Assembly (NCBI GenBank): GCA_017608025.1
Contig: JAFCGM010000005.1
Coordinates: 1 to 64,000 of the forward strand
DNA from: Candidatus Pacearchaeota archaeon
GTDB taxonomy: Archaea; Nanobdellota; Nanobdellia; UBA10117; JABICX01
Direction: 5' to 3'
DNA length: 64,000 bases
Shown: in pieces, positions 1 to 64,000 of the stretch
Layout: each line of letters starts with the position of its first letter
How positions within the stretch are numbered: position 1 is the stretch's first letter
Program-made: the position numbers and the translations under genes
Notes under the pieces: model-generated
What the model was told of the DNA's origin: nothing
Database searches by the model: none
The model's input: the letters and a program-made list of their open reading frames with translations, nothing else

Positions 1-95
1 GCTTTTTCTAAAAGGGGCTTTTTTCTTTTCCGCAGCCGCTTTTTCTAAAAGGGGCTTTTTTCTTTTCCGCAGCCGCTTTTTCTAAAAGGGGCTTT
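1..95. repeat. 37-bp tandem repeat with inverted-repeat core
   Basis: Two complete 37-bp units (1-37 and 38-74) and a third partial unit (75-95) are identical. Each contains an imperfect palindrome of the form GCTTTTTCTAAAAGGGGC followed by a T-rich stretch and CCGCAGCC. The same core, CCGCTTTTTTGAAAAGGGGC, lies between the two 3'-end copies of the fttA gene near 49560. Whatever gene ended before this point is outside the window. This is probably the right edge of a gene-end repeat array. Confidence 0.85.
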
Positions 96-169
96 GGAGT
101 TGAAAGACCTTTTCTAAAAAGATTTTACCAAAAAAAATTTAAATCCCCTCTTCATAATATTCTTATCAT

Positions 170-1159
170 ATGAATAAGATTTTGTCTAATATACTTTCAT
201 CTCTATTGGGAATTTGCCTTTTTGTTTTCTTAGTTTGGAAAGTAGGTATTAACCAAATTCTGGCAACATTCCATAACTTTTCTTTTTTTAATATTTTCTT
301 CATCGTTGTTTTGGGATTTCTTTTATCAATTCCTCCAGCTCTTGTTTGGAACAATATTTTGAAGCTTAATGGAATATATATAAGACTAAAAGATGCAATA
401 AACACAACTTTTGCTGGAGAAGCAATAAGCTATATAACTCCTTCAGCTTATTTTGGCGGAGAGCCAGTAAAGGCATGGATTTTGAAAAGAATATATGGAA
501 CAGAAACAGATTGCGCACTTTCAACAATTTTCACTGAAAAGTTCCTTAGAATCTCCAACTATTTCTTTGCTGCGATGATTGGAATTCTTTTCATATTTAC
601 AGTATACTATCTTCCTCCCGGACTCGAAGTTTTGCTTGCAATTGCAGTTTCAATAAGCGTTCTTGTTTATCTTTTCTTTTTCGCAACAATTTTTTCTGGA
701 AAAGGTGTTGCAGACATTTTAATTAAAAAACTACAACTATATAGATTTAATTTTATAGCAAGAAAACAGCATAAAATATCTAATTTTGACAGAATTTTCA
801 GTGATTTTTTCTATTATAACAAAAAGCAGGCAATAAAGCAGTTCTTTTTTTCAATGCCTCTTATATTTATTGTTATTTTAAGATATTATGTAATTTTGCG
901 TGCATTTGGTTATACTCCGTCTTTTTTTGAAGTGTTTATGATGTTCTCAGCAGGTGTTTTTGCTGTAGCAGTTCCTTTGCTTCCTGGCTCATTAGGTGTT
1001 TTTGAAGTTATAATGGTCTTTATGACAACCTTGTTTTATGGAAACCCATCTTTAGGACTTGCTTTTGCATTTATGATAAGATTTTCAGATTTGCCGCGCG
1101 TTGGATATGGATTAATATGCTTTATAATATATAAAATAAAATTAAGTCATAAAAAATAG
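170..1159 (+). CDS. Flippase-like / lysylphosphatidylglycerol synthase TM-domain membrane protein
   Basis: A 329-residue polytopic membrane protein with about eight hydrophobic segments. It resembles the UPF0104/AglD-like transmembrane domain family: an N-terminal helix, then a conserved G-E-A-I-S-Y-I-T-P-S-A-Y-F-G-G-E-P region at about residues 83-99, and a C-terminal segment rich in Gly and Pro (about 268-279). Members are linked to lipid or polyprenyl-linked sugar translocation; the substrate here is unknown. The AT-rich AATTTAAATC at about 138-147 is spaced like a TATA box for a leaderless start at this ATG. It converges on the TrmB-type regulator with no gap. Confidence 0.75.
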   Translation: MNKILSNILSSLLGICLFVFLVWKVGINQILATFHNFSFFNIFFIVVLGFLLSIPPALVWNNILKLNGIYIRLKDAINTTFAGEAISYITPSAYFGGEPVKAWILKRIYGTETDCALSTIFTEKFLRISNYFFAAMIGILFIFTVYYLPPGLEVLLAIAVSISVLVYLFFFATIFSGKGVADILIKKLQLYRFNFIARKQHKISNFDRIFSDFFYYNKKQAIKQFFFSMPLIFIVILRYYVILRAFGYTPSFFEVFMMFSAGVFAVAVPLLPGSLGVFEVIMVFMTTLFYGNPSLGLAFAFMIRFSDLPRVGYGLICFIIYKIKLSHKK

Positions 1160-2071
1160 CTATTCTTCAGCTGCCAGATTCTCTGGTTTAGAATCTTCTG
1201 CACTTTCTGATTTAGATGATTCTTCTTCTGCTTTGGAAGGATATTCATTTTCAGAATATTCAAAAGCAAAGCCTTCTTCCCACATCTTGTCAAACATGCT
1301 CCGTATGCTTTTTGCAAAATAAGGTGTTGTAACCCAAAGACCAATGTCATATGTTGGATGAACATCCTTGTCATGCATGAGCATGAAAAGCATCTGCTTG
1401 TCGTCAACTATGCAGAACCTTCCGTTCAGGTTTGAAACATCCCGAATTTCTGCAATATCTTTTATGTTTTTAAGAACATCTTTTGTTTTTTCAGTTATAG
1501 GTGCAACAATTTTTATATCAACACCTCTAGCTTTTGCTTTTTCAAGCAAAGGCTTTAGTGTTCGAACTTTCCGTATAATTCCATCTTCTGTTGTTGAAAG
1601 GTATATTGATGATTCTGCATTTCTTATTAAAGATGAAAGCTGGTCATACAAATTGTGCCTTCCTTTTAATGACCCTGAAAAATCTGTTGCTTGCATTGGC
1701 TCAATTCCTTGATTATAGAGCAAATCAAGCTCCTTTAAAACATCAGAAGCAGCAAGATTGTCAAGCCTTTCAACCTTTTCCCTAGCACTTCTCTCAACTC
1801 GTCCCTGCACTCTTGAAATAACTTCTTTTGGGGAAATGGCCATATATCTTATTGGCTTTTCTGTTTTGACAATAACAAATCCTTTTCTCTCTAAGCTTTC
1901 TAAAACATCATATGTTCTTGACCGCGGAACATCTGCAATATCAGACAATTCACCTGCTGTTGAAACTCCTCTTGAAAGAAGAGCAGTCCATAATTTTACT
2001 TCATATAAATTAAGATTAAATGACCGCCTTAGCTTGTTTAGAAACTCATCACTCACAATCATATTTTTCAC
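1160..2071 (-). CDS. TrmB-family transcriptional regulator
   Basis: 303 residues. An N-terminal winged helix (about 10-90) carries the TrmB-type stretch in which R-S-R-T-Y-D-V-L-E forms the recognition helix, followed by a wing ending in K-P-I-R-Y. A short coiled segment follows. Residues about 130-265 resemble the PLD-like C-terminal domain of TrmB proteins, which in characterised members binds sugars or other effectors. The last 30 residues are a Ser/Glu-rich acidic tail, probably disordered. The stop abuts the convergent membrane protein gene. The effector and targets cannot be read from the sequence. Confidence 0.85.
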   Translation of the reverse strand: MKNMIVSDEFLNKLRRSFNLNLYEVKLWTALLSRGVSTAGELSDIADVPRSRTYDVLESLERKGFVIVKTEKPIRYMAISPKEVISRVQGRVERSAREKVERLDNLAASDVLKELDLLYNQGIEPMQATDFSGSLKGRHNLYDQLSSLIRNAESSIYLSTTEDGIIRKVRTLKPLLEKAKARGVDIKIVAPITEKTKDVLKNIKDIAEIRDVSNLNGRFCIVDDKQMLFMLMHDKDVHPTYDIGLWVTTPYFAKSIRSMFDKMWEEGFAFEYSENEYPSKAEEESSKSESAEDSKPENLAAEE

Positions 2072-2182
2072 TCCATAATAAAGTCTTATTCTTACTACTT
2101 AATATATGTTACGCAAAATTGTCTATAAAACTATTTCTATGTTTTGGTTGTATTATTAAGATATATACATTAAACTATTAAG

Positions 2183-2683
2183 TTAAATTAATTCCTCAAG
2201 CATACCCATTTGCCGCATTTCTTGAAACTGCTCAGGGCTTAAAAACAATATTTTTGGCTCAATTCCGATTTTTTCAGCTTCGCTTTTAATATGAAATTCA
2301 ACTTTGCCTTTGTTTATGTTTTTTCCAACAACAAAGAACTTTGACTTGTCTTTTTTGCTGAAAAACAATCTTGCTGGAGAGAGCCTTTTCCTTAAATTAG
2401 AAAGAAGATCTTCTGGTTTTCCAACTAGCATTTCATAAAGACTTTGAAATGCATCAGAATCTCTTTTTATTTTGTAGAAAGTGAATTTGCCTTGAATTTG
2501 CTTTTCAACAAGCCCAATTTCAAGGCATTTTTGAATTATTCTATAAGTTGTAGCTAAGCTTACTTTGCTTTCTCTTGACAAATCTCTTAAATAGAAAATA
2601 TCTTTTTTGTTAAGAAGTTTTTGTATAACATTTATTGTTTTGTCATCAAAAAGAGTTGAAAGAAGCTTTGTTTTAACACCCAT
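2183..2683 (-). CDS. Winged-helix DNA-binding regulator
   Basis: 166 residues. Residues about 10-75 form a winged helix with a clear recognition-helix region (S-L-A-T-T-Y-R-I-I-Q-K-C) and a wing (Q-G-K-F-T-F-Y-K-I). The C-terminal half (about 90-166) has no family I recognise; it contains a lysine-rich stretch (K-K-D-K-S-K) and a predicted alpha/beta segment. A TATA-like box at about 2702-2712, read on the minus strand, lies 20-30 bp before the ATG, which implies a leaderless mRNA. The palindromes just upstream suggest that it controls itself. It follows the ligase gene on the same strand. Confidence 0.8.
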   Translation of the reverse strand: MGVKTKLLSTLFDDKTINVIQKLLNKKDIFYLRDLSRESKVSLATTYRIIQKCLEIGLVEKQIQGKFTFYKIKRDSDAFQSLYEMLVGKPEDLLSNLRKRLSPARLFFSKKDKSKFFVVGKNINKGKVEFHIKSEAEKIGIEPKILFLSPEQFQEMRQMGMLEELI

Positions 2684-2694
2684 GCATAAATATG

Positions 2695-2771
2695 TTTCAG
2701 AAATATTATAAATGTTTCTTTTATGAAAACATGTTTCAATCTTTTTTAATTATTTATGAAACAGCGTTTCA
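2695..2771 (-). promoter_or_regulatory. Promoter with two 15-bp palindromic operators
   Basis: Two palindromes of the form TGAAA-N5-TTTCA lie at 2724-2738 and 2757-2771, 33 bp apart, about three helical turns. Further TTTCA half-sites occur at 2695-2699 and near 2785. The TATA-like box for the winged-helix gene lies between the first palindrome and the ATG at 2683. This spacing fits cooperative binding by a dimeric winged-helix repressor or activator. A near match to the same palindrome lies at the ftsZ promoter. Confidence 0.6.
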
Positions 2772-2803
2772 AAAAAATAACACTATTTCATAAAAACAAA
2801 AAT

Positions 2804-4495
2804 TTAGGTTCTATATCGCTGTTTTTTGTAAAGATTTTTTACAGTATCCAAAGTGTCAATTTCTTCAGGTTTTCTGTCTTCTCTTAGTTTGATAAGCCGC
2901 GGAAACCGTAAAGCATATCCAGACTTATATGACGGGCTTTTCTGAATTTCTTCATATCCAACTTCAACAATTACTTGTGGCTTAACTTTTACACTTTTAC
3001 CTGATTTTTTTATAATTAGTGGTTTTAGCAGTTTAGTAAAATCTGCATAACTTATTCCTTCTTCAGACTTTTCCTTTACTCCCGTGCTCATTTTTCCAAT
3101 AGTTAAAAATTCTTCTTTTTCTGGCTCAACACATGCAAGAGTGTATGAAGTAAGCCACCCAGCTCTTTTTCCCGTGCCCCATTCCGCTCCAATTATTACA
3201 ACTTCCAGAGTTTCTGTTTCTGGCTTAACCTTAACTCCATATCCAACTCTGCTTCCAGGCTTGTATTTTGCTTCCAGATTCTTAACCATTACGCCTTCAT
3301 TTCCTTTTTCAAGAGATTCCTTGTAGAATTTTTTAGCTTGTTTTTCATTGCTAGTGATAATCTGCTTTGCAATTTCAATTTTGTTTTTCTTGCTTTTGAT
3401 TATTTTCTTAAGCTTTTTTCTTCTTTTTGAAAATTCAGTTTCAAGCAAGTCATTTCCTTCCAATGAAATTAAGTCAAAAGGAGCAATTATAACTGGAATT
3501 TTCTTAACCATTTCCTTTATTTTGTACTTTCTTTTTATTCGTTGGGAAATGTTCTGAAACGGCAGCCAATTGCCAGTTTTTTTGTCAAGGCCAATGACTT
3601 CTGAGTCAATAATGCATTTTTCAGCATTAACTGTTTTCTTCACTCTTTCAACAATGTCTGGAAACTGGTTTGTTACATCTTCCTGCCTTCTTGTAAATAA
3701 TTGAACTTTGTCTTTGTTCTTGTGAATCTGAAGCCGAAATCCGTCATATTTGTATTCAATTGCAGCAGGCTTTCCAACCCGTTCAAAAGCCTCAGGAATT
3801 CCTGAAACTTTTTGGAAAAGCATTACACGAATTGGTTTTCCAAGCTGAAGCCTGACTTTTTCAAGACCTGAATTGCTCTTCTCCTTTGCAATAACAGCAA
3901 CTTCAGAAAAATCACTAAGTAAGTCATAAGCATGCTGAACATTCTTTTTCTCAACATCAAATGCTTTTGAAATAGCATCTCTCAAAACACCAGCACCAAC
4001 ACCAACCCGAAGGTCGCTTAAGCAGGTTCTTAGAATGTATTTTGCTTCATTTGGTTTTGAATTTGATATTAGCTCTTTTAAAATCCTCATTTTTCTATCA
4101 ACAGCACCCTGTCCTTCTGTTGAAGCAAGCTTTTCAAGTTTTGAATAAACTTCTAAAAGTGAATTTGTTTTTGAAAATAATGTTTTCTGCTTGCGATTTT
4201 TAATTATTTTCTCAGCAATTTCTCCAACATCTCCTATTTTGCTCCATTCTTTCTCAATGTCTTTTATTGAAGTTCCAGTGCTTGAGCTTAATGCTTTCAG
4301 AGCAAGCTTAACACCAATTCCAAGCTCTCTTTTGTCCCAGTCTGGAAAAACCTTTCCTTGAATAAGCAAAATTATTTTCTTTAAGTCTTCTTTTTCCAAG
4401 CCAAAAATAAAATCTGCAAGAATTTCAGTTTTTTTCAAGCTGCTTCCAGTTTCTTCTAACTTTGAATAAATCTCAACAAGTTTTGAATATTGCAT
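2804..4495 (-). CDS. lig: ATP-dependent DNA ligase
   Basis: 563 residues, the usual length of archaeal DNA ligase I, which seals nicks at replication and repair. An N-terminal DNA-binding domain spans about 1-215. The adenylation domain has motif I E-Y-K-Y-D-G-F-R with the nucleophile Lys249. Motifs further on include the S-E-V-I-G-L region near 300 and G-V-M-V-K-N near 400. The OB domain is C-terminal, ending in R-F-P-R-L-I-K-L-R-E-D and a basic tail. Its stop lies 120 bp before the winged-helix gene on the same strand. Confidence 0.95.
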   Translation of the reverse strand: MQYSKLVEIYSKLEETGSSLKKTEILADFIFGLEKEDLKKIILLIQGKVFPDWDKRELGIGVKLALKALSSSTGTSIKDIEKEWSKIGDVGEIAEKIIKNRKQKTLFSKTNSLLEVYSKLEKLASTEGQGAVDRKMRILKELISNSKPNEAKYILRTCLSDLRVGVGAGVLRDAISKAFDVEKKNVQHAYDLLSDFSEVAVIAKEKSNSGLEKVRLQLGKPIRVMLFQKVSGIPEAFERVGKPAAIEYKYDGFRLQIHKNKDKVQLFTRRQEDVTNQFPDIVERVKKTVNAEKCIIDSEVIGLDKKTGNWLPFQNISQRIKRKYKIKEMVKKIPVIIAPFDLISLEGNDLLETEFSKRRKKLKKIIKSKKNKIEIAKQIITSNEKQAKKFYKESLEKGNEGVMVKNLEAKYKPGSRVGYGVKVKPETETLEVVIIGAEWGTGKRAGWLTSYTLACVEPEKEEFLTIGKMSTGVKEKSEEGISYADFTKLLKPLIIKKSGKSVKVKPQVIVEVGYEEIQKSPSYKSGYALRFPRLIKLREDRKPEEIDTLDTVKNLYKKQRYRT

Positions 4496-4534
4496 GTTAC
4501 TTATTAAGATAGAATAAAATAAAAGATTAACCCA

Positions 4535-5128
4535 CTATCTTCCTAAAACCCTGCGAACTTTTTTCTTGATTTTTTCATTCAAGGGAGCAATATTCTTGTC
4601 AATTTTGTTGCCCCACTTTTCAAAGAACATTATTGTGTTTTGCTGAGGCCTGTTTGTTGGTAATGGAGGAGATTCAGTATACCCTAAAGAAATTACTGCG
4701 TGAATTTCAATTTCATCTGTAATTTCCAAGATATCCTTAAGCTCATTTTCTGAAAATGCACCTATCCAGCAGGAGCCCACACCAAAACCTGTTGCACATA
4801 ATAACATATTTTCAATTGCAGCAGAAGTGTTCTGTATTGCATACATCTTTCCTTTTTTTGAATAATGTTTTTTCACGCTTTCTGTGTCTGAGCAGACCAC
4901 AACAAGAACAGAAGCCTCATCAATCCATTCCTGCTCAAGACAAGCATTTGCAATTTGCCTTTTCTTTTCAAAATCCCTTACAACAATAAATCGAGAATTC
5001 TGAATATTTCCTGCACAAGGAGCCCATCTTCCAGCTTCCAGAATTGAATACAAAACCTCGTCTGAGATTTTCTTTGAAGAGTATTTTCTAACAGACCTTC
5101 GGTTCTTGATTAGATTTAAAATATCCAT
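4535..5128 (-). CDS. Nitroreductase-family flavoprotein
   Basis: 197 residues. It starts with the FMN-binding R-R-S-V-R-K-Y motif (about 10-16), and has E-A-G-R-W-A-P-C-A-G-N near 32-42 and G-V-G-S-C-W-I-G-A-F near 115-125, both typical of the NADH oxidase/nitroreductase fold. Members transfer electrons from NAD(P)H to nitroaromatics, quinones or flavin-linked substrates. The substrate here is unknown. The C-terminal tail is basic. It ends 39 bp before the ligase start on the same strand, so the two may be co-transcribed. Confidence 0.88.
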   Translation of the reverse strand: MDILNLIKNRRSVRKYSSKKISDEVLYSILEAGRWAPCAGNIQNSRFIVVRDFEKKRQIANACLEQEWIDEASVLVVVCSDTESVKKHYSKKGKMYAIQNTSAAIENMLLCATGFGVGSCWIGAFSENELKDILEITDEIEIHAVISLGYTESPPLPTNRPQQNTIMFFEKWGNKIDKNIAPLNEKIKKKVRRVLGR

Positions 5129-5159
5129 TAAATAATAAAGAAGTTCTTTGCTTTAAAAA

Positions 5160-5302
5160 TTTGCTATAAATTTTTTCTAAAAACAAAAAATAGTTTTTCT
5201 TTCGCGAACGTTTCTTTTTTCTAAAAAGAAAGGTTCTGGCAGATGCCTTGCGGCATCCACCAGAGGCGGTATCTAACACACTTCGGAGGTGTCTTTAGAA
5301 CT
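5160..5302 (-). terminator. Stacked hairpins downstream of ftsZ
   Basis: Read on the minus strand after the ftsZ stop, this gap holds several inverted repeats. ACAC/GTGT flanks CTCCGAA; GATGCC/GGCATC surrounds a GCAA loop; and a long A/T hairpin, GAAC...CTTTCTTTTTAGAAA...GTTC, is of the same type as the gene-end repeats elsewhere in the window. No second copy of the ftsZ 3' end follows it. It may act in transcript termination or be a remnant of that repeat family. Confidence 0.5.
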
Positions 5303-6376
5303 TCAGTTAATCATCTGAATGCCCAGTTCTTTGTTCATCTCTATACTTTGTTTGGAAGGTTTTCCATATTCCTGCTTTCCAAGAACAAATGGAGATTGAA
5401 CACCAGTTATAATTGTCATTACACGGAGCTTTCCTTTCATGTCTTCTTCTATTCTTGCTCCCCACATGACATTTGCATCTGCATCCAGCTGATCTGTTAC
5501 TAACTGACCTGCTCTCTCTGCCTCTTCAAGAGTCAAGTCATTTCCACCAGTTATATGGATTAACGCACCAGTGGCTCCTTTATAATTTACATCAAGCAAA
5601 GGATTTTCAAGTGCTCTTTTTACAGACTCATCAACTTTTTTGTCAGAATCTGCTTCGCCAATTCCAATTACAGAAACACCACCATCTGTCATGATGTTTC
5701 TTACATCAGCATAATCCATATTTATTAGGCTTGGAACCGCGATAATCTCAACAATTCCTTTAATCATTGTTGAAACAATTTCATTTGCAACTGCAAATGC
5801 TTGCTGTATTGGCAAATTTCCTGCAATTCGTGATAATCGATTATTGTCAATTACTATTACAGTGTCTGCAACTTGCCTTAGCTGCTTTAAGCCCCACTCT
5901 GCCTTGTCAATTCTTGCTTTTTCAATTGAAAATGGCATTGTTACTACGCCAATGACAATTGCTCCCATGTCTTTTGCCAGCTGGGCAATTACTGGAGCTG
6001 CTCCAGTTCCAGTTCCTCCGCCAAGTCCTGCTGTTACAAAAACCATGTCAACATCCTTAAGGTGATCCTTAATTTCATGAATAGACTCTTTTGCAGCTTC
6101 CATTCCTTTTTCAGGAATTCCGCCTGTGCCTAGACCGCGAGTAAGCTCCCTTCCAATCAAAATCTTTTTGTCAGCTTCTCTTATATCTAGGTGTTGACTA
6201 TCCGTATTAGTTGCTAAAATTTCTGCACCTTGTACGCCTTTTCGATATAACCAGTCACACATATTGCATCCTGCGCCTCCAGCGCCGAAAACTTTTATAG
6301 TTGCCTGTCCGCATGTGTCATCCACTTTTTCTGTTTTTTCCGAATTTTTTAAAGCATTTTGCACAATAAAATCCAT
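5303..6376 (-). CDS. ftsZ: Cell-division GTPase FtsZ
   Basis: Tubulin-like GTPase that polymerises at the division site. An N-terminal G-A-G-G-A-G-C-N-M nucleotide loop, the tubulin signature G-G-G-T-G-T-G-A-A-P and the T7 loop N-M-D-Y-A-D are all present. The length is 357 residues from the chosen start. I chose the ATG at 6376 rather than the longer reading from 6424 because a strong Shine-Dalgarno GGAGG sits six bases before it and homologues begin near this point. The C-terminal tail is short and lacks an obvious conserved FtsZ tail peptide. The neighbouring repeat-rich gap and the promoter palindrome are described separately. Confidence 0.95.
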   Translation of the reverse strand: MDFIVQNALKNSEKTEKVDDTCGQATIKVFGAGGAGCNMCDWLYRKGVQGAEILATNTDSQHLDIREADKKILIGRELTRGLGTGGIPEKGMEAAKESIHEIKDHLKDVDMVFVTAGLGGGTGTGAAPVIAQLAKDMGAIVIGVVTMPFSIEKARIDKAEWGLKQLRQVADTVIVIDNNRLSRIAGNLPIQQAFAVANEIVSTMIKGIVEIIAVPSLINMDYADVRNIMTDGGVSVIGIGEADSDKKVDESVKRALENPLLDVNYKGATGALIHITGGNDLTLEEAERAGQLVTDQLDADANVMWGARIEEDMKGKLRVMTIITGVQSPFVLGKQEYGKPSKQSIEMNKELGIQMIN

Positions 6377-6380
6377 ACTG

Positions 6381-6461
6381 CACCTCCGTTTTGAAACGGC
6401 GAAGTTTTTTATCACAAAACACAATAGTTAAGTGATGTTTTATATTTGAAACAATGTTTAA
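6381..6461 (-). promoter_or_regulatory. ftsZ promoter and leader with palindromes
   Basis: Read on the minus strand: a 15-bp near-palindrome TGAAACAATGTTTAA at 6447-6461 matches the TGAAA-N5-TTTCA sites upstream of the winged-helix gene at 2683 with one mismatch. A TATA-like AAATATAAAAC follows at about 6436-6446. A leader of about 40 bases ends with an inverted repeat CCGTTTTGAAACGG (6386-6399) that overlaps the Shine-Dalgarno GGAGG (6383-6387). Overlap of the palindrome with the ribosome site could allow control at the RNA or DNA level. The rest of the gap up to 6674 is plain AT-rich sequence. Confidence 0.55.
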
Positions 6462-6674
6462 AAATAGTTTCTATTCTGAAGAAAACAAATAAATATTTCT
6501 TTTGGAAAAACAAACTCTAAGTAAATCGTTCCATAAGAAACATTAAGCACCTCTTTATATTTTTTATGGTCATTTTTGAAAATCAAATAACACAAGATAT
6601 AGTGGTTTGAAAAAAACCAGAAGTATATCTTAAACAATATATAAATTTAATAATATTTAATTAAAAAATATTAC

Positions 6675-7232
6675 ATGCTCTTTGAGATTGAAAAAAAGTA
6701 TTTGATTGAAGAGAATAATAAGGATTTTGCAACTAAAGAGTTTTACAATATTTTTGATTCAATAGATTCTTTAAAGCAATATGTTAAGGAAAAGGGATGG
6801 TGGATTTTGCAAGCATATCTTCCACAAAGATTTCTAACACAAGAAAAAATTAACTTTTTGTTTGGAAAACAGGGAATTGAAGCAAAAATAAACTTCAATC
6901 CGCAAGAGGCAAGAATAAGATATTACAAGAGAAAGCACACTTTTACACTTAAAAGCAAAGGAACTCTTGAAAAAGAAGAATTGGAAAAAGAAATAACTTT
7001 AGAACTCTTTCAGAAATTGTATGACAATTATACAGAAGGCAGAAGAGTTGCAAGGACAAGAGCAGAATTTCCTTACAAAGACCAGATTATTAAGTTTAAT
7101 GTTTATGACGATCACCCCCTTGTAATTGCAGAAATAGAGTTTGAGTCAAAATCCCTTGCAGACAAATTTCCTGCCCTAGGAAAAGACATCACAGAAGACA
7201 AGAGATATGAGAACAGAAATCTCGCAAAATAA
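6675..7232 (+). CDS. CYTH-domain triphosphate-binding protein
   Basis: 185 residues. The N-terminal F-E-I-E-K-K-Y carries the E-x-E-x-K signature of the CYTH superfamily (Glu4, Glu6, Lys8). Basic residues for triphosphate binding follow (R-I-R-Y-Y-K-R-K near 92-99, T-L-K-S-K-G), as does the acidic metal set near the end (A-E-I-E-F-E-S, about 155-161). CYTH enzymes hydrolyse inorganic triphosphate or thiamine triphosphate, or make cAMP; in small archaea the first is most likely. It meets the convergent hypothetical gene without a gap. Confidence 0.8.
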   Translation: MLFEIEKKYLIEENNKDFATKEFYNIFDSIDSLKQYVKEKGWWILQAYLPQRFLTQEKINFLFGKQGIEAKINFNPQEARIRYYKRKHTFTLKSKGTLEKEELEKEITLELFQKLYDNYTEGRRVARTRAEFPYKDQIIKFNVYDDHPLVIAEIEFESKSLADKFPALGKDITEDKRYENRNLAK

Positions 7233-7748
7233 TCAAAAAATCGAGCCGTATTTTTTCCCAGTTTCCTCTTCAAGAATTTCTTTTGCATAGGGCGGAAGAC
7301 TATTTATTATATGTTTTATTTCCTTGTTACTTAAATCACTAATAGAAATTTTCTTTTTTTCTTTCCATTCTTTTTCAAGCTGTTTTTTCGGAGAAGGCAT
7401 TCCATATATGCAATAAATTTTCCATGCAATTCTTTGAAGGTCCTGGTATTTTTCCATAACATGCACTGATTTGCTGTTATAGTTATGTTTTGTAAATTCC
7501 TTGTTGCAGTAATCTCTCCACACATTAAATAAGTTTATTCGAGCAGTGGCATCTTTTATATTATCATACTCTGTTCTTGAAAAAAGCTCCCCAATTAATG
7601 CAACAAGAGTTTCTTCAGGATTTTCCTCAAAATTTCTCAATGAACCTAGAAAGTCATAATTCATGCTTTTGGCTTTTGTGGTAATTTCTTTTTTCTTTTC
7701 ATTTGTTAATCTCTGCAAAAAGAACAGTTTTTCTTCAAGATTTTGCAT
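7233..7748 (-). CDS. Hypothetical protein
   Basis: 171 residues, mostly helical and charged, with no signal peptide or membrane segment. I recognise no family. Notable parts are a Glu/Lys-rich N-terminus, a conserved-looking central segment with several Trp and Tyr (about 95-125), and a C-terminal segment, L-P-P-Y-A-K-E-I-L-E-E-E-T-G-K-K-Y, that resembles a short helical cap. It is convergent with the CYTH gene and divergent from gatD, with an 86-bp gap that contains both promoters. Confidence 0.6.
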   Translation of the reverse strand: MQNLEEKLFFLQRLTNEKKKEITTKAKSMNYDFLGSLRNFEENPEETLVALIGELFSRTEYDNIKDATARINLFNVWRDYCNKEFTKHNYNSKSVHVMEKYQDLQRIAWKIYCIYGMPSPKKQLEKEWKEKKKISISDLSNKEIKHIINSLPPYAKEILEEETGKKYGSIF

Positions 7749-7834
7749 TTTACAACTAAAAAGTAGTTGTTTTTATTTATAAGTTTTTTTAATATTAAAC
7801 AAATTTTTTATATCCTGCTTCACTTATTATTACT

Positions 7835-9106
7835 ATGAAATTCAAAATAGGTTCTAATGTGAAAGTTAAGTCAAAAGGCACAGAATATTCTGGAGAGGTT
7901 TTGCCTTCAACAGATAATGAAACTCTTTTCCTCAAACTTGAAAACGGATACAATGTTGGACTCGCAATTAAATCAATTTCTTCATCATCCTCATTAAAGT
8001 CTGCCAAAAAATCCTCAAAAAATCCAAAAAAACAAGAAAAGCAGAATCCAAAGCTGCCGAAAATATCAATCATAACTACTGGCGGCACAATTGCCTCAAA
8101 AGTGGAATACAAGACAGGAGCAGTTGCCCCTCTCGAATCACCACAGGAGCTTCTTTCCTCTGTTCCTCAGCTGAAGAAGAAAATAAACATTGCAGATGTG
8201 ATTTCCCCGATTTCAATTTTGTCTGAAAACGTCACATTCGAGGACTGGCAAAAGCTTGCAGAATTTGTTGCAAGGGAATTAAATGAGGGCAAGGAAGGAG
8301 TTATAGTCTTGCACGGCACAGATACAATGCACTATACTTCAGCAGCCCTTTCCTTTATGCTTGAAAACCTGAACAAGCCCGTGGCTATTGTAGGCTCTCA
8401 GAGGTCAAGCGACAGAGGCAGTTTTGATGGTGCGGAAAATCTTCTTTGCGCAGCAGAATATGCAAAGTCAGATATTGCTGAAGTATCTGTGATAATGCAT
8501 GCTTCATCTTCAGACAACAAGTGTCTTGCTATTCCAGGAACAAAAGCAAGGAAAATGCACACAACCCGGCGAGACGCTTTCCGCCCGATTAATTCATTCC
8601 CTTTTGCAGAAATAACTCCTGCAGGAAAAATCACAAAAATCTTCGATTATAATAAAAAGTCAAAAGGGAAAGTGAATGTCAATATTTCTTTTGAGCCCAA
8701 AATCGCTCTGATAAAAATCCATCCAGAGATATCTGCAGATATTCTTAATTTCTACATTGACAAGGGATTCAAAGGGATTATTTTTGAGGGAACAGGAATG
8801 GGCCACATGCCTTTGAATGATTCCTGGAAATCTGCCTTAAGAATTGCAAAGCGCAGAAACATTTTCATAGGAATGACTTCCCAATGCCTGTATGGAACAA
8901 CAAATCCAAATGTTTACCAGACCGGTCGCGAACTTGAGGAGCTCGGCATTGTATATCTTAAGGACATCCTGCCAGAAACCGCATTTGTAAAGCTGGGCTG
9001 TATCTTAGGAAGAACAAATAATTTTGTTAAAGTTAAAGAGCTTATGCTTCAAAATCTTAAGGGAGAGTTTAATTCTCGATTAACAAAGTCCCAATACCTT
9101 TACTGA
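7835..9106 (+). CDS. gatD: Glutamyl-tRNA(Gln) amidotransferase subunit D
   Basis: 423 residues. GatD is the asparaginase-like subunit that frees ammonia from glutamine or asparagine for GatE to amidate Glu-tRNA(Gln). An N-terminal SH3-like domain (1-50) is followed by a Ser/Lys-rich linker and then the asparaginase domain with T-T-G-G-T-I-A-S (81-88) and H-G-T-D-T-M-H-Y-T near 170, holding the catalytic Thr and Asp. A TATA-like TTTTTTATATCC about 28 bp before the ATG suggests an almost leaderless transcript. gatE follows one base after the stop. Confidence 0.95.
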   Translation: MKFKIGSNVKVKSKGTEYSGEVLPSTDNETLFLKLENGYNVGLAIKSISSSSSLKSAKKSSKNPKKQEKQNPKLPKISIITTGGTIASKVEYKTGAVAPLESPQELLSSVPQLKKKINIADVISPISILSENVTFEDWQKLAEFVARELNEGKEGVIVLHGTDTMHYTSAALSFMLENLNKPVAIVGSQRSSDRGSFDGAENLLCAAEYAKSDIAEVSVIMHASSSDNKCLAIPGTKARKMHTTRRDAFRPINSFPFAEITPAGKITKIFDYNKKSKGKVNVNISFEPKIALIKIHPEISADILNFYIDKGFKGIIFEGTGMGHMPLNDSWKSALRIAKRRNIFIGMTSQCLYGTTNPNVYQTGRELEELGIVYLKDILPETAFVKLGCILGRTNNFVKVKELMLQNLKGEFNSRLTKSQYLY

Positions 9107-9107
9107 A

Positions 9108-10538
9108 ATGGATTACAAAAAACTAGGATTTAAGGCAGGGTTGGAAATACATCAGCAGCTGAACACAAAAAAACTATTCTGCAATTGTCCTTCTCAGCTT
9201 AGAAAGGAAAAGCCAGATTTTAAGGTTATCAGAAACCTCCGCGCTCGTCCCGGAGAATCTGGAGAAATTGACAAGGCAGCAGCACATGCTCAAGAAAAAG
9301 GCCTTTCTTATGTTTATGAAGGATATGATGACACAACTTGCCTTGTCGAGCTTGACGAGCAGCCTCCTTGCGTGGTTGACAAGCAGGCATTTGAAACAGC
9401 CCTCATTGTTGCATCAGCACTTCATTGCACATTTCCAGACTACATTCAAGTAATGAGAAAAACAGTTGTTGACGGCTCAAACACTTCTGGCTTCCAGAGG
9501 ACAATGCTCATCGGAACTTCAGGCTACATTGAAGTTGAAGGAGACAAAATTAGAATTGAGTCTGTCTGCCTTGAGGAAGATGCCGCCCGCAGGACGTCTG
9601 AAACAAAAAAAACAGTAAATTACCGCCTCGATAGATTGGGAATTCCTTTGATTGAGATTGCAACAGCCCCAGACATAAAGACATCAGAACAGGCAAAGAA
9701 AGTTGCAAAGGAAATTGGAATGCTTCTTCGTGCAACAGGAAAAGCAATGCGCGGCATAGGAACAATTCGTCAGGACGTTAATGTTTCAATATCTGGACAT
9801 CCCAGAATAGAATTAAAAGGTTTCCAAGACCTTAAAAATATGCCAAAAACAATTGACAATGAAATTCTCCGCCAGAAAAAAGAGCTGGGAAAAAACCCAA
9901 AGCCCCATGTCAGAAATGTGAAAGCAGACTGCTCTTCAAAATACCTAAGACCAATGCCTGGCTCTGCGAGAATGTATCCTGAAACAGACCACCCTTTTAT
10001 TGAGCTGAGCAAAACCCTGATTTTTCAGGCAAGAAAAAACATTCCTGAAAAGCCTGAGAAAAAGCTCAAAAAATACGAGAAAATCACAACGCCAGGCCTT
10101 GCTTCAAAAATACTATTTTCTGAATATGAAAACCTTTTCAACAAATTAACAGCAAAATACACAAAAATAAAGCCCCTTTTCATTGCAGAGACAATTTATT
10201 CCATAACAAAAGAAGCTGTAAAGAAAGCAGGACAGAAATATGGAAAATTTACAGAATCCCAAATCGAAGCAGCTCTCGACCTTCTCGACTCAGGAAAAAT
10301 CACAAAAGAATCCATCCTAAATGTCTTTGTAGAAATTGCAAAAGGCAAGACTGCCCAAAAGGCAGCAGAGAAATTCAAGCTAATCTCTTCCTCAAAACTC
10401 GAGTCAGAGATAAAAAAAGTCATAGCCAAGAACAAGAATGCACCAGAAGGAAAACTTATGGGAATTGTAATTGGCTCTTTGAAGTCCAAGGCACCTGTTC
10501 CAGAGATTATAAGAATTTTTAACAAACTCAAAAAATAA
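9108..10538 (+). CDS. gatE: Glutamyl-tRNA(Gln) amidotransferase subunit E, apparently without GAD insert
   Basis: 476 residues. GatE activates Glu-tRNA(Gln) with ATP and amidates it. The cradle domain is clear: G-L-E-I-H-Q-Q-L near the start, a zinc-type C-N-C (about 31-33), the stretch E-S-V-C-L-E-E-D-A-A, and the GatE signature R-P-M-P-G-S-A-R-M-Y-P-E-T-D near 283-296. Known archaeal GatE proteins of about 620 residues carry an AspRS-like GAD insert before that signature. Here the two flanks are joined by only about 30 residues, so the insert seems lost. The helical and YqeY-like tail domains are present. Confidence 0.92.
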   Translation: MDYKKLGFKAGLEIHQQLNTKKLFCNCPSQLRKEKPDFKVIRNLRARPGESGEIDKAAAHAQEKGLSYVYEGYDDTTCLVELDEQPPCVVDKQAFETALIVASALHCTFPDYIQVMRKTVVDGSNTSGFQRTMLIGTSGYIEVEGDKIRIESVCLEEDAARRTSETKKTVNYRLDRLGIPLIEIATAPDIKTSEQAKKVAKEIGMLLRATGKAMRGIGTIRQDVNVSISGHPRIELKGFQDLKNMPKTIDNEILRQKKELGKNPKPHVRNVKADCSSKYLRPMPGSARMYPETDHPFIELSKTLIFQARKNIPEKPEKKLKKYEKITTPGLASKILFSEYENLFNKLTAKYTKIKPLFIAETIYSITKEAVKKAGQKYGKFTESQIEAALDLLDSGKITKESILNVFVEIAKGKTAQKAAEKFKLISSSKLESEIKKVIAKNKNAPEGKLMGIVIGSLKSKAPVPEIIRIFNKLKK

Positions 10539-10544
10539 GCACAA

Positions 10545-10589
10545 CATTTAAAAATCCCCAACAAATTCTTTCTCCATTATAATTGGTGA
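10545..10589 (+). promoter_or_regulatory. EF-2 promoter and ribosome-binding site
   Basis: An archaeal TATA-like CATTTAAAAATCC follows the gatE stop at about 10545-10557, with a start site expected near 10572-10580. GGTGA at 10585-10589, complementary to the 3' end of archaeal 16S rRNA, lies five bases before the ATG at 10595. It therefore decides that start over the in-frame TTG at 10583. Confidence 0.6.
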
Positions 10590-10594
10590 AATAT

Positions 10595-12790
10595 ATGGCA
10601 GTTGACAAAAAAACTGAAGAAGTATTGAAATTAATGAAGATGCCTGACGTAATCCGGAACATCGGAATTTGCGCTCACATTGATCATGGTAAAACAACTC
10701 TTTCTGACAATCTTTTGGCTGGAGCTGGAATGATTTCAGAGGAGCTTTCTGGCAAGCAGAGAGCTATGGATTTCCTTGAGGAAGAGCAGCAAAGAGGAAT
10801 CACAATCCAGACAGCTAATATTTCAATGGTTCACACAGTTAATGATAAAAAATACCTTATCAATCTATTAGACACACCAGGACATGTTGACTTTGGAGGA
10901 GATGTAACCAGAGCTATGAGAGCTGTAGATGGCGCAATTGTAGTTGCTTGCGCAGTTGAAGGAGTAATGCCTCAAACTGAAACAGTTCTAAGACAAGCAC
11001 TAAAAGAAAGAGTAAAACCAGTTCTTTTCATTAACAAAGTTGACAGGTTGATTTCTGAAGTAAAACTTACACCTGAGGAAATGCAAAAGAAATTTGTTAA
11101 AATCATAACAGATGTAAACAAAATAATCACTTCTGTAGCACCGCCAGAATTCAAGGACAAGTGGACTGTGTCTGTAAATGAAGGAACAGTTGCATTTGGT
11201 TCAGCATACCATAACTGGGGTCTGAGTGTAAATATGATGAAGAAAAACAATGTTTCCTTCAAGGATGTTATTGATGCTTATGCCAATGATAAACGTGAAG
11301 AACTTAGAAAGAAAGCAGCCCTACATGAAGCAGTTCTTGACATGGTTGCAAAGCATCTTCCAAGCCCAGTTCAGGCTCAGGAATACAGAATTCCGCGTTT
11401 GTGGCAGGGAGATCCAGAATCTCCTCTTGGAAAAAAGCTAAGAAGCTGCAACTCATCTGGACCGCTCGTTTTTATAATCACAAAAATGATGGTTGACCCT
11501 CAGGCAGGGGAAATTGCATTTGGCAGAGTTTTCTCAGGAACACTTAAACGAGGAGAGGAAATTTATCTATCCTTGGCAAAACTTTCAACAAGAATTCAGC
11601 AGGTTGCTCTTTCAAAAGGAGCAAAGAGAATTATTGTTGACGAAGTTCCAGCAGGAAATGTAGCTCAGATTGTCGGACTCAAAGCAGGAAAATCTGGCGA
11701 GACTGTTTCCACAGACAAGGATGTACCTCCTTTTGAATCCATCAAGCACCTTTTTGACCCTGTTGTTACAAAGGCAATTGAGGCAAAGAACCCGCAGGAC
11801 TTAGGAAAGCTCACTGAAGCCCTCAAGCAGATGGAGAAAGAGGATCCGACAATAAAAGTTACAATTAATGAAGAGACCGGAGAAAACCTTATTGCAGGGT
11901 TAGGAGAACTTCATCTTGAAATCAAGGAGCATATGATACAAAAAGATAAGGGAATTGATATTGTAACCTCAGAACCGATTGTCGTTTACAGGGAAACAAT
12001 TGAAAAGCCGTCTGAAATACAAATGGGAAAATCCCCGAACAAGCACAATAAGTTATTTGTTAAGGTTGAGCCAGTCCCAAACGAAATCCAGCACGCAATA
12101 AAAAACGACAAGATTCCTGAAGCAAGAGTAAAGAAAAACAACCAGAAAGAAATTGTTGAAGCTCTTGTTGAGCACGGATTTGACAGGAAAGAGGCAAAGT
12201 CAGTAAAGGACATATATAAAGGATGTATTTTTGTTGACGGAACTTCTGGAATTGTTCACATTCAGGAAATCATGGAAATGGTGCTTGACGCATTTGAAGA
12301 AGTCATTGACGCAGGACCACTTGCAGCAGAACCTGGAATCAACTTAAAAGTAACACTTGTTGATGCAAAACTCCATGAAGACTCAATTCACAGAGGTCCA
12401 GCTCAAATTATACCTGCAATGAGACAAGCAATTCACAATTGTTTACTTACAGCAGGAGATGTTCTTTTTGAGCCAAAGCAGACAATTAGAATTGATGCCC
12501 CACTTGACTATCTTGGAGCAATTTCAAAATTAATTCAGGCAAGACGAGGACAGCTTTTGGACACAGAGCAGGACGAGCATTCAATGACAATTAAGGCAAA
12601 ACTTCCAGTAGCTGAAATGATTGGCTTCACATCAAGCCTTCGTTCAGCAACAGAAGGACGCGGAGCATGGTTCCTTGTTGACCAGTCTTATGAAAAGCTT
12701 CCAGCTGATTTGCAAAAGCAAACAGTAATGAGAATTAGAAAAAGAAAGGGAATGAAAGAGGAAATCCCTCAACCTGTCTTCGCCGAATAA
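10595..12790 (+). CDS. fusA: Translation elongation factor EF-2
   Basis: 731 residues. EF-2 is the GTPase that drives tRNA-mRNA translocation. It has G-I-C-A-H-I-D-H-G-K-T-T near the N-terminus, D-T-P-G-H-V-D-F, and N-K-V-D for guanine recognition. The diphthamide-type region D-S-I-H-R-G-P-A-Q is intact, with His599 as the predicted modified residue. The final codons encode Q-P-V-F-A-E. A second copy of that end, differing only at synonymous positions, lies 61 bp downstream. The start is set by a GGTGA ribosome site. Confidence 0.97.
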   Translation: MAVDKKTEEVLKLMKMPDVIRNIGICAHIDHGKTTLSDNLLAGAGMISEELSGKQRAMDFLEEEQQRGITIQTANISMVHTVNDKKYLINLLDTPGHVDFGGDVTRAMRAVDGAIVVACAVEGVMPQTETVLRQALKERVKPVLFINKVDRLISEVKLTPEEMQKKFVKIITDVNKIITSVAPPEFKDKWTVSVNEGTVAFGSAYHNWGLSVNMMKKNNVSFKDVIDAYANDKREELRKKAALHEAVLDMVAKHLPSPVQAQEYRIPRLWQGDPESPLGKKLRSCNSSGPLVFIITKMMVDPQAGEIAFGRVFSGTLKRGEEIYLSLAKLSTRIQQVALSKGAKRIIVDEVPAGNVAQIVGLKAGKSGETVSTDKDVPPFESIKHLFDPVVTKAIEAKNPQDLGKLTEALKQMEKEDPTIKVTINEETGENLIAGLGELHLEIKEHMIQKDKGIDIVTSEPIVVYRETIEKPSEIQMGKSPNKHNKLFVKVEPVPNEIQHAIKNDKIPEARVKKNNQKEIVEALVEHGFDRKEAKSVKDIYKGCIFVDGTSGIVHIQEIMEMVLDAFEEVIDAGPLAAEPGINLKVTLVDAKLHEDSIHRGPAQIIPAMRQAIHNCLLTAGDVLFEPKQTIRIDAPLDYLGAISKLIQARRGQLLDTEQDEHSMTIKAKLPVAEMIGFTSSLRSATEGRGAWFLVDQSYEKLPADLQKQTVMRIRKRKGMKEEIPQPVFAE

Positions 12791-12872
12791 TCTCTTTTTT
12801 TTATTTTAGTTTTCTTTTTAGTATGGGTTTTTTTCTAAAAGAAAAAAGCATCAACCTGTTTTTGCAGAGTAA
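12770..12872 (+). repeat. Duplicated, synonymously diverged 3' end of EF-2
   Basis: The last 21 bases of the EF-2 gene (12770-12790) recur at 12852-12872. They differ at four positions, all third codon positions, so both copies encode Q-P-V-F-A-E and a TAA stop. The 61-bp spacer is T-rich and ends with an inverted repeat TTTTTTCTAAAAGAAAAAA just before the second copy. This is the same arrangement seen behind several tRNA genes, rad50, fttA, asnS and the HAD gene. Confidence 0.85.
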
Positions 12873-12932
12873 TTTTTCCTCATTTTTTATTTAGATACTC
12901 TTTTATATTCTGATTAATATGTTTAACCAGTA

Positions 12933-14018
12933 ATGGATATGAAGAAAGTTAATATTATCTTGATTTCAACCTTTGCAATTTTAATAATTCTTTTTTCTGC
13001 ACCGCACATAATAGGAAATTTAATAACAAGTACAGGCTCAGAACAGGTGTTAGAGGAAGTTAATGTTATTTTCCAGAACTCAACAACCCTTGAAATAATG
13101 CCAAATGTTTCTGCAGATGAATACCTCTCTTCAGTAAAAGTTTCTGGAGAATATTCTGGAGAAGGCGAGCTGAAAATTTATCTTCTTGATAAGAATAACA
13201 AGTATATCCTTTACGACAACACAGCAAAAAAGCCATCAGCATTGACTGGATTCTTTGCTTACACTGGCCTTGCAAAAGAAGACAAAGAAGAAAAGCAAGA
13301 CCAGCAGAAAAAGAAACAAGAAGAAAAGCAAGACCAGCAGAAAAAGAAACAAAAAGAAACTGAAGCTGAAGCAGAAGAACCAGAAACACTAGCAGAACAA
13401 CCTGAAACAGAGGAAGAGCAAACCGAAGCCGAGCAAGAAGAAGCTGAGGAACAAGAACAAAAAGAATTAGAAAAGCAACCTGAAACTGAAGAGCAGGAAT
13501 CTCCAGAAGAGCCAGAACAAACCTCAGAGCCAGAACCAGAAAACCAAACACAGCCAGAAGAGCAATCTCCAGCGCAAGAAACAAATGAAACAGCAGAAGA
13601 GCAGGAAGTAATTCCTAAAAATGAAACACAATCAGAAGCCCCAGAGACAAACCAGACATCTGAAGAAACAGGGTCAGAAAACCAAACAATTGCAGAGCCA
13701 GAACCAGAAAACCAAACAGAAGAAGCACCGCAGGAAACCCAGCAAACAGCAACATCAAGCGCATCATCTTCTAGCTCATCGTACTCTCCCGCAGTTGAAA
13801 TCCCTGAAGAGCCAGAACAAACACAGAAAACCTCTTTATCAAGCCCAACAGTTGAGATTCCAGAAGAGGAGTTTGAAAACAAGTTTGAGAATGAATGCGG
13901 AGAAGCATGCCAGCTCGAGCTTGAGCCAGGAACATACAAAATAGTTATAGTTACAGAGCAGGGCAGAGTAAAAGGAATTCTTTCAAAAATTATTTTTGAA
14001 ATAAGAAAAAGAACTTAA
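12933..14018 (+). CDS. Membrane-anchored Glu/Gln/Pro-rich acidic protein
   Basis: 361 residues. A short basic N-terminus and one hydrophobic helix (about 6-30) anchor the protein or serve as an uncleaved signal. A small globular stretch (about 35-100) is followed by a long, highly acidic low-complexity region (about 110-285) built from E-E-Q, E-P-E and N-Q-T runs. Several N-Q-T and N-E-T sequons could be N-glycosylated. The C-terminus (about 300-361) is again ordered, with two Cys and a beta-rich end that returns to K-R. It is probably a cell-surface spacer protein. Confidence 0.7.
   Translation: MDMKKVNIILISTFAILIILFSAPHIIGNLITSTGSEQVLEEVNVIFQNSTTLEIMPNVSADEYLSSVKVSGEYSGEGELKIYLLDKNNKYILYDNTAKKPSALTGFFAYTGLAKEDKEEKQDQQKKKQEEKQDQQKKKQKETEAEAEEPETLAEQPETEEEQTEAEQEEAEEQEQKELEKQPETEEQESPEEPEQTSEPEPENQTQPEEQSPAQETNETAEEQEVIPKNETQSEAPETNQTSEETGSENQTIAEPEPENQTEEAPQETQQTATSSASSSSSSYSPAVEIPEEPEQTQKTSLSSPTVEIPEEEFENKFENECGEACQLELEPGTYKIVIVTEQGRVKGILSKIIFEIRKRT
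13287..13352 (+). repeat. 33-bp perfect tandem repeat inside the acidic protein gene
   Basis: Two identical 33-bp units at 13287-13319 and 13320-13352 encode E-E-K-Q-D-Q-Q-K-K-K-Q twice. Identity at the nucleotide level points to a recent in-frame duplication that lengthens the low-complexity stalk. Confidence 0.85.
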
Positions 14019-14087
14019 TTGTTACTGCTAAATAGAAACATTTATAAACAAATTTCTATATTCTAGACTCTATAATAAGAGCTTAAA

Positions 14088-14564
14088 ATGGAAACACCAC
14101 ATAAATCAGATTTGCTTTGGGCAATTAAGGAAATTCACAAAGCAGAATCTTCTTTTGATTTGGAAGAAGAAAACCGACATTACAATTCAGCAAGAACAAG
14201 ATTAAATAATGCTTTGAGGCATGATACAAATTTCTTGCCAGCCCAAATTCTTTATGAAAGGTCAACTCAGAGCTCCAATTTAAGAATCAATCAGATTCAT
14301 AAAATTCTTAGAAATTTCCCAGGCTCAAAAATAAGGAACGCAATTCTTTATTTGGACATTGCAAAAGTATATGCGAAAAAATACTGGAAAGAAAATGATG
14401 TTAATGAAAAAAGCCCAAACAGATTAAAAGTAATTGAATATGTAAAAAAAGCAACTGACGAAACACCACATAATTCGCAAGTAATTGAAGAAGCATTTTA
14501 TTTCTTTGATACTCTTGGTGCATACAAAGAAGCAAAAGCACTTGAAGAAAAATTATTAAAATGA
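14088..14564 (+). CDS. TPR-like helical protein
   Basis: 158 residues, all-helical, with a pattern like tetratricopeptide repeats (small and aromatic residues spaced as in A-R-T-R-L-N-N-A-L and L-Y-L-D-I-A-K-V-Y-A). No enzyme motif is seen. It overlaps the next gene by four bases and that gene overlaps the third, so the three form one tightly coupled operon upstream of EF-1A. The promoter has a TATA-like TTTATAAAC near 14040, inside a TAGAAA/TTTCTA inverted repeat. It is probably a protein-protein scaffold. Confidence 0.6.
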   Translation: METPHKSDLLWAIKEIHKAESSFDLEEENRHYNSARTRLNNALRHDTNFLPAQILYERSTQSSNLRINQIHKILRNFPGSKIRNAILYLDIAKVYAKKYWKENDVNEKSPNRLKVIEYVKKATDETPHNSQVIEEAFYFFDTLGAYKEAKALEEKLLK

Positions 14565-14893
14565 TGTCTTTGGAAGAAAAACAAGCACAATTAAAGCAGG
14601 CAAGAAACCTAATCTTAAAAAACACCAGAGAATCACTTGAAAAAGCTCTTGATATTTATGTTCATCTTCTTAATAATAACATGAAAAGCCCTGTGCTTCA
14701 TGCAGCAATTGCAAGAATATATTTAAGTTTAGGTGAGCCCTTAATGGCAAACATTTATGCTGGCGAGGCTGTTGCTTTTGATAGGAGAAACCCTGAAATG
14801 TATTATCTTGAAGCACAAACTTTTGATGCTTTAGGAAAATACGACCTGTCTGCAAAATGCAGAAGAATAGCAATGGAATTGAAAAATGAATAA
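14561..14893 (+). CDS. TPR-repeat protein
   Basis: 110 residues with two or three tetratricopeptide-like helical hairpins. The best is H-A-A-I-A-R-I-Y-L-S-L-G-E followed by A-N-I-Y-A-G-E-A-V-A-F-D-R-R-N-P-E-M-Y-Y (about 45-80). Its start overlaps the stop of the preceding helical protein and its end overlaps the next gene by eight bases, which implies translational coupling. The partner proteins are unknown. Confidence 0.7.
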   Translation: MMSLEEKQAQLKQARNLILKNTRESLEKALDIYVHLLNNNMKSPVLHAAIARIYLSLGEPLMANIYAGEAVAFDRRNPEMYYLEAQTFDALGKYDLSAKCRRIAMELKNE

Positions 14894-15347
14894 ACAGAAA
14901 AGATTGCTTCTTTTTGATTTGGATGGAAACTTCTCCCCAGTTGAGGACCTCCTCTTTGGTGGATTTCCTAAAGAATATATAATGAAATGCGATTCTCTTA
15001 CAAATCTCAAGAAAATTGCAACAAATAAGAAAATGCAGAAAAACCTCGAAATTCCTGTAGTGATTTATGAACTTGACATTCCTTATTTTGAACAAAACCC
15101 TTTTATATTTAATGAAATAAAATCAAGCAGAAATAAAATCAGAGAAATTTATTCTCCAGAAGAATTCTATGTAACTGACCTTAAAATAATAGACATATCT
15201 AAAATAAAAACTCTTGCAGATATTGGTGCAATTGACTTCCCAGATTCAGGAAATCTCCTTCCGCGCAATTTTGATGCGAACGAGCACGATTTTTACAAAA
15301 TTTTTGGAAAAAATCTCTTAAAGACCATTTTCAGCTCAAAAGAGTAA
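14886..15347 (+). CDS. Hypothetical protein of the TPR operon
   Basis: 153 residues. It begins L-L-L-F-D-L-D-G, which resembles a HAD motif I, but no other HAD motif follows, so I do not assign that family. No membrane segment is seen. It is the third gene of the overlapping TPR operon and ends 60 bp before EF-1A, whose promoter lies in that gap. Confidence 0.55.
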   Translation: MNKQKRLLLFDLDGNFSPVEDLLFGGFPKEYIMKCDSLTNLKKIATNKKMQKNLEIPVVIYELDIPYFEQNPFIFNEIKSSRNKIREIYSPEEFYVTDLKIIDISKIKTLADIGAIDFPDSGNLLPRNFDANEHDFYKIFGKNLLKTIFSSKE

Positions 15348-15401
15348 GATTTATAAAGACCTTTTTTTAACTGAATATCACTAATATAATACTAAAGAGG
15401 G
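15348..15401 (+). promoter_or_regulatory. EF-1A promoter and ribosome-binding site
   Basis: A TATA-like GATTTATAAAG at 15348-15358 predicts transcription from about 15380. AGAGGG at 15396-15401 lies six bases before the EF-1A ATG. This highly expressed gene therefore has a leader with a Shine-Dalgarno site, unlike many other genes in the window. Confidence 0.65.
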
Positions 15402-15407
15402 TAAAAA

Positions 15408-16676
15408 ATGGCATCAAAAGAGCACATAAACCTTGTTTTTATCGGTCACGTAGACCATGGTAAAAGTACCACAGTAGGAAGATTGCTCTACGACACAGGA
15501 GCAATAGACGATCAGACACTAAAAAAGCTTAAAGAGAAAGCGCAAGAGCTTGGAAAAGTCGGTTTCGAGTTTGCTTTCGTTATGGACAGAGTAAAAGAAG
15601 AGCAAGAGAGGGGAGTTACAATTGATCTTGCTTACAAAAAATTCGAGACTCAGAAGCACGTATTTACAATCATTGATGCTCCTGGACACAGAGACTTCAT
15701 CAAGAACATGATTACAGGAACATCCCAGGCAGATGCTGCTGTTCTTGTAGTTGCTGCAAATGATGGAGTTATGGAGCAGACAAAAGAGCATGCTTTCTTA
15801 GCTAAGACACTCGGAGTTCCGCAAATTATAATTGCAGTAAACAAGATGGATATTGTCAATTATGATGAGTCTAAATTCAATGCTGCAAAAGAGCAAGTTG
15901 GAAAGCTTCTTTCAGGAATCGGATACAAAATCGATGAAGTTCCTTTTGTTCCTATTTCAGCTTTGAAAGGAGACAATATAGCTAAGAAAACAGAGCAAAT
16001 GTCTTGGTATAAGGGAAAAACCCTTCTTGACACAATTGATGACCTTAAGGCTGGAGAAAAGCCAACAGATCTTCCACTTAGAATGCCAATTCAGGATGTA
16101 TATACAATTACTGGTATTGGAGCAGTTCCAGTTGGAAGAGTTGAAACAGGAAAAATGAAAGTTGGCCAGAAAGTTATTGTAATGCCTTCTGGAAAGACAG
16201 GAGAACTTAAATCCATTGAAATGCATCACGAGCAGATGCAGGAAGCAACTCCTGGTGACAATGTCGGAATTAACATTCGGGGCATTGGAAAAGAAGACTT
16301 GAAAAGAGGAGATGTACTTGGCGAAGCTTCAAATCCACCAACAGTAGTTAAGGAGTTCACTGCAAGAATTATTGTATTGAACCACCCAACTGTTTTGACT
16401 GTTGGATACACACCTGTTTTTCACATAAACACTTCTCAAGTTTCCTGCAAAGTTAAGGAAATCAAGAGAAAGCTTGACCCAAAAACAGGACAGACTGTTG
16501 CAGAGCACCCAGATTTCTTGAAGAACGGAGATGCTGCAGAAGTTGTAATTGAGCCAACAAGGCCAATTGTAATTGAAAAGCAGTCTGACATTCCGCAGCT
16601 TTCCAAATTCGCTATTCGGGATATGGGAAGAACAGTTGCAGCTGGAATGTGCATCGACCTAGTAAAGAAGGCTTAA
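15408..16676 (+). CDS. tuf: Translation elongation factor EF-1A
   Basis: 422 residues. It delivers aminoacyl-tRNA to the ribosome as a GTP complex. It has [10 protein letters not shown] (P-loop), D-A-P-G-H-R-D-F and N-K-M-D for GTP binding, then two beta-barrel domains ending in G-R-T-V-A-A-G-M. The length is normal for archaea. The stop is followed at once by a short self-complementary AAGGCTTAAGCCTT stretch and a T run that may stop transcription. rps10 lies downstream, but GNAT genes are inserted between the two. Confidence 0.97.
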
Positions 16677-16700
16677 GCCTTCTTTTAATTTATTTTTATT

Positions 16701-16970
16701 ATGATATCTAATTTTTCTGAGAAAGAAGATAAAGAACAGTGTATTGAGATTATTAAGATATATAAGCAGTTTGGATGCCTTAATACACCTTTTTATTCTA
16801 AAGAATTGAAGATAGAGACTTTGGTTGATAAAGAAAAAAGAGTTGTTAAAGGATTTATAAGTACAATTGAAAATTCTATTGAAGCATTATTTGTTCATCC
16901 TGATTTTGTAAGACAAGGAATTGGTACTATTAAAAATGATTTTCCGCGAGTTAGACAAAGCCAATATTGA
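16701..16970 (+). pseudogene. Truncated GNAT acetyltransferase
   Basis: 89 codons that resemble the N-terminal two thirds of a GNAT acetyltransferase, ending just after the acetyl-CoA-binding motif (A-L-F-V-H-P-D-F-V-R-Q-G-I-G-T). After this point the frame runs into a short unrelated tail. The downstream GNAT gene begins within its last 35 bases. The C-terminal half that completes the acetyl-CoA fold is missing, so this is probably a gene cut by deletion between two related GNAT genes. Confidence 0.6.
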
Positions 16971-17346
16971 TGAAATATTTTCATGTATTTCTTTAAGTAA
17001 TGAAACTCAAGGTCTTTTTCCTTCAAACAGGATCACCCCTAAAGAAATAGAAGCTTTCAGAAAACCAGAAGTGAATACAATCATATGTGAAAAAAACAAT
17101 GAAATACTTGGATACGGAACTCTTTGCGGAACATATATAAGTGACTTGTATGTTTATCCAACAATGCAGAGAAAAGGGATTGGAACAAAAATCCTTTCAA
17201 AACTTGAAGAAATAGCAAAAGAATCTGGCAAAAACCAGATAAAACTGATCGCTGTTCGCGGCTCAGAGACTTTCTATCAAAAGCAAGGATATGAAATATT
17301 TAAAGATTCTTCAGGAGATTCAATCGCTGCTAAATTTTTAGAATAG
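16936..17346 (+). CDS. GNAT-family N-acetyltransferase
   Basis: 136 residues. The N-terminus, I-F-R-E-L-D-K-A-N-I-D-E-I, is a usual GNAT beginning. Motif A, L-Y-V-Y-P-T-M-Q-R-K-G-I-G-T (about 76-89), binds the acetyl-CoA pyrophosphate, and the C-terminus has the Y-Q-K-Q-G-Y-E motif. I start it at the ATG at 16936, not the in-frame TTG at 16921, because this matches the family start. It sits between EF-1A and rps10, genes that usually adjoin each other in archaea. The substrate is unknown. Confidence 0.8.
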   Translation: MIFRELDKANIDEIFSCISLSNETQGLFPSNRITPKEIEAFRKPEVNTIICEKNNEILGYGTLCGTYISDLYVYPTMQRKGIGTKILSKLEEIAKESGKNQIKLIAVRGSETFYQKQGYEIFKDSSGDSIAAKFLE

Positions 17347-17466
17347 TTGCTCAAAAACCGCACTCTTTACCTTGCTTTCCAAGAAATATTTGAAAAAACA
17401 AGCACACTTTGTTTATTAAATTCTTAACATAAACTTTATAAACTCAAATAATAACAAATACCTATC

Positions 17467-17775
17467 ATGCCAAAAGCGCGAATAAAGCTATACAGCACAG
17501 AACTTGACAAGCTGAACAATGTTTGCTCAGAAATAACAGACATAGCTAAGCAGACAAAGGTCAAATACTCCGGACCTGTAACTCTGCCAACAAAAATATT
17601 GAAACTGGCAGTAAGAAGATCTCCAGATGGAGAAGGTTCTGAAACATATGAACGCTGGGAAAAAAGAATTCACAAGCGTTTAATTGACCTTGAAGCAGAT
17701 GAACGCGCACTTCATCTTGTTATGAGAGTTTCAATTCCACAAGACGTAAACATTGAAATCCAAGTTATAGAATGA
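17467..17775 (+). CDS. rps10: 30S ribosomal protein S10
   Basis: 102 residues, the normal length of uS10. It has the family pattern A-R-I-K-L-Y-S-T at the start, the loop G-P-V-T-L-P-T-K-I-L and R-R-S-P-D-G-E-G-S-E-T-Y-E-R-W-E-K-R-I-H-K-R in the middle. It binds the head of the small subunit. Its stop overlaps the start of the next small gene (ATGATGA), so the two are coupled. Confidence 0.97.
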   Translation: MPKARIKLYSTELDKLNNVCSEITDIAKQTKVKYSGPVTLPTKILKLAVRRSPDGEGSETYERWEKRIHKRLIDLEADERALHLVMRVSIPQDVNIEIQVIE

Positions 17776-18056
17776 TGAAACTAAATCGCGGCGATGTTTT
17801 AATTTTAAATTCAAGATATTATGTTTATATTAAACAAGATCCAGAATGCAATGATATTTCTGTTCTTTTAGAACTTTCTGATGAAAGACGGGAAATCTAT
17901 AAGATTATTGATAAATCTTCTGAAAAAATTACAACTTTGGATATTTCTTTATTTTCAGACAAAGAAATAAAAACATTTGATTTGAAAACTCTTTCTTTTG
18001 TAGAGTCTAGAATTAGGGATTTTTATAGAAATTATCCAATAGTACACTCACACTAA
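17772..18056 (+). CDS. Hypothetical small protein coupled to rps10
   Basis: 94 residues, or 93 if the second of two adjacent ATG codons is used. It begins N-R-G-D-V-L-I-L-N-S-R-Y-Y-V-Y, which resembles a small beta-barrel start, and the remainder is charged. I recognise no family. The start overlaps the rps10 stop, so it is translated from the same mRNA. Confidence 0.55.
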   Translation: MMKLNRGDVLILNSRYYVYIKQDPECNDISVLLELSDERREIYKIIDKSSEKITTLDISLFSDKEIKTFDLKTLSFVESRIRDFYRNYPIVHSH

Positions 18057-18070
18057 AACATATACCAAAA

Positions 18071-18184
18071 CTTTTTAAACTGAATTTACTCATAATTCTT
18101 ATATGCGTTCGTAGCTCACGGCCCAAAACTGAGCCGGCGAGCTGATTACGCATGCTCTTCGAGTAGTGTAATGGAATGTGGTTT
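18071..18184 (+). other. tRNA-Thr promoter with duplicated tRNA 5' end
   Basis: A TATA-like CTTTTTAAACTG at 18071-18082 predicts a start near 18105. At 18105-18118 lie the first 14 bases of the tRNA-Thr gene (GCGTTCGTAGCTCA). A 66-bp segment with inverted repeats (AGCTC/GAGCT, GGC/GCC) follows, and then the real tRNA gene begins with the same 14 bases. An 80-bp insertion or duplication thus separates the promoter from the tRNA and must be removed as leader, presumably by RNase P. Confidence 0.6.
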
Positions 18185-18330
18185 GCGTTCGTAGCTCAGT
18201 CTGGTAGAGCGATGGTCTTGTAATGAATTCCTTTCAAAAAGGTCTTCACCCTAAGTCTGGCGGAAAACCGATGATTCTGAAAGGAAAACTGGAAAACCAT
18301 AGGTCGAGGGTTCGATTCCCTCCGAGCGCT
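18185..18330 (+). tRNA. tRNA-Thr (TGT) with 72-nt intron
   Basis: Cloverleaf with acceptor GCGTTCG/CGAGCGC, D arm GCTC/GAGC, anticodon stem ATGGT/ACCAT, loop CTTGTAA with anticodon TGT, and T arm GAGGG/CCCTC. The anticodon loop is interrupted after position 37 by an intron at about 18223-18294. CCTTTC/GAAAGG inside the intron pairs to form the helix needed for the archaeal splicing endonuclease. The intron also contains a 30-base segment like one of the intergenic repeats downstream of tRNA-Lys. Confidence 0.92.
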
Positions 18331-18533
18331 GCCTTTTAGAAAAAGGCAAGTTGCCAAAAATTCTCGCTTCGCTCGAAAACGGTTTTGCAGAAGCTTTTTT
18401 TAAAAGCTTCAGTCGAGCGGATGATTCCCTCCGAGCGCTGCCTTTTAGAAAAACTAAAGTTCTTCTTTCATGAACATTTCTTTTTAAGAAAGGTTCTGCA
18501 AGTTGCCAAAAATTCTCACTTCGTTCGAAAATT
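18314..18533 (+). repeat. Duplicated tRNA-Thr 3' end with nested hairpin repeats
   Basis: The last 17 bases of the tRNA plus 14 bases of 3' flank (18314-18344, including the 5' arm of hairpin GCCTTTT/AAAAGGC) recur at 18423-18453. A second pair of related segments, starting GCAAGTTGCCAAAAATTCTC, follows each copy (18346-18381 and 18498-18533). In the downstream unit they are pushed apart by a 44-bp segment containing hairpin GAAC...TTTCTT/AAGAAA...GTTC. This reads as one duplication followed by a second, nested insertion. The remaining sequence to 18671 holds nothing I can assign except AT-rich promoter sequence. Confidence 0.8.
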
Positions 18534-18671
18534 CGTTTTCTCTTTAGCTAACTTACTCTCTCATAATTTTAAACTCCAAAACAAAATTAACATCCCATCT
18601 CAACCCAGACAATTCATTTGAAAAAATAGATTCTGAAAACACTTAAAAGTTTATTCTTTTTAAGTAGCAAT

Positions 18672-19655
18672 ATGGAACAGCCAATTGTAATAAACACACC
18701 ATTGCCTTTGAAGATAGCAGACACTGTTGGCTCGGAAAATTTATTTAAAGGCATTTATTTAATTGAAAAAACCGGCAAAAATCTCTTGCAAAAAAGCCCC
18801 ACTTACCTCAATCTTCACCCTTCTCTCTGGAACTCAGGACAAAACCAGATTGTTCTTTCAGAACATCTTATCCATTCTTGCGCAGTTGAAGATGAAGTTT
18901 TCACAGCTCAGCAGGTTTATGAAGTTCATGATTTTGAAGACGAGCTCAAGATGATTGCGCCCAGAATGAGATGCACTGCTTGTGATTCGGTCTATAAAAA
19001 CCCTTCAGACCTTTGTGAGGGATTTTTTATTGTAGATGATGGGAAAATGAAGGAGCTTACTCCAAGCAAAGCATCAGAGCTTGAATGGCTCTGCGTAGGA
19101 AACAACAACACATTCCTTAGCGAATTCCTCACGGAAACTCTTTTTTCAATGCCTGAACTCACTGATTATTTTGTCTCAGAAAACTATATTGACACAATAA
19201 TGTCTGAAAAGCACTCTGAACAATTTATGAAATACCTTGTTCCTTTAGGCTATGTTCAGAAAATCCAAGGCGATTTTATGCCAATAACCCACTCACACAA
19301 AGTCAATGCCTACAGGCTGACGCAAGAAGGATATGAGAGATTGGAAATCCTTGAAAAAGAAGCTCACAAAATCGGAATTGCAAACCTTGCCAAGAGCTTT
19401 GTTAAGGAAAGAGCAAGAAAAATCGAAAACTGTGTCCTGGAAAACAAACTGCAAGAAGGCTACATAAAAAACTCAATTATTTTCAAAGGAAATGAATATG
19501 AAAAAGAAAAAATCCCTTTAATCCACTTTGTTCAGCCAGATATGGAAAAATCTTGGAAATATGATAAAGAATTCTACTGGACAAAAAAGCCTCTGGCAAA
19601 TAAAGCAGAATCCCGGCCACTGACTTGGGATGAAATAGACAAAATTTCCTTCTAG
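18672..19655 (+). CDS. Hypothetical protein with CxxC motif
   Basis: 327 residues, soluble. One R-C-T-A-C-D motif lies near 99-104 and a further Cys near 114, which could bind zinc. Residues about 160-240 look like a winged-helix segment ending in A-Y-R-L-T-Q-E-G-Y-E-R-L-E, similar to the wing and last helix of MarR-like regulators. No catalytic motif is recognised. It precedes thrC by 31 bp on the same strand. Confidence 0.6.
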   Translation: MEQPIVINTPLPLKIADTVGSENLFKGIYLIEKTGKNLLQKSPTYLNLHPSLWNSGQNQIVLSEHLIHSCAVEDEVFTAQQVYEVHDFEDELKMIAPRMRCTACDSVYKNPSDLCEGFFIVDDGKMKELTPSKASELEWLCVGNNNTFLSEFLTETLFSMPELTDYFVSENYIDTIMSEKHSEQFMKYLVPLGYVQKIQGDFMPITHSHKVNAYRLTQEGYERLEILEKEAHKIGIANLAKSFVKERARKIENCVLENKLQEGYIKNSIIFKGNEYEKEKIPLIHFVQPDMEKSWKYDKEFYWTKKPLANKAESRPLTWDEIDKISF

Positions 19656-19686
19656 CAAAAGTTATTTAATATTCTGGAGCATATAG

Positions 19687-20811
19687 ATGAGCATGGGCAC
19701 AGTCTCTCACCAGGAATGCTTCAACTGCAAAAAGACATTTCCCCCAGACAAAATTATTTTCTTTTGCCCTCATTGCTCTGGCTCAATTGTTATGAAATAT
19801 AAGCCCCATTCAATAAAAAATCAAATAATGCACGACGATTTTCTTAAGGCAGAGCCAGACCACTGGAAATACTGGATGTTTTATCCAATTGAAAGCAAGA
19901 AAGACATAATTTCAATGGATGAAGGCGGTACGCCTCTTGTTTCAGACCCGCAAAACCCTAACTGGTTTTTCAAATATGAAGGAACAAATCCAACTGGCTC
20001 TTTCAAGGACCGCGGCTCCAGTGTTGAGATAACTCGCGCAAAGCAGCTTGGAATTGAAAAACTCGCCTGCGCATCAACAGGAAACATGGGTGCTTCAGTC
20101 TCAGCATACTGCGCAAGAGCAGAAATAAAAGCATCAATATATGTTCCTTTTGGAGCAACAGCAACAAAAAAGAAGCAAATAAAATTCTATGGCGCAAAAA
20201 TAAAAAGAGTTTTCGGCGATTATACAAAAGCCCTTAACAAAACCCAAGGCCTCTGGGCAAAAAAACACACATATCTCGCAGGAGATTATGTCTATCGAAA
20301 CGAAGGCCAGAAGTCAGTGGTCTTTGAAATACTTGACCAGCTGAAATTTAAATCTCCTTCCCAAATAATTTTGCCAATTGGAATGGGAAACCTATGCTTC
20401 GCAACCTACAAAGGAGCAGTTGAGATGAAGGAAGCAGGCCTTATCTCAAAAATCCCGAAAATAATCGGGGTCCAGTCAGTCCACTGCAATCCAATTGAAA
20501 TAGCCTTCAAAAACAACCTAAAATATATTCCTGTAATAAAGAATCCAAAGACAATTGCTTCAGCAATAAACACAGGCAACCCGAATTACGGCCTTGAAGC
20601 CCTTTACGCAATAAGGAAAACTAAAGGAAAGGTAATCTCTGTTACAGACACAGAACTCCGTCACGCAAAGGCCCAGCTTGCCCATAAAGGCCTGTATGTC
20701 GAAGCCAGCGGGGCAGCACCCTATGCAGCAGCAAAGAAACTAAAAAATCTGCCTGGTAAGACAGTAATGATTCTCACAGGCCACGGACTTAAAGACACTT
20801 TAGTAAAATAA
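19687..20811 (+). CDS. thrC: Threonine synthase
   Basis: 374 residues. This PLP enzyme converts O-phosphohomoserine to threonine. An N-terminal zinc ribbon has C-F-N-C and C-P-H-C (about 11-31). The PLP lysine is in T-G-S-F-K-D-R-G (about 104-111), and the phosphate-binding A-S-T-G-N-M-G-A-S-V region follows. The fold ends with the G-H-G-L-K-D segment. No other threonine-pathway gene is nearby. A related PLP enzyme such as cysteate synthase is less likely. Confidence 0.88.
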   Translation: MSMGTVSHQECFNCKKTFPPDKIIFFCPHCSGSIVMKYKPHSIKNQIMHDDFLKAEPDHWKYWMFYPIESKKDIISMDEGGTPLVSDPQNPNWFFKYEGTNPTGSFKDRGSSVEITRAKQLGIEKLACASTGNMGASVSAYCARAEIKASIYVPFGATATKKKQIKFYGAKIKRVFGDYTKALNKTQGLWAKKHTYLAGDYVYRNEGQKSVVFEILDQLKFKSPSQIILPIGMGNLCFATYKGAVEMKEAGLISKIPKIIGVQSVHCNPIEIAFKNNLKYIPVIKNPKTIASAINTGNPNYGLEALYAIRKTKGKVISVTDTELRHAKAQLAHKGLYVEASGAAPYAAAKKLKNLPGKTVMILTGHGLKDTLVK

Positions 20812-20847
20812 CTAAATGCTTATTAATCCATTCAATAATTATATTTC

Positions 20848-21021
20848 ATGGCAGAAGAAAATCTAGAAGACAAATTTCCAAAAACAGCAGAAATTGGAGG
20901 ATTTAAAATAAGATATAATGATAAAAGAGACGCAATACTTTATTCTCCAATCACAGAAAAAGAAATATATAAATATATTCTTCCAGAGAAAATCTACAAC
21001 TCTCTTGAAGAAAAGCAATAG
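20848..21021 (+). CDS. Small hypothetical protein (57 aa)
   Basis: A short open frame of 57 residues that begins M-A-E-E-N-L-E-D-K-F-P-K and ends K-I-Y-N-S-L-E-E-K-Q. It is charged, with no membrane segment and no family I recognise. Its codon use matches neighbouring genes, and it has its own ATG 36 bp after thrC. Weak evidence, but it is a plausible small gene. Confidence 0.5.
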   Translation: MAEENLEDKFPKTAEIGGFKIRYNDKRDAILYSPITEKEIYKYILPEKIYNSLEEKQ

Positions 21022-21075
21022 CTTGTCACTACCAAAAGGTTTAAATTTCTTGTTTTTCCATTTATAAATAGAAAA

Positions 21076-21450
21076 ATGACAATTTATGAGGAAACCTATG
21101 ACATAAGAGAGCTTCCAAATGTTCCTAAAACCCAGGAATTGAATTTAGAAGCAATAGCTCAAAGGCTTGACAAGATATTTAACCAGATATTGGTTCATGG
21201 CGAAGCAGAGGGAATTGCTTACCATTTTGAGGGAAATGTTGATGAACTCTGTTTAAAATACAAGGAAGCAAAAGGGCTTTACAGAATTCTGAAAAAAATT
21301 GACCTTTCTTATATAACAACAGAACGCGATGAAAAAATGGGAATACTTTATGATGCTCAGGACCTCGCAAAAAGGCTCTTTAGAGAAAAGCAAAAGCAAA
21401 AAGCTTTTCCAACCATAGAAAAGCTTCTTAACAACATCTATGAGCAATAG
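21076..21450 (+). CDS. Hypothetical helical protein
   Basis: 124 residues, mostly helical and charged, with no motif that I recognise. A TATA-like AAGGTTTAAATTT about 35 bp before the ATG is a plausible promoter. It lies just before the tRNA-Val gene on the same strand. Confidence 0.55.
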   Translation: MTIYEETYDIRELPNVPKTQELNLEAIAQRLDKIFNQILVHGEAEGIAYHFEGNVDELCLKYKEAKGLYRILKKIDLSYITTERDEKMGILYDAQDLAKRLFREKQKQKAFPTIEKLLNNIYEQ

Positions 21451-21495
21451 CTTTTTAGAAACTCTTTTAAACTAATTTTTACACAAAAACTTATT

Positions 21496-21570
21496 GGGCC
21501 TGTGATCTAGTCCGGTTATGATGTCGCCCTTACAAGGCGAATGTCGGCGGTTCAAATCCGCCCAGGCCCA
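21496..21570 (+). tRNA. tRNA-Val (TAC)
   Basis: 75 bases. Acceptor GGGCCTG/CAGGCCC, anticodon stem TCGCC/GGCGA with loop CTTACAA and anticodon TAC, T arm GGCGG/CCGCC with loop TTCAAAT, discriminator A. CCA is not encoded. Its 3' end is duplicated 80 bp downstream. Confidence 0.95.
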
Positions 21571-21669
21571 TTGGTTCAAAAAATGCTCAGACGGAAACTA
21601 AATAGGTTTTCTTTTGGAAACTTACCTTTTCTTTTTTGAAAAGAAAAGGGAGATCCGCCCAGGCCCATT
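21556..21669 (+). repeat. Duplicated tRNA-Val 3' end
   Basis: Seventeen bases at the tRNA 3' end (21556-21572) recur exactly at 21653-21669. The 80-bp spacer ends with GGAAACTTACC and then the perfect inverted repeat CTTTTCTTTT/AAAAGAAAAG around TT, immediately before GGAG and the second copy. The promoter of the following J-domain-like gene begins inside the second copy. Confidence 0.85.
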
Positions 21670-21690
21670 TTAATATATTTGGAATGTGAA

Positions 21691-21948
21691 ATGGAATTAA
21701 AAAAAGCATGTAATATTTTGGGAGTATCAGAAAACTCTTCTCCTGAAGAAATTGAAGAAGCATATCAAACAGAATTAAGAAAAAACCCCTTTGTTTCAGA
21801 CAAAGACTCTGAGCTAATGGAAGCATATTCTCTTCTTATTAATGAGCACCAAAAAAACCCTCCTAAAAAAACTCTAGCTTCTGCAAGACCAGATGAAATA
21901 ATCAATCATCCCATTGAGGACTTGATTGAAAAAATAAACAGAAAGTAA
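21691..21948 (+). CDS. J-domain-like small protein lacking HPD
   Basis: 85 residues from the ATG at 21691; an in-frame TTG at 21679 is less likely. The N-terminal part follows the J-domain pattern (A-C-N-I-L-G-V-S-E-N-S-S-P-E-E-I-E-E-A-Y), but the His-Pro-Asp loop that activates DnaK is replaced by R-K-N-P. It could be a J-like adaptor rather than a true co-chaperone. It converges on the MCM-like gene with no gap. Confidence 0.65.
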   Translation: MELKKACNILGVSENSSPEEIEEAYQTELRKNPFVSDKDSELMEAYSLLINEHQKNPPKKTLASARPDEIINHPIEDLIEKINRK

Positions 21949-23037
21949 CTATTCAAGACTCTTCCGAAAAATATCAAAAACCCTGTCCAAGTCCTTTTCT
22001 TCAACTTTTTCCCTTTTCTCAAGCCAGGCAGAAGCCCTAATCAGTTTCATTAAAGTCCTTACCATCTTTTCGTCAACAGGTTTTGCAAACTTTTCCTCAT
22101 TTTTTTTAAGGTAAACACTAAAATCCTTTACTTTCTTTGTCAAATCCTTTGAAACTGAAACATCTTTTTTTGAAAGGTTGTCTAAATATTTTCTTATGAA
22201 CCGAACATCTTTTTTGTTAATTTCAACTTTTTTCGCACTTGCGATGCTTTCTGCCAGTTCTTCAAACCTCTTCTTGTCAATGCTTTTAATTAAAAAAATC
22301 ATATCAAACATGTAAGCAAAATTTGAGGGCATTTTCAGTTTTCCCACAAAATTCTTCGGAATCTTGTCATAAAGCTCATTTTTAAAACTTGCAGAAGCAA
22401 TCATCGAAACATCATTTTTCAAATAAAATTCCTTTATTTTCTTGTAAGTTGATTTTGTATAGTCCCCAATTTCATCCATAAGCAAAAGGTCCTTTTTCTC
22501 AGCATTTTTCAAAGACCTTGAAAAAACCTGGCTTTTCTTCTTCAACTCTTTAGTATTCAGCACAAACTCTGCCTTGTCCACACTCGGATTTCCAACCAAC
22601 AGCAGTGACATCTTCTTATCTGAAGCAAGCACAAGTGAAATTGCCTGCTTAATGTGCTTCAGTCCAAGAGTGTTTGGAGCAATGTATTCTGGAATTGCTT
22701 GCCACGCTCTCTTTGAAAAGCTCTTTATAGCCTCATCCCAAAACTTCTCCTCAATTTTCTTATTCAAATAGTTAATTTTCTCTTCATCTGAAACAATCTT
22801 TGGCATAATGTCCTGCGAGCAAATCAAAAACGAAAATCCCTTTCTCAAAACCCTTATCTCAGCTTTCTTCTGCTTCAGCTTCCACTTAACTTTCCGAATT
22901 TCAGAGTTTGAAAGATATGGCTTAAGTCGCATAAGAAGAATTTTCTGCTTTTTTCTCAAAGGAATTAGCAAAACAGCAATCTCTTTTAGAAACTTGAAAA
23001 TATTGCTTACAATTGAAGAAATGTCCTGTTTTTTCAT
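21949..23037 (-). CDS. MCM-like protein with degenerate ATPase site
   Basis: 362 residues, about half the length of archaeal MCM helicase. The AAA+ core can be followed: I-A-P-N-T-L-G-L-K-H-I-K-Q-A-I matches the MCM entry segment. The Walker A position reads G-N-P-S-V-D-K-A-E (149-157), without the G-K-S/T triad. Walker B is kept as L-L-L-M-D-E (184-189). The arginine-finger position of S-R-F-D is replaced by A-Y-M-F-D (241-245). The C-terminus keeps the MCM pattern with L-I-R-A-S-A. ATP hydrolysis is unlikely; it may be a structural partner of the replicative MCM. Confidence 0.72.
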   Translation of the reverse strand: MKKQDISSIVSNIFKFLKEIAVLLIPLRKKQKILLMRLKPYLSNSEIRKVKWKLKQKKAEIRVLRKGFSFLICSQDIMPKIVSDEEKINYLNKKIEEKFWDEAIKSFSKRAWQAIPEYIAPNTLGLKHIKQAISLVLASDKKMSLLLVGNPSVDKAEFVLNTKELKKKSQVFSRSLKNAEKKDLLLMDEIGDYTKSTYKKIKEFYLKNDVSMIASASFKNELYDKIPKNFVGKLKMPSNFAYMFDMIFLIKSIDKKRFEELAESIASAKKVEINKKDVRFIRKYLDNLSKKDVSVSKDLTKKVKDFSVYLKKNEEKFAKPVDEKMVRTLMKLIRASAWLEKREKVEEKDLDRVFDIFRKSLE

Positions 23038-23060
23038 TAATTAAAACAGAATTTCCTTAT

Positions 23061-23186
23061 TTAAAAGAGTTGAGATACGAATTTTGCAAAGTATATTACA
23101 ACCCCGAACAGAATAAAGAAAATACTATAGGATACCAAGAAATACAGCTTTTCTCCAGATGATTTAAATCCTAATTTGTTTTTCAT
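23061..23186 (-). CDS. Small single-span membrane protein (41 aa)
   Basis: Open frame of 41 residues with one hydrophobic helix (about 14-34: Y-F-L-V-S-Y-S-I-F-F-I-L-F-G-V-V) between charged ends. It lies 23 bp upstream of the MCM-like gene on the same strand. Function unknown; the composition is that of a real small membrane protein. Confidence 0.5.
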   Translation of the reverse strand: MKNKLGFKSSGEKLYFLVSYSIFFILFGVVIYFAKFVSQLF

Positions 23187-23241
23187 TTTCAAGTGATTAA
23201 TATATAACAAAACATGCAATTAGCTTTATAAAGTTTTTTAA

Positions 23242-23583
23242 TTAAAAGTCAAAGCTATTTTTGTATTTCCTGAACTCTCTAAGCTTCTTCCCATAATTCT
23301 CTGCAAGAGCAACATATTCCTCTTTCTCATCATCCCTGCCTCTCTTCGCAGCCAATGCAGCAGTTATTGTGTAGAAGTCAGTTATTGATTCTAGCTCAGC
23401 CATTATCAAATTCAAGTCTTTCTCACAAACCTTCTGAAGTCCGCCACTTTTCTCAATTTCCTTAAGCTTGTTGTTTAGTTCCTCTTCATTAAAAGCCCTG
23501 TCTTTAAGGGATTTTAAGCATTCTTCGCTTTTGTTGTCCCTTGCAAAACACATTCTCAACCGCTCAATGCTTGTGTTTCCCAT
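23242..23583 (-). CDS. Hypothetical helical protein with conserved Cys
   Basis: 113 residues, charged and helical, with three spaced cysteines in the first 55 positions (R-M-C-F-A, E-E-C-L-K, K-V-C-E-K). No family is recognised. It could be a small metal- or disulphide-stabilised helical bundle. The ATG lies about 75 bp from the tRNA-Met 3' end, on the same strand, so it may be co-transcribed with the tRNA array. Confidence 0.55.
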   Translation of the reverse strand: MGNTSIERLRMCFARDNKSEECLKSLKDRAFNEEELNNKLKEIEKSGGLQKVCEKDLNLIMAELESITDFYTITAALAAKRGRDDEKEEYVALAENYGKKLREFRKYKNSFDF

Positions 23584-23659
23584 AACTTTTCCATAGTTCT
23601 TTTTATTTTATAAGACTTATTATAATGAATTCATCAGAAAAACTTTGTTGAGAGAAAAG

Positions 23660-23732
23660 TGCCGAGGGCGAGACTCGAACTCGCGACATCCAGCTTATGA
23701 GACTGGCACTCTACCAACTGAGTTACCTCGGC
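23660..23732 (-). tRNA. tRNA-Met (CAT), elongator type
   Basis: 73 bases. Acceptor GCCGAGG/CCTCGGC, anticodon loop CTCATAA with anticodon CAT, discriminator A. The first base pair is G-C, as in elongator Met (or Ile2) tRNAs, and not the A-initial acceptor of archaeal initiator tRNA. Ile2, which also has CAT, cannot be excluded from sequence alone. Third gene of a Pro-Gly-Met array. Confidence 0.9.
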
Positions 23733-23910
23733 GGACCCTTTTCAGAAAAGCGTCCACGGAAAACGCGGAGCTTTTCAAAAAGCTTGCAAAAACAAGTCTA
23801 TCTTCGCAAGCTCGATAGACTGAAAGTATTATCAAAAACGAAACTATTGAAGTATGTGTTGTGTGAAGCTTCGCTTTACACGACCATCGCAGTCTTTCTG
23901 CTTGAAGGAC
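23733..23910 (-). repeat. Repeat-rich tRNA spacer (Gly to Met)
   Basis: Read on the minus strand this spacer has hairpins GTGTAAAGC/GCTTCACAC and CAGTCTATC/GATAGACTTG, then an A/T palindrome around AAGCTTTTTGAAAAGCTC. A GCGTTTTCCGTGGACGC unit follows, related to one in the next spacer and near 58890. No second copy of the tRNA-Gly 3' end is present. It is probably an array of the same hairpin repeat family. Confidence 0.55.
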
Positions 23911-23983
23911 TGCAGCTGCCGGGATTTGAACCCGAGTCGCAAACTTGGCAAGCTTGAGTGATACCAGACTACACCACAGCTGC
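23911..23983 (-). tRNA. tRNA-Gly (GCC)
   Basis: 73 bases. Acceptor GCAGCTG/CAGCTGC with anticodon stem CAAGC/GTTTG and loop TTGCCAA (anticodon GCC), T loop TTCAAAT, discriminator A. Second of the Pro-Gly-Met tRNA array on the minus strand. Confidence 0.93.
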
Positions 23984-24098
23984 GGAACTCTTTTGGAAAA
24001 AGCGTTCACGGAAAACCGCAGATTCTTTTTCACAAAAAGTTTTATCAAAAACGAAATCTTTTCGTTCTTTTGCGAGCGTTTCTTTTTAAGAAAGGCTC
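23984..24098 (-). repeat. Repeat-rich tRNA spacer (Pro to Gly)
   Basis: Read on the minus strand: hairpin GAGCCTTTCTT/AAGAAACGCTC directly after tRNA-Pro, then a motif CTGCGGTTTTCCGTGAACGC and a short palindrome CTTTTTCCAAAAG. The CGGAAAACCG core also occurs in the tRNA-Thr intron. There is no copy of the tRNA-Pro 3' end. Confidence 0.55.
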
Positions 24099-24172
24099 CG
24101 AGGCTGCCCGGATTTGAACCGGGGTCGCTAGGTCCCAAACCTAGAAGGATTGCCAAGCTACCCTACAGCCTC
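24099..24172 (-). tRNA. tRNA-Pro (TGG)
   Basis: 74 bases. Acceptor GAGGCTG/CAGCCTC, anticodon stem CTAGG/CCTAG with loop TTTGGGA (anticodon TGG), T loop TTCAAAT, discriminator G. First gene of a minus-strand array. A TATA-like TTTTATACG near 24200 is its likely promoter. Confidence 0.94.
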
Positions 24173-24273
24173 ACATCTAAAAAAATGCATAAAAGCGTAT
24201 AAAAATGTTTCTACAATAGTTTTTAACATATATAACACAAAATATATAAGGGAGTACATACTTTATTCTATTA

Positions 24274-24534
24274 ATGGCTGAAATCTCTTTTAATAAAAAC
24301 ATGCGAAAGCATGAAATTATGGGCTCTTTGCTAATATTTATTGGAGCAACATGGCTTGGTCTCGGACTTTATGCTACAATGCTTGCAGCAAATCGATTGC
24401 TTGCAAACATTCCCTTGCTTAGCACAAATCAGTTGCTTATTTTCCCATTGTTTTATGGTTTAGGATCAATTTTAATCATGTTTGGAATAATCGAGCTGAG
24501 GGAAATGCTTCCAGGAAAAAACAGGAGAAATTAA
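24274..24534 (+). CDS. Small two-span membrane protein
   Basis: 86 residues with two hydrophobic helices (about 16-38 and 52-73) and basic ends. A TATA-like AAATATATAAGG at 24239-24250 lies at the right distance for a leaderless start at this ATG. It is followed after two bases by another tiny membrane protein. Function unknown. Confidence 0.65.
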   Translation: MAEISFNKNMRKHEIMGSLLIFIGATWLGLGLYATMLAANRLLANIPLLSTNQLLIFPLFYGLGSILIMFGIIELREMLPGKNRRN

Positions 24535-24536
24535 AA

Positions 24537-24644
24537 ATGAAACTAGGAACAGATGAAATTGAATATGGGTTAAAGGAATTTATACAAGGACTTATACTCG
24601 GAATAATTTTTGGATTTGTGCTTGCAACTTTTTTGGTTTACTAA
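24537..24644 (+). CDS. Small single-span membrane protein (35 aa)
   Basis: 35 residues: a charged start (M-K-L-G-T-D-E-I-E-Y) and a single hydrophobic helix (about 17-35) rich in Gly and Ile, ending in F-L-V-Y. It follows the two-span gene by two bases, so both are probably translated together. Two subunits of a small membrane complex is one possibility. Confidence 0.5.
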   Translation: MKLGTDEIEYGLKEFIQGLILGIIFGFVLATFLVY

Positions 24645-24677
24645 TCTTTTTAAACCTTTTTTTGCTTTTATTTTCAT

Positions 24678-25490
24678 ATGCTAAATTGCGTATTTTTGCA
24701 GCCGCACGAACTATCTTTGAAAAGCAATCAAACAAGAGCTAGATTTGAAAAGCGGCTTGCCAAAAACATAAAAGCAGTCATTGGAAAAAGGAACTTAAAG
24801 CGATATTTTGGCAGCCTTACAATTAATTCAAGAACGTCTGAAGAGCATGCAAGAAAATTAAAATATGTCTTCGGTCTCAGTAAAATCTCTCCTGCAATTA
24901 AATGCAATGCCACAGCACCAGAAATTCTTCAGGCAATTGATTTCTTAATTAAAAAAACAAAACTAAATTCTTCAAAAACCTTTGGAGTAAGAGCAAAATG
25001 CTTGAACTCATATTTTAAGTCAAGGGAAATTGAAAAAGAATTTGGCCAGTATATTCTTGAAAAGACTAATGCCAAAGTAGATCTTGACAAAACAAAAAAC
25101 TGGTTTTACATAAACATCCTTGGTGAAAACGCTTTTATCTACACAGAAAAAATCTCTGGCTTTGGCGGCCTTCCTGTCGGAGTCTCTGGAAAATGCCTTG
25201 CAGAAATAGATTCCTCAAAGCAAAGCCTTCTTGCAGCATGGCTAATGGCTCGTCGCGGCTGCGAAATTGACTTCTACATCAAAGAGTCAAACTCTTCCTT
25301 AAAAGAACTTCAAAAATACCTTTTGGGCTACAAGCCTCGCAAACTGAAAACCCTGAACACAAATCACGATGCAATTATTCTTGCTTCAAAAACCCCTAGC
25401 AAATCCAAAAAAAGCAAACTCCTATTTACACCACTCCTTGGCCTTAACAATCAGCAAATAAACAATTATATAAGGAAACTTAACTTTTAA
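24678..25490 (+). CDS. ThiI-like THUMP protein with lost PP-loop motif
   Basis: 270 residues against 380 or more for ThiI-type tRNA 4-thiouridine synthases. A ferredoxin-like and THUMP region (about 8-160) begins with E-L-S-L-K-S-N-Q-T-R-A-R-F-E-K-R and recognises tRNA. The linker G-F-G-G-L-P-V-G-V-S-G-K matches ThiI. The ATP-pyrophosphatase loop expected as S-G-G-x-D-S reads A-E-I-D-S-S-K (175-181), and the fold stops after a shortened Rossmann part. tRNA binding may remain without adenylation. Confidence 0.72.
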   Translation: MLNCVFLQPHELSLKSNQTRARFEKRLAKNIKAVIGKRNLKRYFGSLTINSRTSEEHARKLKYVFGLSKISPAIKCNATAPEILQAIDFLIKKTKLNSSKTFGVRAKCLNSYFKSREIEKEFGQYILEKTNAKVDLDKTKNWFYINILGENAFIYTEKISGFGGLPVGVSGKCLAEIDSSKQSLLAAWLMARRGCEIDFYIKESNSSLKELQKYLLGYKPRKLKTLNTNHDAIILASKTPSKSKKSKLLFTPLLGLNNQQINNYIRKLNF

Positions 25491-25525
25491 TTTCTTAGTT
25501 AAGATTCCTTTCTTGAAAAAAAGTC

Positions 25526-25623
25526 GGGCGGGTAGCACAGTCTGGCAGTGCGTTTGCTTCGCAATAACTTTAACAGAAAAACGAAAAAGCAAAAGGTCCT
25601 GAGTTCAAATCTCAGCCCGTCCA
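25526..25623 (+). tRNA. tRNA-Ala (CGC) with 24-nt intron
   Basis: Acceptor GGGCGGG/CCCGTCC with the G3-U70 wobble pair that marks alanine tRNAs. The anticodon stem is TTTGC/GCAAA, loop TTCGCAA with anticodon CGC, interrupted after position 37 by an intron at about 25564-25587. T arm CTGAG/CTCAG, discriminator A. The 3' end is duplicated downstream. Confidence 0.92.
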
Positions 25624-25733
25624 CTTGAAGCTTTTCTTTAGAAAAGAAAATCTTCTGCAAAAGAAACCACTATTTGGGAATGCAAACACTTTTTTAAAGG
25701 GTTTGCCCTGGGTATCAAATCTCAGCCCGTCCA
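25605..25733 (+). repeat. Duplicated tRNA-Ala 3' end
   Basis: Nineteen bases at the tRNA end (25605-25623) recur exactly at 25715-25733. The spacer of 91 bp contains GCTTTTCTTTAGAAAAG, then GGGAATGCAAACACTTTT followed by TTAAAGGGTTTGCCC. The latter GCAAAC/GTTTGC inverted repeat is shared with the tRNA-Leu and rad50 duplications. Nothing codes in this gap or in the remaining 120 bp before tRNA-Ser. Confidence 0.85.
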
Positions 25734-25851
25734 TTCTCTCTTTTTTCCGCAAAAAATGCAAGATTTCAAAAGAAAAAACACATTCTTGTTTTTTACAGCC
25801 GTTTTAAAATCAATACATTTAAAAGTAAAAAATCAATCTTTTCTCTATTAC

Positions 25852-25935
25852 GCCAGGATGGCACAATCTGGTACTGCGCAGGCCTGCTAAGTCTGTTTCC
25901 TTCGGGATGTACGGGTTCAAATCCCGTTCCTGGCG
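25852..25935 (+). tRNA. tRNA-Ser (GCT)
   Basis: 84 bases, class II with a long variable arm. Acceptor GCCAGGA/TCCTGGC, anticodon loop CTGCTAA with anticodon GCT, T loop TTCAAAT, discriminator G. A TATA-like CATTTAAAAG about 33 bp upstream is its promoter. The 3' flank has a poly-T and a hairpin but no second copy of the gene end. Confidence 0.93.
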
Positions 25936-26036
25936 CTTTCTCTTTATCTTGTTTTTGATATTTCTCAAAAAGAGCATTTTTCTTAAGAAAAGAAATCATC
26001 GAAACCTTTTTTAACTAATTTCTTATTTTGCCTTAT

Positions 26037-26111
26037 GGGTCCGTAGCTCAGTCTGGCTAGAGCACTTGGCTCTTAACCAAGGGGTCGCGGGTTCAAATCC
26101 CGTCGGACTCG
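26037..26111 (+). tRNA. tRNA-Lys (CTT)
   Basis: 75 bases. Acceptor GGGTCCG/CGGACTC, anticodon stem CTTGG/CCAAG with loop CTCTTAA (anticodon CTT), T loop TTCAAAT, discriminator G. The 3' end is duplicated downstream. Confidence 0.95.
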
Positions 26112-26298
26112 CTTGAACCTTTCTCTTGTAAGAGAAATGTTCTCGAAAGAGAACGTATTATTTTTTCTTTGGGCAACTTACACTTTCTTTTTTCTAAAAA
26201 GAAAGGGCAGAATCCCGTCGGACTCGCTTGAATCCCTTTTCAAAAAAGTCTTCACTCCAAAACAATTTTTGGGAATGAAATCGCTTTTACAAAGAAAA
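26096..26298 (+). repeat. Duplicated tRNA-Lys 3' end and flanking hairpin repeats
   Basis: Twenty-two bases spanning the tRNA end (26096-26117) recur exactly at 26211-26232. The 93-bp spacer carries three hairpins (TTTCTCTTGTAAGAGAAA, GTTCTCGAAAGAGAAC, CTTTCTTTTTTCTAAAAAGAAAG), with GGGCAACTTAC just before the last. After the second copy a segment AAAAAAGTCTTCACTCC resembles part of the tRNA-Thr intron, then GGGAATGAAATCGCTTTT, a relative of the GCAAAC-type repeat. From about 26330 the gap holds the promoter of the next gene. Confidence 0.85.
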
Positions 26299-26418
26299 AA
26301 GCAGAATTTTTGAGAACATAAATATATACGCAGAAGAAGTTTAAAAACCTTATTGTTTGCTGATTTTTGTCTAGCGTAGTAACATAAATTTTATAAGGTC
26401 TCACAAATATCTTCTTTT

Positions 26419-26586
26419 ATGGCAAAGGAAAATTTTGAGTGTATGATTTGCGATTACAGAGGCGTTGTAAAAGAAAAAGGATACCATTTAGGCATTTGTA
26501 AGGACTGCGTTAGAAGAATAAAATTATCCTGGCCAGATGGAAAGAATGTCATAGTGGTTTCTGATGAAACACCTGTGCAGCATTAA
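26419..26586 (+). CDS. Small zinc-ribbon protein (55 aa)
   Basis: 55 residues with two paired-cysteine knuckles, C-M-I-C (8-11) and C-K-D-C (27-30), typical of a treble-clef or rubredoxin-like zinc ribbon. A basic patch V-R-R-I-K-L-S-W follows. TATA-like AAATTTTATAAGG about 30 bp upstream fits a leaderless start. The stop overlaps the 3' end of MetRS on the other strand by four bases. It may bind nucleic acid; no family is certain. Confidence 0.65.
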   Translation: MAKENFECMICDYRGVVKEKGYHLGICKDCVRRIKLSWPDGKNVIVVSDETPVQH

Positions 26587-28427
26587 TGAATCTTAGCCCC
26601 TTCTTCAATGTCTGATTCTGGAGCAAGAAACTTGACTTTCTTCCCTTTTTCAGCAGCTAGAATCATTGCCTCACTGTCATAGCCCATTAGCTTAACTGGC
26701 TTCAAATTAACAACAAAACTTGCCTTCTTTCCAATCAAATCTTTTGGCTTGTACCATTTCCTGATTCCAGCTAAGACCTGCCGTTTTTCTCCGCCAAAAT
26801 CAACCTGCATTTTTATCAGCTTCTCTGAGTTTGGAACGTCTTCTGCTTTAACTATCTTTCCAATCCTTATATCCACTTTTTCAAAATCTTTAAACTCAAT
26901 CATAGATTTCACCTTCATAGTCTGCGAAAGTAGACTGCTCTTTAAGTCTATTTTTTTGAATAGGATGCTGCCTTTTTGAATTTTTAATCCTGGATGAATT
27001 GGTTTTTTTAGCTCTTCGAATGTTGGAACTTTTTTCAAGCCAATTTGCTTTGCAATTTTCTTACTTGCCTCTGGAACAAAAGCATAGGTTGCTGCAGAAA
27101 CCCATCTCAAGCTTTCTGCAAGAGTGTATAAAATATCATTCAAATCCTTTGGTTTTGTCCAAGGCTCTTTCTTTGTAATAAACTCATTAACTTTCCCAAT
27201 TTCAGTCCAAACAGCCTCAATTGCTTTGTGAATTTCCCTTTTTTCCATATACTGCTGAGCCTTTTTCTCACTCAGTTTCAACTTTAATTTTCCTTTTGGG
27301 ACAGTTCCATCAGCAAATCTCTCAATCATCTTCAAACTTCTTGAAACTAGATTTCCCAATGAATTAGCCAATTCATTATTAATTCTTGTAATAATTGCTT
27401 TCTGCGAATAATCTCCGTCTGCTGTGCTTGGAATTTCCCTTAAAATAAAATACCTAACAGCGTCTGCCCCGTATTTATCAATTTCCTTAAACGGATCAAC
27501 AACATTTCCTAAAGATTTACTCATTTTCTGCCCTTCTGAAGTTACAAAACCATGAACAAACAATTCTCTTGGAACCTTTATTCCCGCAGACAATAACATT
27601 GCAGGCCAATAGACTGCGTGAAATCTAATAATATCTTTTCCAATAACATGAACATCAGCAGGCCACCACTTCTCGTATTTTTTGTTTGGAAAACCAATTC
27701 CACTCAAGTAATTAGACAAAGCATCGCACCAAACATACATAACCTGCTCTTTGTCACCTGGAACAGGAATCCCCCACGGAAGATTCTTTCTGCTCCTTGA
27801 AAATGAAATATCATTTAGCCCTTCTTTGATAAATGACAGAATTTCATTTTTCCTAGACTTCGGCACAATCTTGTACCTATCTTTCTCAATTAGTTTCTGA
27901 AGCCGCTTTTCATATTTTGACAGCCGAAAAAAGTAATTCTCTTCCTCAATTGTCTCCAATTTCCTATTAGCATGCAACGGACATTTTCCATTTACCAAAT
28001 CCTTCTCAGTAACATACTTCTCGCATCCAGAGCAGTACTTTCCAGAATACTTTTTTTTGTAAATGTCTCCACTTTTCTCCAATAATTTCCACATCTTTTG
28101 TGCACCAGGCCAATGAACCTTTTTGTCAGAAGTCCTGATAAAATAATCATTCCTCAAATTAAGCGATTTTGCCAGCTTCTTAAACCTTGCAGCATTGTCA
28201 TCTGCAAGCGCCTTTGTTGAAGTCCCTTTTTCCTTTGCAGTCTGGTGTATCTTAACTCCGTGCTCATCAGTCCCAGTCATATAAAAGACATTCTTACCTT
28301 CCTGCTCCTTCCACCTGGCAATAGCATCTGCCTGAATAATCTCAAGGGCAAAACCAATATGCGGTTTAGAGTTCACATACGCAATTGCAGTTGTTATGTA
28401 AAATTTCTTTTTTGGGAAGGATATCAC
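26583..28427 (-). CDS. metG: Methionyl-tRNA synthetase
   Basis: 614 residues, class I synthetase. It has the HIGH motif as P-H-I-G-F-A (22-27), a zinc knuckle C-S-G-C...C-P-L-H, the K-M-S-K-S loop near 306, and a C-terminal OB-fold tRNA-binding domain (about 515-614) homologous to Trbp111, fused as in many MetRS proteins. The start is a GTG within AGGTGATATCC; no ATG precedes the conserved K-F-Y-I-T-T-A segment. It is convergent with the zinc-ribbon gene. Confidence 0.95.
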   Translation of the reverse strand: MISFPKKKFYITTAIAYVNSKPHIGFALEIIQADAIARWKEQEGKNVFYMTGTDEHGVKIHQTAKEKGTSTKALADDNAARFKKLAKSLNLRNDYFIRTSDKKVHWPGAQKMWKLLEKSGDIYKKKYSGKYCSGCEKYVTEKDLVNGKCPLHANRKLETIEEENYFFRLSKYEKRLQKLIEKDRYKIVPKSRKNEILSFIKEGLNDISFSRSRKNLPWGIPVPGDKEQVMYVWCDALSNYLSGIGFPNKKYEKWWPADVHVIGKDIIRFHAVYWPAMLLSAGIKVPRELFVHGFVTSEGQKMSKSLGNVVDPFKEIDKYGADAVRYFILREIPSTADGDYSQKAIITRINNELANSLGNLVSRSLKMIERFADGTVPKGKLKLKLSEKKAQQYMEKREIHKAIEAVWTEIGKVNEFITKKEPWTKPKDLNDILYTLAESLRWVSAATYAFVPEASKKIAKQIGLKKVPTFEELKKPIHPGLKIQKGSILFKKIDLKSSLLSQTMKVKSMIEFKDFEKVDIRIGKIVKAEDVPNSEKLIKMQVDFGGEKRQVLAGIRKWYKPKDLIGKKASFVVNLKPVKLMGYDSEAMILAAEKGKKVKFLAPESDIEEGAKIH

Positions 28428-28578
28428 CTACTTGTATTATAAAAAAATGAATTAAAAAGGTTTCTTGTTTCCCCTAAAACCTGAATTATGCTTTACTATT
28501 AAAAGATGTTTTTTCATTTAAGCAAACCCTCAATAACTTTTCCGAGGTTTTTTAAGGTTTTTTAGTTTATATAAATAC

Positions 28579-31011
28579 ATGATTGACGTAGTCCGTAATT
28601 TTATACACAAAAAAGAAAGGGAAATTCTTAAGAATTCTAATTCTGTACTGCGAGAATTGAATCATAAGTGGAAAAATATTGTTGAAAAAGACATTTACTT
28701 AACATATCCCCTACGAAAGGAAATAGAGACCAATATCAGTAAATACTATAATGAGATTTCAATACCGTGGTACTTATTCTGGGACTGGAAACTAAAATCA
28801 AAAATTTATGCAAATGATAAGGACATACAATCATGTGAAAAAAAGTTAGAAACATATAATTCTGATTTTGTAGCTAAAAAGAAAAAAGAATATGCGTCTT
28901 TATTCAAAAAAGGAGATCTTGTTTTAGATGATGATCAAAAAACTGCAATAATTAAGGATGATGTGCATAATTTGGTTGTTGCGGGAGCGGGTTCTGGAAA
29001 AACTGAAGTGCTTACTACACGAATTGCATATTTAGTAAAAAGGAAAGGAGATCGAATTAAGCCCGAGCGAATTTTAGCCTTAGCGTTTCAAAATAAAGCT
29101 GCAGACGAAATTAGAAATAGACTGAGAAAAAGATATAATATTGATATAGAAATAAAAACCTTTCATGCGCTTGGTAAAAAAATAATAGAAACATACGCTA
29201 AGAAAAATAAAATAGAAATTCCAAGACCAAATCAATCTTGTTGCGAAGAAAGAAAATTTAATAATTTCATTAAAGGTTTATTTAAAATTATAAGTTTGAA
29301 GAGTTCTGATTTTAACAACAAAGTTATTGAATATATGAAATCATATGCTGATTTTGAAATAATAAAAAATGAGACAGATTTCACAGAGAAAGAAGAGTAT
29401 TATAAATATATGCGAAGTTTAAGGTACACTGCAATAAATGGACAAAAAGTAAAAAGTGAAGGAGAAAGAGCTATTCTAAACTTTTTTTTAATGCATAAAA
29501 TTAATGGGCAAGAAATAAATATAAAATATGAAGCTCCTGCAGAATGGATGAGGTATAGAAATGAAAAAGGCAATGAAATTATTCCTAAACCAGACTTCTT
29601 TTTCCCACAATTTGATATTTATCTCGAACATTGGGCAATTAATAAAGATGGAAAAGTTCCGAATTGGTTTTTTGGAGAAGATCCAACAGAGGAATATATT
29701 AAAGGAATGAATATTAAGAAAAAAAAGTATTTTGCACATAAAAAAGAGTTAATTGAAACAACTTATGCAGATTTCGCTAAAGAAGATTTTCTTGATAAAT
29801 TAGAGCAAATATTCTTAAAAAGAATTAGTAAAAAAAAGCCTAAACAAAAGTTTAAATTAGAAAGAATACCTTACGAAAAGCTAGTTAATAAAACATGGGA
29901 ATCTGCTCAATTTGTAAAAAGCCTTCCAGGACAAATTGCAAACTTCATAACAATCGCAAAAACATATAATTTAGATGTTAAAGGTATTGAAGAACGCCTC
30001 TCAAAAGAAGACTGGTCAAAAAAACAAATAGCTTTTTCTGAAATTGCTTTAATTGTTTTTGATTACTATCAAAAAATACTAAGAAAAACAAATACTATTG
30101 ACTTTTCAGATATGATAAATTTAGCTGTAAAATACCTAAAAAGCGACAAGAAACTTTTTGAGGACGCTTATGATCACATTCTTGTTGATGAATTTCAGGA
30201 TATAAGTATGCAACGATATAGACTAATTAAAGAGCTTATGAATAAAAACAAGAACTGCAAATTATTTTGCGTTGGTGATGACTGTCAAAGCATTATGGGA
30301 TTTTCTGGATCAAATCTTAATTATTTCTTAGACTTTAACAAATACTTTGATTTCCCTGAAAGAACAGATTTAACAGTAAATTACCGGAGCATTAAGTCTG
30401 TAGTTGACCTTGGATCAGAGATAATAAAACACAATAAAAATCAAATAAAAAAGAAAGCAGTAGCAAATTCAGATCTATCTAAAAAAATTGTCCTTTATTC
30501 TTCACTTTATCCTGAAAAAGAATTCACAAATTATTATAATCAAACAATTAAGCATTGCTTTAATAAGATAAAAGAGTATCACGATAAAGGATATTCTTAT
30601 GCTAATTTTATGATATTATTAAGGATTTCAAAAGGAAAAATAAAAACAATAATCAATGATGTAGCAGATCAGATGAAAATCCCAATATCGTTTGAAAGAG
30701 GCGATCTTCCAAATCGAGTTCGCGTTATGACTGTTCATAAAAGTAAAGGACTTCAGTCAAAAGTTGTCTTTATACTAAGATTAAACAACGGAATATATGG
30801 TTTTCCTTGTCAATTACATGATCCAGATATTTTTGAACCAGCAATTATTAATAATAACACACTAAGAGAGCAAGAAGAAAGACGATTATTCTATGTCGCA
30901 GTAACTAGAGCCAAAGAGGATGTTTTTATGTATACTCAACAAGGCGCCGAAAGCAAATTCATCAAAGAGATTGAAGATTTTGTTAAAAGAGAGGAGTTAA
31001 GTACTAATTGA
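28579..31011 (+). CDS. UvrD/helicase IV-type SF1 helicase with nuclease-like insert
   Basis: 810 residues. Motif I G-A-G-S-G-K-T (about 139-145), motif II V-D-E-F-Q-D and the C-terminal V-A-V-T-R-A-K-E motif identify a superfamily 1 3'-5' helicase. The N-terminal 120 residues resemble the helicase IV (HelD-like) extension. Between motifs lies an insert (about 290-420) with P-K-P-D-F-F-F and I-Y-L-E-H-W followed by Lys residues, the layout of a PD-(D/E)xK nuclease. The gene is AT-rich and uses AGA and ATA heavily. It opens an accessory region and is coupled to an HNH gene. Confidence 0.85.
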   Translation: MIDVVRNFIHKKEREILKNSNSVLRELNHKWKNIVEKDIYLTYPLRKEIETNISKYYNEISIPWYLFWDWKLKSKIYANDKDIQSCEKKLETYNSDFVAKKKKEYASLFKKGDLVLDDDQKTAIIKDDVHNLVVAGAGSGKTEVLTTRIAYLVKRKGDRIKPERILALAFQNKAADEIRNRLRKRYNIDIEIKTFHALGKKIIETYAKKNKIEIPRPNQSCCEERKFNNFIKGLFKIISLKSSDFNNKVIEYMKSYADFEIIKNETDFTEKEEYYKYMRSLRYTAINGQKVKSEGERAILNFFLMHKINGQEINIKYEAPAEWMRYRNEKGNEIIPKPDFFFPQFDIYLEHWAINKDGKVPNWFFGEDPTEEYIKGMNIKKKKYFAHKKELIETTYADFAKEDFLDKLEQIFLKRISKKKPKQKFKLERIPYEKLVNKTWESAQFVKSLPGQIANFITIAKTYNLDVKGIEERLSKEDWSKKQIAFSEIALIVFDYYQKILRKTNTIDFSDMINLAVKYLKSDKKLFEDAYDHILVDEFQDISMQRYRLIKELMNKNKNCKLFCVGDDCQSIMGFSGSNLNYFLDFNKYFDFPERTDLTVNYRSIKSVVDLGSEIIKHNKNQIKKKAVANSDLSKKIVLYSSLYPEKEFTNYYNQTIKHCFNKIKEYHDKGYSYANFMILLRISKGKIKTIINDVADQMKIPISFERGDLPNRVRVMTVHKSKGLQSKVVFILRLNNGIYGFPCQLHDPDIFEPAIINNNTLREQEERRLFYVAVTRAKEDVFMYTQQGAESKFIKEIEDFVKREELSTN

Positions 31012-31012
31012 A

Positions 31013-31294
31013 ATGAAAGAAGAGGTTTATGAAGACGAAAAAGGTTATCTAAGAAGTAAATCAACTAAGAAATTAGTTCATCGAGAGATAGCATATAAGG
31101 AAATTTACTTAAAGAATAAAGAAAAATATGCATTACCTTTTAAGGAATATATTGTTCATCACATTGACGGAAACAAAAAGAACAATAATTCTTCTAATCT
31201 TATTATACTCTTACCAATGGATCATACTAAATTACATCGATTTATAGCATTAAATAAACAAGAATTGGAACCTCATGAAATGGGGATGGGTTAA
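31013..31294 (+). CDS. HNH-endonuclease domain protein
   Basis: 93 residues. The core V-H-H-I-D-G-N-K-K-N-N-N-S-S-N-L followed by H-T-K-L-H (about 50-78) is a typical HNH nuclease site with metal-binding His and Asn. It begins one base after the stop of the UvrD-type helicase, so the two are translated together, which suggests a shared role in DNA repair or defence against foreign DNA. Confidence 0.8.
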   Translation: MKEEVYEDEKGYLRSKSTKKLVHREIAYKEIYLKNKEKYALPFKEYIVHHIDGNKKNNNSSNLIILLPMDHTKLHRFIALNKQELEPHEMGMG

Positions 31295-31334
31295 CAAAAA
31301 AACCTTATATCTTTTGCTTTCTTAAAATAAATTA

Positions 31335-31625
31335 ATGAAAATTTCAACATCACTAATTATTTTCTTTTTATCAATTATTACTTTGGTTTTTGAGTTAATC
31401 CTTTACTTTATTATTGGAATGGGTGCTGCATTTGCAGGAGAAGCTTCTTCTATAATAAATATTGCTTCATTTTTTCTATATTTAATGATTACAACGATTT
31501 CTATTGGAGTTATTTGCCCAATAATTGCTATTATTCAAAAAATGAATAATGTTAAAGTAGTAAAAAAGAAAGGAAAAAAACGCAAATCTTTAAAATTAGG
31601 TTTTTTTGAAATAAGTTTTAAATAA
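31335..31625 (+). CDS. Small membrane protein
   Basis: 96 residues with two hydrophobic helices (about 5-28 and 40-70) and a strongly basic cytoplasmic tail (K-K-K-G-K-K-R-K-S). No family is recognised. It converges on the next hypothetical gene with a four-base gap. Confidence 0.55.
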   Translation: MKISTSLIIFFLSIITLVFELILYFIIGMGAAFAGEASSIINIASFFLYLMITTISIGVICPIIAIIQKMNNVKVVKKKGKKRKSLKLGFFEISFK

Positions 31626-31629
31626 ATTT

Positions 31630-32106
31630 TTAATTTAAGTTAATATCTTCAATACATATTTCATTATTGAATATATCACTTCTAATTCTAAGTGCAACAA
31701 TTTGTGCTGGTAAAATTTCGCTTTTATTAGATTTAACTAATTTCATATTTTCAAGAAGTTCTCTATGAGAAATTTTAACACTTTTCTTAGATATATAAAT
31801 TGTATTTTCATTAGCTTTTGAAGAATTATCTATATATATTGTTTTTGTTTGATTATTTGTAATTCCGAACCACTTTAAATGTCCGTTTGGATACTGAAGT
31901 AAAAAATAAAGAACGTAATCTTCACCAATTTCTTTAATATTATAAGTTATCGAATGATTTTCAGTGATTTTAATTGGTTTACTCAAAATCAAATCTTTAA
32001 AATCCCAATGATTCCATCTAATGTTTAAATTATTATCAAGATAACATAATTTAATATGCTTGCTTATATGTTTCTGTTCCATTAAATTATATATTAAAAA
32101 TATCAA
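31630..32106 (-). CDS. Hypothetical protein of the accessory region
   Basis: 158 residues, or 150 if the second ATG at 32082 is used. It is soluble, rich in beta-strand-type segments and Asn/Lys, with no motif that I recognise. The AT-rich codon use (many ATA and AGA) matches the surrounding accessory genes. Confidence 0.5.
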   Translation of the reverse strand: MIFLIYNLMEQKHISKHIKLCYLDNNLNIRWNHWDFKDLILSKPIKITENHSITYNIKEIGEDYVLYFLLQYPNGHLKWFGITNNQTKTIYIDNSSKANENTIYISKKSVKISHRELLENMKLVKSNKSEILPAQIVALRIRSDIFNNEICIEDINLN

Positions 32107-32140
32107 GATTCCAATATTCGGAAGCAGCAGTGGAAAATCA

Positions 32141-32332
32141 TTATTTACCCAAAAAGATTATTAATAAAGAAACAATTAATATAAGTACAATATAAATAAT
32201 AATCAAAAACGTCTTTTTAGAAAGATAGCTTTTGAACTCATTAAATTCAAAAGACCCTAAATATCTCTTTCTAATAATATCATTATAATTTCCTAAAAAG
32301 TCAAAGAAAGTTTTAATAATTATTTCTGACAT
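32141..32332 (-). CDS. Small tail-anchored-type membrane protein
   Basis: 63 residues. A charged N-terminal part ends in a single hydrophobic helix (about 42-61) with only G-K after it, as in tail-anchored proteins. Function unknown. Confidence 0.5.
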   Translation of the reverse strand: MSEIIIKTFFDFLGNYNDIIRKRYLGSFEFNEFKSYLSKKTFLIIIYIVLILIVSLLIIFLGK

Positions 32333-32407
32333 TATATTATAAAATAAGTACTTTAATTATATAAAATATATAGGTATATACTTTATTTTCAATTAAATTT
32401 TTTTGCC

Positions 32408-32829
32408 TTATATATTAAAAATTACTTCATCAATAACATCATCTTCATCTAACGATACTGGTTGATATAATGTCTTTATTTTAATTGAATCAAAACTTTC
32501 CATCAAAGGACCATAAATTTTTGCATTATTATTTTTAATAGAAAATTCTACATCCGAAGTTATACATGATTTAGCATTACAACCACAATCTCCTGCTACT
32601 CCAAGCATATCAGTTACATCTTCGAACAAAACGTTTTTCCATTTACCATCACTTTTGATCCATATTTGATATTGATAGGTTTCTGAAAATAAGTCTCTCG
32701 TTTTTAGTTGGTTTCTCGGTTGTTGTTTATTGATGCTTCTGTTACTTTTGTTTGAGTTTCTTTTTGAACACATCCGCTAAACAAAGCAAGAAGGACAATA
32801 ACGGAAATAAGCATTATTCTAGTCTTCAT
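32408..32829 (-). pseudogene. Frameshifted lipoprotein gene
   Basis: An ATG at 32829 opens a classic lipoprotein signal: basic M-K-T-R, a hydrophobic stretch and lipobox L-F-S-G-C. That frame stops at 32704 after 41 codons. The downstream frame (32408-32773) continues as an ordered protein with D-C-G-C and a Cys further on, but has no proper start of its own. One base lost near 32704-32715 explains the break. Either the gene is broken or the assembly has a one-base error. Repaired, it encodes about 138 residues exposed on the outer membrane face. Confidence 0.7.
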
Positions 32830-32887
32830 ATAAAGTATTCTTTATAAAACTTTTAACTCTTTCCATAATACTAAATATCTAATTAAA

Positions 32888-33094
32888 TTATTTACTTTTC
32901 TGAATATATCGTATTATTAAAAAAAGAAGTACTAAGAATACAACAATAACGATCATATTAATTGTATGAAATATCCATGTGCCGTGATAATTTGATGATA
33001 AATAAAAAACATAATTCGCAGATAGCCCTCCAAGAAAACCAATTAATGCAGCTAGAGCAAGTAGCAATAAGCTAAATAGATACTCTTCTTTCAT
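32888..33094 (-). CDS. Small two-span membrane protein
   Basis: 68 residues with two hydrophobic helices (about 5-28 and 42-63) and a basic tail. It overlaps the stop of the upstream membrane protein by four bases, so the two are translationally coupled. Function unknown. Confidence 0.6.
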   Translation of the reverse strand: MKEEYLFSLLLLALAALIGFLGGLSANYVFYLSSNYHGTWIFHTINMIVIVVFLVLLFLIIRYIQKSK

Positions 33095-34044
33095 TTTATT
33101 AGACCATCGAATCTAAATATTTTTCGTAAGTTAATTACAAACGGAGGGATTGCAAATGCCAATACACCAAGTAAAGTTATGAAATAGTAGTTTCGATTCT
33201 CTCTTAAGTTATTATATTCCCCCTGAGTTAAAAATCTTACCTTACTTTCAGCAATATAACATGGATCCGCTCCCGTCTCATTAAGTCTCTCGATTCTGAA
33301 ATTAACTGAAAGAAGATTGTCTTTCGCTAAGAAGTTTAGATTATCTTGAGTCGTTTTATTAGAAGTACCGTCTCTGAATTTAAAAGTAAGTGTCTTATTT
33401 AAGTTATCTATATTAATCTTCGTAGTTTTACATTCTATTAGGTTTCCTGTAATGAATTCCCCATACCTATCTGAACAGCTAATTCTATCAATAATTGTAT
33501 TATTTGAATCTCTACAACGAATCACATTTAGATCAAGTGTTGGTGGTGATGTAACACCTATAATAAAAACAATTCCAATGTAAAATATACTGAGAATAAG
33601 TATAACTGTAGTTAAACTCCACCACTCTGGCTTAGTCCACTTTTTAATTAAAATAGGTGCTAATAGAAATAGAATTAATACACTTATTAAAAGATTGTAT
33701 AAGGCAGGTCCGCGAAGAATTGGTAAGAAAATAATAGTAGCTAAAATATATTTAATCGCCCATTTTGCTTTTTGTTTAGGGATAATTATTACTACAAATA
33801 ATGCAATAAATAATATTGTTAATAAGCCTAAAAATAATTTAATTGTATTTAAAAAGTAGTATCTTATTAATTCAGGAATTAGATTGAAAAATACAGACTT
33901 TGATATGGAGAAACAGAAAATTAAGATAAATATCATAAATAAGAAGATAGCTATTTGATGAATCCTAGAACAATATCTTTTCCAGAATTTATAGACCGAG
34001 AAATAACTTTTTATTGAAGCACAGAGCCAAGACCAATTTTTCAT
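33091..34044 (-). CDS. Multi-span membrane protein with exposed domain
   Basis: 317 residues. About six hydrophobic helices occupy the first 170 positions. An exposed domain of about 100 residues follows, with paired cysteines (V-I-R-C-R-D, R-I-S-C-S-D, L-I-E-C-K) and N-glycosylation-like sites. A last helix comes before a basic tail. No family is recognised. The small two-span protein overlaps its end. Both resemble sensor or immunity-type membrane proteins found in accessory islands. Confidence 0.6.
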   Translation of the reverse strand: MKNWSWLCASIKSYFSVYKFWKRYCSRIHQIAIFLFMIFILIFCFSISKSVFFNLIPELIRYYFLNTIKLFLGLLTILFIALFVVIIIPKQKAKWAIKYILATIIFLPILRGPALYNLLISVLILFLLAPILIKKWTKPEWWSLTTVILILSIFYIGIVFIIGVTSPPTLDLNVIRCRDSNNTIIDRISCSDRYGEFITGNLIECKTTKINIDNLNKTLTFKFRDGTSNKTTQDNLNFLAKDNLLSVNFRIERLNETGADPCYIAESKVRFLTQGEYNNLRENRNYYFITLLGVLAFAIPPFVINLRKIFRFDGLIK

Positions 34045-34164
34045 ATTAATTTAATATATTATTTAATTTTAAAGAATTTATATTCTCTAGGACTTTTTTC
34101 TTGGATTTTTGTCCTTATTCTTTAATAAATAAAAGCTTAAAATATATATTGTGGAGAATTTAAC

Positions 34165-34410
34165 ATGAATAACTCAAAAGAAGAATCTGACATTTGGGAT
34201 GGTCTTGCGAGATTAGCTAAAGCTATTGCGCCGTTTGGTGTCCCCTTTTCGGCAGTGTTTATGGCAAATGTTGTTGTTATTTTTATGATACTTTTTCTTC
34301 AGAGTCAATTTTCTTATTTATGGTTAGCGTGTTTGAGTTTTGCATCTGTTGAAGTCGTTATGGGGGTGCTAGTCTACAAATGGAAAGAGGAAAAGATATT
34401 AAAGAAATAA
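34165..34410 (+). CDS. Small two-span membrane protein of a coupled operon
   Basis: 81 residues with two hydrophobic helices (about 25-45 and 50-70). A TATA-like CTTAAAATATATA and GGAG lie upstream. Its 3' end overlaps the start of the winged-helix membrane protein by 31 bases, so it is the first gene of a three-gene translationally coupled unit. Confidence 0.6.
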   Translation: MNNSKEESDIWDGLARLAKAIAPFGVPFSAVFMANVVVIFMILFLQSQFSYLWLACLSFASVEVVMGVLVYKWKEEKILKK

Positions 34411-34898
34411 AAGAACAAGAGATTCCATCTGGTAAGAATTGGAAGAAAGTTCTTAGTGAGATTTATGAATATGCACCACATACTTATTTTAGAAACAATA
34501 AAATTGGAATTCAAAATCCAAACCATTCTTTAGTAAAGAAATTAAGAATGTCTGAGTATGAAGTGATGTTGTGTGCTTCTTTTCTGGAAGAGAATGGTTT
34601 ACTAGAGTGGAAGAAAGTTCATAATTCTTTAGATAATCATCAAGATTTAGTCCTTACTAGTAAAGGTTTTGATGTAGCGCTTCAAAATGAAGGTCAAGAA
34701 AAGACGCAAGGATTACAAAAAATTTTAGCTTTAGCTTCAGTTTTATCTGCAATTCTTGTAATATTTTCGATTATGTTAAATTCAAGGAATATAATTGCGT
34801 TGATTGCAGCATTTATTCTTATTATACCTATAACTGTATTTTTAAGTCCCATGTTGCAGGAAGCATTTAATTTAATATTTAGAAAAAAATTAGAATGA
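34380..34898 (+). CDS. Winged-helix protein with two C-terminal membrane helices
   Basis: 172 residues. Residues about 45-105 look like a winged helix (S-E-Y-E-V-M-L-C-A-S-F-L-E-E-N-G-L-L-E followed by V-L-T-S-K-G-F-D-V-A), and two membrane helices follow (about 115-135 and 140-165). A DNA-binding domain tethered to the membrane is the plain reading; its targets are unknown. It overlaps both neighbours, by 31 and 4 bases. Confidence 0.6.
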   Translation: MERGKDIKEIKEQEIPSGKNWKKVLSEIYEYAPHTYFRNNKIGIQNPNHSLVKKLRMSEYEVMLCASFLEENGLLEWKKVHNSLDNHQDLVLTSKGFDVALQNEGQEKTQGLQKILALASVLSAILVIFSIMLNSRNIIALIAAFILIIPITVFLSPMLQEAFNLIFRKKLE

Positions 34899-35674
34899 AA
34901 AAGAAATATAAATTAAGTTGGTTAGTAATTTTTTTAGGACTATGTATCGCAATAGGCCTTCTTATATTTAGTATTCAGCTTGAGATTTATCCTCCTCGCG
35001 AAAAATATACATTTGGTATTGAGTTATCTGATAATCAATATTCTAATTCGGTTGTATGGAATTATATTGTTAGATGTAATTATGAAAAAAATCCAACTGA
35101 ATGCAATATGTCTTTTTTCTTTAAAACAGAAAATCTGAGCATTATGCAAATATATTATCCTGAGTCATTAGAACTAATAAACATAAATAATTTAACAACT
35201 GAAGCATATTCTATTAGCAATGCAAATAAATCAAATTATGTGCATCATAAAAATACGACAGTTAGAGAAGTCAATTTCTCAAAAAAATATATTAAAGGAT
35301 ACATAATCGCAGCTTTTAAAGGTAAAATAACCCCAAATGCTGTGTTTATTAATTTTGTTAATACAAGAGAGGCTCCTTCTCCAAACGCGGATTCTAAGGT
35401 ATTTATGGAACTCTATCTTGGAAAAAAATATGATTGCGAATATTGTATTGGTCCTACTAGAAAATGTGATGTTTATCGAGAAGGCGAGACAATTATTGCA
35501 AGAGTACCATTAATTGATAACGAAAATTTTAGATATGAAGCAATAAGACACGCAGATTTTTCAACTAATGTATATTATGCTGATAAGAAGATATGCAAAG
35601 ATTTTTTATTTGCGCTTTCAATTAGTTTAATTTCTGGTTTAATTGTTGGTTTGATAACAATGTTATTTTCCTAG
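34895..35674 (+). CDS. Membrane protein with exposed beta-rich domain
   Basis: 259 residues. One N-terminal membrane helix (about 8-28), an exposed domain (about 30-232) with cysteine pairs (R-C-N-Y, E-C-N-M, D-C-E-Y-C) and many N-glycosylation-type sites, and a C-terminal helix (about 236-258). No family is recognised. Coupled to the tethered winged-helix gene, it could be the sensing partner of a membrane-bound regulator. Confidence 0.6.
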   Translation: MKKKYKLSWLVIFLGLCIAIGLLIFSIQLEIYPPREKYTFGIELSDNQYSNSVVWNYIVRCNYEKNPTECNMSFFFKTENLSIMQIYYPESLELININNLTTEAYSISNANKSNYVHHKNTTVREVNFSKKYIKGYIIAAFKGKITPNAVFINFVNTREAPSPNADSKVFMELYLGKKYDCEYCIGPTRKCDVYREGETIIARVPLIDNENFRYEAIRHADFSTNVYYADKKICKDFLFALSISLISGLIVGLITMLFS

Positions 35675-35865
35675 GTTAGAAGAGATTAATCAATACCTCA
35701 GCGGAACCTCCGAAAAAAGTGCGTTTAACTCATAACACATTCACATTTCCCTTTAATCTAGATTACCAGCTGGATTTCTCCCCTGCAATAAAAGAGTGGA
35801 AAAGATAAGTTCGCCTAACGAATATTATGAGTAATAGATAATGGACAGATATCCAAAAATCTTTT

Positions 35866-35887
35866 AAACTATAGTATACTATAGTTT
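35866..35887 (+). promoter_or_regulatory. Perfect 22-bp palindromic operator of the toxin-antitoxin unit
   Basis: A perfect 22-bp palindrome made of two ACTATAGT units lies between the TATA-like CTTTTAAAC and the antitoxin ATG at 35891. The predicted transcription start falls at the ATG. Antitoxins of this kind usually repress their own promoter at such a site. The rest of the gap back to 35675 has no gene or RNA that I can recognise. Confidence 0.75.
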
Positions 35888-35890
35888 ACT

Positions 35891-36115
35891 ATGGGGATCA
35901 CAACTATTCAAATAAGTTCTGCATTAAGGGACGCTCTATCTAAAATGAAGTTTTTTGCTAGTGAAACTTATGAAGAAATCATCTGGAGTTTAATTGAAGA
36001 TAGAATGGAGTTAAGCGAAGAAACTAAAAAAGCTATTCTTGAAGCTGAAAAGGACATTAAAGCAGGTCGTGTTTATACTCTTGAAGAGGTTAAGAAAGAA
36101 CTTGGTTTGAGGTGA
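35891..36115 (+). CDS. Antitoxin of a RelBE-type module
   Basis: 74 residues. The start T-T-I-Q-I-S-S-A-L-R-D-A-L is a ribbon-helix-helix-like strand and helix for DNA binding. The C-terminal half is acidic and helical and ends in the V-Y-T-L-E-E-V-K-K-E-L-G-L pattern that wraps a RelE-type toxin. It overlaps no gene, but the toxin frame opens five bases after its stop. A palindromic operator covers its promoter. Confidence 0.85.
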   Translation: MGITTIQISSALRDALSKMKFFASETYEEIIWSLIEDRMELSEETKKAILEAEKDIKAGRVYTLEEVKKELGLR

Positions 36116-36119
36116 TTTT

Positions 36120-36368
36120 ATTTATTCTATTATATTTACAGAAAAAGCAAAGAAAAAGATAGCAAAGTTTGAGAAAGAAATTCAGGAAAGAATTATTTCT
36201 TCATTAGAACGATGTAAGATACGACCTTATGCTCATATCGAAAAATTATCAAATTCGCGCTATTTTAAGCTGCGAGTTGGCAAGTATCGAGTAATCCTAA
36301 AAATCGATAATGGAAAATTGATTATTCTTGTTATTGATGCAGATTTAAGAAAAAGAGTTTATAAGTAA
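36120..36368 (+). CDS. RelE/ParE-type toxin with an apparent ATT start
   Basis: An 82-residue frame from the ATT at 36120, with no ATG, GTG or TTG before the conserved part. GAGGTGAT at 36109-36116, an excellent Shine-Dalgarno, lies at the right distance. Family features: Y-S-I-I-F-T-E-K-A-K-K-K, the helical pair, Y-F-K-L-R-V-G-K-Y-R-V-I-L (about 49-61) and R-K-R-V-Y-K at the end. RelE toxins cut mRNA at the ribosome. A rare start codon may keep the toxin below the antitoxin level. Confidence 0.8.
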   Translation: MYSIIFTEKAKKKIAKFEKEIQERIISSLERCKIRPYAHIEKLSNSRYFKLRVGKYRVILKIDNGKLIILVIDADLRKRVYK

Positions 36369-36401
36369 AGAAGAGGGGAGTATTAAGAGAATTGTTCAGT
36401 C

Positions 36402-36420
36402 GAATGCCATCAATTTTTTA
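36402..36420 (+). repeat. 19-bp direct repeat, left copy
   Basis: GAATGCCATCAATTTTTTA occurs here and at 38067-38085, flanking a 1.65-kb segment with an LD-carboxypeptidase and a methyltransferase gene. Both copies can be read as N-A-I-N-F-L; in this copy it is followed at once by a stop. It could be an insertion boundary or another gene-end duplication. Confidence 0.6.
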
Positions 36421-36445
36421 TAGTTTTCATTATTTTTAAATTTAC

Positions 36446-37429
36446 ATGGTAATTCCGTCAAAGTTGAAGAAAGGAGATGAGATTCGAGTGATTGCTCCTG
36501 CTAGAAGTATGAAACTTATTTGTTCAGAATCAAGAAAGATTGCAACTGAGCTGTTTGAAAATCTTGGCTTCAAAGTAACTTTTGGAAAGCATGTAATGGA
36601 AAAAGATATGTTTGCTTCGTCTTCAATTAAATCCAGAATTGAGGATTTGCATGATGCTTTTGCAGACAAAAATGTAAAAGTTATATTGACAGTGATTGGC
36701 GGTTTTAATTCCAATCAATTATTAAAATATATTGATTTTGATTTGATTAAAAGAAATCCGAAAATTCTTTGCGGTTATTCAGATATAACTGCGCTTCAAA
36801 ATGCAATTTTAAAGAAAACCGGACTTGTGACTTATTCTGGTCCGCATTATTCAACCTTTGGAATGAAAAAAGGTTTTGATTATATTGAAGAGTATTTCAA
36901 AAAATGTCTGATCGAAGACAAGCCATTTGAGATTAAAGACTCAAAAGAATGGAGTGATGATCGCTGGTATACGGACCAGGAAAATCGAAAATTCATCAAA
37001 AATAAGGGCGCTTATGTAATAAATTTTGGAAAAGCAAAAGGACGAATTGTTGGAGCAAACCTCTGCACATTCAATTTATTGCAGGGAACTGAATTCATGC
37101 CAGATTTAAAAAACACTGTTTTGTTTATTGAAGACGACGCTGAAACAAGAGACGTTATTTTTGACCGAGACTTACAGTCATTAATTCACCAACCCGGTTT
37201 TGAAGGTGTCCAAGGAATTGTTATTGGAAGATTTCAGAAAGCTTCAGAAATGACTCGAGAGAAAGTGATTCAGATAATTAAAACTAAGAAAGAATTAAAT
37301 AAAATTCCAGTTATTGCAGATGTTGATTTTGGTCATACAACACCAATGATAACTTTCCCGATTGGAGGAACATGTGAGATTTTAGCACCTAAAACAGGTA
37401 AACCAAAGATACAAATTTTAGAGCATTAA
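36446..37429 (+). CDS. LD-carboxypeptidase / MccF-type S66 serine peptidase
   Basis: 327 residues. It has the S66 pattern: an N-terminal P-S-K-L-K-K-G-D-E-I-R-V-I-A-P-A-R start, the catalytic Ser in C-G-Y-S-D-I-T-A-L (about 112), and the Glu and His of the triad in the C-terminal half (I-E-D-D near 231 and D-F-G-H-T near 300). Archaea lack murein, so a detoxifying role like MccF, which cleaves peptide-nucleotide toxins, is more likely than cell-wall recycling. It is coupled to the next gene. Confidence 0.85.
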   Translation: MVIPSKLKKGDEIRVIAPARSMKLICSESRKIATELFENLGFKVTFGKHVMEKDMFASSSIKSRIEDLHDAFADKNVKVILTVIGGFNSNQLLKYIDFDLIKRNPKILCGYSDITALQNAILKKTGLVTYSGPHYSTFGMKKGFDYIEEYFKKCLIEDKPFEIKDSKEWSDDRWYTDQENRKFIKNKGAYVINFGKAKGRIVGANLCTFNLLQGTEFMPDLKNTVLFIEDDAETRDVIFDRDLQSLIHQPGFEGVQGIVIGRFQKASEMTREKVIQIIKTKKELNKIPVIADVDFGHTTPMITFPIGGTCEILAPKTGKPKIQILEH

Positions 37430-37431
37430 AG

Positions 37432-38094
37432 ATGTCAAAAGATATATTTTCAAAGCATTACAAAAAAGAAGAAATGTATTGGGGGCTTAAGCCAGCAAAG
37501 CTTGTCAAAGCAATCCTGAAATACAAGAGTTCTGGAACTGTTTTGGATATTGGCTGCGGAGAGGGAAGAAATGCAGTGTTTCTTGCAAAAAAAGGTTTTG
37601 ATGTCACTGGAATAGATATCTCAAAAAAAGGCATTGAAAAAATGAATCTTCTTGCTAAGAAAATGAATATTAAAGTCAAGGGAATTGTTGAAGACATTCA
37701 AAAGTTTAAATTTGATAAAAAATATGATGTTATTCTTTCAATTGCAACATTTCCTTTTTTGAAAAAGAAAGAGATTAAAAAAGTGATTTCTAAGATAAAA
37801 GAAAATACAAAAGAAAATGGTTTAAATGCAATTTTGTCCTTTACAACAAAAGATTATTTTTTCGGAAACAAGCAAATGTATTTTTTCAAAGAAAATGAAC
37901 TTAAGGAATACTATAGAGACTGGAATATTTTAATTTACAAGGAATTTATGACTAAGCCAGAAAAGCATGGTGATGGAGTATATCATCGACACGGAGTTTC
38001 TGTTATTTTAGCTCAAAAAAAAATTTACGAAAAAGTTCACATAACGAATAAAAAAGTTGTTTTGTGGAATGCCATCAATTTTTTAAACTTCTGA
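37432..38094 (+). CDS. SAM-dependent methyltransferase (TehB-like)
   Basis: 220 residues. Class I methyltransferase with V-L-D-I-G-C-G-E-G-R-N (about 37-47), the acidic ribose loop G-I-D-I-S, and T-F-P-F-L-K-K-K in the region following motif II. The family includes TehB and thiopurine-type methyltransferases. The last 20 residues, ending N-A-I-N-F-L-N-F, look like an extension read through the repeat at 38067-38085 and may not be ancestral. The start is two bases after the LD-carboxypeptidase stop. Confidence 0.82.
   Translation: MSKDIFSKHYKKEEMYWGLKPAKLVKAILKYKSSGTVLDIGCGEGRNAVFLAKKGFDVTGIDISKKGIEKMNLLAKKMNIKVKGIVEDIQKFKFDKKYDVILSIATFPFLKKKEIKKVISKIKENTKENGLNAILSFTTKDYFFGNKQMYFFKENELKEYYRDWNILIYKEFMTKPEKHGDGVYHRHGVSVILAQKKIYEKVHITNKKVVLWNAINFLNF
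38067..38085 (+). repeat. 19-bp direct repeat, right copy
   Basis: Exact match to 36402-36420; here it forms the last codons of the methyltransferase gene. It marks the right edge of the LD-carboxypeptidase/methyltransferase segment. Confidence 0.6.
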
Positions 38095-38108
38095 TGAAAA
38101 GCTAGAAC

Positions 38109-39107
38109 ATGACTCTTAAAGAAATTGCTTCGCAGATTCGGGAGATTTCAGCTAAGAGAAAAGCATTTGCAGAAAAACTTAGGTCTGAGATTAAATTTTC
38201 ATCTATTGGAGATGTTGATTTGAAAGGGCTTCGGATTGCTGGAGTAGATGGCGGATTTTTAGCTAAGCAGAAACACGGAGTTTCTTTTGTGATTCGGCGG
38301 GCTGTTGGAGTTTGTTTTGAATATGGTGAGAAGCTTCAGACATCATATTTACCTTCAAAAAATCCTTCACCTGAAGTGATTCCTGTTTCATATATTCTTG
38401 AGGAACATGAGTTTAATACTTATGCATCGCTTTTGAGAGTTGAAAGGGAGATTCAGGTTGCAATTGAATCTGCTAAGAGATTTAAGCCAAATGTTTTGAT
38501 TCTTGATGGTTCTGTTGTTTTGTATCCTGCTAATCGACCGAAAAGTTCATCTCTGGCTTTTAAGAAATATGAGGAAGTTATTCAGCTTTTCAATGAGTTA
38601 TATTTGTTTTGTTTAGAAAATTCAATTGCTTTGGTTGGTGCTGTTGAGGATTCGCGGAGCATGAAACTGTGCAAAAAAGCAATATCTGATGATAAACTTC
38701 TTCTCAAATTTTCAGATACAATTGTTTTGTCGCACATAATGGAGAAAGGAACTCGGACAGATATTATGGAATATTCAGAATCTGCTGAGTTGCCGATTCT
38801 TCAGGATATTGGAGAGTTTTCGAAAAAGCTTTTTTCATTTTATCTTCGGGCTTCAGATTATGATTTGCCTTTGCGAATTGATTTTTTGTCAAATAATCCG
38901 CGAGAAGATGTTGAACAAATTTCCAAAATTATGCTTGCGATTTCAAACAATTTTAAAGAATACACATATCCAAGTGTTTTAATTGAAGCTGATGCCAGAG
39001 CAAAATTAAGTGAGAAGGATTTGATGTTTATTGATAAGGCGATTTCTTCAGAAGTTGGATTTTCTCCTGATTTGATGTCTTTTAGGAGAGAGAAGCGTGT
39101 AGTGTAA
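38109..39107 (+). CDS. nurA: NurA 5'-3' nuclease
   Basis: 332 residues. NurA acts with HerA and Mre11-Rad50 to resect double-strand breaks. The RNase H-like core has the metal-binding Asp in I-A-G-V-D-G-G-F (about 43-50), a second acidic site in L-I-L-D-G-S-V-V-L (about 132-140), and the C-terminal R-I-D-F and E-A-D-A-R segments. herA lies 106 bp downstream on the same strand and mre11-rad50 about 3 kb away. Confidence 0.9.
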   Translation: MTLKEIASQIREISAKRKAFAEKLRSEIKFSSIGDVDLKGLRIAGVDGGFLAKQKHGVSFVIRRAVGVCFEYGEKLQTSYLPSKNPSPEVIPVSYILEEHEFNTYASLLRVEREIQVAIESAKRFKPNVLILDGSVVLYPANRPKSSSLAFKKYEEVIQLFNELYLFCLENSIALVGAVEDSRSMKLCKKAISDDKLLLKFSDTIVLSHIMEKGTRTDIMEYSESAELPILQDIGEFSKKLFSFYLRASDYDLPLRIDFLSNNPREDVEQISKIMLAISNNFKEYTYPSVLIEADARAKLSEKDLMFIDKAISSEVGFSPDLMSFRREKRVV

Positions 39108-39213
39108 TTTGCTTTATAAATGTTTTAAGGTCCTTCTTGTGAAGAGCCTGCCAGAGTGTTTAAGCAAGCTAAATACACTGAACTAAACAAAGATTTTTTA
39201 AGGAAGTAATTTA

Positions 39214-40716
39214 GTGATAACTATGGATATTTTAGGGACAGTTATTGCAGGACAGGGTACTCCGTCTATATCTGAATTCTCTTTTGTAATAAGAAAGCCA
39301 GTCAAGCACGGAGAGTTTGTTTCTGTTAAAACAGAAGACGGCCTTCTTATTGGTAACATTGAAAATATTTACAAGACAAACAAGTATTTTGAGTCAGCAG
39401 GAGCAGCCTCTGATTTAACATCCTCAAAAAACGCAGACGCATCTTTTCCAATTGGCGAATGGGAATACACTATAGCTGAAGTGAAAACTCTAAGCGTGAA
39501 ATCATCCTCAGGGCTCTTGAAAAGGCCAAGCTTTCCTCCAGCACCTGGCTCAGATGTTTTGCCTTTAACTCCAGAATTCCTGAATTTATTTTTAGGGCTT
39601 GACCAGGAAAAAGGAATAAATATCGGTCAAGTGCAGCAGCATTCTCTTCCAGCAAAGTTTAATATTACAAAAATGTTGCAAAAGCATCTTGCAATAATAG
39701 CAATGTCTGGTTCTGGAAAATCCTATGCAACAGCAGTTTTGATTGAGGAGCTGCTCTCCAGAACAAGCGAAAACGGCCAGGTTGCACTTTTGATAATTGA
39801 CAATCATGGAGAATATGTTAATATGAAGGAGTATCCAGAATTTCAAAACAAAATTTCAATTATTGATTCAGAAAACATAAAGTTTGACATTTCTTATTTC
39901 GGAGAATACGGCTTAAAAGCTCTGCTTCCTGGAATGAGCCGACCCCAGGTAAGGGAACTCGGAAGAATAATCCGCGAACTTAAATCCCAAAACAACAGGT
40001 ATTCTCTTTCCAGTCTTATTGAAAGAGTTAAGGAAGACGAAGTAATGAAGCCTAGTGTAAGAAATGCTCTCTGCTCCTGGCTTGACCAGTTAGACCACAT
40101 GAAAATTTTCTCCTCAGCAGAATACCCGAATCTGGATAACATGCTGGAGCTTGGAAAGGCAGTTATAATTGATTTGTCAAAAACCCTTGATATAACCAGG
40201 AAGCAGATTATTGTTGATTACATTTCAAAAAAAATGTTTAATTTAAGAAGGAGAAACAAATGCCCTCCTTATTTTGAGATTATAGAAGAGGCGCACAATT
40301 TCTGCCCAGAAGGAGTTAAAGTTGAAAATGCTCTTTCAAAAAATATAATTGAAACAATTGCAAGAGAGGGAAGAAAGTTTTTTGCAGGAATTTGCCTGAT
40401 TTCCCAAAGGCCAGCAAGGCTTTCAACAACTGCTTTGTCGCAGTGCAACACGCAGATAATCTTAAGAATTAATAATCCAAATGACTTGGACCACATAAGC
40501 AGGAGCTTTGAATCAGTTTCATCTCAGACAACAAAAATGATATCTGCTCTTCGCGTTGGAGAGGCTTTAATTCTTGGAGAAGCAGTTAATTATCCTGTTT
40601 TTGTGAATATTAGGGAAAGAAAATCAAAAGAGAAAGAGGAACGTGATTTAGAGCAGTATTCCAGGGAATATTTGGAAAGTGCAAAAACATTGGCTTCAGC
40701 AGATGATTTTATCTAA
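39214..40716 (+). CDS. herA: HerA DNA translocase / helicase
   Basis: 500 residues. HerA is a hexameric FtsK/HerA-family ATPase that pumps DNA for NurA. An N-terminal HAS barrel (1-120) precedes a P-loop M-S-G-S-G-K-S (about 164-170), Walker B I-I-E-E-A-H-N near 352-358, and an arginine-rich C-terminal region with Q-R-P-A-R. The start is a GTG with AGGAAG ten bases before it; an ATG three codons later is possible. Confidence 0.93.
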   Translation: MITMDILGTVIAGQGTPSISEFSFVIRKPVKHGEFVSVKTEDGLLIGNIENIYKTNKYFESAGAASDLTSSKNADASFPIGEWEYTIAEVKTLSVKSSSGLLKRPSFPPAPGSDVLPLTPEFLNLFLGLDQEKGINIGQVQQHSLPAKFNITKMLQKHLAIIAMSGSGKSYATAVLIEELLSRTSENGQVALLIIDNHGEYVNMKEYPEFQNKISIIDSENIKFDISYFGEYGLKALLPGMSRPQVRELGRIIRELKSQNNRYSLSSLIERVKEDEVMKPSVRNALCSWLDQLDHMKIFSSAEYPNLDNMLELGKAVIIDLSKTLDITRKQIIVDYISKKMFNLRRRNKCPPYFEIIEEAHNFCPEGVKVENALSKNIIETIAREGRKFFAGICLISQRPARLSTTALSQCNTQIILRINNPNDLDHISRSFESVSSQTTKMISALRVGEALILGEAVNYPVFVNIRERKSKEKEERDLEQYSREYLESAKTLASADDFI

Positions 40717-40775
40717 TAGCAAACTTTATAAAACTAATTTCTTATTATTTTTTACACCAAATTAGGAGAACAAAA

Positions 40776-41027
40776 ATGGCAAAAGACGAAGTACAATTCG
40801 AAACAATAAGTTCAAAAGAAATTAAATTTGGACGAAACAGCTTTATTGAAGTCGCAAGAAAAAAAGCAAAAACAGAAGAAGGAGAAAACGAGTTTATCTC
40901 CATTTCTAAAGGATTCTTTATGCCTGACGGAGCAAAAAGATTCAGCAGAGGAAAAAATGTTTCCTTGCCTTTTGACAAAGAGGTTGTTACAGAGCTAGCA
41001 GACAAGATAAAAGAAGTGCTTAAGTAA
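40776..41027 (+). CDS. Small protein, possibly a PC4-like ssDNA-binding protein
   Basis: 83 residues, basic, beta-rich in the first 60 positions with one C-terminal helix (E-V-V-T-E-L-A-D-K-I-K-E-V-L). The plan, strands with K-R-F-S-R-G-K-N-V-S-L-P-F-D before a helix, recalls PC4/YdbC single-strand-binding proteins, but the match is by eye only. It sits between herA and rad50, which fits a DNA-repair role. Confidence 0.5.
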   Translation: MAKDEVQFETISSKEIKFGRNSFIEVARKKAKTEEGENEFISISKGFFMPDGAKRFSRGKNVSLPFDKEVVTELADKIKEVLK

Positions 41028-41125
41028 TAAAAATAACCTTTTTTGTATTTTTATTACTATATTTATTTTATTTTTAATAGAAAAATTTATTAATCAAAAG
41101 TAACAACAAAAACCTTGTGATTTAA

Positions 41126-41518
41126 ATGAAAATTGAAGAGTATACAGTAAGTGATTTGATTTCAATATGCAGTAACCTTAATAAAGAATACAAAGAAAGT
41201 GGAGCAAAGCCAACAATAGAAGAAAAATATGAAATTGGAAAATATATAAATTCTATTCACAATCAAATAAACTTTTGTTTGGAAAAAAATCCAGAACTTT
41301 CAAGCAAACTTGTTCACGATGTTTTAGGAATTCATAAGGAAGATATTGTTGAGTCTTCTTCAAATTCAATAAAGACAAGACAGGGATTGGATTTTTTCAT
41401 AGTGCGGGATAATTTGTATGTAATAGATTTGAAAACAAAGAAAGCTTATGTTATTTCTGAAAAACCAGACCTTTTGAATTTTTATGAAGACTGCATGGGT
41501 TCAAGATTTTCTGATTAA
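41126..41518 (+). CDS. Hypothetical protein
   Basis: 130 residues, charged, with a helical N-terminal half and a beta-rich C-terminal part (D-F-F-I-V-R-D-N-L-Y-V-I-D-L). No family is recognised. It converges on rad50; the duplicated rad50 end begins 16 bp after its stop. Confidence 0.5.
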   Translation: MKIEEYTVSDLISICSNLNKEYKESGAKPTIEEKYEIGKYINSIHNQINFCLEKNPELSSKLVHDVLGIHKEDIVESSSNSIKTRQGLDFFIVRDNLYVIDLKTKKAYVISEKPDLLNFYEDCMGSRFSD

Positions 41519-41533
41519 TTTTTATTTTTTATG

Positions 41534-41644
41534 GCCTTATTATATTGTTCCCAGCAGAAATCCCTTTAAAAAGTGATTTCATTCCCAAAGAAAGCTTCAG
41601 AAAATCACTATTAAAAACTACAGCCTTATTATATTGTTCCCAGC
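41534..41644 (-). repeat. Duplicated rad50 3' end
   Basis: On the minus strand, 22 bases covering codons A-G-N-N-I-I-R and one more base (coding copy 41623-41644) recur exactly at 41534-41555, after the rad50 stop. The 67-bp spacer ends in GGGAATGAAATCACTTTTT and AAAGGGATTTC, a GAAATC inverted repeat like the unit behind tRNA-Ala and tRNA-Leu. The downstream copy reads on to its own stop one codon later. Confidence 0.85.
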
Positions 41645-43894
41645 TTCAGCTAGCCTTTCGTCATGAGTTACAACAAAAACCTGCTCAATTATGTCTGAAA
41701 GCCGCGTTTTTATTATTTCAACAAGAGTTTCAACAGCTTTGTCATCAAGATTGTGAGTTGGCTCGTCAAGAATAAGGAGCCCCAGATTTGGCGCCAAAAC
41801 TCTTGAAAAAGCAATTCTTACTGCAAGAGCTGCAAGCATTTTCTCTCCTCCAGATGCATAGCCAGAAACTTTTAGCCAGTCACCATCCAGATTTTTCATT
41901 TGCAGTATGTAGTCATTCTCGTCAACAAAAAGTCTTACACTCTGCCATTTTTCATAAGGATAAAGCTGACTCCATATTGAATCCATCATTTCATTTACAG
42001 TAAGAATAAGCTCATCTCTTAGTGACTTCTGAGTCTCGCTTAATGCCACCCTAAATTCTTCCAGAAACTTTGTTTGCCTTTCAAGAGCCTTTATTTCACC
42101 AAGATATTTTTCATTTTGCGAAAGCTCCCGTTCAAGGTTTGAAATTCTTTTTTCCTTTTCAGAAATAAGATTTTCAAAACCCTCAAGCCGCGTTTTTGCT
42201 TCCTGGATTTCATTTGCTGTTTTTTCTTTTTCCCGTTCAGCAGCAGCAAGGTTTGAGAGAATGTCGTTCTTTTCCCTTAAAATTTCCTCAAGCTCCTGAA
42301 GATTTTTATTTACTTCAATTTCCCGGTCTTTTAATTCAAAAAGCCGGATTTTTTCAATAAGGTATTCTCTTTTTCCATTAAGAGTCTCAATCTCCTGCTT
42401 CAAATCCTGTCTTTTTTTAGCAGTACTTTCAAATTCTGACTTTAAGGAGTTTTTCTTTGAAATTATTTCTTCTATTTTTAAGTGAATTTTCATTAATTCG
42501 TCTTTATAGAATTCTTCTTTTGAAATGTCTTCAAGTCCTTCGCGATTCTCTTTGAAGATTTTTTCAAGCATTTCCTCTCTTTTCTCAAGCTGTGAAAGTT
42601 CGTCTTTTATCTGCGATTGTTGCTGAAGATTTTCAGAAATTGCTCTTTTCTTCTCCGAAATCAGCTCGTTTTTTGTCATTTCTGAAAGCTCTCGACTGCA
42701 TGTAGGGCACAAGCTGTCTGCTTTTTCAAGCTCAACCAAATGGTTTTTTTCCTCAGAAATTTTGACTGAAAGAGAATTGAATTGCTTTTCAATTTCCTTT
42801 CTTCTTGCTTTTGTCTCCTCAAGCTCTGCATTCAAGTCTTTGATATTATATTCAAGAATTTTTTCTTTTAATTCTTTGATATTATCCATTTTTTCAGCGA
42901 GGTCTTTTTTCTTGCTTTCTAATTCAATCTGCTCCCGTTCAATTTCCAGAAGCTGTTGGTTTTTGGATTCTTTTTCAATTTCAAGACTTTCTATGAGTTT
43001 GTTTTTTTCAGGAATGCTTTCCTTGACTTTGTTTAGTTCTTTAAGAAATTCTTCTTTACTTTTGTCAAAAGAAGCTCCTGCAAGCTTTTCAGAAATTCTT
43101 CCAAGCTCCTCTTCCAAAAGTTCCTTTCTTTCAGATTTTTTCTGAACAAAATCTGCTTTTTCGCGAAGCCTTGAATGGCTTTTTAATATCATTTTTTCCC
43201 TTTCTTTTAGTTTTTCAAGGCCAGACTTCAAAGACACCTCTTGCGATTTTATTGCTTCTTTTTCTTTTATAAGTTCATCATGCTCTTTTTTTATTTCTTC
43301 AATATTTAGCTCAGAAACAATTTTCTCAAACTCTGCTTTTCTCTTCAAAAGCTGGTTTCTCAGCTTTATGCAGTTATTTCTAGCTTTGTCAAACTTGTCA
43401 AGCCCCATTAATTCATCTGTTTTTTCTTTTCTTTCTTTTGGCGAATATTTCACAATTGCGTCAATATTATTTTGAACGCAATAAGCTGTTCTAAAAAAAA
43501 TCTCGTCATTTGCTTTGAGAAAGTTCTCAACAAACAAATTCGCACTGGTTGGATTGGGTCCAGCTATAAGTTTGCCTTCACTGGTTCTTGCAACTGCTTC
43601 ATTTGTGCCTTTTTCATTTATCTTTCTTTGGATTATGTATTTTTCTTTTCCAGAGGAAATTTTAATTTTTGCTTCAGCAAAGCTCGCACCTGAATTTCGT
43701 GTTATGATTTCCTGTTGAGTTACATCTCTTTTTTTCAGCTCCATAAATGTTCCGAAAAGGGAAAAGCTGATTGCCTGAAGAATTGAGCTTTTTCCAGAGC
43801 CCATGTTTCCCACAAGGACATTGATTCCAGGCGAAAAAGTGAAATCCTTTTCACTATGAATTTTCCAGTTCTTCAGATAAAGAGAGTTAATCAT
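41618..43894 (-). CDS. rad50: Rad50 ATPase
   Basis: 758 residues. It has an N-terminal ABC half with G-N-M-G-S-G-K-S-S (about 30-38), long coiled coils, the zinc hook C-P-T-C at 396-399, the signature S-G-G-E-K and Walker B L-L-I-L-D-E-P-T-H. Two Rad50 molecules join through the hook and hold Mre11 at DNA ends. The coil is short, about as in other archaea. The start overlaps the mre11 stop by eight bases. The last codons are repeated downstream. Confidence 0.96.
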   Translation of the reverse strand: MINSLYLKNWKIHSEKDFTFSPGINVLVGNMGSGKSSILQAISFSLFGTFMELKKRDVTQQEIITRNSGASFAEAKIKISSGKEKYIIQRKINEKGTNEAVARTSEGKLIAGPNPTSANLFVENFLKANDEIFFRTAYCVQNNIDAIVKYSPKERKEKTDELMGLDKFDKARNNCIKLRNQLLKRKAEFEKIVSELNIEEIKKEHDELIKEKEAIKSQEVSLKSGLEKLKEREKMILKSHSRLREKADFVQKKSERKELLEEELGRISEKLAGASFDKSKEEFLKELNKVKESIPEKNKLIESLEIEKESKNQQLLEIEREQIELESKKKDLAEKMDNIKELKEKILEYNIKDLNAELEETKARRKEIEKQFNSLSVKISEEKNHLVELEKADSLCPTCSRELSEMTKNELISEKKRAISENLQQQSQIKDELSQLEKREEMLEKIFKENREGLEDISKEEFYKDELMKIHLKIEEIISKKNSLKSEFESTAKKRQDLKQEIETLNGKREYLIEKIRLFELKDREIEVNKNLQELEEILREKNDILSNLAAAEREKEKTANEIQEAKTRLEGFENLISEKEKRISNLERELSQNEKYLGEIKALERQTKFLEEFRVALSETQKSLRDELILTVNEMMDSIWSQLYPYEKWQSVRLFVDENDYILQMKNLDGDWLKVSGYASGGEKMLAALAVRIAFSRVLAPNLGLLILDEPTHNLDDKAVETLVEIIKTRLSDIIEQVFVVTHDERLAEAGNNIIRL

Positions 43895-45134
43895 TTAACA
43901 TCATCTCCTCTGCCTTCTCAAGATTTCCTTCTGAAAGGCTTAAAAACAGATTCTTTATTTTTTCAGATTTTTCCATTGAATCTGCCTTCAACTTGTTCAG
44001 AAGAATTTCTGTTCCAATTTCTTCAACAGAAACTTTTTTTGATTTAAGGTCAAGAATCATTTTTGTTTTTTCAGAAAGCTTTGAAGAGTAAATTCCTGAC
44101 TTGTCAAAATAGAGAATTGCTTTTCCAGAAAAGAGCTTGATTAGAGAGCTGAAGTCAAAGTCTGTTGGCAGAATTCCCTTTTCAACATCGCCCTTTAATT
44201 TTACTCTTATAAGAGGAGAGCTCTGCTTTGCAGTGGTTTTTATTATTTTAGTTATTTTTTCCTTAAGCTCTTCAGAAACAGCAGAAGGATCTTTTCCACT
44301 TACATCATTTTCAATAAGATGAAAGTCTCTTTCCTGCCGGATTTCCTTGAATTTTGCATTTATCTTTCCTTCTTTAATTTCAAGAATATAAATTCCCTTT
44401 TTCCTTTCAGCTTCGATTTTTCTCATTTGAGTTAGCATCGTGCTTCCTGGAATTATTATTGGGGCATTTGTCAAAGGATGCTTGTCTTCAATTCTCCAGT
44501 GAATGTGCCCGAGAAGATAAAGACTAAATCCTTTTGGCAGGTCAGACAAACTTGCAATTCGGGGATCTTTCATTGGCAGCAGCTCCTTAAAGCTTTGGTG
44601 CGCCATGAAAATGTTCACCATTCCGGGAAAAGGGGAAACATTCCATTTTTCCAAAATGTTTTTTACATATATGTCTGGAACTCCGCTTAACCCATGTAAG
44701 CCCACTTTTCCATTGTCAGATTCAACAATTAAGGAGTCTGTGTGAAGATGCATGAAAAGCCCGGCTTTTTCAAGAAGATGAATTGGATTTATATTTCCCT
44801 TGTTTCTTGTTTCATGCGTTCCGTAAATCCCCAAAATTGCAGGAACATTTTGGTTTAGGAACTCCTCTTTTTCCTTTAAATCTTTTTTCCGCACAATTTT
44901 AATGTTTCCAACTTTAAGAGCTACTTTTGAAAAAAGGTCAATTGCCTGAGCCATTATTTCTGGGCGAGGAACTTTGTCATGAAAAACATCTCCCAAAACC
45001 AGAACCAAGTCAGGATTTTCTGCAAGAGCAGAGTCAAAAGCAGATTCAGCATTAATAAACGAATCCCTCTCCCTTTTACCACCATAATCAAATCCAAGAT
45101 GAAAGTCAGTAACAACAGCAATTCTCATATTCAA
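43887..45134 (-). CDS. mre11: Mre11 nuclease
   Basis: 415 residues. A calcineurin-like metallophosphatase with V-T-D-F-H-L-G-F at the start (metal Asp and His), G-D-V-F-H-D-K near 48, Y-G-T-H-E-T near 105 and G-H-I-H-W near 207. It cuts DNA ends with Rad50. The final part is an acidic helical Rad50-binding region. The promoter (TATA-like CATTTAAAATC near 45155) lies in the 98-bp gap that it shares divergently with proS. Confidence 0.95.
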   Translation of the reverse strand: MNMRIAVVTDFHLGFDYGGKRERDSFINAESAFDSALAENPDLVLVLGDVFHDKVPRPEIMAQAIDLFSKVALKVGNIKIVRKKDLKEKEEFLNQNVPAILGIYGTHETRNKGNINPIHLLEKAGLFMHLHTDSLIVESDNGKVGLHGLSGVPDIYVKNILEKWNVSPFPGMVNIFMAHQSFKELLPMKDPRIASLSDLPKGFSLYLLGHIHWRIEDKHPLTNAPIIIPGSTMLTQMRKIEAERKKGIYILEIKEGKINAKFKEIRQERDFHLIENDVSGKDPSAVSEELKEKITKIIKTTAKQSSPLIRVKLKGDVEKGILPTDFDFSSLIKLFSGKAILYFDKSGIYSSKLSEKTKMILDLKSKKVSVEEIGTEILLNKLKADSMEKSEKIKNLFLSLSEGNLEKAEEMMLND

Positions 45135-45232
45135 TCTCTTAATTTTTTGATTTTAAATGATTTATTGAGTAGAGAAAACAAGTTAATGCTAAAAGCAATT
45201 GTTTTATATACTTATTGCTAGGTATATGTATT

Positions 45233-46648
45233 ATGAAAAACAAAAAATCATCCAATTTTTCAGAATGGTACACTGAGGCAATTCTAAGTGCAGAATTAAT
45301 GGAGTACTCAGATGTTTCTGGTTGTATGATTTTTCGCGCAGAGTCAATTGCAATGTGGGAGAAAATCCGCGATGAGCTTGACAAAAGAATAAGAAAACTT
45401 GGTGTGAAAAATGTTTATTTTCCTTTATTGATTCCAGAAAAATTCCTCAAAAAAGAGGCAGAATTCATGGAGGGATTTTCACCAGAAGTTGCGTGGGTTA
45501 CTCATGCAGGAAACTCAAGGCTTTCTGAGAAGCTCGCAATTCGGCCAACATCAGAAGCAATAATGTATCCGTATCTTGCAAAATGGATTCGGTCCTGGAA
45601 AGACCTTCCATTTAAAATGAACCAATGGAGTAACATTGTTCGGTGGGAATTCAACAACCCAGTCCCATTTTTAAGAACACGAGAGTTCCTTTTTAATGAA
45701 GGCCATACAGCTTTTGCAACAAAAAAAGAGGCAGATGAAGAAGTGCCTAAAATAATGAAAATTTATAATTACATTCTTAAAGACATGATGGCACTTCCTT
45801 CTTATGCTGGCAGAAAGACAGATAAGGAAAAATTTGCAGGAGGCCTTGCTTCTTTTTCATTTGAGCATATTCTGCCTTCTAAAAAAGCAATACAAGGACC
45901 TGCAGTGCATCAGGACGGACAAAATTTCTCAAAAGCATACAACATAAGCTTCCTTGACCAGAACAAGAAAAAACAGTATGTGTGGCAAAACACTTGGGCA
46001 ATATCAACGAGAAATCTTGGAGTAATGCTTGCAGTGCACGGAGATGACCGTGGCCTTGTAATTCCTCCAAAAATGGCTTCAAAAAAGGCAGTGATAATCC
46101 CTATTTATAATAAAAACACAAAAAAAGAAGTCCTAAAAAATGCCAACAAAATCAAAAAACTTATTCCAGATTCCTTTGTTGATAACCGCAAGGATTATTC
46201 TCCTGGCTACAAATTCCATGAATGGGAGCTAAAGGGAATTCCGCTTAGAATTGAAATCGGTCCAAGAGATATAAAAAACAATCAAGTTGTTTTGGTAAGG
46301 CGCGACACACTAAAGAAAACACAAGTTAAAATCCCTGCTCTTAAGAAAACCTGCAAACAAGAGCTTGAAAATATGCACAAGAACCTTTACACCAATGCCT
46401 TGAAATTCATGAAGGAAAACACGCGGGAAGCAAAAACATATTCTGAGCTCAAGCAAATTCTGAAAAAGCACGGCGGATTTGTCAAAGCAAGCTGGTGCGG
46501 CTCACAGAAATGTGAGGAGAAAATCAAGGACGAAACCGGAGCAAAAATAACAAATCTTCCTTTTGAATTCCAGAAAAACATAAAAGGTAATTGTATTTTC
46601 TGCAATGAAAAAGCCAAGCACATAGCAAATTTTGCTAAAAGCTACTAG
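45233..46648 (+). CDS. proS: Prolyl-tRNA synthetase (archaeal type)
   Basis: 471 residues, class II. Motif 2 is the V-R-W-E-F-N region, motif 3 is in the L-G-V-M-L-A-V-H-G-D-D-R-G segment, and an anticodon-binding domain and a C-terminal zinc-type tail follow, with C-G...C-E and C-I-F-C near the end. That tail is the archaeal-eukaryotic ProRS extension. The ATG at 45233 is preferred to the in-frame start at 45215 because a TATA-like TTTTATATAC at 45202-45211 would make it leaderless. Confidence 0.94.
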   Translation: MKNKKSSNFSEWYTEAILSAELMEYSDVSGCMIFRAESIAMWEKIRDELDKRIRKLGVKNVYFPLLIPEKFLKKEAEFMEGFSPEVAWVTHAGNSRLSEKLAIRPTSEAIMYPYLAKWIRSWKDLPFKMNQWSNIVRWEFNNPVPFLRTREFLFNEGHTAFATKKEADEEVPKIMKIYNYILKDMMALPSYAGRKTDKEKFAGGLASFSFEHILPSKKAIQGPAVHQDGQNFSKAYNISFLDQNKKKQYVWQNTWAISTRNLGVMLAVHGDDRGLVIPPKMASKKAVIIPIYNKNTKKEVLKNANKIKKLIPDSFVDNRKDYSPGYKFHEWELKGIPLRIEIGPRDIKNNQVVLVRRDTLKKTQVKIPALKKTCKQELENMHKNLYTNALKFMKENTREAKTYSELKQILKKHGGFVKASWCGSQKCEEKIKDETGAKITNLPFEFQKNIKGNCIFCNEKAKHIANFAKSY

Positions 46649-46749
46649 CAAAGAAAACTAATTCTATACTACTAATAATAAATAACAGATTTTGGAAATC
46701 CTTAAATACTATTTAATTTTCCACTAAAATACCAATGGAGGTTTCAAAA

Positions 46750-46848
46750 ATGAACCCTAAACTATGGTTAATGTCTGAAGACGAAGACGAAGATTGGGAA
46801 GACGAAGAAGACGAAGACGAAGACGACTTTGAAGAAGACGAGGAATAA
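46750..46848 (+). CDS. Very small acidic protein (32 aa)
   Basis: A strong Shine-Dalgarno GGAGG ends eight bases before the ATG. The 32-residue product has a short hydrophobic start (M-N-P-K-L-W-L-M) and then almost only Asp and Glu with two aromatic residues. A promoter-like TTAAATACTATTTAAT lies upstream. No family is recognised. The ribosome site argues that this is translated. It could act as a nucleic-acid mimic or bind a basic protein. Confidence 0.65.
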   Translation: MNPKLWLMSEDEDEDWEDEEDEDEDDFEEDEE

Positions 46849-47006
46849 ATAACCAACTTAGGTTCACACTTCTTGAAAAACCTTTTTTATATTTTTTATT
46901 CATTCTCTTCTTCTTGATATTTTGCTGTCAAATAAAAGCATAAAATTTTTAAATACACGAATTTACTTTTAAATATACTTCTATAGCAATAAGGAGTGAA
47001 ATTATA

Positions 47007-47645
47007 ATGGAAAAAGAAATGAAAAAAGGAACTACAACAGTTGGAGTTGTATGCACTGATGGAGTTGTAATTGCAGCAGACCAACTTTCATCTCTTGGCG
47101 ACTTTAAGTTTAACAAAGATGCAAAGAAAGTTCATGAAATAACTCCTAAAATAGTTATGACAACAGCAGGCTCTGTTGGAGATAATCAAGCATTGCTAAG
47201 GTTTCTCCGTGCGCAGATGAAAATTTACGACCTTGAAGAAAAAGAGCCGACAGTAAAGGCTGTAGCAACTCTTATTTCAAACATACTTTCTGAAAAATAC
47301 CTTTACACATATTTGCCTTATCAGATTTTTGATTTGCTAGGTGGTTATGACTCTGAGCCAAGTCTTTACAGCATTGACATGGTTGGAGGCGTATCTCCTG
47401 AAAAAGAATTCTCAGCAACAGGTTCAGGAATGACTGTGGCTTATGGAATTCTTGATGCTGAATACAAAAAGGAAATGACTGTTGAAGAAGGACTTAATCT
47501 TGCAGTTAAGGCAATTGTGGCAGCAAGAAAAAGAATCTCAAGCGTGGGAGGAGAAAACATAACAGTCTACACTGTAACAAAAGACGGCGCAAAGGAAATC
47601 CCTTCTACAAGAATTAAATCAATTGCAGATAAACTAAACAAGTAG
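47007..47645 (+). CDS. psmB: 20S proteasome beta subunit
   Basis: 212 residues. A propeptide of eight residues ends in Gly, and Thr9 becomes the catalytic Thr1 (T-T-T-V-G). Counting from it, Asp17 and Lys33 are conserved, as is the S-G-S-G region (G-S-G-M near 129-132). The active centre is therefore complete. It forms the inner rings of the proteasome. fttA follows 25 bp downstream on the same strand, so the two may be one operon. Confidence 0.95.
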   Translation: MEKEMKKGTTTVGVVCTDGVVIAADQLSSLGDFKFNKDAKKVHEITPKIVMTTAGSVGDNQALLRFLRAQMKIYDLEEKEPTVKAVATLISNILSEKYLYTYLPYQIFDLLGGYDSEPSLYSIDMVGGVSPEKEFSATGSGMTVAYGILDAEYKKEMTVEEGLNLAVKAIVAARKRISSVGGENITVYTVTKDGAKEIPSTRIKSIADKLNK

Positions 47646-47670
47646 CAAAAACAAAGGATATACTTTTACA

Positions 47671-49548
47671 ATGAGTATCTTAGACAAAATTCTAGAGAAA
47701 TTACCAAGAGAGACGCAAATATCCAGCACGAGCTATGAAGGCGCAAACATTATTCTCTACACAAAAAGCAGGAAATTTTTTCTAAATAGCGGAGACATAA
47801 TCCGGCAGCTTGTTGATGAATTCAAAAAAAGAATTGAGCTTCGTGCAGATGCAGCAATACGAAAGTCAGAAGAGGATTCTGAAAAAATTCTCAAAAAACT
47901 ATTTCCAAAAGATGCTGAAGTCACAAATATTGTATTCCTGCCTTCGCAATCCCAAGTAATAGTTGAAGCGAAAAATCCTGGAAGAGCAATTGGAAAAGAT
48001 GGCGAGATATTAAAGGAAATCAAGGAAAAAACATCATGGACACCTTTTATCAAAAGAGAGTCAGTTGTTACTTCAAACATAACAAATAACATTCGCAAGG
48101 TTCTTTATGAGGACAATGCAGAAAGACAGCGTTTCTTAAATAATGTTGGAAAGCGAATTTATGAAATAAAAAAAGCAACTTCTTCTGAAAAATGGGTCCG
48201 ACTTTCAGTTCTTGGCGGAGGTCGTCAAGTAGGACGTTCATGCTTCTTGCTGCAGACACCAGAATCAAAGGTTTTGATTGACTGCGGAATAAATCCTGCA
48301 GCATCAAATTCAGGAGAATTTCCATATCTCACCGCACCAGAGTTAAATCTTCAAGACCTTGATGCTGTAATTGTTTCTCACGCTCATTTGGACCACTCAG
48401 GCTTTGTGCCTTACCTTTTCAAATACGGATACAAAGGTCCGGTTTACTGCACAGAACCAACTCGAGACATTTCATCTCTTTCGCAGCTTGACTATATTCA
48501 AGTAAGCCATGCCCAGACAAAAAAAGCCCCGTATTCCAGCACAGACATAAAAGAGGCAGTAAAGCATACAATTGTTTTGGATTACAATGAAGTGACAGAT
48601 ATAACTCCTGATGTTCGAATTACGCTTTACAATGCAGGCCACATTCTTGGCTCTTCTCTTGTCCACCTTCATATTGGCGAAGGTTGGCACAACATTCTCT
48701 ATACAGGAGACTTCAAGACAAAGGAAACTCAATTGCTTAATCCAGGGCATTCTGAATTTCCTCGCGTTGAAACTTTAATAACAGAAAGCACCTATGGAAA
48801 GCCGGACGACTTAATGGCTCCGCGCAAGGAATCAGAAAACGAGCTTGCAGAGTTTGTAAAGTCAACAATAAAAAGAAAAGGAAAAGTTATTATTCCAGTA
48901 CTTGGAGTTGGCCGTGCGCAAGAAGTTATGATAATTCTTGAAGAAATTTTTAGGAAAAGCAAAATAAATGTTCCAATTTACATTGACGGAATGGTTTGGG
49001 ACATGACTGCAATTCACAATGCCTATCCAGAATATCTAAATAATTCTATTCGCGAGAAAATCTTTTACAAAGACAGAAACCCTTTTCTTGCAGGGAACTT
49101 CAAAAGAGTCGGCTCAGCAAAGGAAAGAAAGCAGGTTATTGATGGAGGCTCTTGCGTTATTTTGGCAACATCGGGTATGCTTGTTGGAGGTCCGTCAGTT
49201 GAATATTTGAAAAAATTAGGTTCAGACAAGAAAAACTCCTTGGTTTTTGTTTCCTATCAGGCAGAAGGCTCTTTGGGAAATAACATTCAGAGAGGAGATA
49301 CATCATTTTCAGAAGACGGCGAAACCTATGAAGTTAATCTTGACATTAACACTGTTCCTGGATTATCAGGACATTCTGATAGAGAAGAGCTGTTAACTTA
49401 TGTTCGAAAAATGACTCCAAGGCCGAGAAGAATTATCGTAGTTCATGGAGACAACCAGTCATGCCTAAACCTTGCTTCAGCTTTCCACAAGGAATTTCAC
49501 ATAGAGACTACAGCACCGAGAAATCTGGATGTTCTTCGGTTACGTTAG
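47671..49548 (+). CDS. fttA: FttA/aCPSF1 transcription termination factor (beta-CASP RNase)
   Basis: 625 residues. Two N-terminal KH domains (about 1-145) precede the metallo-beta-lactamase domain with H-A-H-L-D-H (237-242), then the beta-CASP cap, ending with the H-S-D-R-E-E and V-V-H-G-D motifs. FttA cleaves nascent RNA and ends transcription genome-wide in archaea. The last codons are repeated with synonymous changes 45 bp downstream. A DUF3850-type gene begins within that repeat. Confidence 0.95.
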   Translation: MSILDKILEKLPRETQISSTSYEGANIILYTKSRKFFLNSGDIIRQLVDEFKKRIELRADAAIRKSEEDSEKILKKLFPKDAEVTNIVFLPSQSQVIVEAKNPGRAIGKDGEILKEIKEKTSWTPFIKRESVVTSNITNNIRKVLYEDNAERQRFLNNVGKRIYEIKKATSSEKWVRLSVLGGGRQVGRSCFLLQTPESKVLIDCGINPAASNSGEFPYLTAPELNLQDLDAVIVSHAHLDHSGFVPYLFKYGYKGPVYCTEPTRDISSLSQLDYIQVSHAQTKKAPYSSTDIKEAVKHTIVLDYNEVTDITPDVRITLYNAGHILGSSLVHLHIGEGWHNILYTGDFKTKETQLLNPGHSEFPRVETLITESTYGKPDDLMAPRKESENELAEFVKSTIKRKGKVIIPVLGVGRAQEVMIILEEIFRKSKINVPIYIDGMVWDMTAIHNAYPEYLNNSIREKIFYKDRNPFLAGNFKRVGSAKERKQVIDGGSCVILATSGMLVGGPSVEYLKKLGSDKKNSLVFVSYQAEGSLGNNIQRGDTSFSEDGETYEVNLDINTVPGLSGHSDREELLTYVRKMTPRPRRIIVVHGDNQSCLNLASAFHKEFHIETTAPRNLDVLRLR

Positions 49549-49632
49549 TTTATTATTTTCCGCCGCCGCTTTTTTGAAAAGGGGCGTGAGGCCACTGCTC
49601 CAAGAAATCTGGATGTGTTGAGGTTGAGATGA
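49510..49632 (+). repeat. Duplicated, synonymously recoded 3' end of fttA
   Basis: The last 39 bases of fttA (49510-49548) recur as 49594-49632. Of 13 codons (T-A-P-R-N-L-D-V-L-R-L-R and stop) nine differ in bases, and none changes the residue. Only the stretch AGAAATCTGGAT is fully identical. The 45-bp spacer contains CCGCTTTTTTGAAAAGGGGC, as in the repeats at the start of the window. The stop TGA of the downstream copy overlaps the ATG of the DUF3850-type gene, so that copy looks like the ancestral gene end. Confidence 0.88.
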
Positions 49633-49888
49633 AAATAGAAAAGAAATACTGGCCAGAATATTTTCAGAAAATTCTTGACAGAGAGAAAACATTTGATTTA
49701 AGATTAGTTGATTTTGATTGTAAAAAGGAGATATTTTAGTTCTCCGAGAATGGAATCCTAAAACCAAAGAATACGCTGGTCGCACAATTGAAAAAGAAAT
49801 AATCTGCATTATTAAAACAAAAGAAGTGCCTTTTTGGTCAAAAGAGGAGATTGAGAAATCTGGCTTTCAAGTAATTGGATTTAAATAG
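49629..49888 (+). pseudogene. DUF3850/ASCH-like protein gene with frameshift
   Basis: The frame from the ATG at 49629 gives 36 residues (starting M-K-I-E-K-K-Y-W-P-E-Y-F) and stops at 49739. Reading one frame back from the A run near 49722 gives G-D-I-L-V-L-R-E-W-N-P and on to a stop at 49888. Together this is a complete RNA-binding DUF3850/ASCH-type domain of about 86 residues. Either one A is missing from the run (real mutation or assembly error), or a -1 ribosomal shift occurs at TAAAAAG. It overlaps the fttA end copy. Confidence 0.7.
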
Positions 49889-49890
49889 AA

Positions 49891-50493
49891 TTAAGCATTC
49901 AAGTTGTAAATCTTCCAGACAACAGCACTGCAAGGATAAATTTTCTTCAGATTTGTTTTTAGCAGATTTGAGATTTTCTTTGGACCTTCAATGCTTAGAA
50001 TATCTGCAGAAGTTGCTTTTTTTGCATAAGCAGAAACATATTCTTTAGTTACTTTCTGAAGCTTAGAGCTTACACTATGATGAATTTTGTTTTTTCCAAG
50101 AAGATAAATTTTGAATTTCAATTCTTTTTCATCTTTTGTTTTGACATTAAAAACACATAGTATTCTCTGCTTTTTCCTTCTGTGAAGTGACTGAATATAG
50201 CTGTCAGCAACAAAGAATTTTTTTGCTTCAGTATCAGCAGTTTCACCTTGAACTTTGTTTATTTTTATTACAATTTTGTTGAAAACATCCCTTCGATTTC
50301 CAGAAATCTGGCCAAAGCTTGTCTCAACAGTCCTTCCAATAAGGGCTTTTGGTTCGTTTGCAGGAATCTCTCCAATTTCCTTTTTATTGAACTGCTCAGA
50401 AGCATTTACGATGAACCACTTCTTTTTAGCTTTTTGAGTTCTAGAACCTAATTGCTTTTTTTTGCTAACTTTTTTCTTTTTTCCTGCTGACAT
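49891..50493 (-). CDS. rps3ae: 30S ribosomal protein S3Ae (eS1)
   Basis: 200 residues. A basic N-terminal tail with lysine runs, then the eS1 barrel with W-F-I-V-N-A-S, K-A-L-I-G-R-T-V-E-T-S and R-R-K-K-Q-R-I-L. It lies on the platform of the small subunit. It follows rps15 by five bases, the usual archaeal pair. Confidence 0.95.
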   Translation of the reverse strand: MSAGKKKKVSKKKQLGSRTQKAKKKWFIVNASEQFNKKEIGEIPANEPKALIGRTVETSFGQISGNRRDVFNKIVIKINKVQGETADTEAKKFFVADSYIQSLHRRKKQRILCVFNVKTKDEKELKFKIYLLGKNKIHHSVSSKLQKVTKEYVSAYAKKATSADILSIEGPKKISNLLKTNLKKIYPCSAVVWKIYNLNA

Positions 50494-50498
50494 GATAA

Positions 50499-50954
50499 TT
50501 AACCTACCAACAACCTTGACCTTTCAGGGTCGTATTTCCATTTTTCTGAAAGCTTTTTGTTTCTTTTGTAGTATTTTTCCAATCTTCGGATTTTTGATTC
50601 AATTAACTGAAGCCCTCTTTTTGAAACAAGGTCTTTTTTGTTTGTTTCAAGGTGCTTCCTAATTTTGACTGCTTTTCGAATAAGGGACTGAAGCTCTTCA
50701 GGAACATCTCCAGTCAAATTGTTTTCCTTTAGAATTTGCGTGATTTTTTTCTTAGTTCCAATTCTTACATCTGGAACACCATAACTATCTCTGAGAATTA
50801 TCCCTATTTCTGTGCTTGACTTTCCGTCTTTTGCAAGCTTTACAACGAGTTTCTCAATCTCAGCAGCTTTCCGAGTGTTCCAAGTAGGAACTGTCTTTGA
50901 AAGCGGTTTCTTGCTTCCTGATTTTCCCCGTGTTCTTGCATGCATTCGTCCCAT
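50499..50954 (-). CDS. rps15: 30S ribosomal protein S15 (uS15)
   Basis: 151 residues, archaeal-eukaryotic type. The start [14 protein letters not shown] is characteristic, followed by P-T-W and a helical core, ending in a basic C-terminal region with [11 protein letters not shown]. It binds 16S rRNA early in assembly. It heads the operon with rps3ae, and a long structured leader precedes it. Confidence 0.95.
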
Positions 50955-51177
50955 AGTTCTTTTAGCGAAGAGACTCCGCGCGGTTGCAAAATCCCTTATG
51001 CTTTAAAGGGTTTGCCGCTGAGCGCCTGCAAATTTGTATTAACAGGCAATGGAATCTTTTTATTGATTTGGCTAAAATTTTGACTGAGAATTAAAACCGT
51101 TAGCTTTAGCATACCGGTCTAACCCCGCCGAAACTTGATTAGCCTACTTTTTGATAAATTAGTTGATTTATAAATGT
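50955..51177 (-). promoter_or_regulatory. rps15 promoter and long structured leader
   Basis: A TATA-like CATTTATAAATC (about 51164-51175) predicts a start near 51145, leaving a leader of about 190 bases. Read on the minus strand it has GTTAG/CTAAC around a 15-base loop (about 51092-51116), GCCTG/CAGGC (51024-51047), and a strong stem GCAAACCCTT/AAGGGATTTTGC (50986-51014). No open frame is seen. Candidate autoregulatory RNA for S15. The gap beyond, to 51348, holds only AT-rich sequence and the next gene's promoter. Confidence 0.45.
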
Positions 51178-51348
51178 TTCTGATTATCTGAAATATAATC
51201 TTTTTAAGATATATTAAACTTCTTGAAGAAGAAATAGCTTGAAAGAAGAAAACAAATTATCAACTTCTTGTTGAAATAAAGCAAGACTCAATTAATGAAA
51301 CTGGAGAAATAACTCCTTATGTATATAAGTAAAATATAATAAGAACTT

Positions 51349-52023
51349 ATGCTAATTTTTTGTATGTTTGAATATTCAGTTAGAAGAAGCAAAAGAGCAA
51401 AAAGAGTTTCAATAAAAGTTTCCTCTTCTGCAGAAGTTGAAGTAATAGCTCCGAAGCATGTTCCTGAACGCAGAATTGATTCTTTTGTTTCTGAAAATTC
51501 AAACTGGATTGAAACTCAGCTGCATAAATTCAGCAAATTAAGCAGAAAAAAATTCAATCAAAACATAGAAAAAGAAATCTTCTTTCTCGGAAGAAAATAT
51601 CTCACAGAAATTCGAAACTCAAAAAAACAAGGAATTAATTTGGGATATGACAAAGCCATTTTTCATTCAAAAACAGGCTCAAAAAAAGAATTAAGGGAAA
51701 TTCTGGAAAAATTCTATCGAAACCAAACTCGAAAAATTGCAGAAAACCTAATTAAGAAAAAAGGATACAAAATAAATCGAATTTCAGTCCGCGGCCAGAA
51801 AACGCGATGGGGCTCTTGCTCAAAAAAAGGAAACCTAAACCTTAACTGGAAGCTTGCTATTGCACCTCTTCCAGTTTTCAATTATGTAATTTGCCATGAA
51901 ATAAGCCATTTAAAGCATTTTAACCACTCAAAGCAATTTTGGAAAGAAGTTGAATCCATCTGCCCAGATTACAAAGACCTGAGAAGATGGCTCAATAAGA
52001 ACGGTCTTTTCTTAACAATTTGA
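51349..52023 (+). CDS. YgjP/DUF45-type zinc metallopeptidase
   Basis: 224 residues; an ATG at 51364 (M-F-E-Y-S-V) is equally possible. The active site H-E-I-S-H (about 185-189) with a downstream H-F-N-H-S-K-Q-F-W is the DUF45 pattern, and the Q-K-T-R-W-G-S-C-S motif precedes it. The substrate is unknown; the fold is WLM/SprT-like. TATATAA at 51322-51328 suggests a leaderless start. Its last 55 bases overlap the 3' end of bud32 on the other strand. Confidence 0.85.
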   Translation: MLIFCMFEYSVRRSKRAKRVSIKVSSSAEVEVIAPKHVPERRIDSFVSENSNWIETQLHKFSKLSRKKFNQNIEKEIFFLGRKYLTEIRNSKKQGINLGYDKAIFHSKTGSKKELREILEKFYRNQTRKIAENLIKKKGYKINRISVRGQKTRWGSCSKKGNLNLNWKLAIAPLPVFNYVICHEISHLKHFNHSKQFWKEVESICPDYKDLRRWLNKNGLFLTI

Positions 52024-52595
52024 CCCCAATATTTTCCTCGCTTCTCAACTTTTTCCAGTCTCAAAAGAACATCGTCTTGTTTATAGGTTTTCAGAAAATT
52101 TCTCCATGCTCGGTTTCTGATTTTAAAGTGCTTGCTCTTTAAGCACTCTTTCAAAACATGCAAGTCCACAGCTTTGTCTTCCACTTTTTTTGAATATTCT
52201 CCAAGCCCGAAATCAATAATATATACTTTTCCTCTTTTTAGAATCATGTTTGATGTTGTTAAGTCTCCATGAACAATATGGTTTTCATGCATTTTGTTAA
52301 CTTCTTTTCCGATTTTTCGGAAAATTCGAGGACCATTGTTCTTTAAATAATCAGAAACTTTTTCTCCATTTATAAACTCAATACAAAGCTTTGTATCTGA
52401 ACTTTTAAGCAAGTTTGGAACATGAATTCTGTTTATCCTTGCCCTCTTCAAAAGCCGAGCCTCCGCCTTTGTTCTTGATTTTCGCAGAAAGCTGTCAATT
52501 TCTTTAATTCGGTATTCTTTCTGAATTCGGTCTTTTATAACATGTTTATTTTTTCTGAAAATCTTTGCCTCAGCACCTTCTGAAATAAGTTCCAT
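51969..52595 (-). CDS. bud32: Bud32 kinase of the KEOPS complex
   Basis: 208 residues. Small atypical kinase/ATPase with the early E-G-A-E-A-K-I motif, catalytic H-G-D-L-T-T-S-N (about 109-116) and D-F-G-L-G. With Kae1 it makes the t6A base of tRNA. Its ATG overlaps the stop of the upstream membrane protein (TAATG). The C-terminus keeps a longer basic tail than many archaeal Bud32 proteins; part of that tail overlaps the convergent peptidase gene. Confidence 0.93.
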   Translation of the reverse strand: MELISEGAEAKIFRKNKHVIKDRIQKEYRIKEIDSFLRKSRTKAEARLLKRARINRIHVPNLLKSSDTKLCIEFINGEKVSDYLKNNGPRIFRKIGKEVNKMHENHIVHGDLTTSNMILKRGKVYIIDFGLGEYSKKVEDKAVDLHVLKECLKSKHFKIRNRAWRNFLKTYKQDDVLLRLEKVEKRGKYWGQIVKKRPFLLSHLLRSL

Positions 52596-53140
52596 TACAC
52601 AATCACCAAGTAAGTTATAATTATTATTATGTATTTTAAAATTAACCCTGCAGCACTCAAAAAAATTGCTTTTTTAAAAGGATATTTGACCAGTCCGGCA
52701 GTCAGCAGCAAAATTGGAGATGACGCTGGCACTAGATTGAAAAGAAAGATTACCCATCCGCCGTATTTGTCAATTTTCTTTTTTGTTTTTTTATACTTTC
52801 TTTCAAAATCAGGGCTTTTCCCTAAAAAACCAATAACTTTGTCACTTAGAAGATATCCGATTCCATAATCAATTATTTGGGCAGAAACAGCCAGCACAAT
52901 TGCCAGAACAAAAAGAACAATAAAATTGTAACCTAAAAACAAATAGCCTAAAAAGAGCATTTCAACTGGCAAAGTTATAAAGAATAAATAACACATAAAC
53001 TGAATTATTACAAAAGATTCCAAACTAGGAGTGAGTCCTTGGATAATTTCATTTCCAATTGTTGCGCTGAGAAGGGCTATTGCTAAGAAAGCAGGAATAA
53101 TAACACCAAAAAGCCTCCAAAGCCAGTTCTTTTTTCTCAT
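52595..53140 (-). CDS. DedA/VTT-domain membrane protein
   Basis: 181 residues with about five hydrophobic helices. The stretch F-L-F-N-L-V-P-A-S-S-P-I-L (about 131-143) matches the re-entrant helix of VTT/DedA proteins, which scramble or move lipids such as undecaprenyl or polyprenyl phosphates. The stop overlaps the bud32 start. It is divergent from arcC. Confidence 0.7.
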   Translation of the reverse strand: MRKKNWLWRLFGVIIPAFLAIALLSATIGNEIIQGLTPSLESFVIIQFMCYLFFITLPVEMLFLGYLFLGYNFIVLFVLAIVLAVSAQIIDYGIGYLLSDKVIGFLGKSPDFERKYKKTKKKIDKYGGWVIFLFNLVPASSPILLLTAGLVKYPFKKAIFLSAAGLILKYIIIIITYLVIV

Positions 53141-53235
53141 GAAAATACTTGTATTTTAATTAATAAAACTCTTGCTTATAACTTTGAGTTAACCTTTTAT
53201 TATATGTATACTATATTATATATTACGGTGTTGGA

Positions 53236-54150
53236 ATGCGAATAGTAATTGCTCTGGGTGGAAATGCCTTGCTCTCTCCAAAAAGTAATGCTACTTTCAA
53301 AGAGCAGAAGCAGGCAATTGAAAAAACAGCTAACTTGCTCGCAGAAATTGCAAAAAAACATGAAATAATAATAACACATGGAAATGGTCCGCAGATTGGA
53401 GAAATATATGAGCAGCAAAAAGCGTCAAAAATAAAGAAAACACTTGATGTTTGCGGAGCAGAATCTCAAGGCCAGATTGGCTACATGCTTCAGCAGGCTC
53501 TGAAAAATGAATTCATAAAAAAAGGTTTGAACAAAAAAATTTCAACAATTATCTCTCAAATACAAGTTATGTCATCAGATTCTGCATTCCAAAATCCTAC
53601 AAAGCCAATTGGAAGGTTCTACTCAGTTATGGAAAACATGCTTCTGAAAAAAGAGGAATATATGAAGTACTTCAAAGGCAAAGGATATAGAAAAGTTGTT
53701 CCTTCTCCAAAACCAGTTAAAATTCTTGAACTAAATGAAATTGAATTGCTTCTTGAAAAAAACTTTGTGGTTATTTGCTGCGGTGGCGGCGGCATTCCAG
53801 TAATAAGGAAAAACAAGCAATTTAAAGGTGTAGAAGCAGTTATTGACAAGGATAGAACAGCGTCCCTTCTTGCAAGGAATATTGGAGCAGACATGCTTGC
53901 AATCCTGACAGATGTTGATGCAGTGTATTTGAATTACAAAAAAGCAAATGAAAAAAGAATTTCAGAAATATCTGAAAGAAATCTGCAAGAGTATTTTATA
54001 AGAGGATATTTTGAAGCAGGAAGCATGAAACCAAAAATTGAAGCTGCAATTGATTTTGTTTCAAAAACCAAAAAACCTGCAGTTATTGCTCATCTTTCAA
54101 ACATAAAAGACGCAGTTAATCAGAAGAATTGCACGGTGGTGCTTCCATGA
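53236..54150 (+). CDS. arcC: Carbamate kinase
   Basis: 304 residues. The start I-A-L-G-G-N-A-L and H-G-N-G-P-Q-I-G (about 47-54), the Gly-rich I-C-C-G-G-G-G-I-P-V near 176-185 and D-K-D-R-T-A-S-L-L-A are those of carbamate kinase, which moves phosphate from carbamoyl phosphate to ADP and makes ATP. The start has GGTG nine bases upstream. argF follows with an ATGA overlap. Confidence 0.95.
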   Translation: MRIVIALGGNALLSPKSNATFKEQKQAIEKTANLLAEIAKKHEIIITHGNGPQIGEIYEQQKASKIKKTLDVCGAESQGQIGYMLQQALKNEFIKKGLNKKISTIISQIQVMSSDSAFQNPTKPIGRFYSVMENMLLKKEEYMKYFKGKGYRKVVPSPKPVKILELNEIELLLEKNFVVICCGGGGIPVIRKNKQFKGVEAVIDKDRTASLLARNIGADMLAILTDVDAVYLNYKKANEKRISEISERNLQEYFIRGYFEAGSMKPKIEAAIDFVSKTKKPAVIAHLSNIKDAVNQKNCTVVLP

Positions 54151-55043
54151 AACTTTCAGCAAAGCATCTTATTTCTATAAATGACTTAACTAAAAAAGAT
54201 ATTGAGTTAATTTTCAAAACTGCTGATAAATTGTATCGAAGAAAACTTTCAGCACTCCGCCAGAAAACTCTCGCAATGATTTTTGAAAAATCTTCCACTA
54301 GGACGCGGATTAGTTTTGAAGTTGCAATGACTCAGCTTGGCGGTCATGCTCTTGATTTGACAACCACCAAACTTCAGGCAAGTCGGGGCGAGGCAGTTAA
54401 GGATACTGCGGCAGTGGTTTCGCGTTATGTTGACGGGATAATGGCGCGGTTGTATTCGCATGAACATCTTCTTGAGATGGCCAGACATTCATCTGTGCCT
54501 GTGATAAACGGACTTACTGATTTTTTGCATCCTTGCCAAGCACTTGCTGATTTGTATACTATTAAAAAAAAGAAAGGTTTGAAAAATGTAAAATTGGTTT
54601 ATATCGGAGATGCAAATAATAATGTTTGCCATTCTTTAATGCACTGCTGTCATAAATTAGATGTAAATATGGCGGTTTGCTGTCCGAAGAAGTATTTGCC
54701 TGACGAGCAAATTATGAAGAACACTCACAATTCAATTAAGATTACAGATTCAATTTCTGAAGCGCTGAAAGACGCAGATGTTGTTTACACAGACACTTGG
54801 GTAAGCATGGGTCAGGAAAAAGAAGCTAAGAAGAAAATTGCTGACTTGAAGCCATATCAGGTTAATTCAAAATTAATGCATCTTGCGAAATCTGATGCGA
54901 TTTTCATGCACTGCCTTCCTGCACATCGAGGGCAGGAAGTTACAGATAAAGTAATTGATTCTGAAAAATCTGTTGTTTATGACCAAGCTGAAAATCGTCT
55001 GCATGTTCAAAAAGCGATATTATATTTGCTAATGAAGAAATGA
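54147..55043 (+). CDS. argF: Ornithine carbamoyltransferase
   Basis: 298 residues. S-T-R-T-R binds carbamoyl phosphate, H-P-C-Q is in the catalytic centre and H-C-L-P-A-H-R-G near the C-terminus closes on ornithine. In reverse it splits citrulline to make carbamoyl phosphate for the carbamate kinase, so this pair makes ATP from citrulline. The arginine deiminase gene is not in the window. The start at 54147, inside the arcC stop codon, is preferred to the earlier in-frame ATG. Confidence 0.95.
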   Translation: MKLSAKHLISINDLTKKDIELIFKTADKLYRRKLSALRQKTLAMIFEKSSTRTRISFEVAMTQLGGHALDLTTTKLQASRGEAVKDTAAVVSRYVDGIMARLYSHEHLLEMARHSSVPVINGLTDFLHPCQALADLYTIKKKKGLKNVKLVYIGDANNNVCHSLMHCCHKLDVNMAVCCPKKYLPDEQIMKNTHNSIKITDSISEALKDADVVYTDTWVSMGQEKEAKKKIADLKPYQVNSKLMHLAKSDAIFMHCLPAHRGQEVTDKVIDSEKSVVYDQAENRLHVQKAILYLLMKK

Positions 55044-55112
55044 AAGCGTAACTTTTGATTGCTTTTACTGAATACAAATTTTTTTAAATGATCCTTATAA
55101 TCTTAAACTGCA

Positions 55113-55358
55113 ATGAATAATTACATACCTTCAACAACTTTGTTTATTAAAATGTATGATGCAACATTAGGCAAGATTTTTCCAAGAAAACAACATTTGT
55201 CTCTTGATGACCTTGTGGGAAACAATAAGAATAAAGAACTAACTGCTGAACTCATAGCAGAAGCTTGTAATTCTTCTTATTTAAACAAAGATGGTGCACA
55301 AATTCCCTGTTTTCCTCCTAGAAGACATAATGAAACAACAACAAAAACATATTATTAG
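55113..55358 (+). CDS. Small hypothetical protein
   Basis: 81 residues, charged and polar, with no membrane segment. I recognise no family. TATA-like TTTTTTTAAATG about 30 bp before the ATG supports a leaderless start. It sits between argF and asnS on the same strand. Confidence 0.5.
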   Translation: MNNYIPSTTLFIKMYDATLGKIFPRKQHLSLDDLVGNNKNKELTAELIAEACNSSYLNKDGAQIPCFPPRRHNETTTKTYY

Positions 55359-55393
55359 ATAAATTTTTAAGTTAGCATTCTAAAATAAGTTAT

Positions 55394-56671
55394 ATGAAAA
55401 CAACCTTTATTCGAGACATTTTGAAAAAATCCAAGGCAGGGAAAACAGTTGAAGTCTGCGGATGGGTTTACAGAAAACGGGAAATGAAAGACAAGATATT
55501 TCTTGTAATTAGGGATTCAACAGATATTATGCAGGTAATTGTTACAGACAAGTCAGATGCATGGAAATCTGCACAGAAAGTTACAATAGAGTCTTCAGTA
55601 ATAATTTCTGGAACTTTGAAGCAAGACTTTAGAGCACCCACTGGCTATGAACTGAAAGCAGAAAAACTGGAAATAGTAGATCTTGCAGAAAGATTCCCAA
55701 TTTCAAAAGATCTTTCAACAGAATTTTTAATGGATGTCCGCCATCTTGCTTTAAGAGGAATTAAGCAGGCAGCAATTATCAAGCTTAGGTCCCAAATGTT
55801 TATGGCATTTCATGAGTATTTTCGAAAAAACAAGTTCATTGAAGCAGAAGCCCCTTCATTCATGTCTCAAGGTTCAGAAGGGGGCTCAGAAGTTTTTCAG
55901 GTAAAATATTTTGGAAAAAAAGCATTCCTAACTCAGTCATGGCAGTTTTATGCAGAGAACATGATTCATGCTTTTGAAAATGTTTATGCTCTTGCTCCTT
56001 CTTTTCGCGCAGAAAAATCCTCAACAAACCGCCACTTAACAGAATACTGGCACCTTGAAGTTGAGTCTGCCTGGGCAAACCTTAACGACATAATCAACCT
56101 TACAGAAGGATGCATATCTGCTGTGATTGACAAACTGCTAAGTGAAAATTCACGAGAGCTGGAGATTGTTGGAGTTGACAAAAAATGGCTTAATTCACTT
56201 AAGCCACCATACAAGAAAATAACATATTCAAAAGCAGTAAAAGAATTGCAGAAAAAAGGATTCAAAATCAAAGAAGGGCAAGATTTTGGAGCTCCGCATG
56301 AAAAGGAATTGGCAAAAAACGGCCCGATTTTTGTAACCCATTATCCAATGTCAATTCTGAAGTTTTACCATGGAGAAGACCCAAAAAATCCAGGCTATGG
56401 AACAAACTTTAATCTTCTTTTTCCTGAAGTCGGAGAAACAGTTGACGGCTCCCAAAGAGAGCCAGAACTGGAAAAAATAAAACAGCGCCTCAAAAAAGCG
56501 AAAATAAACCTTGGAAAATCTGACTGGTATCTGGATTCACGGAGATATGGTTCAGTGCCACATGCAGGCTTCGGCCTTGGAACAGAGCGCCTTTTGCAGG
56601 CTCTTTTGAAACTCGACCACATCCGAGACATTTTGCCATTCCCTAGGTTTATGAACCGAATAAGACCATAA
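55394..56671 (+). CDS. asnS: Asparaginyl-tRNA synthetase
   Basis: 425 residues, class IIb. An N-terminal OB fold binds the anticodon (about 15-100). Motif 2 is F-R-A-E-K-S-S-T-N-R-H-L-T-E, and motif 3 G-F-G-L-G-T-E-R. The catalytic S-E-G-G-S-E-V-F segment resembles AsnRS, and E-Y-W-H-L-E-V-E follows motif 2. The closest alternative is an AspRS-related enzyme. The last 24 bases and 44 bases of 3' flank are repeated exactly downstream. Confidence 0.9.
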   Translation: MKTTFIRDILKKSKAGKTVEVCGWVYRKREMKDKIFLVIRDSTDIMQVIVTDKSDAWKSAQKVTIESSVIISGTLKQDFRAPTGYELKAEKLEIVDLAERFPISKDLSTEFLMDVRHLALRGIKQAAIIKLRSQMFMAFHEYFRKNKFIEAEAPSFMSQGSEGGSEVFQVKYFGKKAFLTQSWQFYAENMIHAFENVYALAPSFRAEKSSTNRHLTEYWHLEVESAWANLNDIINLTEGCISAVIDKLLSENSRELEIVGVDKKWLNSLKPPYKKITYSKAVKELQKKGFKIKEGQDFGAPHEKELAKNGPIFVTHYPMSILKFYHGEDPKNPGYGTNFNLLFPEVGETVDGSQREPELEKIKQRLKKAKINLGKSDWYLDSRRYGSVPHAGFGLGTERLLQALLKLDHIRDILPFPRFMNRIRP

Positions 56672-56810
56672 AATATTGTTCTAATCTCTTTGAGATTGTT
56701 CTTTTGGCAACTTACCTTTTCTTTTGAAGAAAAGGCAGGGGTTTTATGAACCGAATAAGACCATAAAATATTGTTCTAATCTCTTTGAGATTGTTCTTTT
56801 GGCAACTTAC
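56648..56810 (+). repeat. Duplicated asnS 3' end with flank (68-bp direct repeats)
   Basis: Sixty-eight bases spanning the asnS 3' end and its downstream flank (56648-56715) recur exactly at 56743-56810. Both copies end in GGCAACTTAC. The first is followed by hairpin CTTTTCTTTTGAAGAAAAG and the second by a different hairpin, AAACTTTTTAGAAAAAAGTTT. The spacer is only 27 bp, so the period is 95 bp. This shows GGCAACTTAC as a fixed junction followed by interchangeable hairpins. Confidence 0.9.
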
Positions 56811-56974
56811 AGAAACTTTTTAGAAAAAAGTTTCATCAAAAAATAAATTTGTTTCTTTTTGAAACTTACTTGTTTTTTCTTAGAAGGCGTAGCCGCCTTA
56901 GGCTTTGCCTTAGTGGAGGTTCTTTTTTAAAGAAAGTCCTTTGAAAGAAAAGGGAGTGAGAAAGTGCAGAGTAG
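56811..56974. repeat. Hairpin array between asnS and tRNA-Ser
   Basis: Contains GAAACTTTTTAGAAAAAAGTTTC, a GAAACTTACTTG unit, a GC-rich stem AAGGCGTAGCCGCCTTAGGC, and a hairpin TTCTTTTTTAAAGAA. It lies between two convergent genes and could end transcription from both sides. No coding frame is seen. Confidence 0.6.
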
Positions 56975-57058
56975 CGCCGGCAGCAGGATTTGAACCTGCA
57001 AATCCTTTCGGAAACAAGGGTTCGAGCCTTGCGCTCTGCCAGATTAAGCCATGCCGGC
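56975..57058 (-). tRNA. tRNA-Ser (CGA)
   Basis: 84 bases, class II with a long variable arm. Acceptor GCCGGCA/TGCCGGC, anticodon stem CAAGG/CCTTG with loop CTCGAAC (anticodon CGA), T loop TTCAAAT, discriminator G. No intron. Confidence 0.93.
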
Positions 57059-57084
57059 ACAAAACATATTTTTTGCGAAATTTT

Positions 57085-57777
57085 CTAAATTTTTGACAAT
57101 AAAAAGTCTCCTATCTTCAGAATGTCATCCGGTTGTCCTAAGTCTTTCCAATAATCTTTGATTTTCAAAACCCGAACTTTTTTTTCTTTTGCAAGTAAGG
57201 TTAATGCATCAGTTAATTCAAGTTCGCCCCTTGGAGAAACTTCAATTTTCTCAATTGCCTCAAAAATCTCAGGAGTCAGTTTAATTAGTCCGGTGTTAAT
57301 CAGATTTCCGACAAATTCTTTTGGCTTTTCTTTAATTTCTTCAAGAAAACCGTTATTTTCTATCAGTACTCCATATTTGTTCGGATTTTCAACCTCAAAA
57401 CCTTTAATGTAATTTAAGTTATCGTCTTTCCAGCAGTCCTTAAAATCTTCTGAACTGTAAAGATTGTCTCCAGGAACAAGAAGAAAATTGTCTTTTCCAA
57501 CAAAGTTCTTAGCATATCTTACTGCGTCAGCAGTTCCTTTCTGCTCTGGCTGGTCAACAAAAACAGCACTTATCTTTAGTTTTTTAACATAATTTATAAT
57601 CTGCTCTTTCTTGTAATGGACAACAAAGCAGAATTCATCAAATCCAGCTTTCTGCAAATTTTCAATTAAATAGCTCAAAAAAGGCTTTTCATTAATTTCA
57701 ATCATTGGCTTAGCATACTTTTCAGTAATTGGTCTCATTCTAGTGCCCTTGCCAGCGCACATAATCACAACCTTCAT
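57085..57777 (-). CDS. Nucleotidyltransferase (sugar-1-phosphate type)
   Basis: 230 residues. The NTP-transferase signature G-K-G-T-R-M-R-P-I-T-E-K-Y-A-K-P-M (about 9-25), the base-binding D-Q-P-E-Q-K-G-T-A-D-A-V near 75-86 and the metal site V-P-G-D-N show an enzyme that makes a nucleotide sugar such as UDP- or dTDP-glucose. The GlmU-type left-handed helix is absent, so it is the stand-alone form. The sugar is not known. Confidence 0.88.
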   Translation of the reverse strand: MKVVIMCAGKGTRMRPITEKYAKPMIEINEKPFLSYLIENLQKAGFDEFCFVVHYKKEQIINYVKKLKISAVFVDQPEQKGTADAVRYAKNFVGKDNFLLVPGDNLYSSEDFKDCWKDDNLNYIKGFEVENPNKYGVLIENNGFLEEIKEKPKEFVGNLINTGLIKLTPEIFEAIEKIEVSPRGELELTDALTLLAKEKKVRVLKIKDYWKDLGQPDDILKIGDFLLSKI

Positions 57778-57829
57778 AAAAGTATATTAAGAGCAATGCT
57801 TTTAAACCATTTTGTTCAAAGTAAATCAT

Positions 57830-57903
57830 GGGCTCGTAGCATAACCTGGATAGTGCGTCCGGTTTCGGCCCGGTTGATGTGGGTTCAAATCCTACCGAGC
57901 TCG
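57830..57903 (+). tRNA. tRNA-Arg (TCG)
   Basis: 74 bases. Acceptor GGGCTCG/CGAGCTC, anticodon stem TCCGG/CCGGT with a T-T mismatch at the first pair, loop TTTCGGC with anticodon TCG, T loop TTCAAAT, discriminator G. Confidence 0.9.
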
Positions 57904-57973
57904 TTGTCCTTCATGCTGAAGGGATTTACGAGATTCGTTCCGGGGCAAACAGTGCCCGGATCGAGCCCAGCAA
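57904..57973 (+). repeat. Spacer with two hairpins between tRNA-Arg and tRNA-Glu
   Basis: It has CCTTCA/TGAAGG around TGC and CCGGG/CCCGG around GCAAACAGTG. The part TTCCGGGGCA echoes the tRNA-Glu 3' end. It could be a processing or termination signal, or a remnant of the gene-end repeats. Confidence 0.45.
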
Positions 57974-58110
57974 GCCCCGGTGGTGTAGTCCGGCCAATCA
58001 TTTCAGCCTCTCGCAGCCCTTTTATTGGCTTCGCTTGTGAAAAAGCACTGGCGGAAAAAATAATGCGCTGGAGAAAGCTGAGGACGTGAGTTCAAATCTC
58101 GCCCGGGGCA
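57974..58110 (+). tRNA. tRNA-Glu (CTC) with 62-nt intron
   Basis: Acceptor GCCCCGG/CCGGGGC, D loop and 5' half typical of archaeal tRNA-Glu, anticodon stem TCAGC/GCTGA with loop CCTCTCGA (anticodon CTC) interrupted after position 37 at about 58014-58075, discriminator A. The intron shares CTGGCGGAAAA with the tRNA-Thr intron. The HAD gene starts 12 bp after the tRNA. Confidence 0.92.
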
Positions 58111-58122
58111 GCTTTTTCAAAA

Positions 58123-58728
58123 ATGGCTAAAATAAAATTAATCATCTTTGACATTTGGAATACGCTTATGTACACACATGAAAATAAATTAGATGTTATG
58201 CTTGAGCTTTTAGGTATTGATGAAGCAACATTCAGAGATGGAATAAAGCGAATGTGTCTTTCTAAAATGTCTATTGAAGATCTTTTCTCAGAATTTACAA
58301 CAGATAAAAAGAAACTTAAAACTGCTGTTGATTTATGGATGAATGATAAAGTTACTATTTACAAGGATGTTATTCCTACGCTGAATGTATTATATGGGAA
58401 AATTAAGATGGCAATTCTTTCTAACTCTTCAACATACATAAGAGAATTTTTGAAGGAAAAAAGGATTTCTGCGTATTTTGATAAGATTTATTTGTCTGCA
58501 GAATACGGACTTCTTAAGCCAGATCCAAGGCTTTTTAATATAATTCTTAAAGATTTTAATTTAAAACCAGAAGAAGTAGCAATGGTCGGCGACAAGGAAA
58601 GCAAAGACATCGCCCCAGCCAAGCAAAAGGGAATTCTCGGAATTTTGATTGACAGAAAAAACTCAAAAGAGAAAATCCTTGCTGACTACAAAATTCAGAA
58701 TTTGAGAGAAATAGAAAAGATAATTTAG
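58123..58728 (+). CDS. HAD-superfamily hydrolase
   Basis: 201 residues. HAD core: F-D-I-W-N-T with the nucleophile Asp10, the S-N-S-S motif, a Lys in L-K-P-D-P, and V-G-D-K-E-S-K-D-I at the metal site. The usual second Asp of motif I is Trp12, which is rare and may reduce the acid-base function. The substrate is unknown. It starts 12 bp after tRNA-Glu and is probably read through from it. The last 48 bases plus 8 of flank are repeated exactly downstream. Confidence 0.87.
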   Translation: MAKIKLIIFDIWNTLMYTHENKLDVMLELLGIDEATFRDGIKRMCLSKMSIEDLFSEFTTDKKKLKTAVDLWMNDKVTIYKDVIPTLNVLYGKIKMAILSNSSTYIREFLKEKRISAYFDKIYLSAEYGLLKPDPRLFNIILKDFNLKPEEVAMVGDKESKDIAPAKQKGILGILIDRKNSKEKILADYKIQNLREIEKII

Positions 58729-58829
58729 TTTTCTTTTGGCAACTTGGGTTTTCTTTTTCTAAAAGAAAAGCCAGCTGACTACAAAATTCAGAATTTGAGA
58801 GAAATAGAAAAGATAATTTAGTTTTCTTT
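58681..58829 (+). repeat. Duplicated HAD-gene 3' end (56-bp direct repeats)
   Basis: The last 48 bases of the HAD gene and 8 bases of flank (58681-58736) recur exactly at 58774-58829. The 37-bp spacer has GGCAACTTGGG and the inverted repeat CTTTTTCTAAAAGAAAAG. After the second copy comes GGGTTACCTTACC, a relative of the GGCAACTTACC block. No coding frame is seen in the rest of this gap. Confidence 0.9.
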
Positions 58830-58923
58830 GGGTTACCTTACCACATTCTTTTCTGTAGAGCAGTTTCTTTCGGGTTGTAAGAAGCTATATTTTTCCGTGA
58901 ATGCTTTTTCTAAAATAGTTCAA

Positions 58924-59580
58924 TTACTTCCAGAGCCAGCCCAGAAGTCCTTTTCCTTTTTCAGCTTTTGCGAGATTTGTAAGTCTTTCTTGTTCTTTTT
59001 CCATAACCTGAATTTGTTCTTCAAATGCTTCGCAAACTTCTTCATCTGCTTGGCATTGTTGTCGCAGTTGTTTTAGTTGTTGAACAGCCTCTTTGTTTTG
59101 ATTTGCAATTTGCTCAAGCTCTTCTCCTGTTTCTTTATCTCCGCCGAAAAGCAATCTTGCAAATGCTCCTTTTTTCTGAGCCGTTGCTTCAGCTTTAAGA
59201 GATTCATTTATCCGATTGTTCCATTGCCTTGCAATTTCAGAAACTTGAGGTCCAATTCCCCCAACTAATTCTCCCATAGCAAGAAGATTGTGAACAGCAT
59301 TTCGAACTTGATTCTGATTTTTATAAGCCTTTGCTTCAGCACCCTGTTTTCCTTCAGCTTGCTCTTCAAGAACTCTTTTTCTTTCTTGAGCCATTTGCTT
59401 AAATTCTTCTAAATTTCCTGCTATTGCTTGGGTTGCGATTGCAAGCTGTGTTTCTTCACCAGTATTCTGTGTAGAAACTTCCTGTCCTGAGCTAGAAGCT
59501 CCAGCTCCTTGCGGTCCAACTGCAAAAACAGCACCAAATAGAAAAAGTCCTATAAAAATACTAAATAATATTTTTTTCAT
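58924..59580 (-). CDS. Secreted helical coiled protein
   Basis: 218 residues. A Sec signal peptide (K-K-I-L-F-S-I-F-I-G-L-F-L-F-G-A-V-F-A, about 2-20) is followed by a long alanine- and glutamine-rich helical region (about 50-190) with heptad-like spacing and no Cys in most of its length. It ends in hydrophobic L-L-G-W-L-W-K. It is probably exported and forms coiled coils. No family is recognised. Confidence 0.7.
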   Translation of the reverse strand: MKKILFSIFIGLFLFGAVFAVGPQGAGASSSGQEVSTQNTGEETQLAIATQAIAGNLEEFKQMAQERKRVLEEQAEGKQGAEAKAYKNQNQVRNAVHNLLAMGELVGGIGPQVSEIARQWNNRINESLKAEATAQKKGAFARLLFGGDKETGEELEQIANQNKEAVQQLKQLRQQCQADEEVCEAFEEQIQVMEKEQERLTNLAKAEKGKGLLGWLWK

Positions 59581-59623
59581 TCTAGTAAAAAATTAAAAAT
59601 ACAAGTATAAAAATATTTGGAAA

Positions 59624-60064
59624 TTACTTTTCAGAGCCTTTTTCAATTCCAATAATTTTAATCCTGAAATTCAGGTTTTTTCCTGCAAGAGGATGATTCA
59701 TATCAATAGTAATATCTTGTTCAGATACTTCAATGATTTTCGCAGGGATTTTCTGTCCTTCTGAAGTTGTTAAAGCAAGAACCATTCCTTTCTTTGCTTC
59801 AGGCTCTTTTGGAAGCTTGTCTTTTGGAATTTTTTGTATTAAGTTTTCATTTTTTGGTCCGTAAGCATCTTTAACATCAATGTGAATATTCTTTTCCTCA
59901 TTTTCATTCATTCCAATTACTGCTTCGTCAAATCCTTTTATTACATCACCATTTCCAGCTATAAATTCCAGAGGTTCTTTGCCCTCTGAAGAATCAAAAA
60001 CTTTTCCATCTTCTAACATTCCAGTGTATTCAACTTTAACTGTATCGCCTTTTTCAACTGCCAT
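59624..60064 (-). CDS. FKBP-type peptidyl-prolyl isomerase (SlyD-like)
   Basis: 146 residues. Starts V-E-K-G-D-T-V-K-V-E-Y-T-G; the flap insert (about 75-120) is that of SlyD-type archaeal FKBPs, which help proteins fold, and it is followed by the N-H-P-L-A-G-K motif. There is no His-rich tail. Cytoplasmic. Confidence 0.93.
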   Translation of the reverse strand: MAVEKGDTVKVEYTGMLEDGKVFDSSEGKEPLEFIAGNGDVIKGFDEAVIGMNENEEKNIHIDVKDAYGPKNENLIQKIPKDKLPKEPEAKKGMVLALTTSEGQKIPAKIIEVSEQDITIDMNHPLAGKNLNFRIKIIGIEKGSEK

Positions 60065-60242
60065 TGTTGTTTAAATGGTAAGGTGTTCTTTTATAAGCTT
60101 ATAGGTCTTTTAGAAGATATTGGACAAATCCCCTAAATCTTTTTATACTAAAGATTAAAAAAGATTTTCTAAAGAGATTCCAAAAAGCAACCAATACATT
60201 GCTTGCAATGCGCTCCGCGTGAATCTCTTCGTGAGAAGAACA

Positions 60243-62114
60243 ATGGAATTTTTCCCTTTTGAAAAAGTGCGCCCAGAGCAAAACAAACTTATAGCAGACA
60301 TAAAAAACGCAGTTGAAAACAAGAAAAACATTATTGCTCATGCTCCAACAGGTTTGGGAAAAACTGCAGCAGCATTAACTCCTTTAATAGAATTTGCTGA
60401 AAAAAACAATTTAAACATTTTTTTCCTAACTTCCAGAAATGCACAGCATAACTTAATTATGGAAACACTGCAAAGCATAAACAAGAAAACAAAAGTGAAT
60501 TCTGTTGATTTCATTGGAAAAAAGCACATGTGTCCAAAAGTACGGCAATACAATCAAAGAGAGCTGAACTTCTTTGATTTCTGCAAAAATCTTCGGAAAA
60601 ACAAAGAATGTGAGCTTTACCTTAATTCTTTTCAAAAAGCAGAACATTCAAAGCAGGCAAAAGATTTTGCAAAAAAAATTATTGAAAACGGACCTGCAAA
60701 TGTAGAAAAGATTGTTGAACTAACAAAAAATAAATTCTGCACTTATGAAATTTCAATTCTTCTGGCAAAAGAGGCAAGAGTTTTTGTTGGAGATTATTTT
60801 CATGTTTTTGACCCTTCAATTCAAAAACACCTTTTCCAGCGAATTGGAAAAGAGCTCAGTAAGACAATTCTTGTAATTGATGAAGCTCACAACTTGCCAG
60901 ATAGAATAAGAAATGACTGGACACTTCAGCTTAATACATTTCTTTTGAAAAACCTTGCTGACAAATTGAAAAAACAGCACTATAATGATTTTGCAAACAT
61001 AATTCTTAAAATAAAAGATGAACTAAAAAACTATGCTTCTGATCAGCTTTTTCAGGAAAATGAAGTTTATGCAAACAAGCAGGATTTTGTGTCAATTATT
61101 GAAGAAGCATCAAAGCAGAACTACACTTCATTTTTAAATGATTTTTCAAAACTTAGCGATGAAATTGAAGAACGAGAAGAATATGATGAATTCACGAGAT
61201 TTGCAATGTTTTTGAAATTCTGGGTCAATTTTGACAAGGGTTTTGCAAGAATTCTGAGAACTGAAAAAACAAAATCCGGAAAAACATTTCCTTCTTTGGA
61301 ATTCTGCTGCCTTGACCCGTCAATTATAACAAAGCCGCTTTTTGATGAAGCATATTCCTCAATTCTAATGTCTGGAACTCTTTTACCTGGAGAAATGTAT
61401 AGGGACATTCTTGGATTTGAGCCTGAGGAAACAGAAATCAAAGTTTACAAAAATCCTTTTCCTAGAAAAAACAAACTTGTGCTTACCTCCTCAAGTATAA
61501 CAACAAAATATTCAGAAAGAAGCGAGGAAATGTTTAAGCGCATAGCAGCCTCCTGCGCCTATTTAATAAATTCTGTAAATGGAAATTCAGCAGTTTTCTT
61601 TCCATCATACAGCTTCATGTCAAAGACATTGTTTTATCTTACTGCAATTTCCAAGAAAAAGCTTTTTGTTGAAAAACAGGGAATGACTCAACAGGAACGC
61701 GAGGAATTAATAAGCAAATTCAAAAGCAATGTTATTAATGGGGGCTCTGCTTTGTTAGGAGTTCAGGGAGCAAACTTCTCAGAAGGCATTGATTTGCCAG
61801 GAGAACTTTTAAAAGGAGTTGCAATTGTTGGAGTTCCCTTAGCACCGCCAAATCTTCGCCAAAAATCCTTAATTGATTATTTTGAAAACAAGCTTGGAAA
61901 GGGTTGGGATTATGGATATGTTTTTCCAGCAATAAACCGTGCTCTGCAAGCAGCAGGACGCTGCATTAGAAGTGAAAAAGATACTGGAATAATTGCCTTT
62001 CTTGACAAGAGGTTTCTATGGGACAAGTACAGGAAAATAATTCCGCCTGACTGGGAAATGAAGCCCACCGACGACTTAAGAACAGAGATCAGAAATTTTT
62101 TTAATGAAAATTAA
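60243..62114 (+). CDS. xpd: XPD/Rad3-type DNA helicase
   Basis: 623 residues from the ATG at 60243; an upstream GTG at 60219 is possible. Walker A is A-P-T-G-L-G-K-T, Walker B V-I-D-E-A-H-N. Four Cys (C-P-K-V, C-K-N-L, C-E-L-Y, C-T-Y-E) between them bind a 4Fe-4S cluster as in XPD. The C-terminal half has motif VI with A-A-G-R-C-I-R. It opens DNA bubbles in repair. The stop overlaps the HD gene. Confidence 0.92.
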   Translation: MEFFPFEKVRPEQNKLIADIKNAVENKKNIIAHAPTGLGKTAAALTPLIEFAEKNNLNIFFLTSRNAQHNLIMETLQSINKKTKVNSVDFIGKKHMCPKVRQYNQRELNFFDFCKNLRKNKECELYLNSFQKAEHSKQAKDFAKKIIENGPANVEKIVELTKNKFCTYEISILLAKEARVFVGDYFHVFDPSIQKHLFQRIGKELSKTILVIDEAHNLPDRIRNDWTLQLNTFLLKNLADKLKKQHYNDFANIILKIKDELKNYASDQLFQENEVYANKQDFVSIIEEASKQNYTSFLNDFSKLSDEIEEREEYDEFTRFAMFLKFWVNFDKGFARILRTEKTKSGKTFPSLEFCCLDPSIITKPLFDEAYSSILMSGTLLPGEMYRDILGFEPEETEIKVYKNPFPRKNKLVLTSSSITTKYSERSEEMFKRIAASCAYLINSVNGNSAVFFPSYSFMSKTLFYLTAISKKKLFVEKQGMTQQEREELISKFKSNVINGGSALLGVQGANFSEGIDLPGELLKGVAIVGVPLAPPNLRQKSLIDYFENKLGKGWDYGYVFPAINRALQAAGRCIRSEKDTGIIAFLDKRFLWDKYRKIIPPDWEMKPTDDLRTEIRNFFNEN

Positions 62115-62682
62115 GAGAACATTAAGTATGGAATCTGTTGAAGAAGCAAAAACACTTCTTAAAAATGAAATAAGTGAACAGAATTTAATAAAGCACTGCT
62201 TAGCAGTTGCCGCAATTATGAAAGCTATTGCTAAAAAGCTTGGTGAAAATGAAAATTTATGGGAGATAACAGGACTTTTGCATGATTTTGACTATGAGGA
62301 AACAAAAGACAATCACAAACAGCACGGATTGATTGCATCAGAAAAATTAAAGCAAAAACTTCCTCCAGAATCCTTACATGCAATTGAGGCACACAACTTC
62401 GAAAATACTTCAGTACTCCCCGAATCAAAAATAGATTATGCTTTGATTGCAGCAGACGCAATTTCTGGTTTGGTAATTGCAACAGCTCTTGTTAGGCCCT
62501 CAAAAAAGCTTGAGGATGTAAAGCCGAAAAGTATAAAAAAGAAATTCAAGCAAAAAGAATTTGCAAAAAATTGTTCTCGGAAAAAGATTCTCTACTGCGA
62601 AAAACTGGGAATTGAGCTTTCAGAATTTATTGAAATTTCCCTAATTTCTCTAAAAAGAATATCTAAAAATCTTGGGCTCTAA
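62104..62682 (+). CDS. HD-domain hydrolase
   Basis: 192 residues; an ATG at 62128 (M-E-S-V-E-E-A) is equally possible. Metal-binding H-C-L-A-V near 32 and L-L-H-D-F-D-Y (about 59-65) form the HD core, with a later Asp in I-A-A-D-A. HD proteins hydrolyse phosphate esters or nucleotides; the substrate is not known. It overlaps the xpd stop by 11 bases, so it is coupled to it. Confidence 0.85.
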   Translation: MKIKRTLSMESVEEAKTLLKNEISEQNLIKHCLAVAAIMKAIAKKLGENENLWEITGLLHDFDYEETKDNHKQHGLIASEKLKQKLPPESLHAIEAHNFENTSVLPESKIDYALIAADAISGLVIATALVRPSKKLEDVKPKSIKKKFKQKEFAKNCSRKKILYCEKLGIELSEFIEISLISLKRISKNLGL

Positions 62683-62873
62683 TTATTTTTTGGTTTGTAG
62701 TTATTTCCTGATTTGTATTCTTCCAGAGACTGCTTGTAGCGGAAAATTCCACCAATTTCTTCTCCATTTTTGTTGTAAAGAGGACGGAATTCAGTATCTT
62801 TGAGAAGACATTCTAAAAAACTGCGTTCTTCTTTTGGAAAAATTTTTTTTCTTAAGTAATTTATAATTTTCAT
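62679..62873 (-). CDS. Small basic hypothetical protein
   Basis: 64 residues from the ATG at 62873. I prefer it to the in-frame ATG at 62888 because GAGG lies eight bases before it. The product is basic with no membrane helix: an N-terminal amphipathic helix (K-I-I-N-Y-L-R-K-K) and a beta-rich end. No family is recognised. Its stop overlaps the HD gene by four bases. Confidence 0.5.
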   Translation of the reverse strand: MKIINYLRKKIFPKEERSFLECLLKDTEFRPLYNKNGEEIGGIFRYKQSLEEYKSGNNYKPKNN

Positions 62874-62972
62874 TATGATACCTCGCATTGAATTTTGTGA
62901 TATTTCATTTATAAAGGTATTGGTTTAAAATATCAAAACGCTTAAAAAACACAATAAGTTTTTCTAGACTAT

Positions 62973-63056
62973 GCTAGGGTACCCAAGCGGTCAAAGGGGC
63001 AGGACTTAAGATCCTGTGGCTTAGTGCCTTCCGGGGTTCGAATCCTCGCCCTAGCA
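62973..63056 (+). tRNA. tRNA-Leu (TAA)
   Basis: 84 bases, class II with long variable arm. Acceptor GCTAGGG/CCCTAGC, anticodon stem AGGAC/ATCCT with loop TTAAG (anticodon TAA), T loop TTCGAAT, discriminator A. Its 3' end recurs twice downstream. Confidence 0.93.
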
Positions 63057-63449
63057 CTGCCCTTTCTTTCCCAAAGAAAGTGCAAGTTGCCCAAAGAAAA
63101 ACAACAATAGTTCTTTGCAAACACCAAAGAAAATGCTTCGGTCATAATAACCTATTTATTCGAAAGAAAAACAACAATAGTTCTTTGCAAACTTATTATT
63201 TTTGATGAAACTTTTTCTAAAAGTTTCTTTTTGATGAAACTTTTTCTAAAAGTTTCTGGGGGATGCAAACACTTTTCTAAAGGGTTTGCAGGGGTTAAGA
63301 ATCCTCGCCCTAGCACTTTCTCTTTTAGAAAAAGAGAACCTGCACTAAGAGAAAACTAATCTTTAAAAAAAGATGCATCAAAAATGTTTCGCTGCCGCTT
63401 AACATACTTTTCTTTTTTGAAAAGAAAATATCATCGCCCTAGCACTGCC
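63041..63449 (+). repeat. Triplicated tRNA-Leu 3' end in a repeat array
   Basis: Eighteen bases at the tRNA end (63041-63058) recur exactly at 63300-63317, and 16 bases of it recur at 63434-63449. The first spacer has hairpin CTTTCTTTCCCAAAGAAAG, two 30-bp repeats (63093-63122 and 63163-63192), a 26-bp tandem pair with GATGAAACTTTTTCTAAAAG, and GATGCAAACACTTTTCTAAA just before the second copy. CTTTTCTTTTTTGAAAAGAAAA precedes the third copy. Nothing codes here. Confidence 0.85.
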
Positions 63450-63571
63450 TGTTAAACATATTGATAAAATAAGGCAGTAATATGAATGAATAATCATTAA
63501 AATTTTTTCTAAAACAAACCAACAGAGAGCAGTTATTAACATTTGGCCTATAAATAATAAATTTGCCTTAA

Positions 63572-63901
63572 CTCGCAGATATATCCAAGGATAGCTTTAT
63601 TTTTATTTATGTTGTACTGTATTACATTTACACTCGCGCGGAAAATTTTGATGAAGCATGGGTTTTAGAGTCTAAAAATGGGAGACATTTTACAAAAAGA
63701 TTCAAAATCAAAATTCCTTTTGCTTTCCAGTTTTCTATTATAGACGAAGGTGATTATTATGTTGCTTACATAGGGCACATACCTGCTGACATTAAACCAT
63801 ATACTGATTTAGAGTGCCCTAATTTGCGTTATCCTATTAGAGCTATCTCAAAAAACGGAATAAACTGGCAAAGGATTATAGAACAACTTAATGGACCATG
63901 A
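63572..63901 (+). other. Open frame without usual start, possible gene remnant
   Basis: An open frame of 109 codons runs from after a TAA at 63569 to TGA at 63901, with no ATG, GTG or TTG. It encodes a plausible protein with Y-Y-I-Y-T-R-A-E-N-F-D-E-A-W and a beta-rich end. Only ATT codons at 63599 or 63605 could start it. It may be a start-less remnant, or a gene that uses ATT as the toxin at 36120 does. The 99 bases after it are AT-rich and unassigned. Confidence 0.4.
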
Positions 63902-64000
63902 CATTGAGATAGAATTTATTGTAATGGTTATGCTGTACTTAAATTATTTGATGGATATTATTTTTATTAATTTTCAGCTGCAACCTATTTTTACTTTCGC

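Follow-up and report, generated by a model that had tools for sequence, protein, structure and literature searches.

A repeated rad50 gene end beside a dispersed hairpin repeat in a Pacearchaeota genome: a possible footprint of very small mobile DNA

Why do the closing codons of rad50 recur, without a single change, behind the stop codon of the gene? This question is raised by a 64,000-nucleotide stretch of DNA, hereafter the window, from a Candidatus Pacearchaeota archaeon that is tiny and probably parasitic. The repeat is an exact 22-bp direct repeat, GCCTTATTATATTGTTCCCAGC on the plus strand and GCTGGGAACAATATAATAAGGC on the minus strand, with a start-to-start distance of 89 bp (Table 1). 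Since the rad50 ORF (Pfam domains SMC_N / AAA_23 / SbcC_Walker_B) runs on the minus strand from 43894 to 41618, the copy at 41623-41644 provides its last codons, AGNNIIR, within the gene end ...GCT GGG AAC AAT ATA ATA AGG CTG TAG, and the other copy, followed by CATAA, lies past the stop. In the reading direction of the gene, the gene copy is followed by a 67-bp insert, whose far portion TTTGGGAATGAAATCACTTTTTAAAGGGATTTC contains the hairpin GAAATCaCTTTttaAAAGgGATTTC. This hairpin has one internal mismatch and ends 1 base short of the second copy, and thus precedes it. An earlier note had reported both the recurrence of 22 identical bases past the stop and the preceding GAAATC...GATTTC inverted repeat with its AAAGGG core, and both observations hold. 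The repeat far exceeds chance, as runs of at least 22 identical bases at 35-260 bp spacing are expected about 5e-6 times per window from base composition, and 88 identical runs of at least 16 bases are found in three contigs of the genome versus 0 in third-order Markov shuffles.

Table 1. Features of the rad50 locus and of other duplicated gene ends in the window.
Feature	Position	Strand
tRNA-Ser(tga); hairpin, then second copy of T-loop to 3' end, 109 bp downstream	18314..18453	+
tRNA-Val(tac); 3'-end duplication, family A hairpin	21556..21669	+
tRNA-Ala(cgc); 3'-end duplication, family C hairpin	25605..25733	+
tRNA-Lys(ctt); 3'-end duplication, family A hairpin	26096..26232	+
Distal 22-bp copy, then CATAA (in frame CCA TAA) versus CTG TAG	41534..41555	-
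67-bp insert separating the copies; opening bases supply final codon CTG and stop TAG	41556..41622	-
Family C element TTTGGGAATGAAATCACTTTTTAAAGGGATTTC; hairpin 41557-41580, 1 base off distal copy	41557..41589	-
rad50 (SbcC/RAD50-like ATPase, 758 aa); stop TAG 41618-41620	41618..43894	-
Proximal 22-bp copy; rad50 final codons (AGNNIIR and first base of L)	41623..41644	-
mre11-like gene, immediately upstream of rad50	43887-45134	
Class II aminoacyl-tRNA synthetase gene (55394-56671); 3'-end 68-bp repeat	56648..56810	+
ORF 58123-58728; 3'-end 56-bp repeat, family A hairpin	58681..58829	+
tRNA-Leu(taa); 3'-end duplication, several hairpins, family C adjoining distal copy	63040..63317	+

Beyond the identical block the two rad50 ends differ in their stop codons (TAG in the gene, TAA in the distal copy) and in the preceding codon, which is CTG (Leu) in the gene and CCA (Pro) in the distal copy. 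This last change is non-synonymous, and rad50 therefore matches the pattern of recoded gene ends described below only in part. Most relatives in the order have Leu or Ile at this position, which suggests that the functional end is the proximal one and that the distal one may have drifted. The comparison with the rad50 3' flanks of relatives, proposed in the earlier note, showed that the insertion is absent from them, although their proteins are only about 35-41% identical and, thus, too distant to provide an exact empty site. An alternative rad50 allele or empty site was not found on any second contig, including the small contigs of the assembly; several of the small contigs C7, C9, C11-C20, and C22 (L090, L091, L093-L103) are runs of N (masked).

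The proposed element at rad50 comprises about 33 conserved bp within the 67-bp insert and belongs to a hairpin family, here called C, with 13 copies within two mismatches in the 0.7-Mb genome. Family C is a dispersed repeat with a conserved, covarying stem: among nine aligned copies, three of the ten base pairs are altered on both sides, and 98.9% of the cells still pair. It is absent from two genomes of the same family, Candidatus Woesearchaeota SI048_bin60 (G002) and Candidatus Pacearchaeota Meg19_1012_Bin_180 (G001), and has one weak match elsewhere in the order; kinship with these two genomes is the basis used here for the taxonomy of the window genome. Families A, B, D, E, F, and G share a similar design, a T-rich lead followed by a mismatched hairpin, in most cases built around CTTT...AAAG. 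Profile searches of the genome recovered at least 95 non-redundant loci of such related repeats, 78 of which lie between ORFs or at their edges, whereas intergenic DNA makes up 18% of the sequence. The duplicated gene ends form direct repeats of 15-66 bp (median 25). Direct repeats flank 44 of the 95 elements, compared to a mean of 4.2 and a maximum of 11 under random intergenic placement, and it is the hairpin end that adjoins a repeat copy (median distance 5 bp, versus 31.5 for the other end). The inserts, under about 250 bp, are much too small for coding. Some gene ends carry serial insertions, with at least three successive copies and different elements (C28:106850, C26:113540, C28:130780, and C8:53080). 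The arrangement is real, but to call it a duplicated rad50 end is not the whole description: what is new at the locus is a hairpin repeat of dispersed type, flanked by the duplicated end of the gene.

Other hairpin repeats of this genome occur in different settings. A 37-bp unit, GCTTTTTCTAAAAGGGGCTTTTTTCTTTTCCGCAGCC, is arranged head to tail at the contig end formed by positions 1-111 of the window, at C28:80809, and at C8:1-110, and contigs seem to break at this repeat. Family D elements (GTGGGTCCCTT..AAGGAC) are located within ORFs at C8:23177, C8:26291, and C8:98330, where the repeat unit is divisible by three and the reading frame is thus kept, an arrangement reminiscent of Rickettsia palindromic elements. 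A search for a known RNA family yielded only tRNAs in Rfam, together with one chance sub-threshold match at the rad50 locus.

Duplicated gene ends are found on both strands, as the earlier note had stated, and extend well beyond rad50. Of the 36 tRNA genes that ARAGORN annotates in the genome, 14 are followed by a second copy of their 3' end. The first identical base falls in or at the T-loop (tRNA positions 53-59) for 12 of these 14 genes, and for eight the identity stops no more than 1 base from the 3' end as annotated by ARAGORN. A T-stem-like 5' strand is preserved in several distal copies, which carry small changes precisely in the T-loop. Many tRNA genes of the window (e.g., 18331, 63058, and 26113) also have a hairpin within a few bases on their 3' side in an intron-like orientation, even where the 3' end is not duplicated.

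Similar 3'-end duplications affect about 25 protein genes. The homology stops between -5 and +4 of the stop codon in 14 of 25 genes, as defined by longest-ORF heuristics, and extends up to 44 bases further in the others, a spike at stop codons that is partly favoured by short intergenic distances. Of the 23 codons that lie past the identical block but before the stop, 15 specify the same amino acid, 11 of them through another codon (p about 1e-13, against a control identity of 0.058). Moreover, six of nine recognisable stop codons are swapped: where the distal copy has TAA, the copy in use has TAG or TGA. The idea that stop codons are recoded everywhere had to be softened, because the TAG at C28:106916 results from an element that begins with G after TA. 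Repeats were detected at a threshold of at least 15-17 identical bases, which biases the sequence outside the block, and the contrast between left and right mismatches (18/93 versus 30/89) is modest. Hairpin loops were rejected as a general cut site, since the left edges in protein genes are no more loop-like than nearby positions. Protein genes are thus affected, as the earlier note had claimed, but so are tRNA genes, and the mixed set, which includes an aminoacyl-tRNA synthetase, reveals no special link with DNA repair; a reading specific to rad50 or to DNA repair is too narrow.

The explanation that we favour, at about even confidence, is that the rad50 duplication was left behind by a mobile hairpin element of very small size, which integrated at the 3' end of the gene through an att-like or homologous crossover. 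The element molecule would carry its own version of the gene end, and a single crossover between this molecule and the chromosome within a short identical block, comparable to attL/attR integrases or to Campbell-type homologous integration, would produce the order attL-element-attR. The near copy would then restore the gene, and the far copy, at rad50 the one at 41534-41555, would be the displaced original end. As for the acquisition of gene ends, the simplest guess is that a neighbouring end might be captured when the element leaves a donor chromosome. When a repeat extends from the T-loop as far as the tRNA end, and the near copy restores the gene while the far copy persists as a fragment, this is the classic outcome of integration through a crossover within a short identical core. 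Most of the 14 duplicated tRNA genes have such repeats, and proximal copies complete the gene ends. A crossover core in the T-loop has been documented for the mycobacteriophage Ms6 (PMC1762012), archaeal integrases prefer tRNA 3' ends (PMC8371274), and a T-loop crossover that restores the gene end is a known behaviour of tRNA-targeting integrases (PMC1762012, PMC8371274). These repeats, together with the synonymous replacement of final codons expected of an element that carries a gene end, favour an att-like or homologous single crossover. Several points count against this explanation: the inserts are too small for coding, only two tyrosine recombinase genes were found, dozens of unrelated targets are more than one integrase should be able to use, neither an element molecule with a gene end nor an empty site in a close relative was seen, and the differing codon at rad50 is non-synonymous.

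The same repeats could also reflect transposition of a MITE-like hairpin through a staggered cut, in which case the repeats, 15-66 bp long, would be target-site duplications that vary in length, and insertions would have persisted only where the gene end was preserved. Such a mechanism, which we regard as unlikely, fits a dispersed hairpin family with flanking direct repeats, whose variable length recalls the 3-26 bp described for Yersinia YPAL/RU-2 (PMC2229807), and the few repeats located at 5' ends or in intergenic DNA. However, it predicts neither edges at the T-loop, tRNA 3' ends, and stop codons nor synonymous recoding past the identical block. The repeats are not of the constant short length typical of target-site duplications, and most inserts consist of one hairpin at one end rather than terminal inverted repeats tied to a transposase, for which rve, Y1, Cas1, and TnpB were searched. 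The integrase domain rve (PF00665) was not found in the three family genomes (that of the window, G000, together with G001 and G002), Y1 (HUH) transposase (PF01797), as in REP or IS200-IS605, and Cas1 (PF01867), as in casposons or other Cas1-driven insertion, had no match in the same genomes with positive controls, and TnpB-type PF07282 had no match over the cut-off. A quite doubtful proposal is that reverse transcription of the gene RNA stopped or jumped at modified bases and switched to a small RNA ending in the hairpin, the resulting cDNA being recombined at the locus. Positions 53-59 are modified in archaeal tRNAs, and it is here that the tRNA left edges lie and that several distal copies are lesioned; right edges fall frequently at tRNA 3' ends, and the hairpin end is the fixed end, as in target-primed retroelements. 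Nevertheless, copying the same gene would not yield synonymous recoding of its final codons, and no reverse transcriptase (PF00078, RVT_1), as expected for group II introns, retrons, or non-LTR elements, was matched in the three family genomes with positive controls. The assembly of this genome, a fragmented draft of 34 contigs, is 91.5% complete and partly masked, with 641,485 readable bases, and hence the absence of an enzyme gene from it is not proof.

It is improbable that the direct repeats are attL/attR relics of a larger virus or plasmid that lost its interior and kept only a hairpin, since about 40 independent integrations would all have to shrink to short inserts ending in the same few hairpin families, which is unparsimonious. 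Attachment at the T-loop or gene ends is typical of archaeal integrases (PMC8371274), and the assembly includes two tyrosine recombinase genes, one XerA-sized (C8:80683-81489) and one on contig C24, both outside the inserts, none of which contains an integrase. Contig C24 (L105, 7182 bp) is plasmid- or virus-like and encodes membrane proteins and a P-loop ATPase-like ORF in addition to the tyrosine recombinase (234 aa). However, it carries no hairpin element or shared gene end, and three element patterns searched in viral contigs found no match, so that a viral or plasmid source was rejected. Finally, tandem duplication by slippage or an artefact of assembly would agree with the fragmented draft and with the few loci that are true tandem repeats, and yet either is very improbable: the copies have diverged under codon-level constraint, local-repeat clusters reach 11.1 per 100 kb here versus 0-4.4 in stretches of five relatives, and the insert is missing after the distal copy, which is not what a tandem duplication leaves.

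Further observations on the history of these hairpins come from tRNA introns. Copies of family B constitute introns of tRNA-Arg, -Thr, -Met, and -Ser in G002 and G001, in the opposite orientation, and the same applies to the tRNA intron at C8:7276 in the window genome. No burst of direct repeats was found in the stretches read of G001 and G002, and, therefore, the element family is probably older than the burst and may be able to lodge harmlessly as an intron. In addition, a family C copy lies inside an intron-containing tRNA-Tyr gene (C25:72104-72302), in the orientation opposite to that of the gene-end copies.

Taken as a whole, the hairpin insertions at dozens of gene ends and tRNA genes point to very small mobile DNAs that form a little-known class. 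More specifically, and with less than even confidence, we propose that a Woesearchaeota/Pacearchaeota-like lineage harbours a new class of mobile hairpin elements, 30-100 bp in size, which would insert at T-loops and protein gene ends, bring replacement and often recoded ends, be moved by a recombination system of the host or a symbiont, and be able to live as tRNA introns. If so, tiny hairpin DNAs would be able to colonise the gene ends of a minimal genome harmlessly, since the target gene is restored at every insertion, an unusual gene-safe strategy of mobility. A link would also exist between mobile hairpins and the way in which archaeal tRNA introns arose, and one source of tRNA fragments and altered C-termini in DPANN archaea would be explained. 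The literature searched, which covered few subscription papers and no preprints, contained no description of this arrangement.

Several known systems share part of it. The attL/attR sites of tRNA-targeting elements (Ms6 and archaeal SSV-type or pT26-2-type elements) likewise show a repeat from the T-loop to the 3' end, with a proximal copy that restores the gene and a distal fragment, whereas the inserts described here are under about 250 bp, have no integrase or cargo, and occupy dozens of unrelated targets, many of them protein genes. Rickettsia palindromic elements, REP, and other small palindromic repeats are also dispersed hairpins, some of them located in ORFs with a frame-keeping length. 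REP requires a Y1 transposase, which was not found here, and, to our knowledge, none of these repeats has been described with gene ends duplicated as long direct repeats. Archaeal bulge-helix-bulge tRNA introns resemble the present elements in that family B forms the body of several introns in G001 and G002 and of that at C8:7276, although in introns the hairpin orientation is reversed and no exon end is duplicated; the rad50 copy is located in the 3' flank of the gene, and only other copies (of family B and others) are tRNA introns according to ARAGORN. The YPAL/RU-2 elements of Yersinia measure 168 bp, with insertion-site repeats of 3-26 bp (De Gregorio et al. 2006, reviewed in PMC2229807). 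These are likewise small, palindromic, non-coding mobile repeats in intergenic DNA, with insertion repeats of variable length, no known transposase, and co-transcription with upstream genes. In contrast, the archaeal hairpin is only 30-45 bp long with longer repeats (15-66 bp), and it is distinguished by repeat edges that fall at T-loops and stop codons, by the recoding of gene ends, and by its sharing with tRNA introns.
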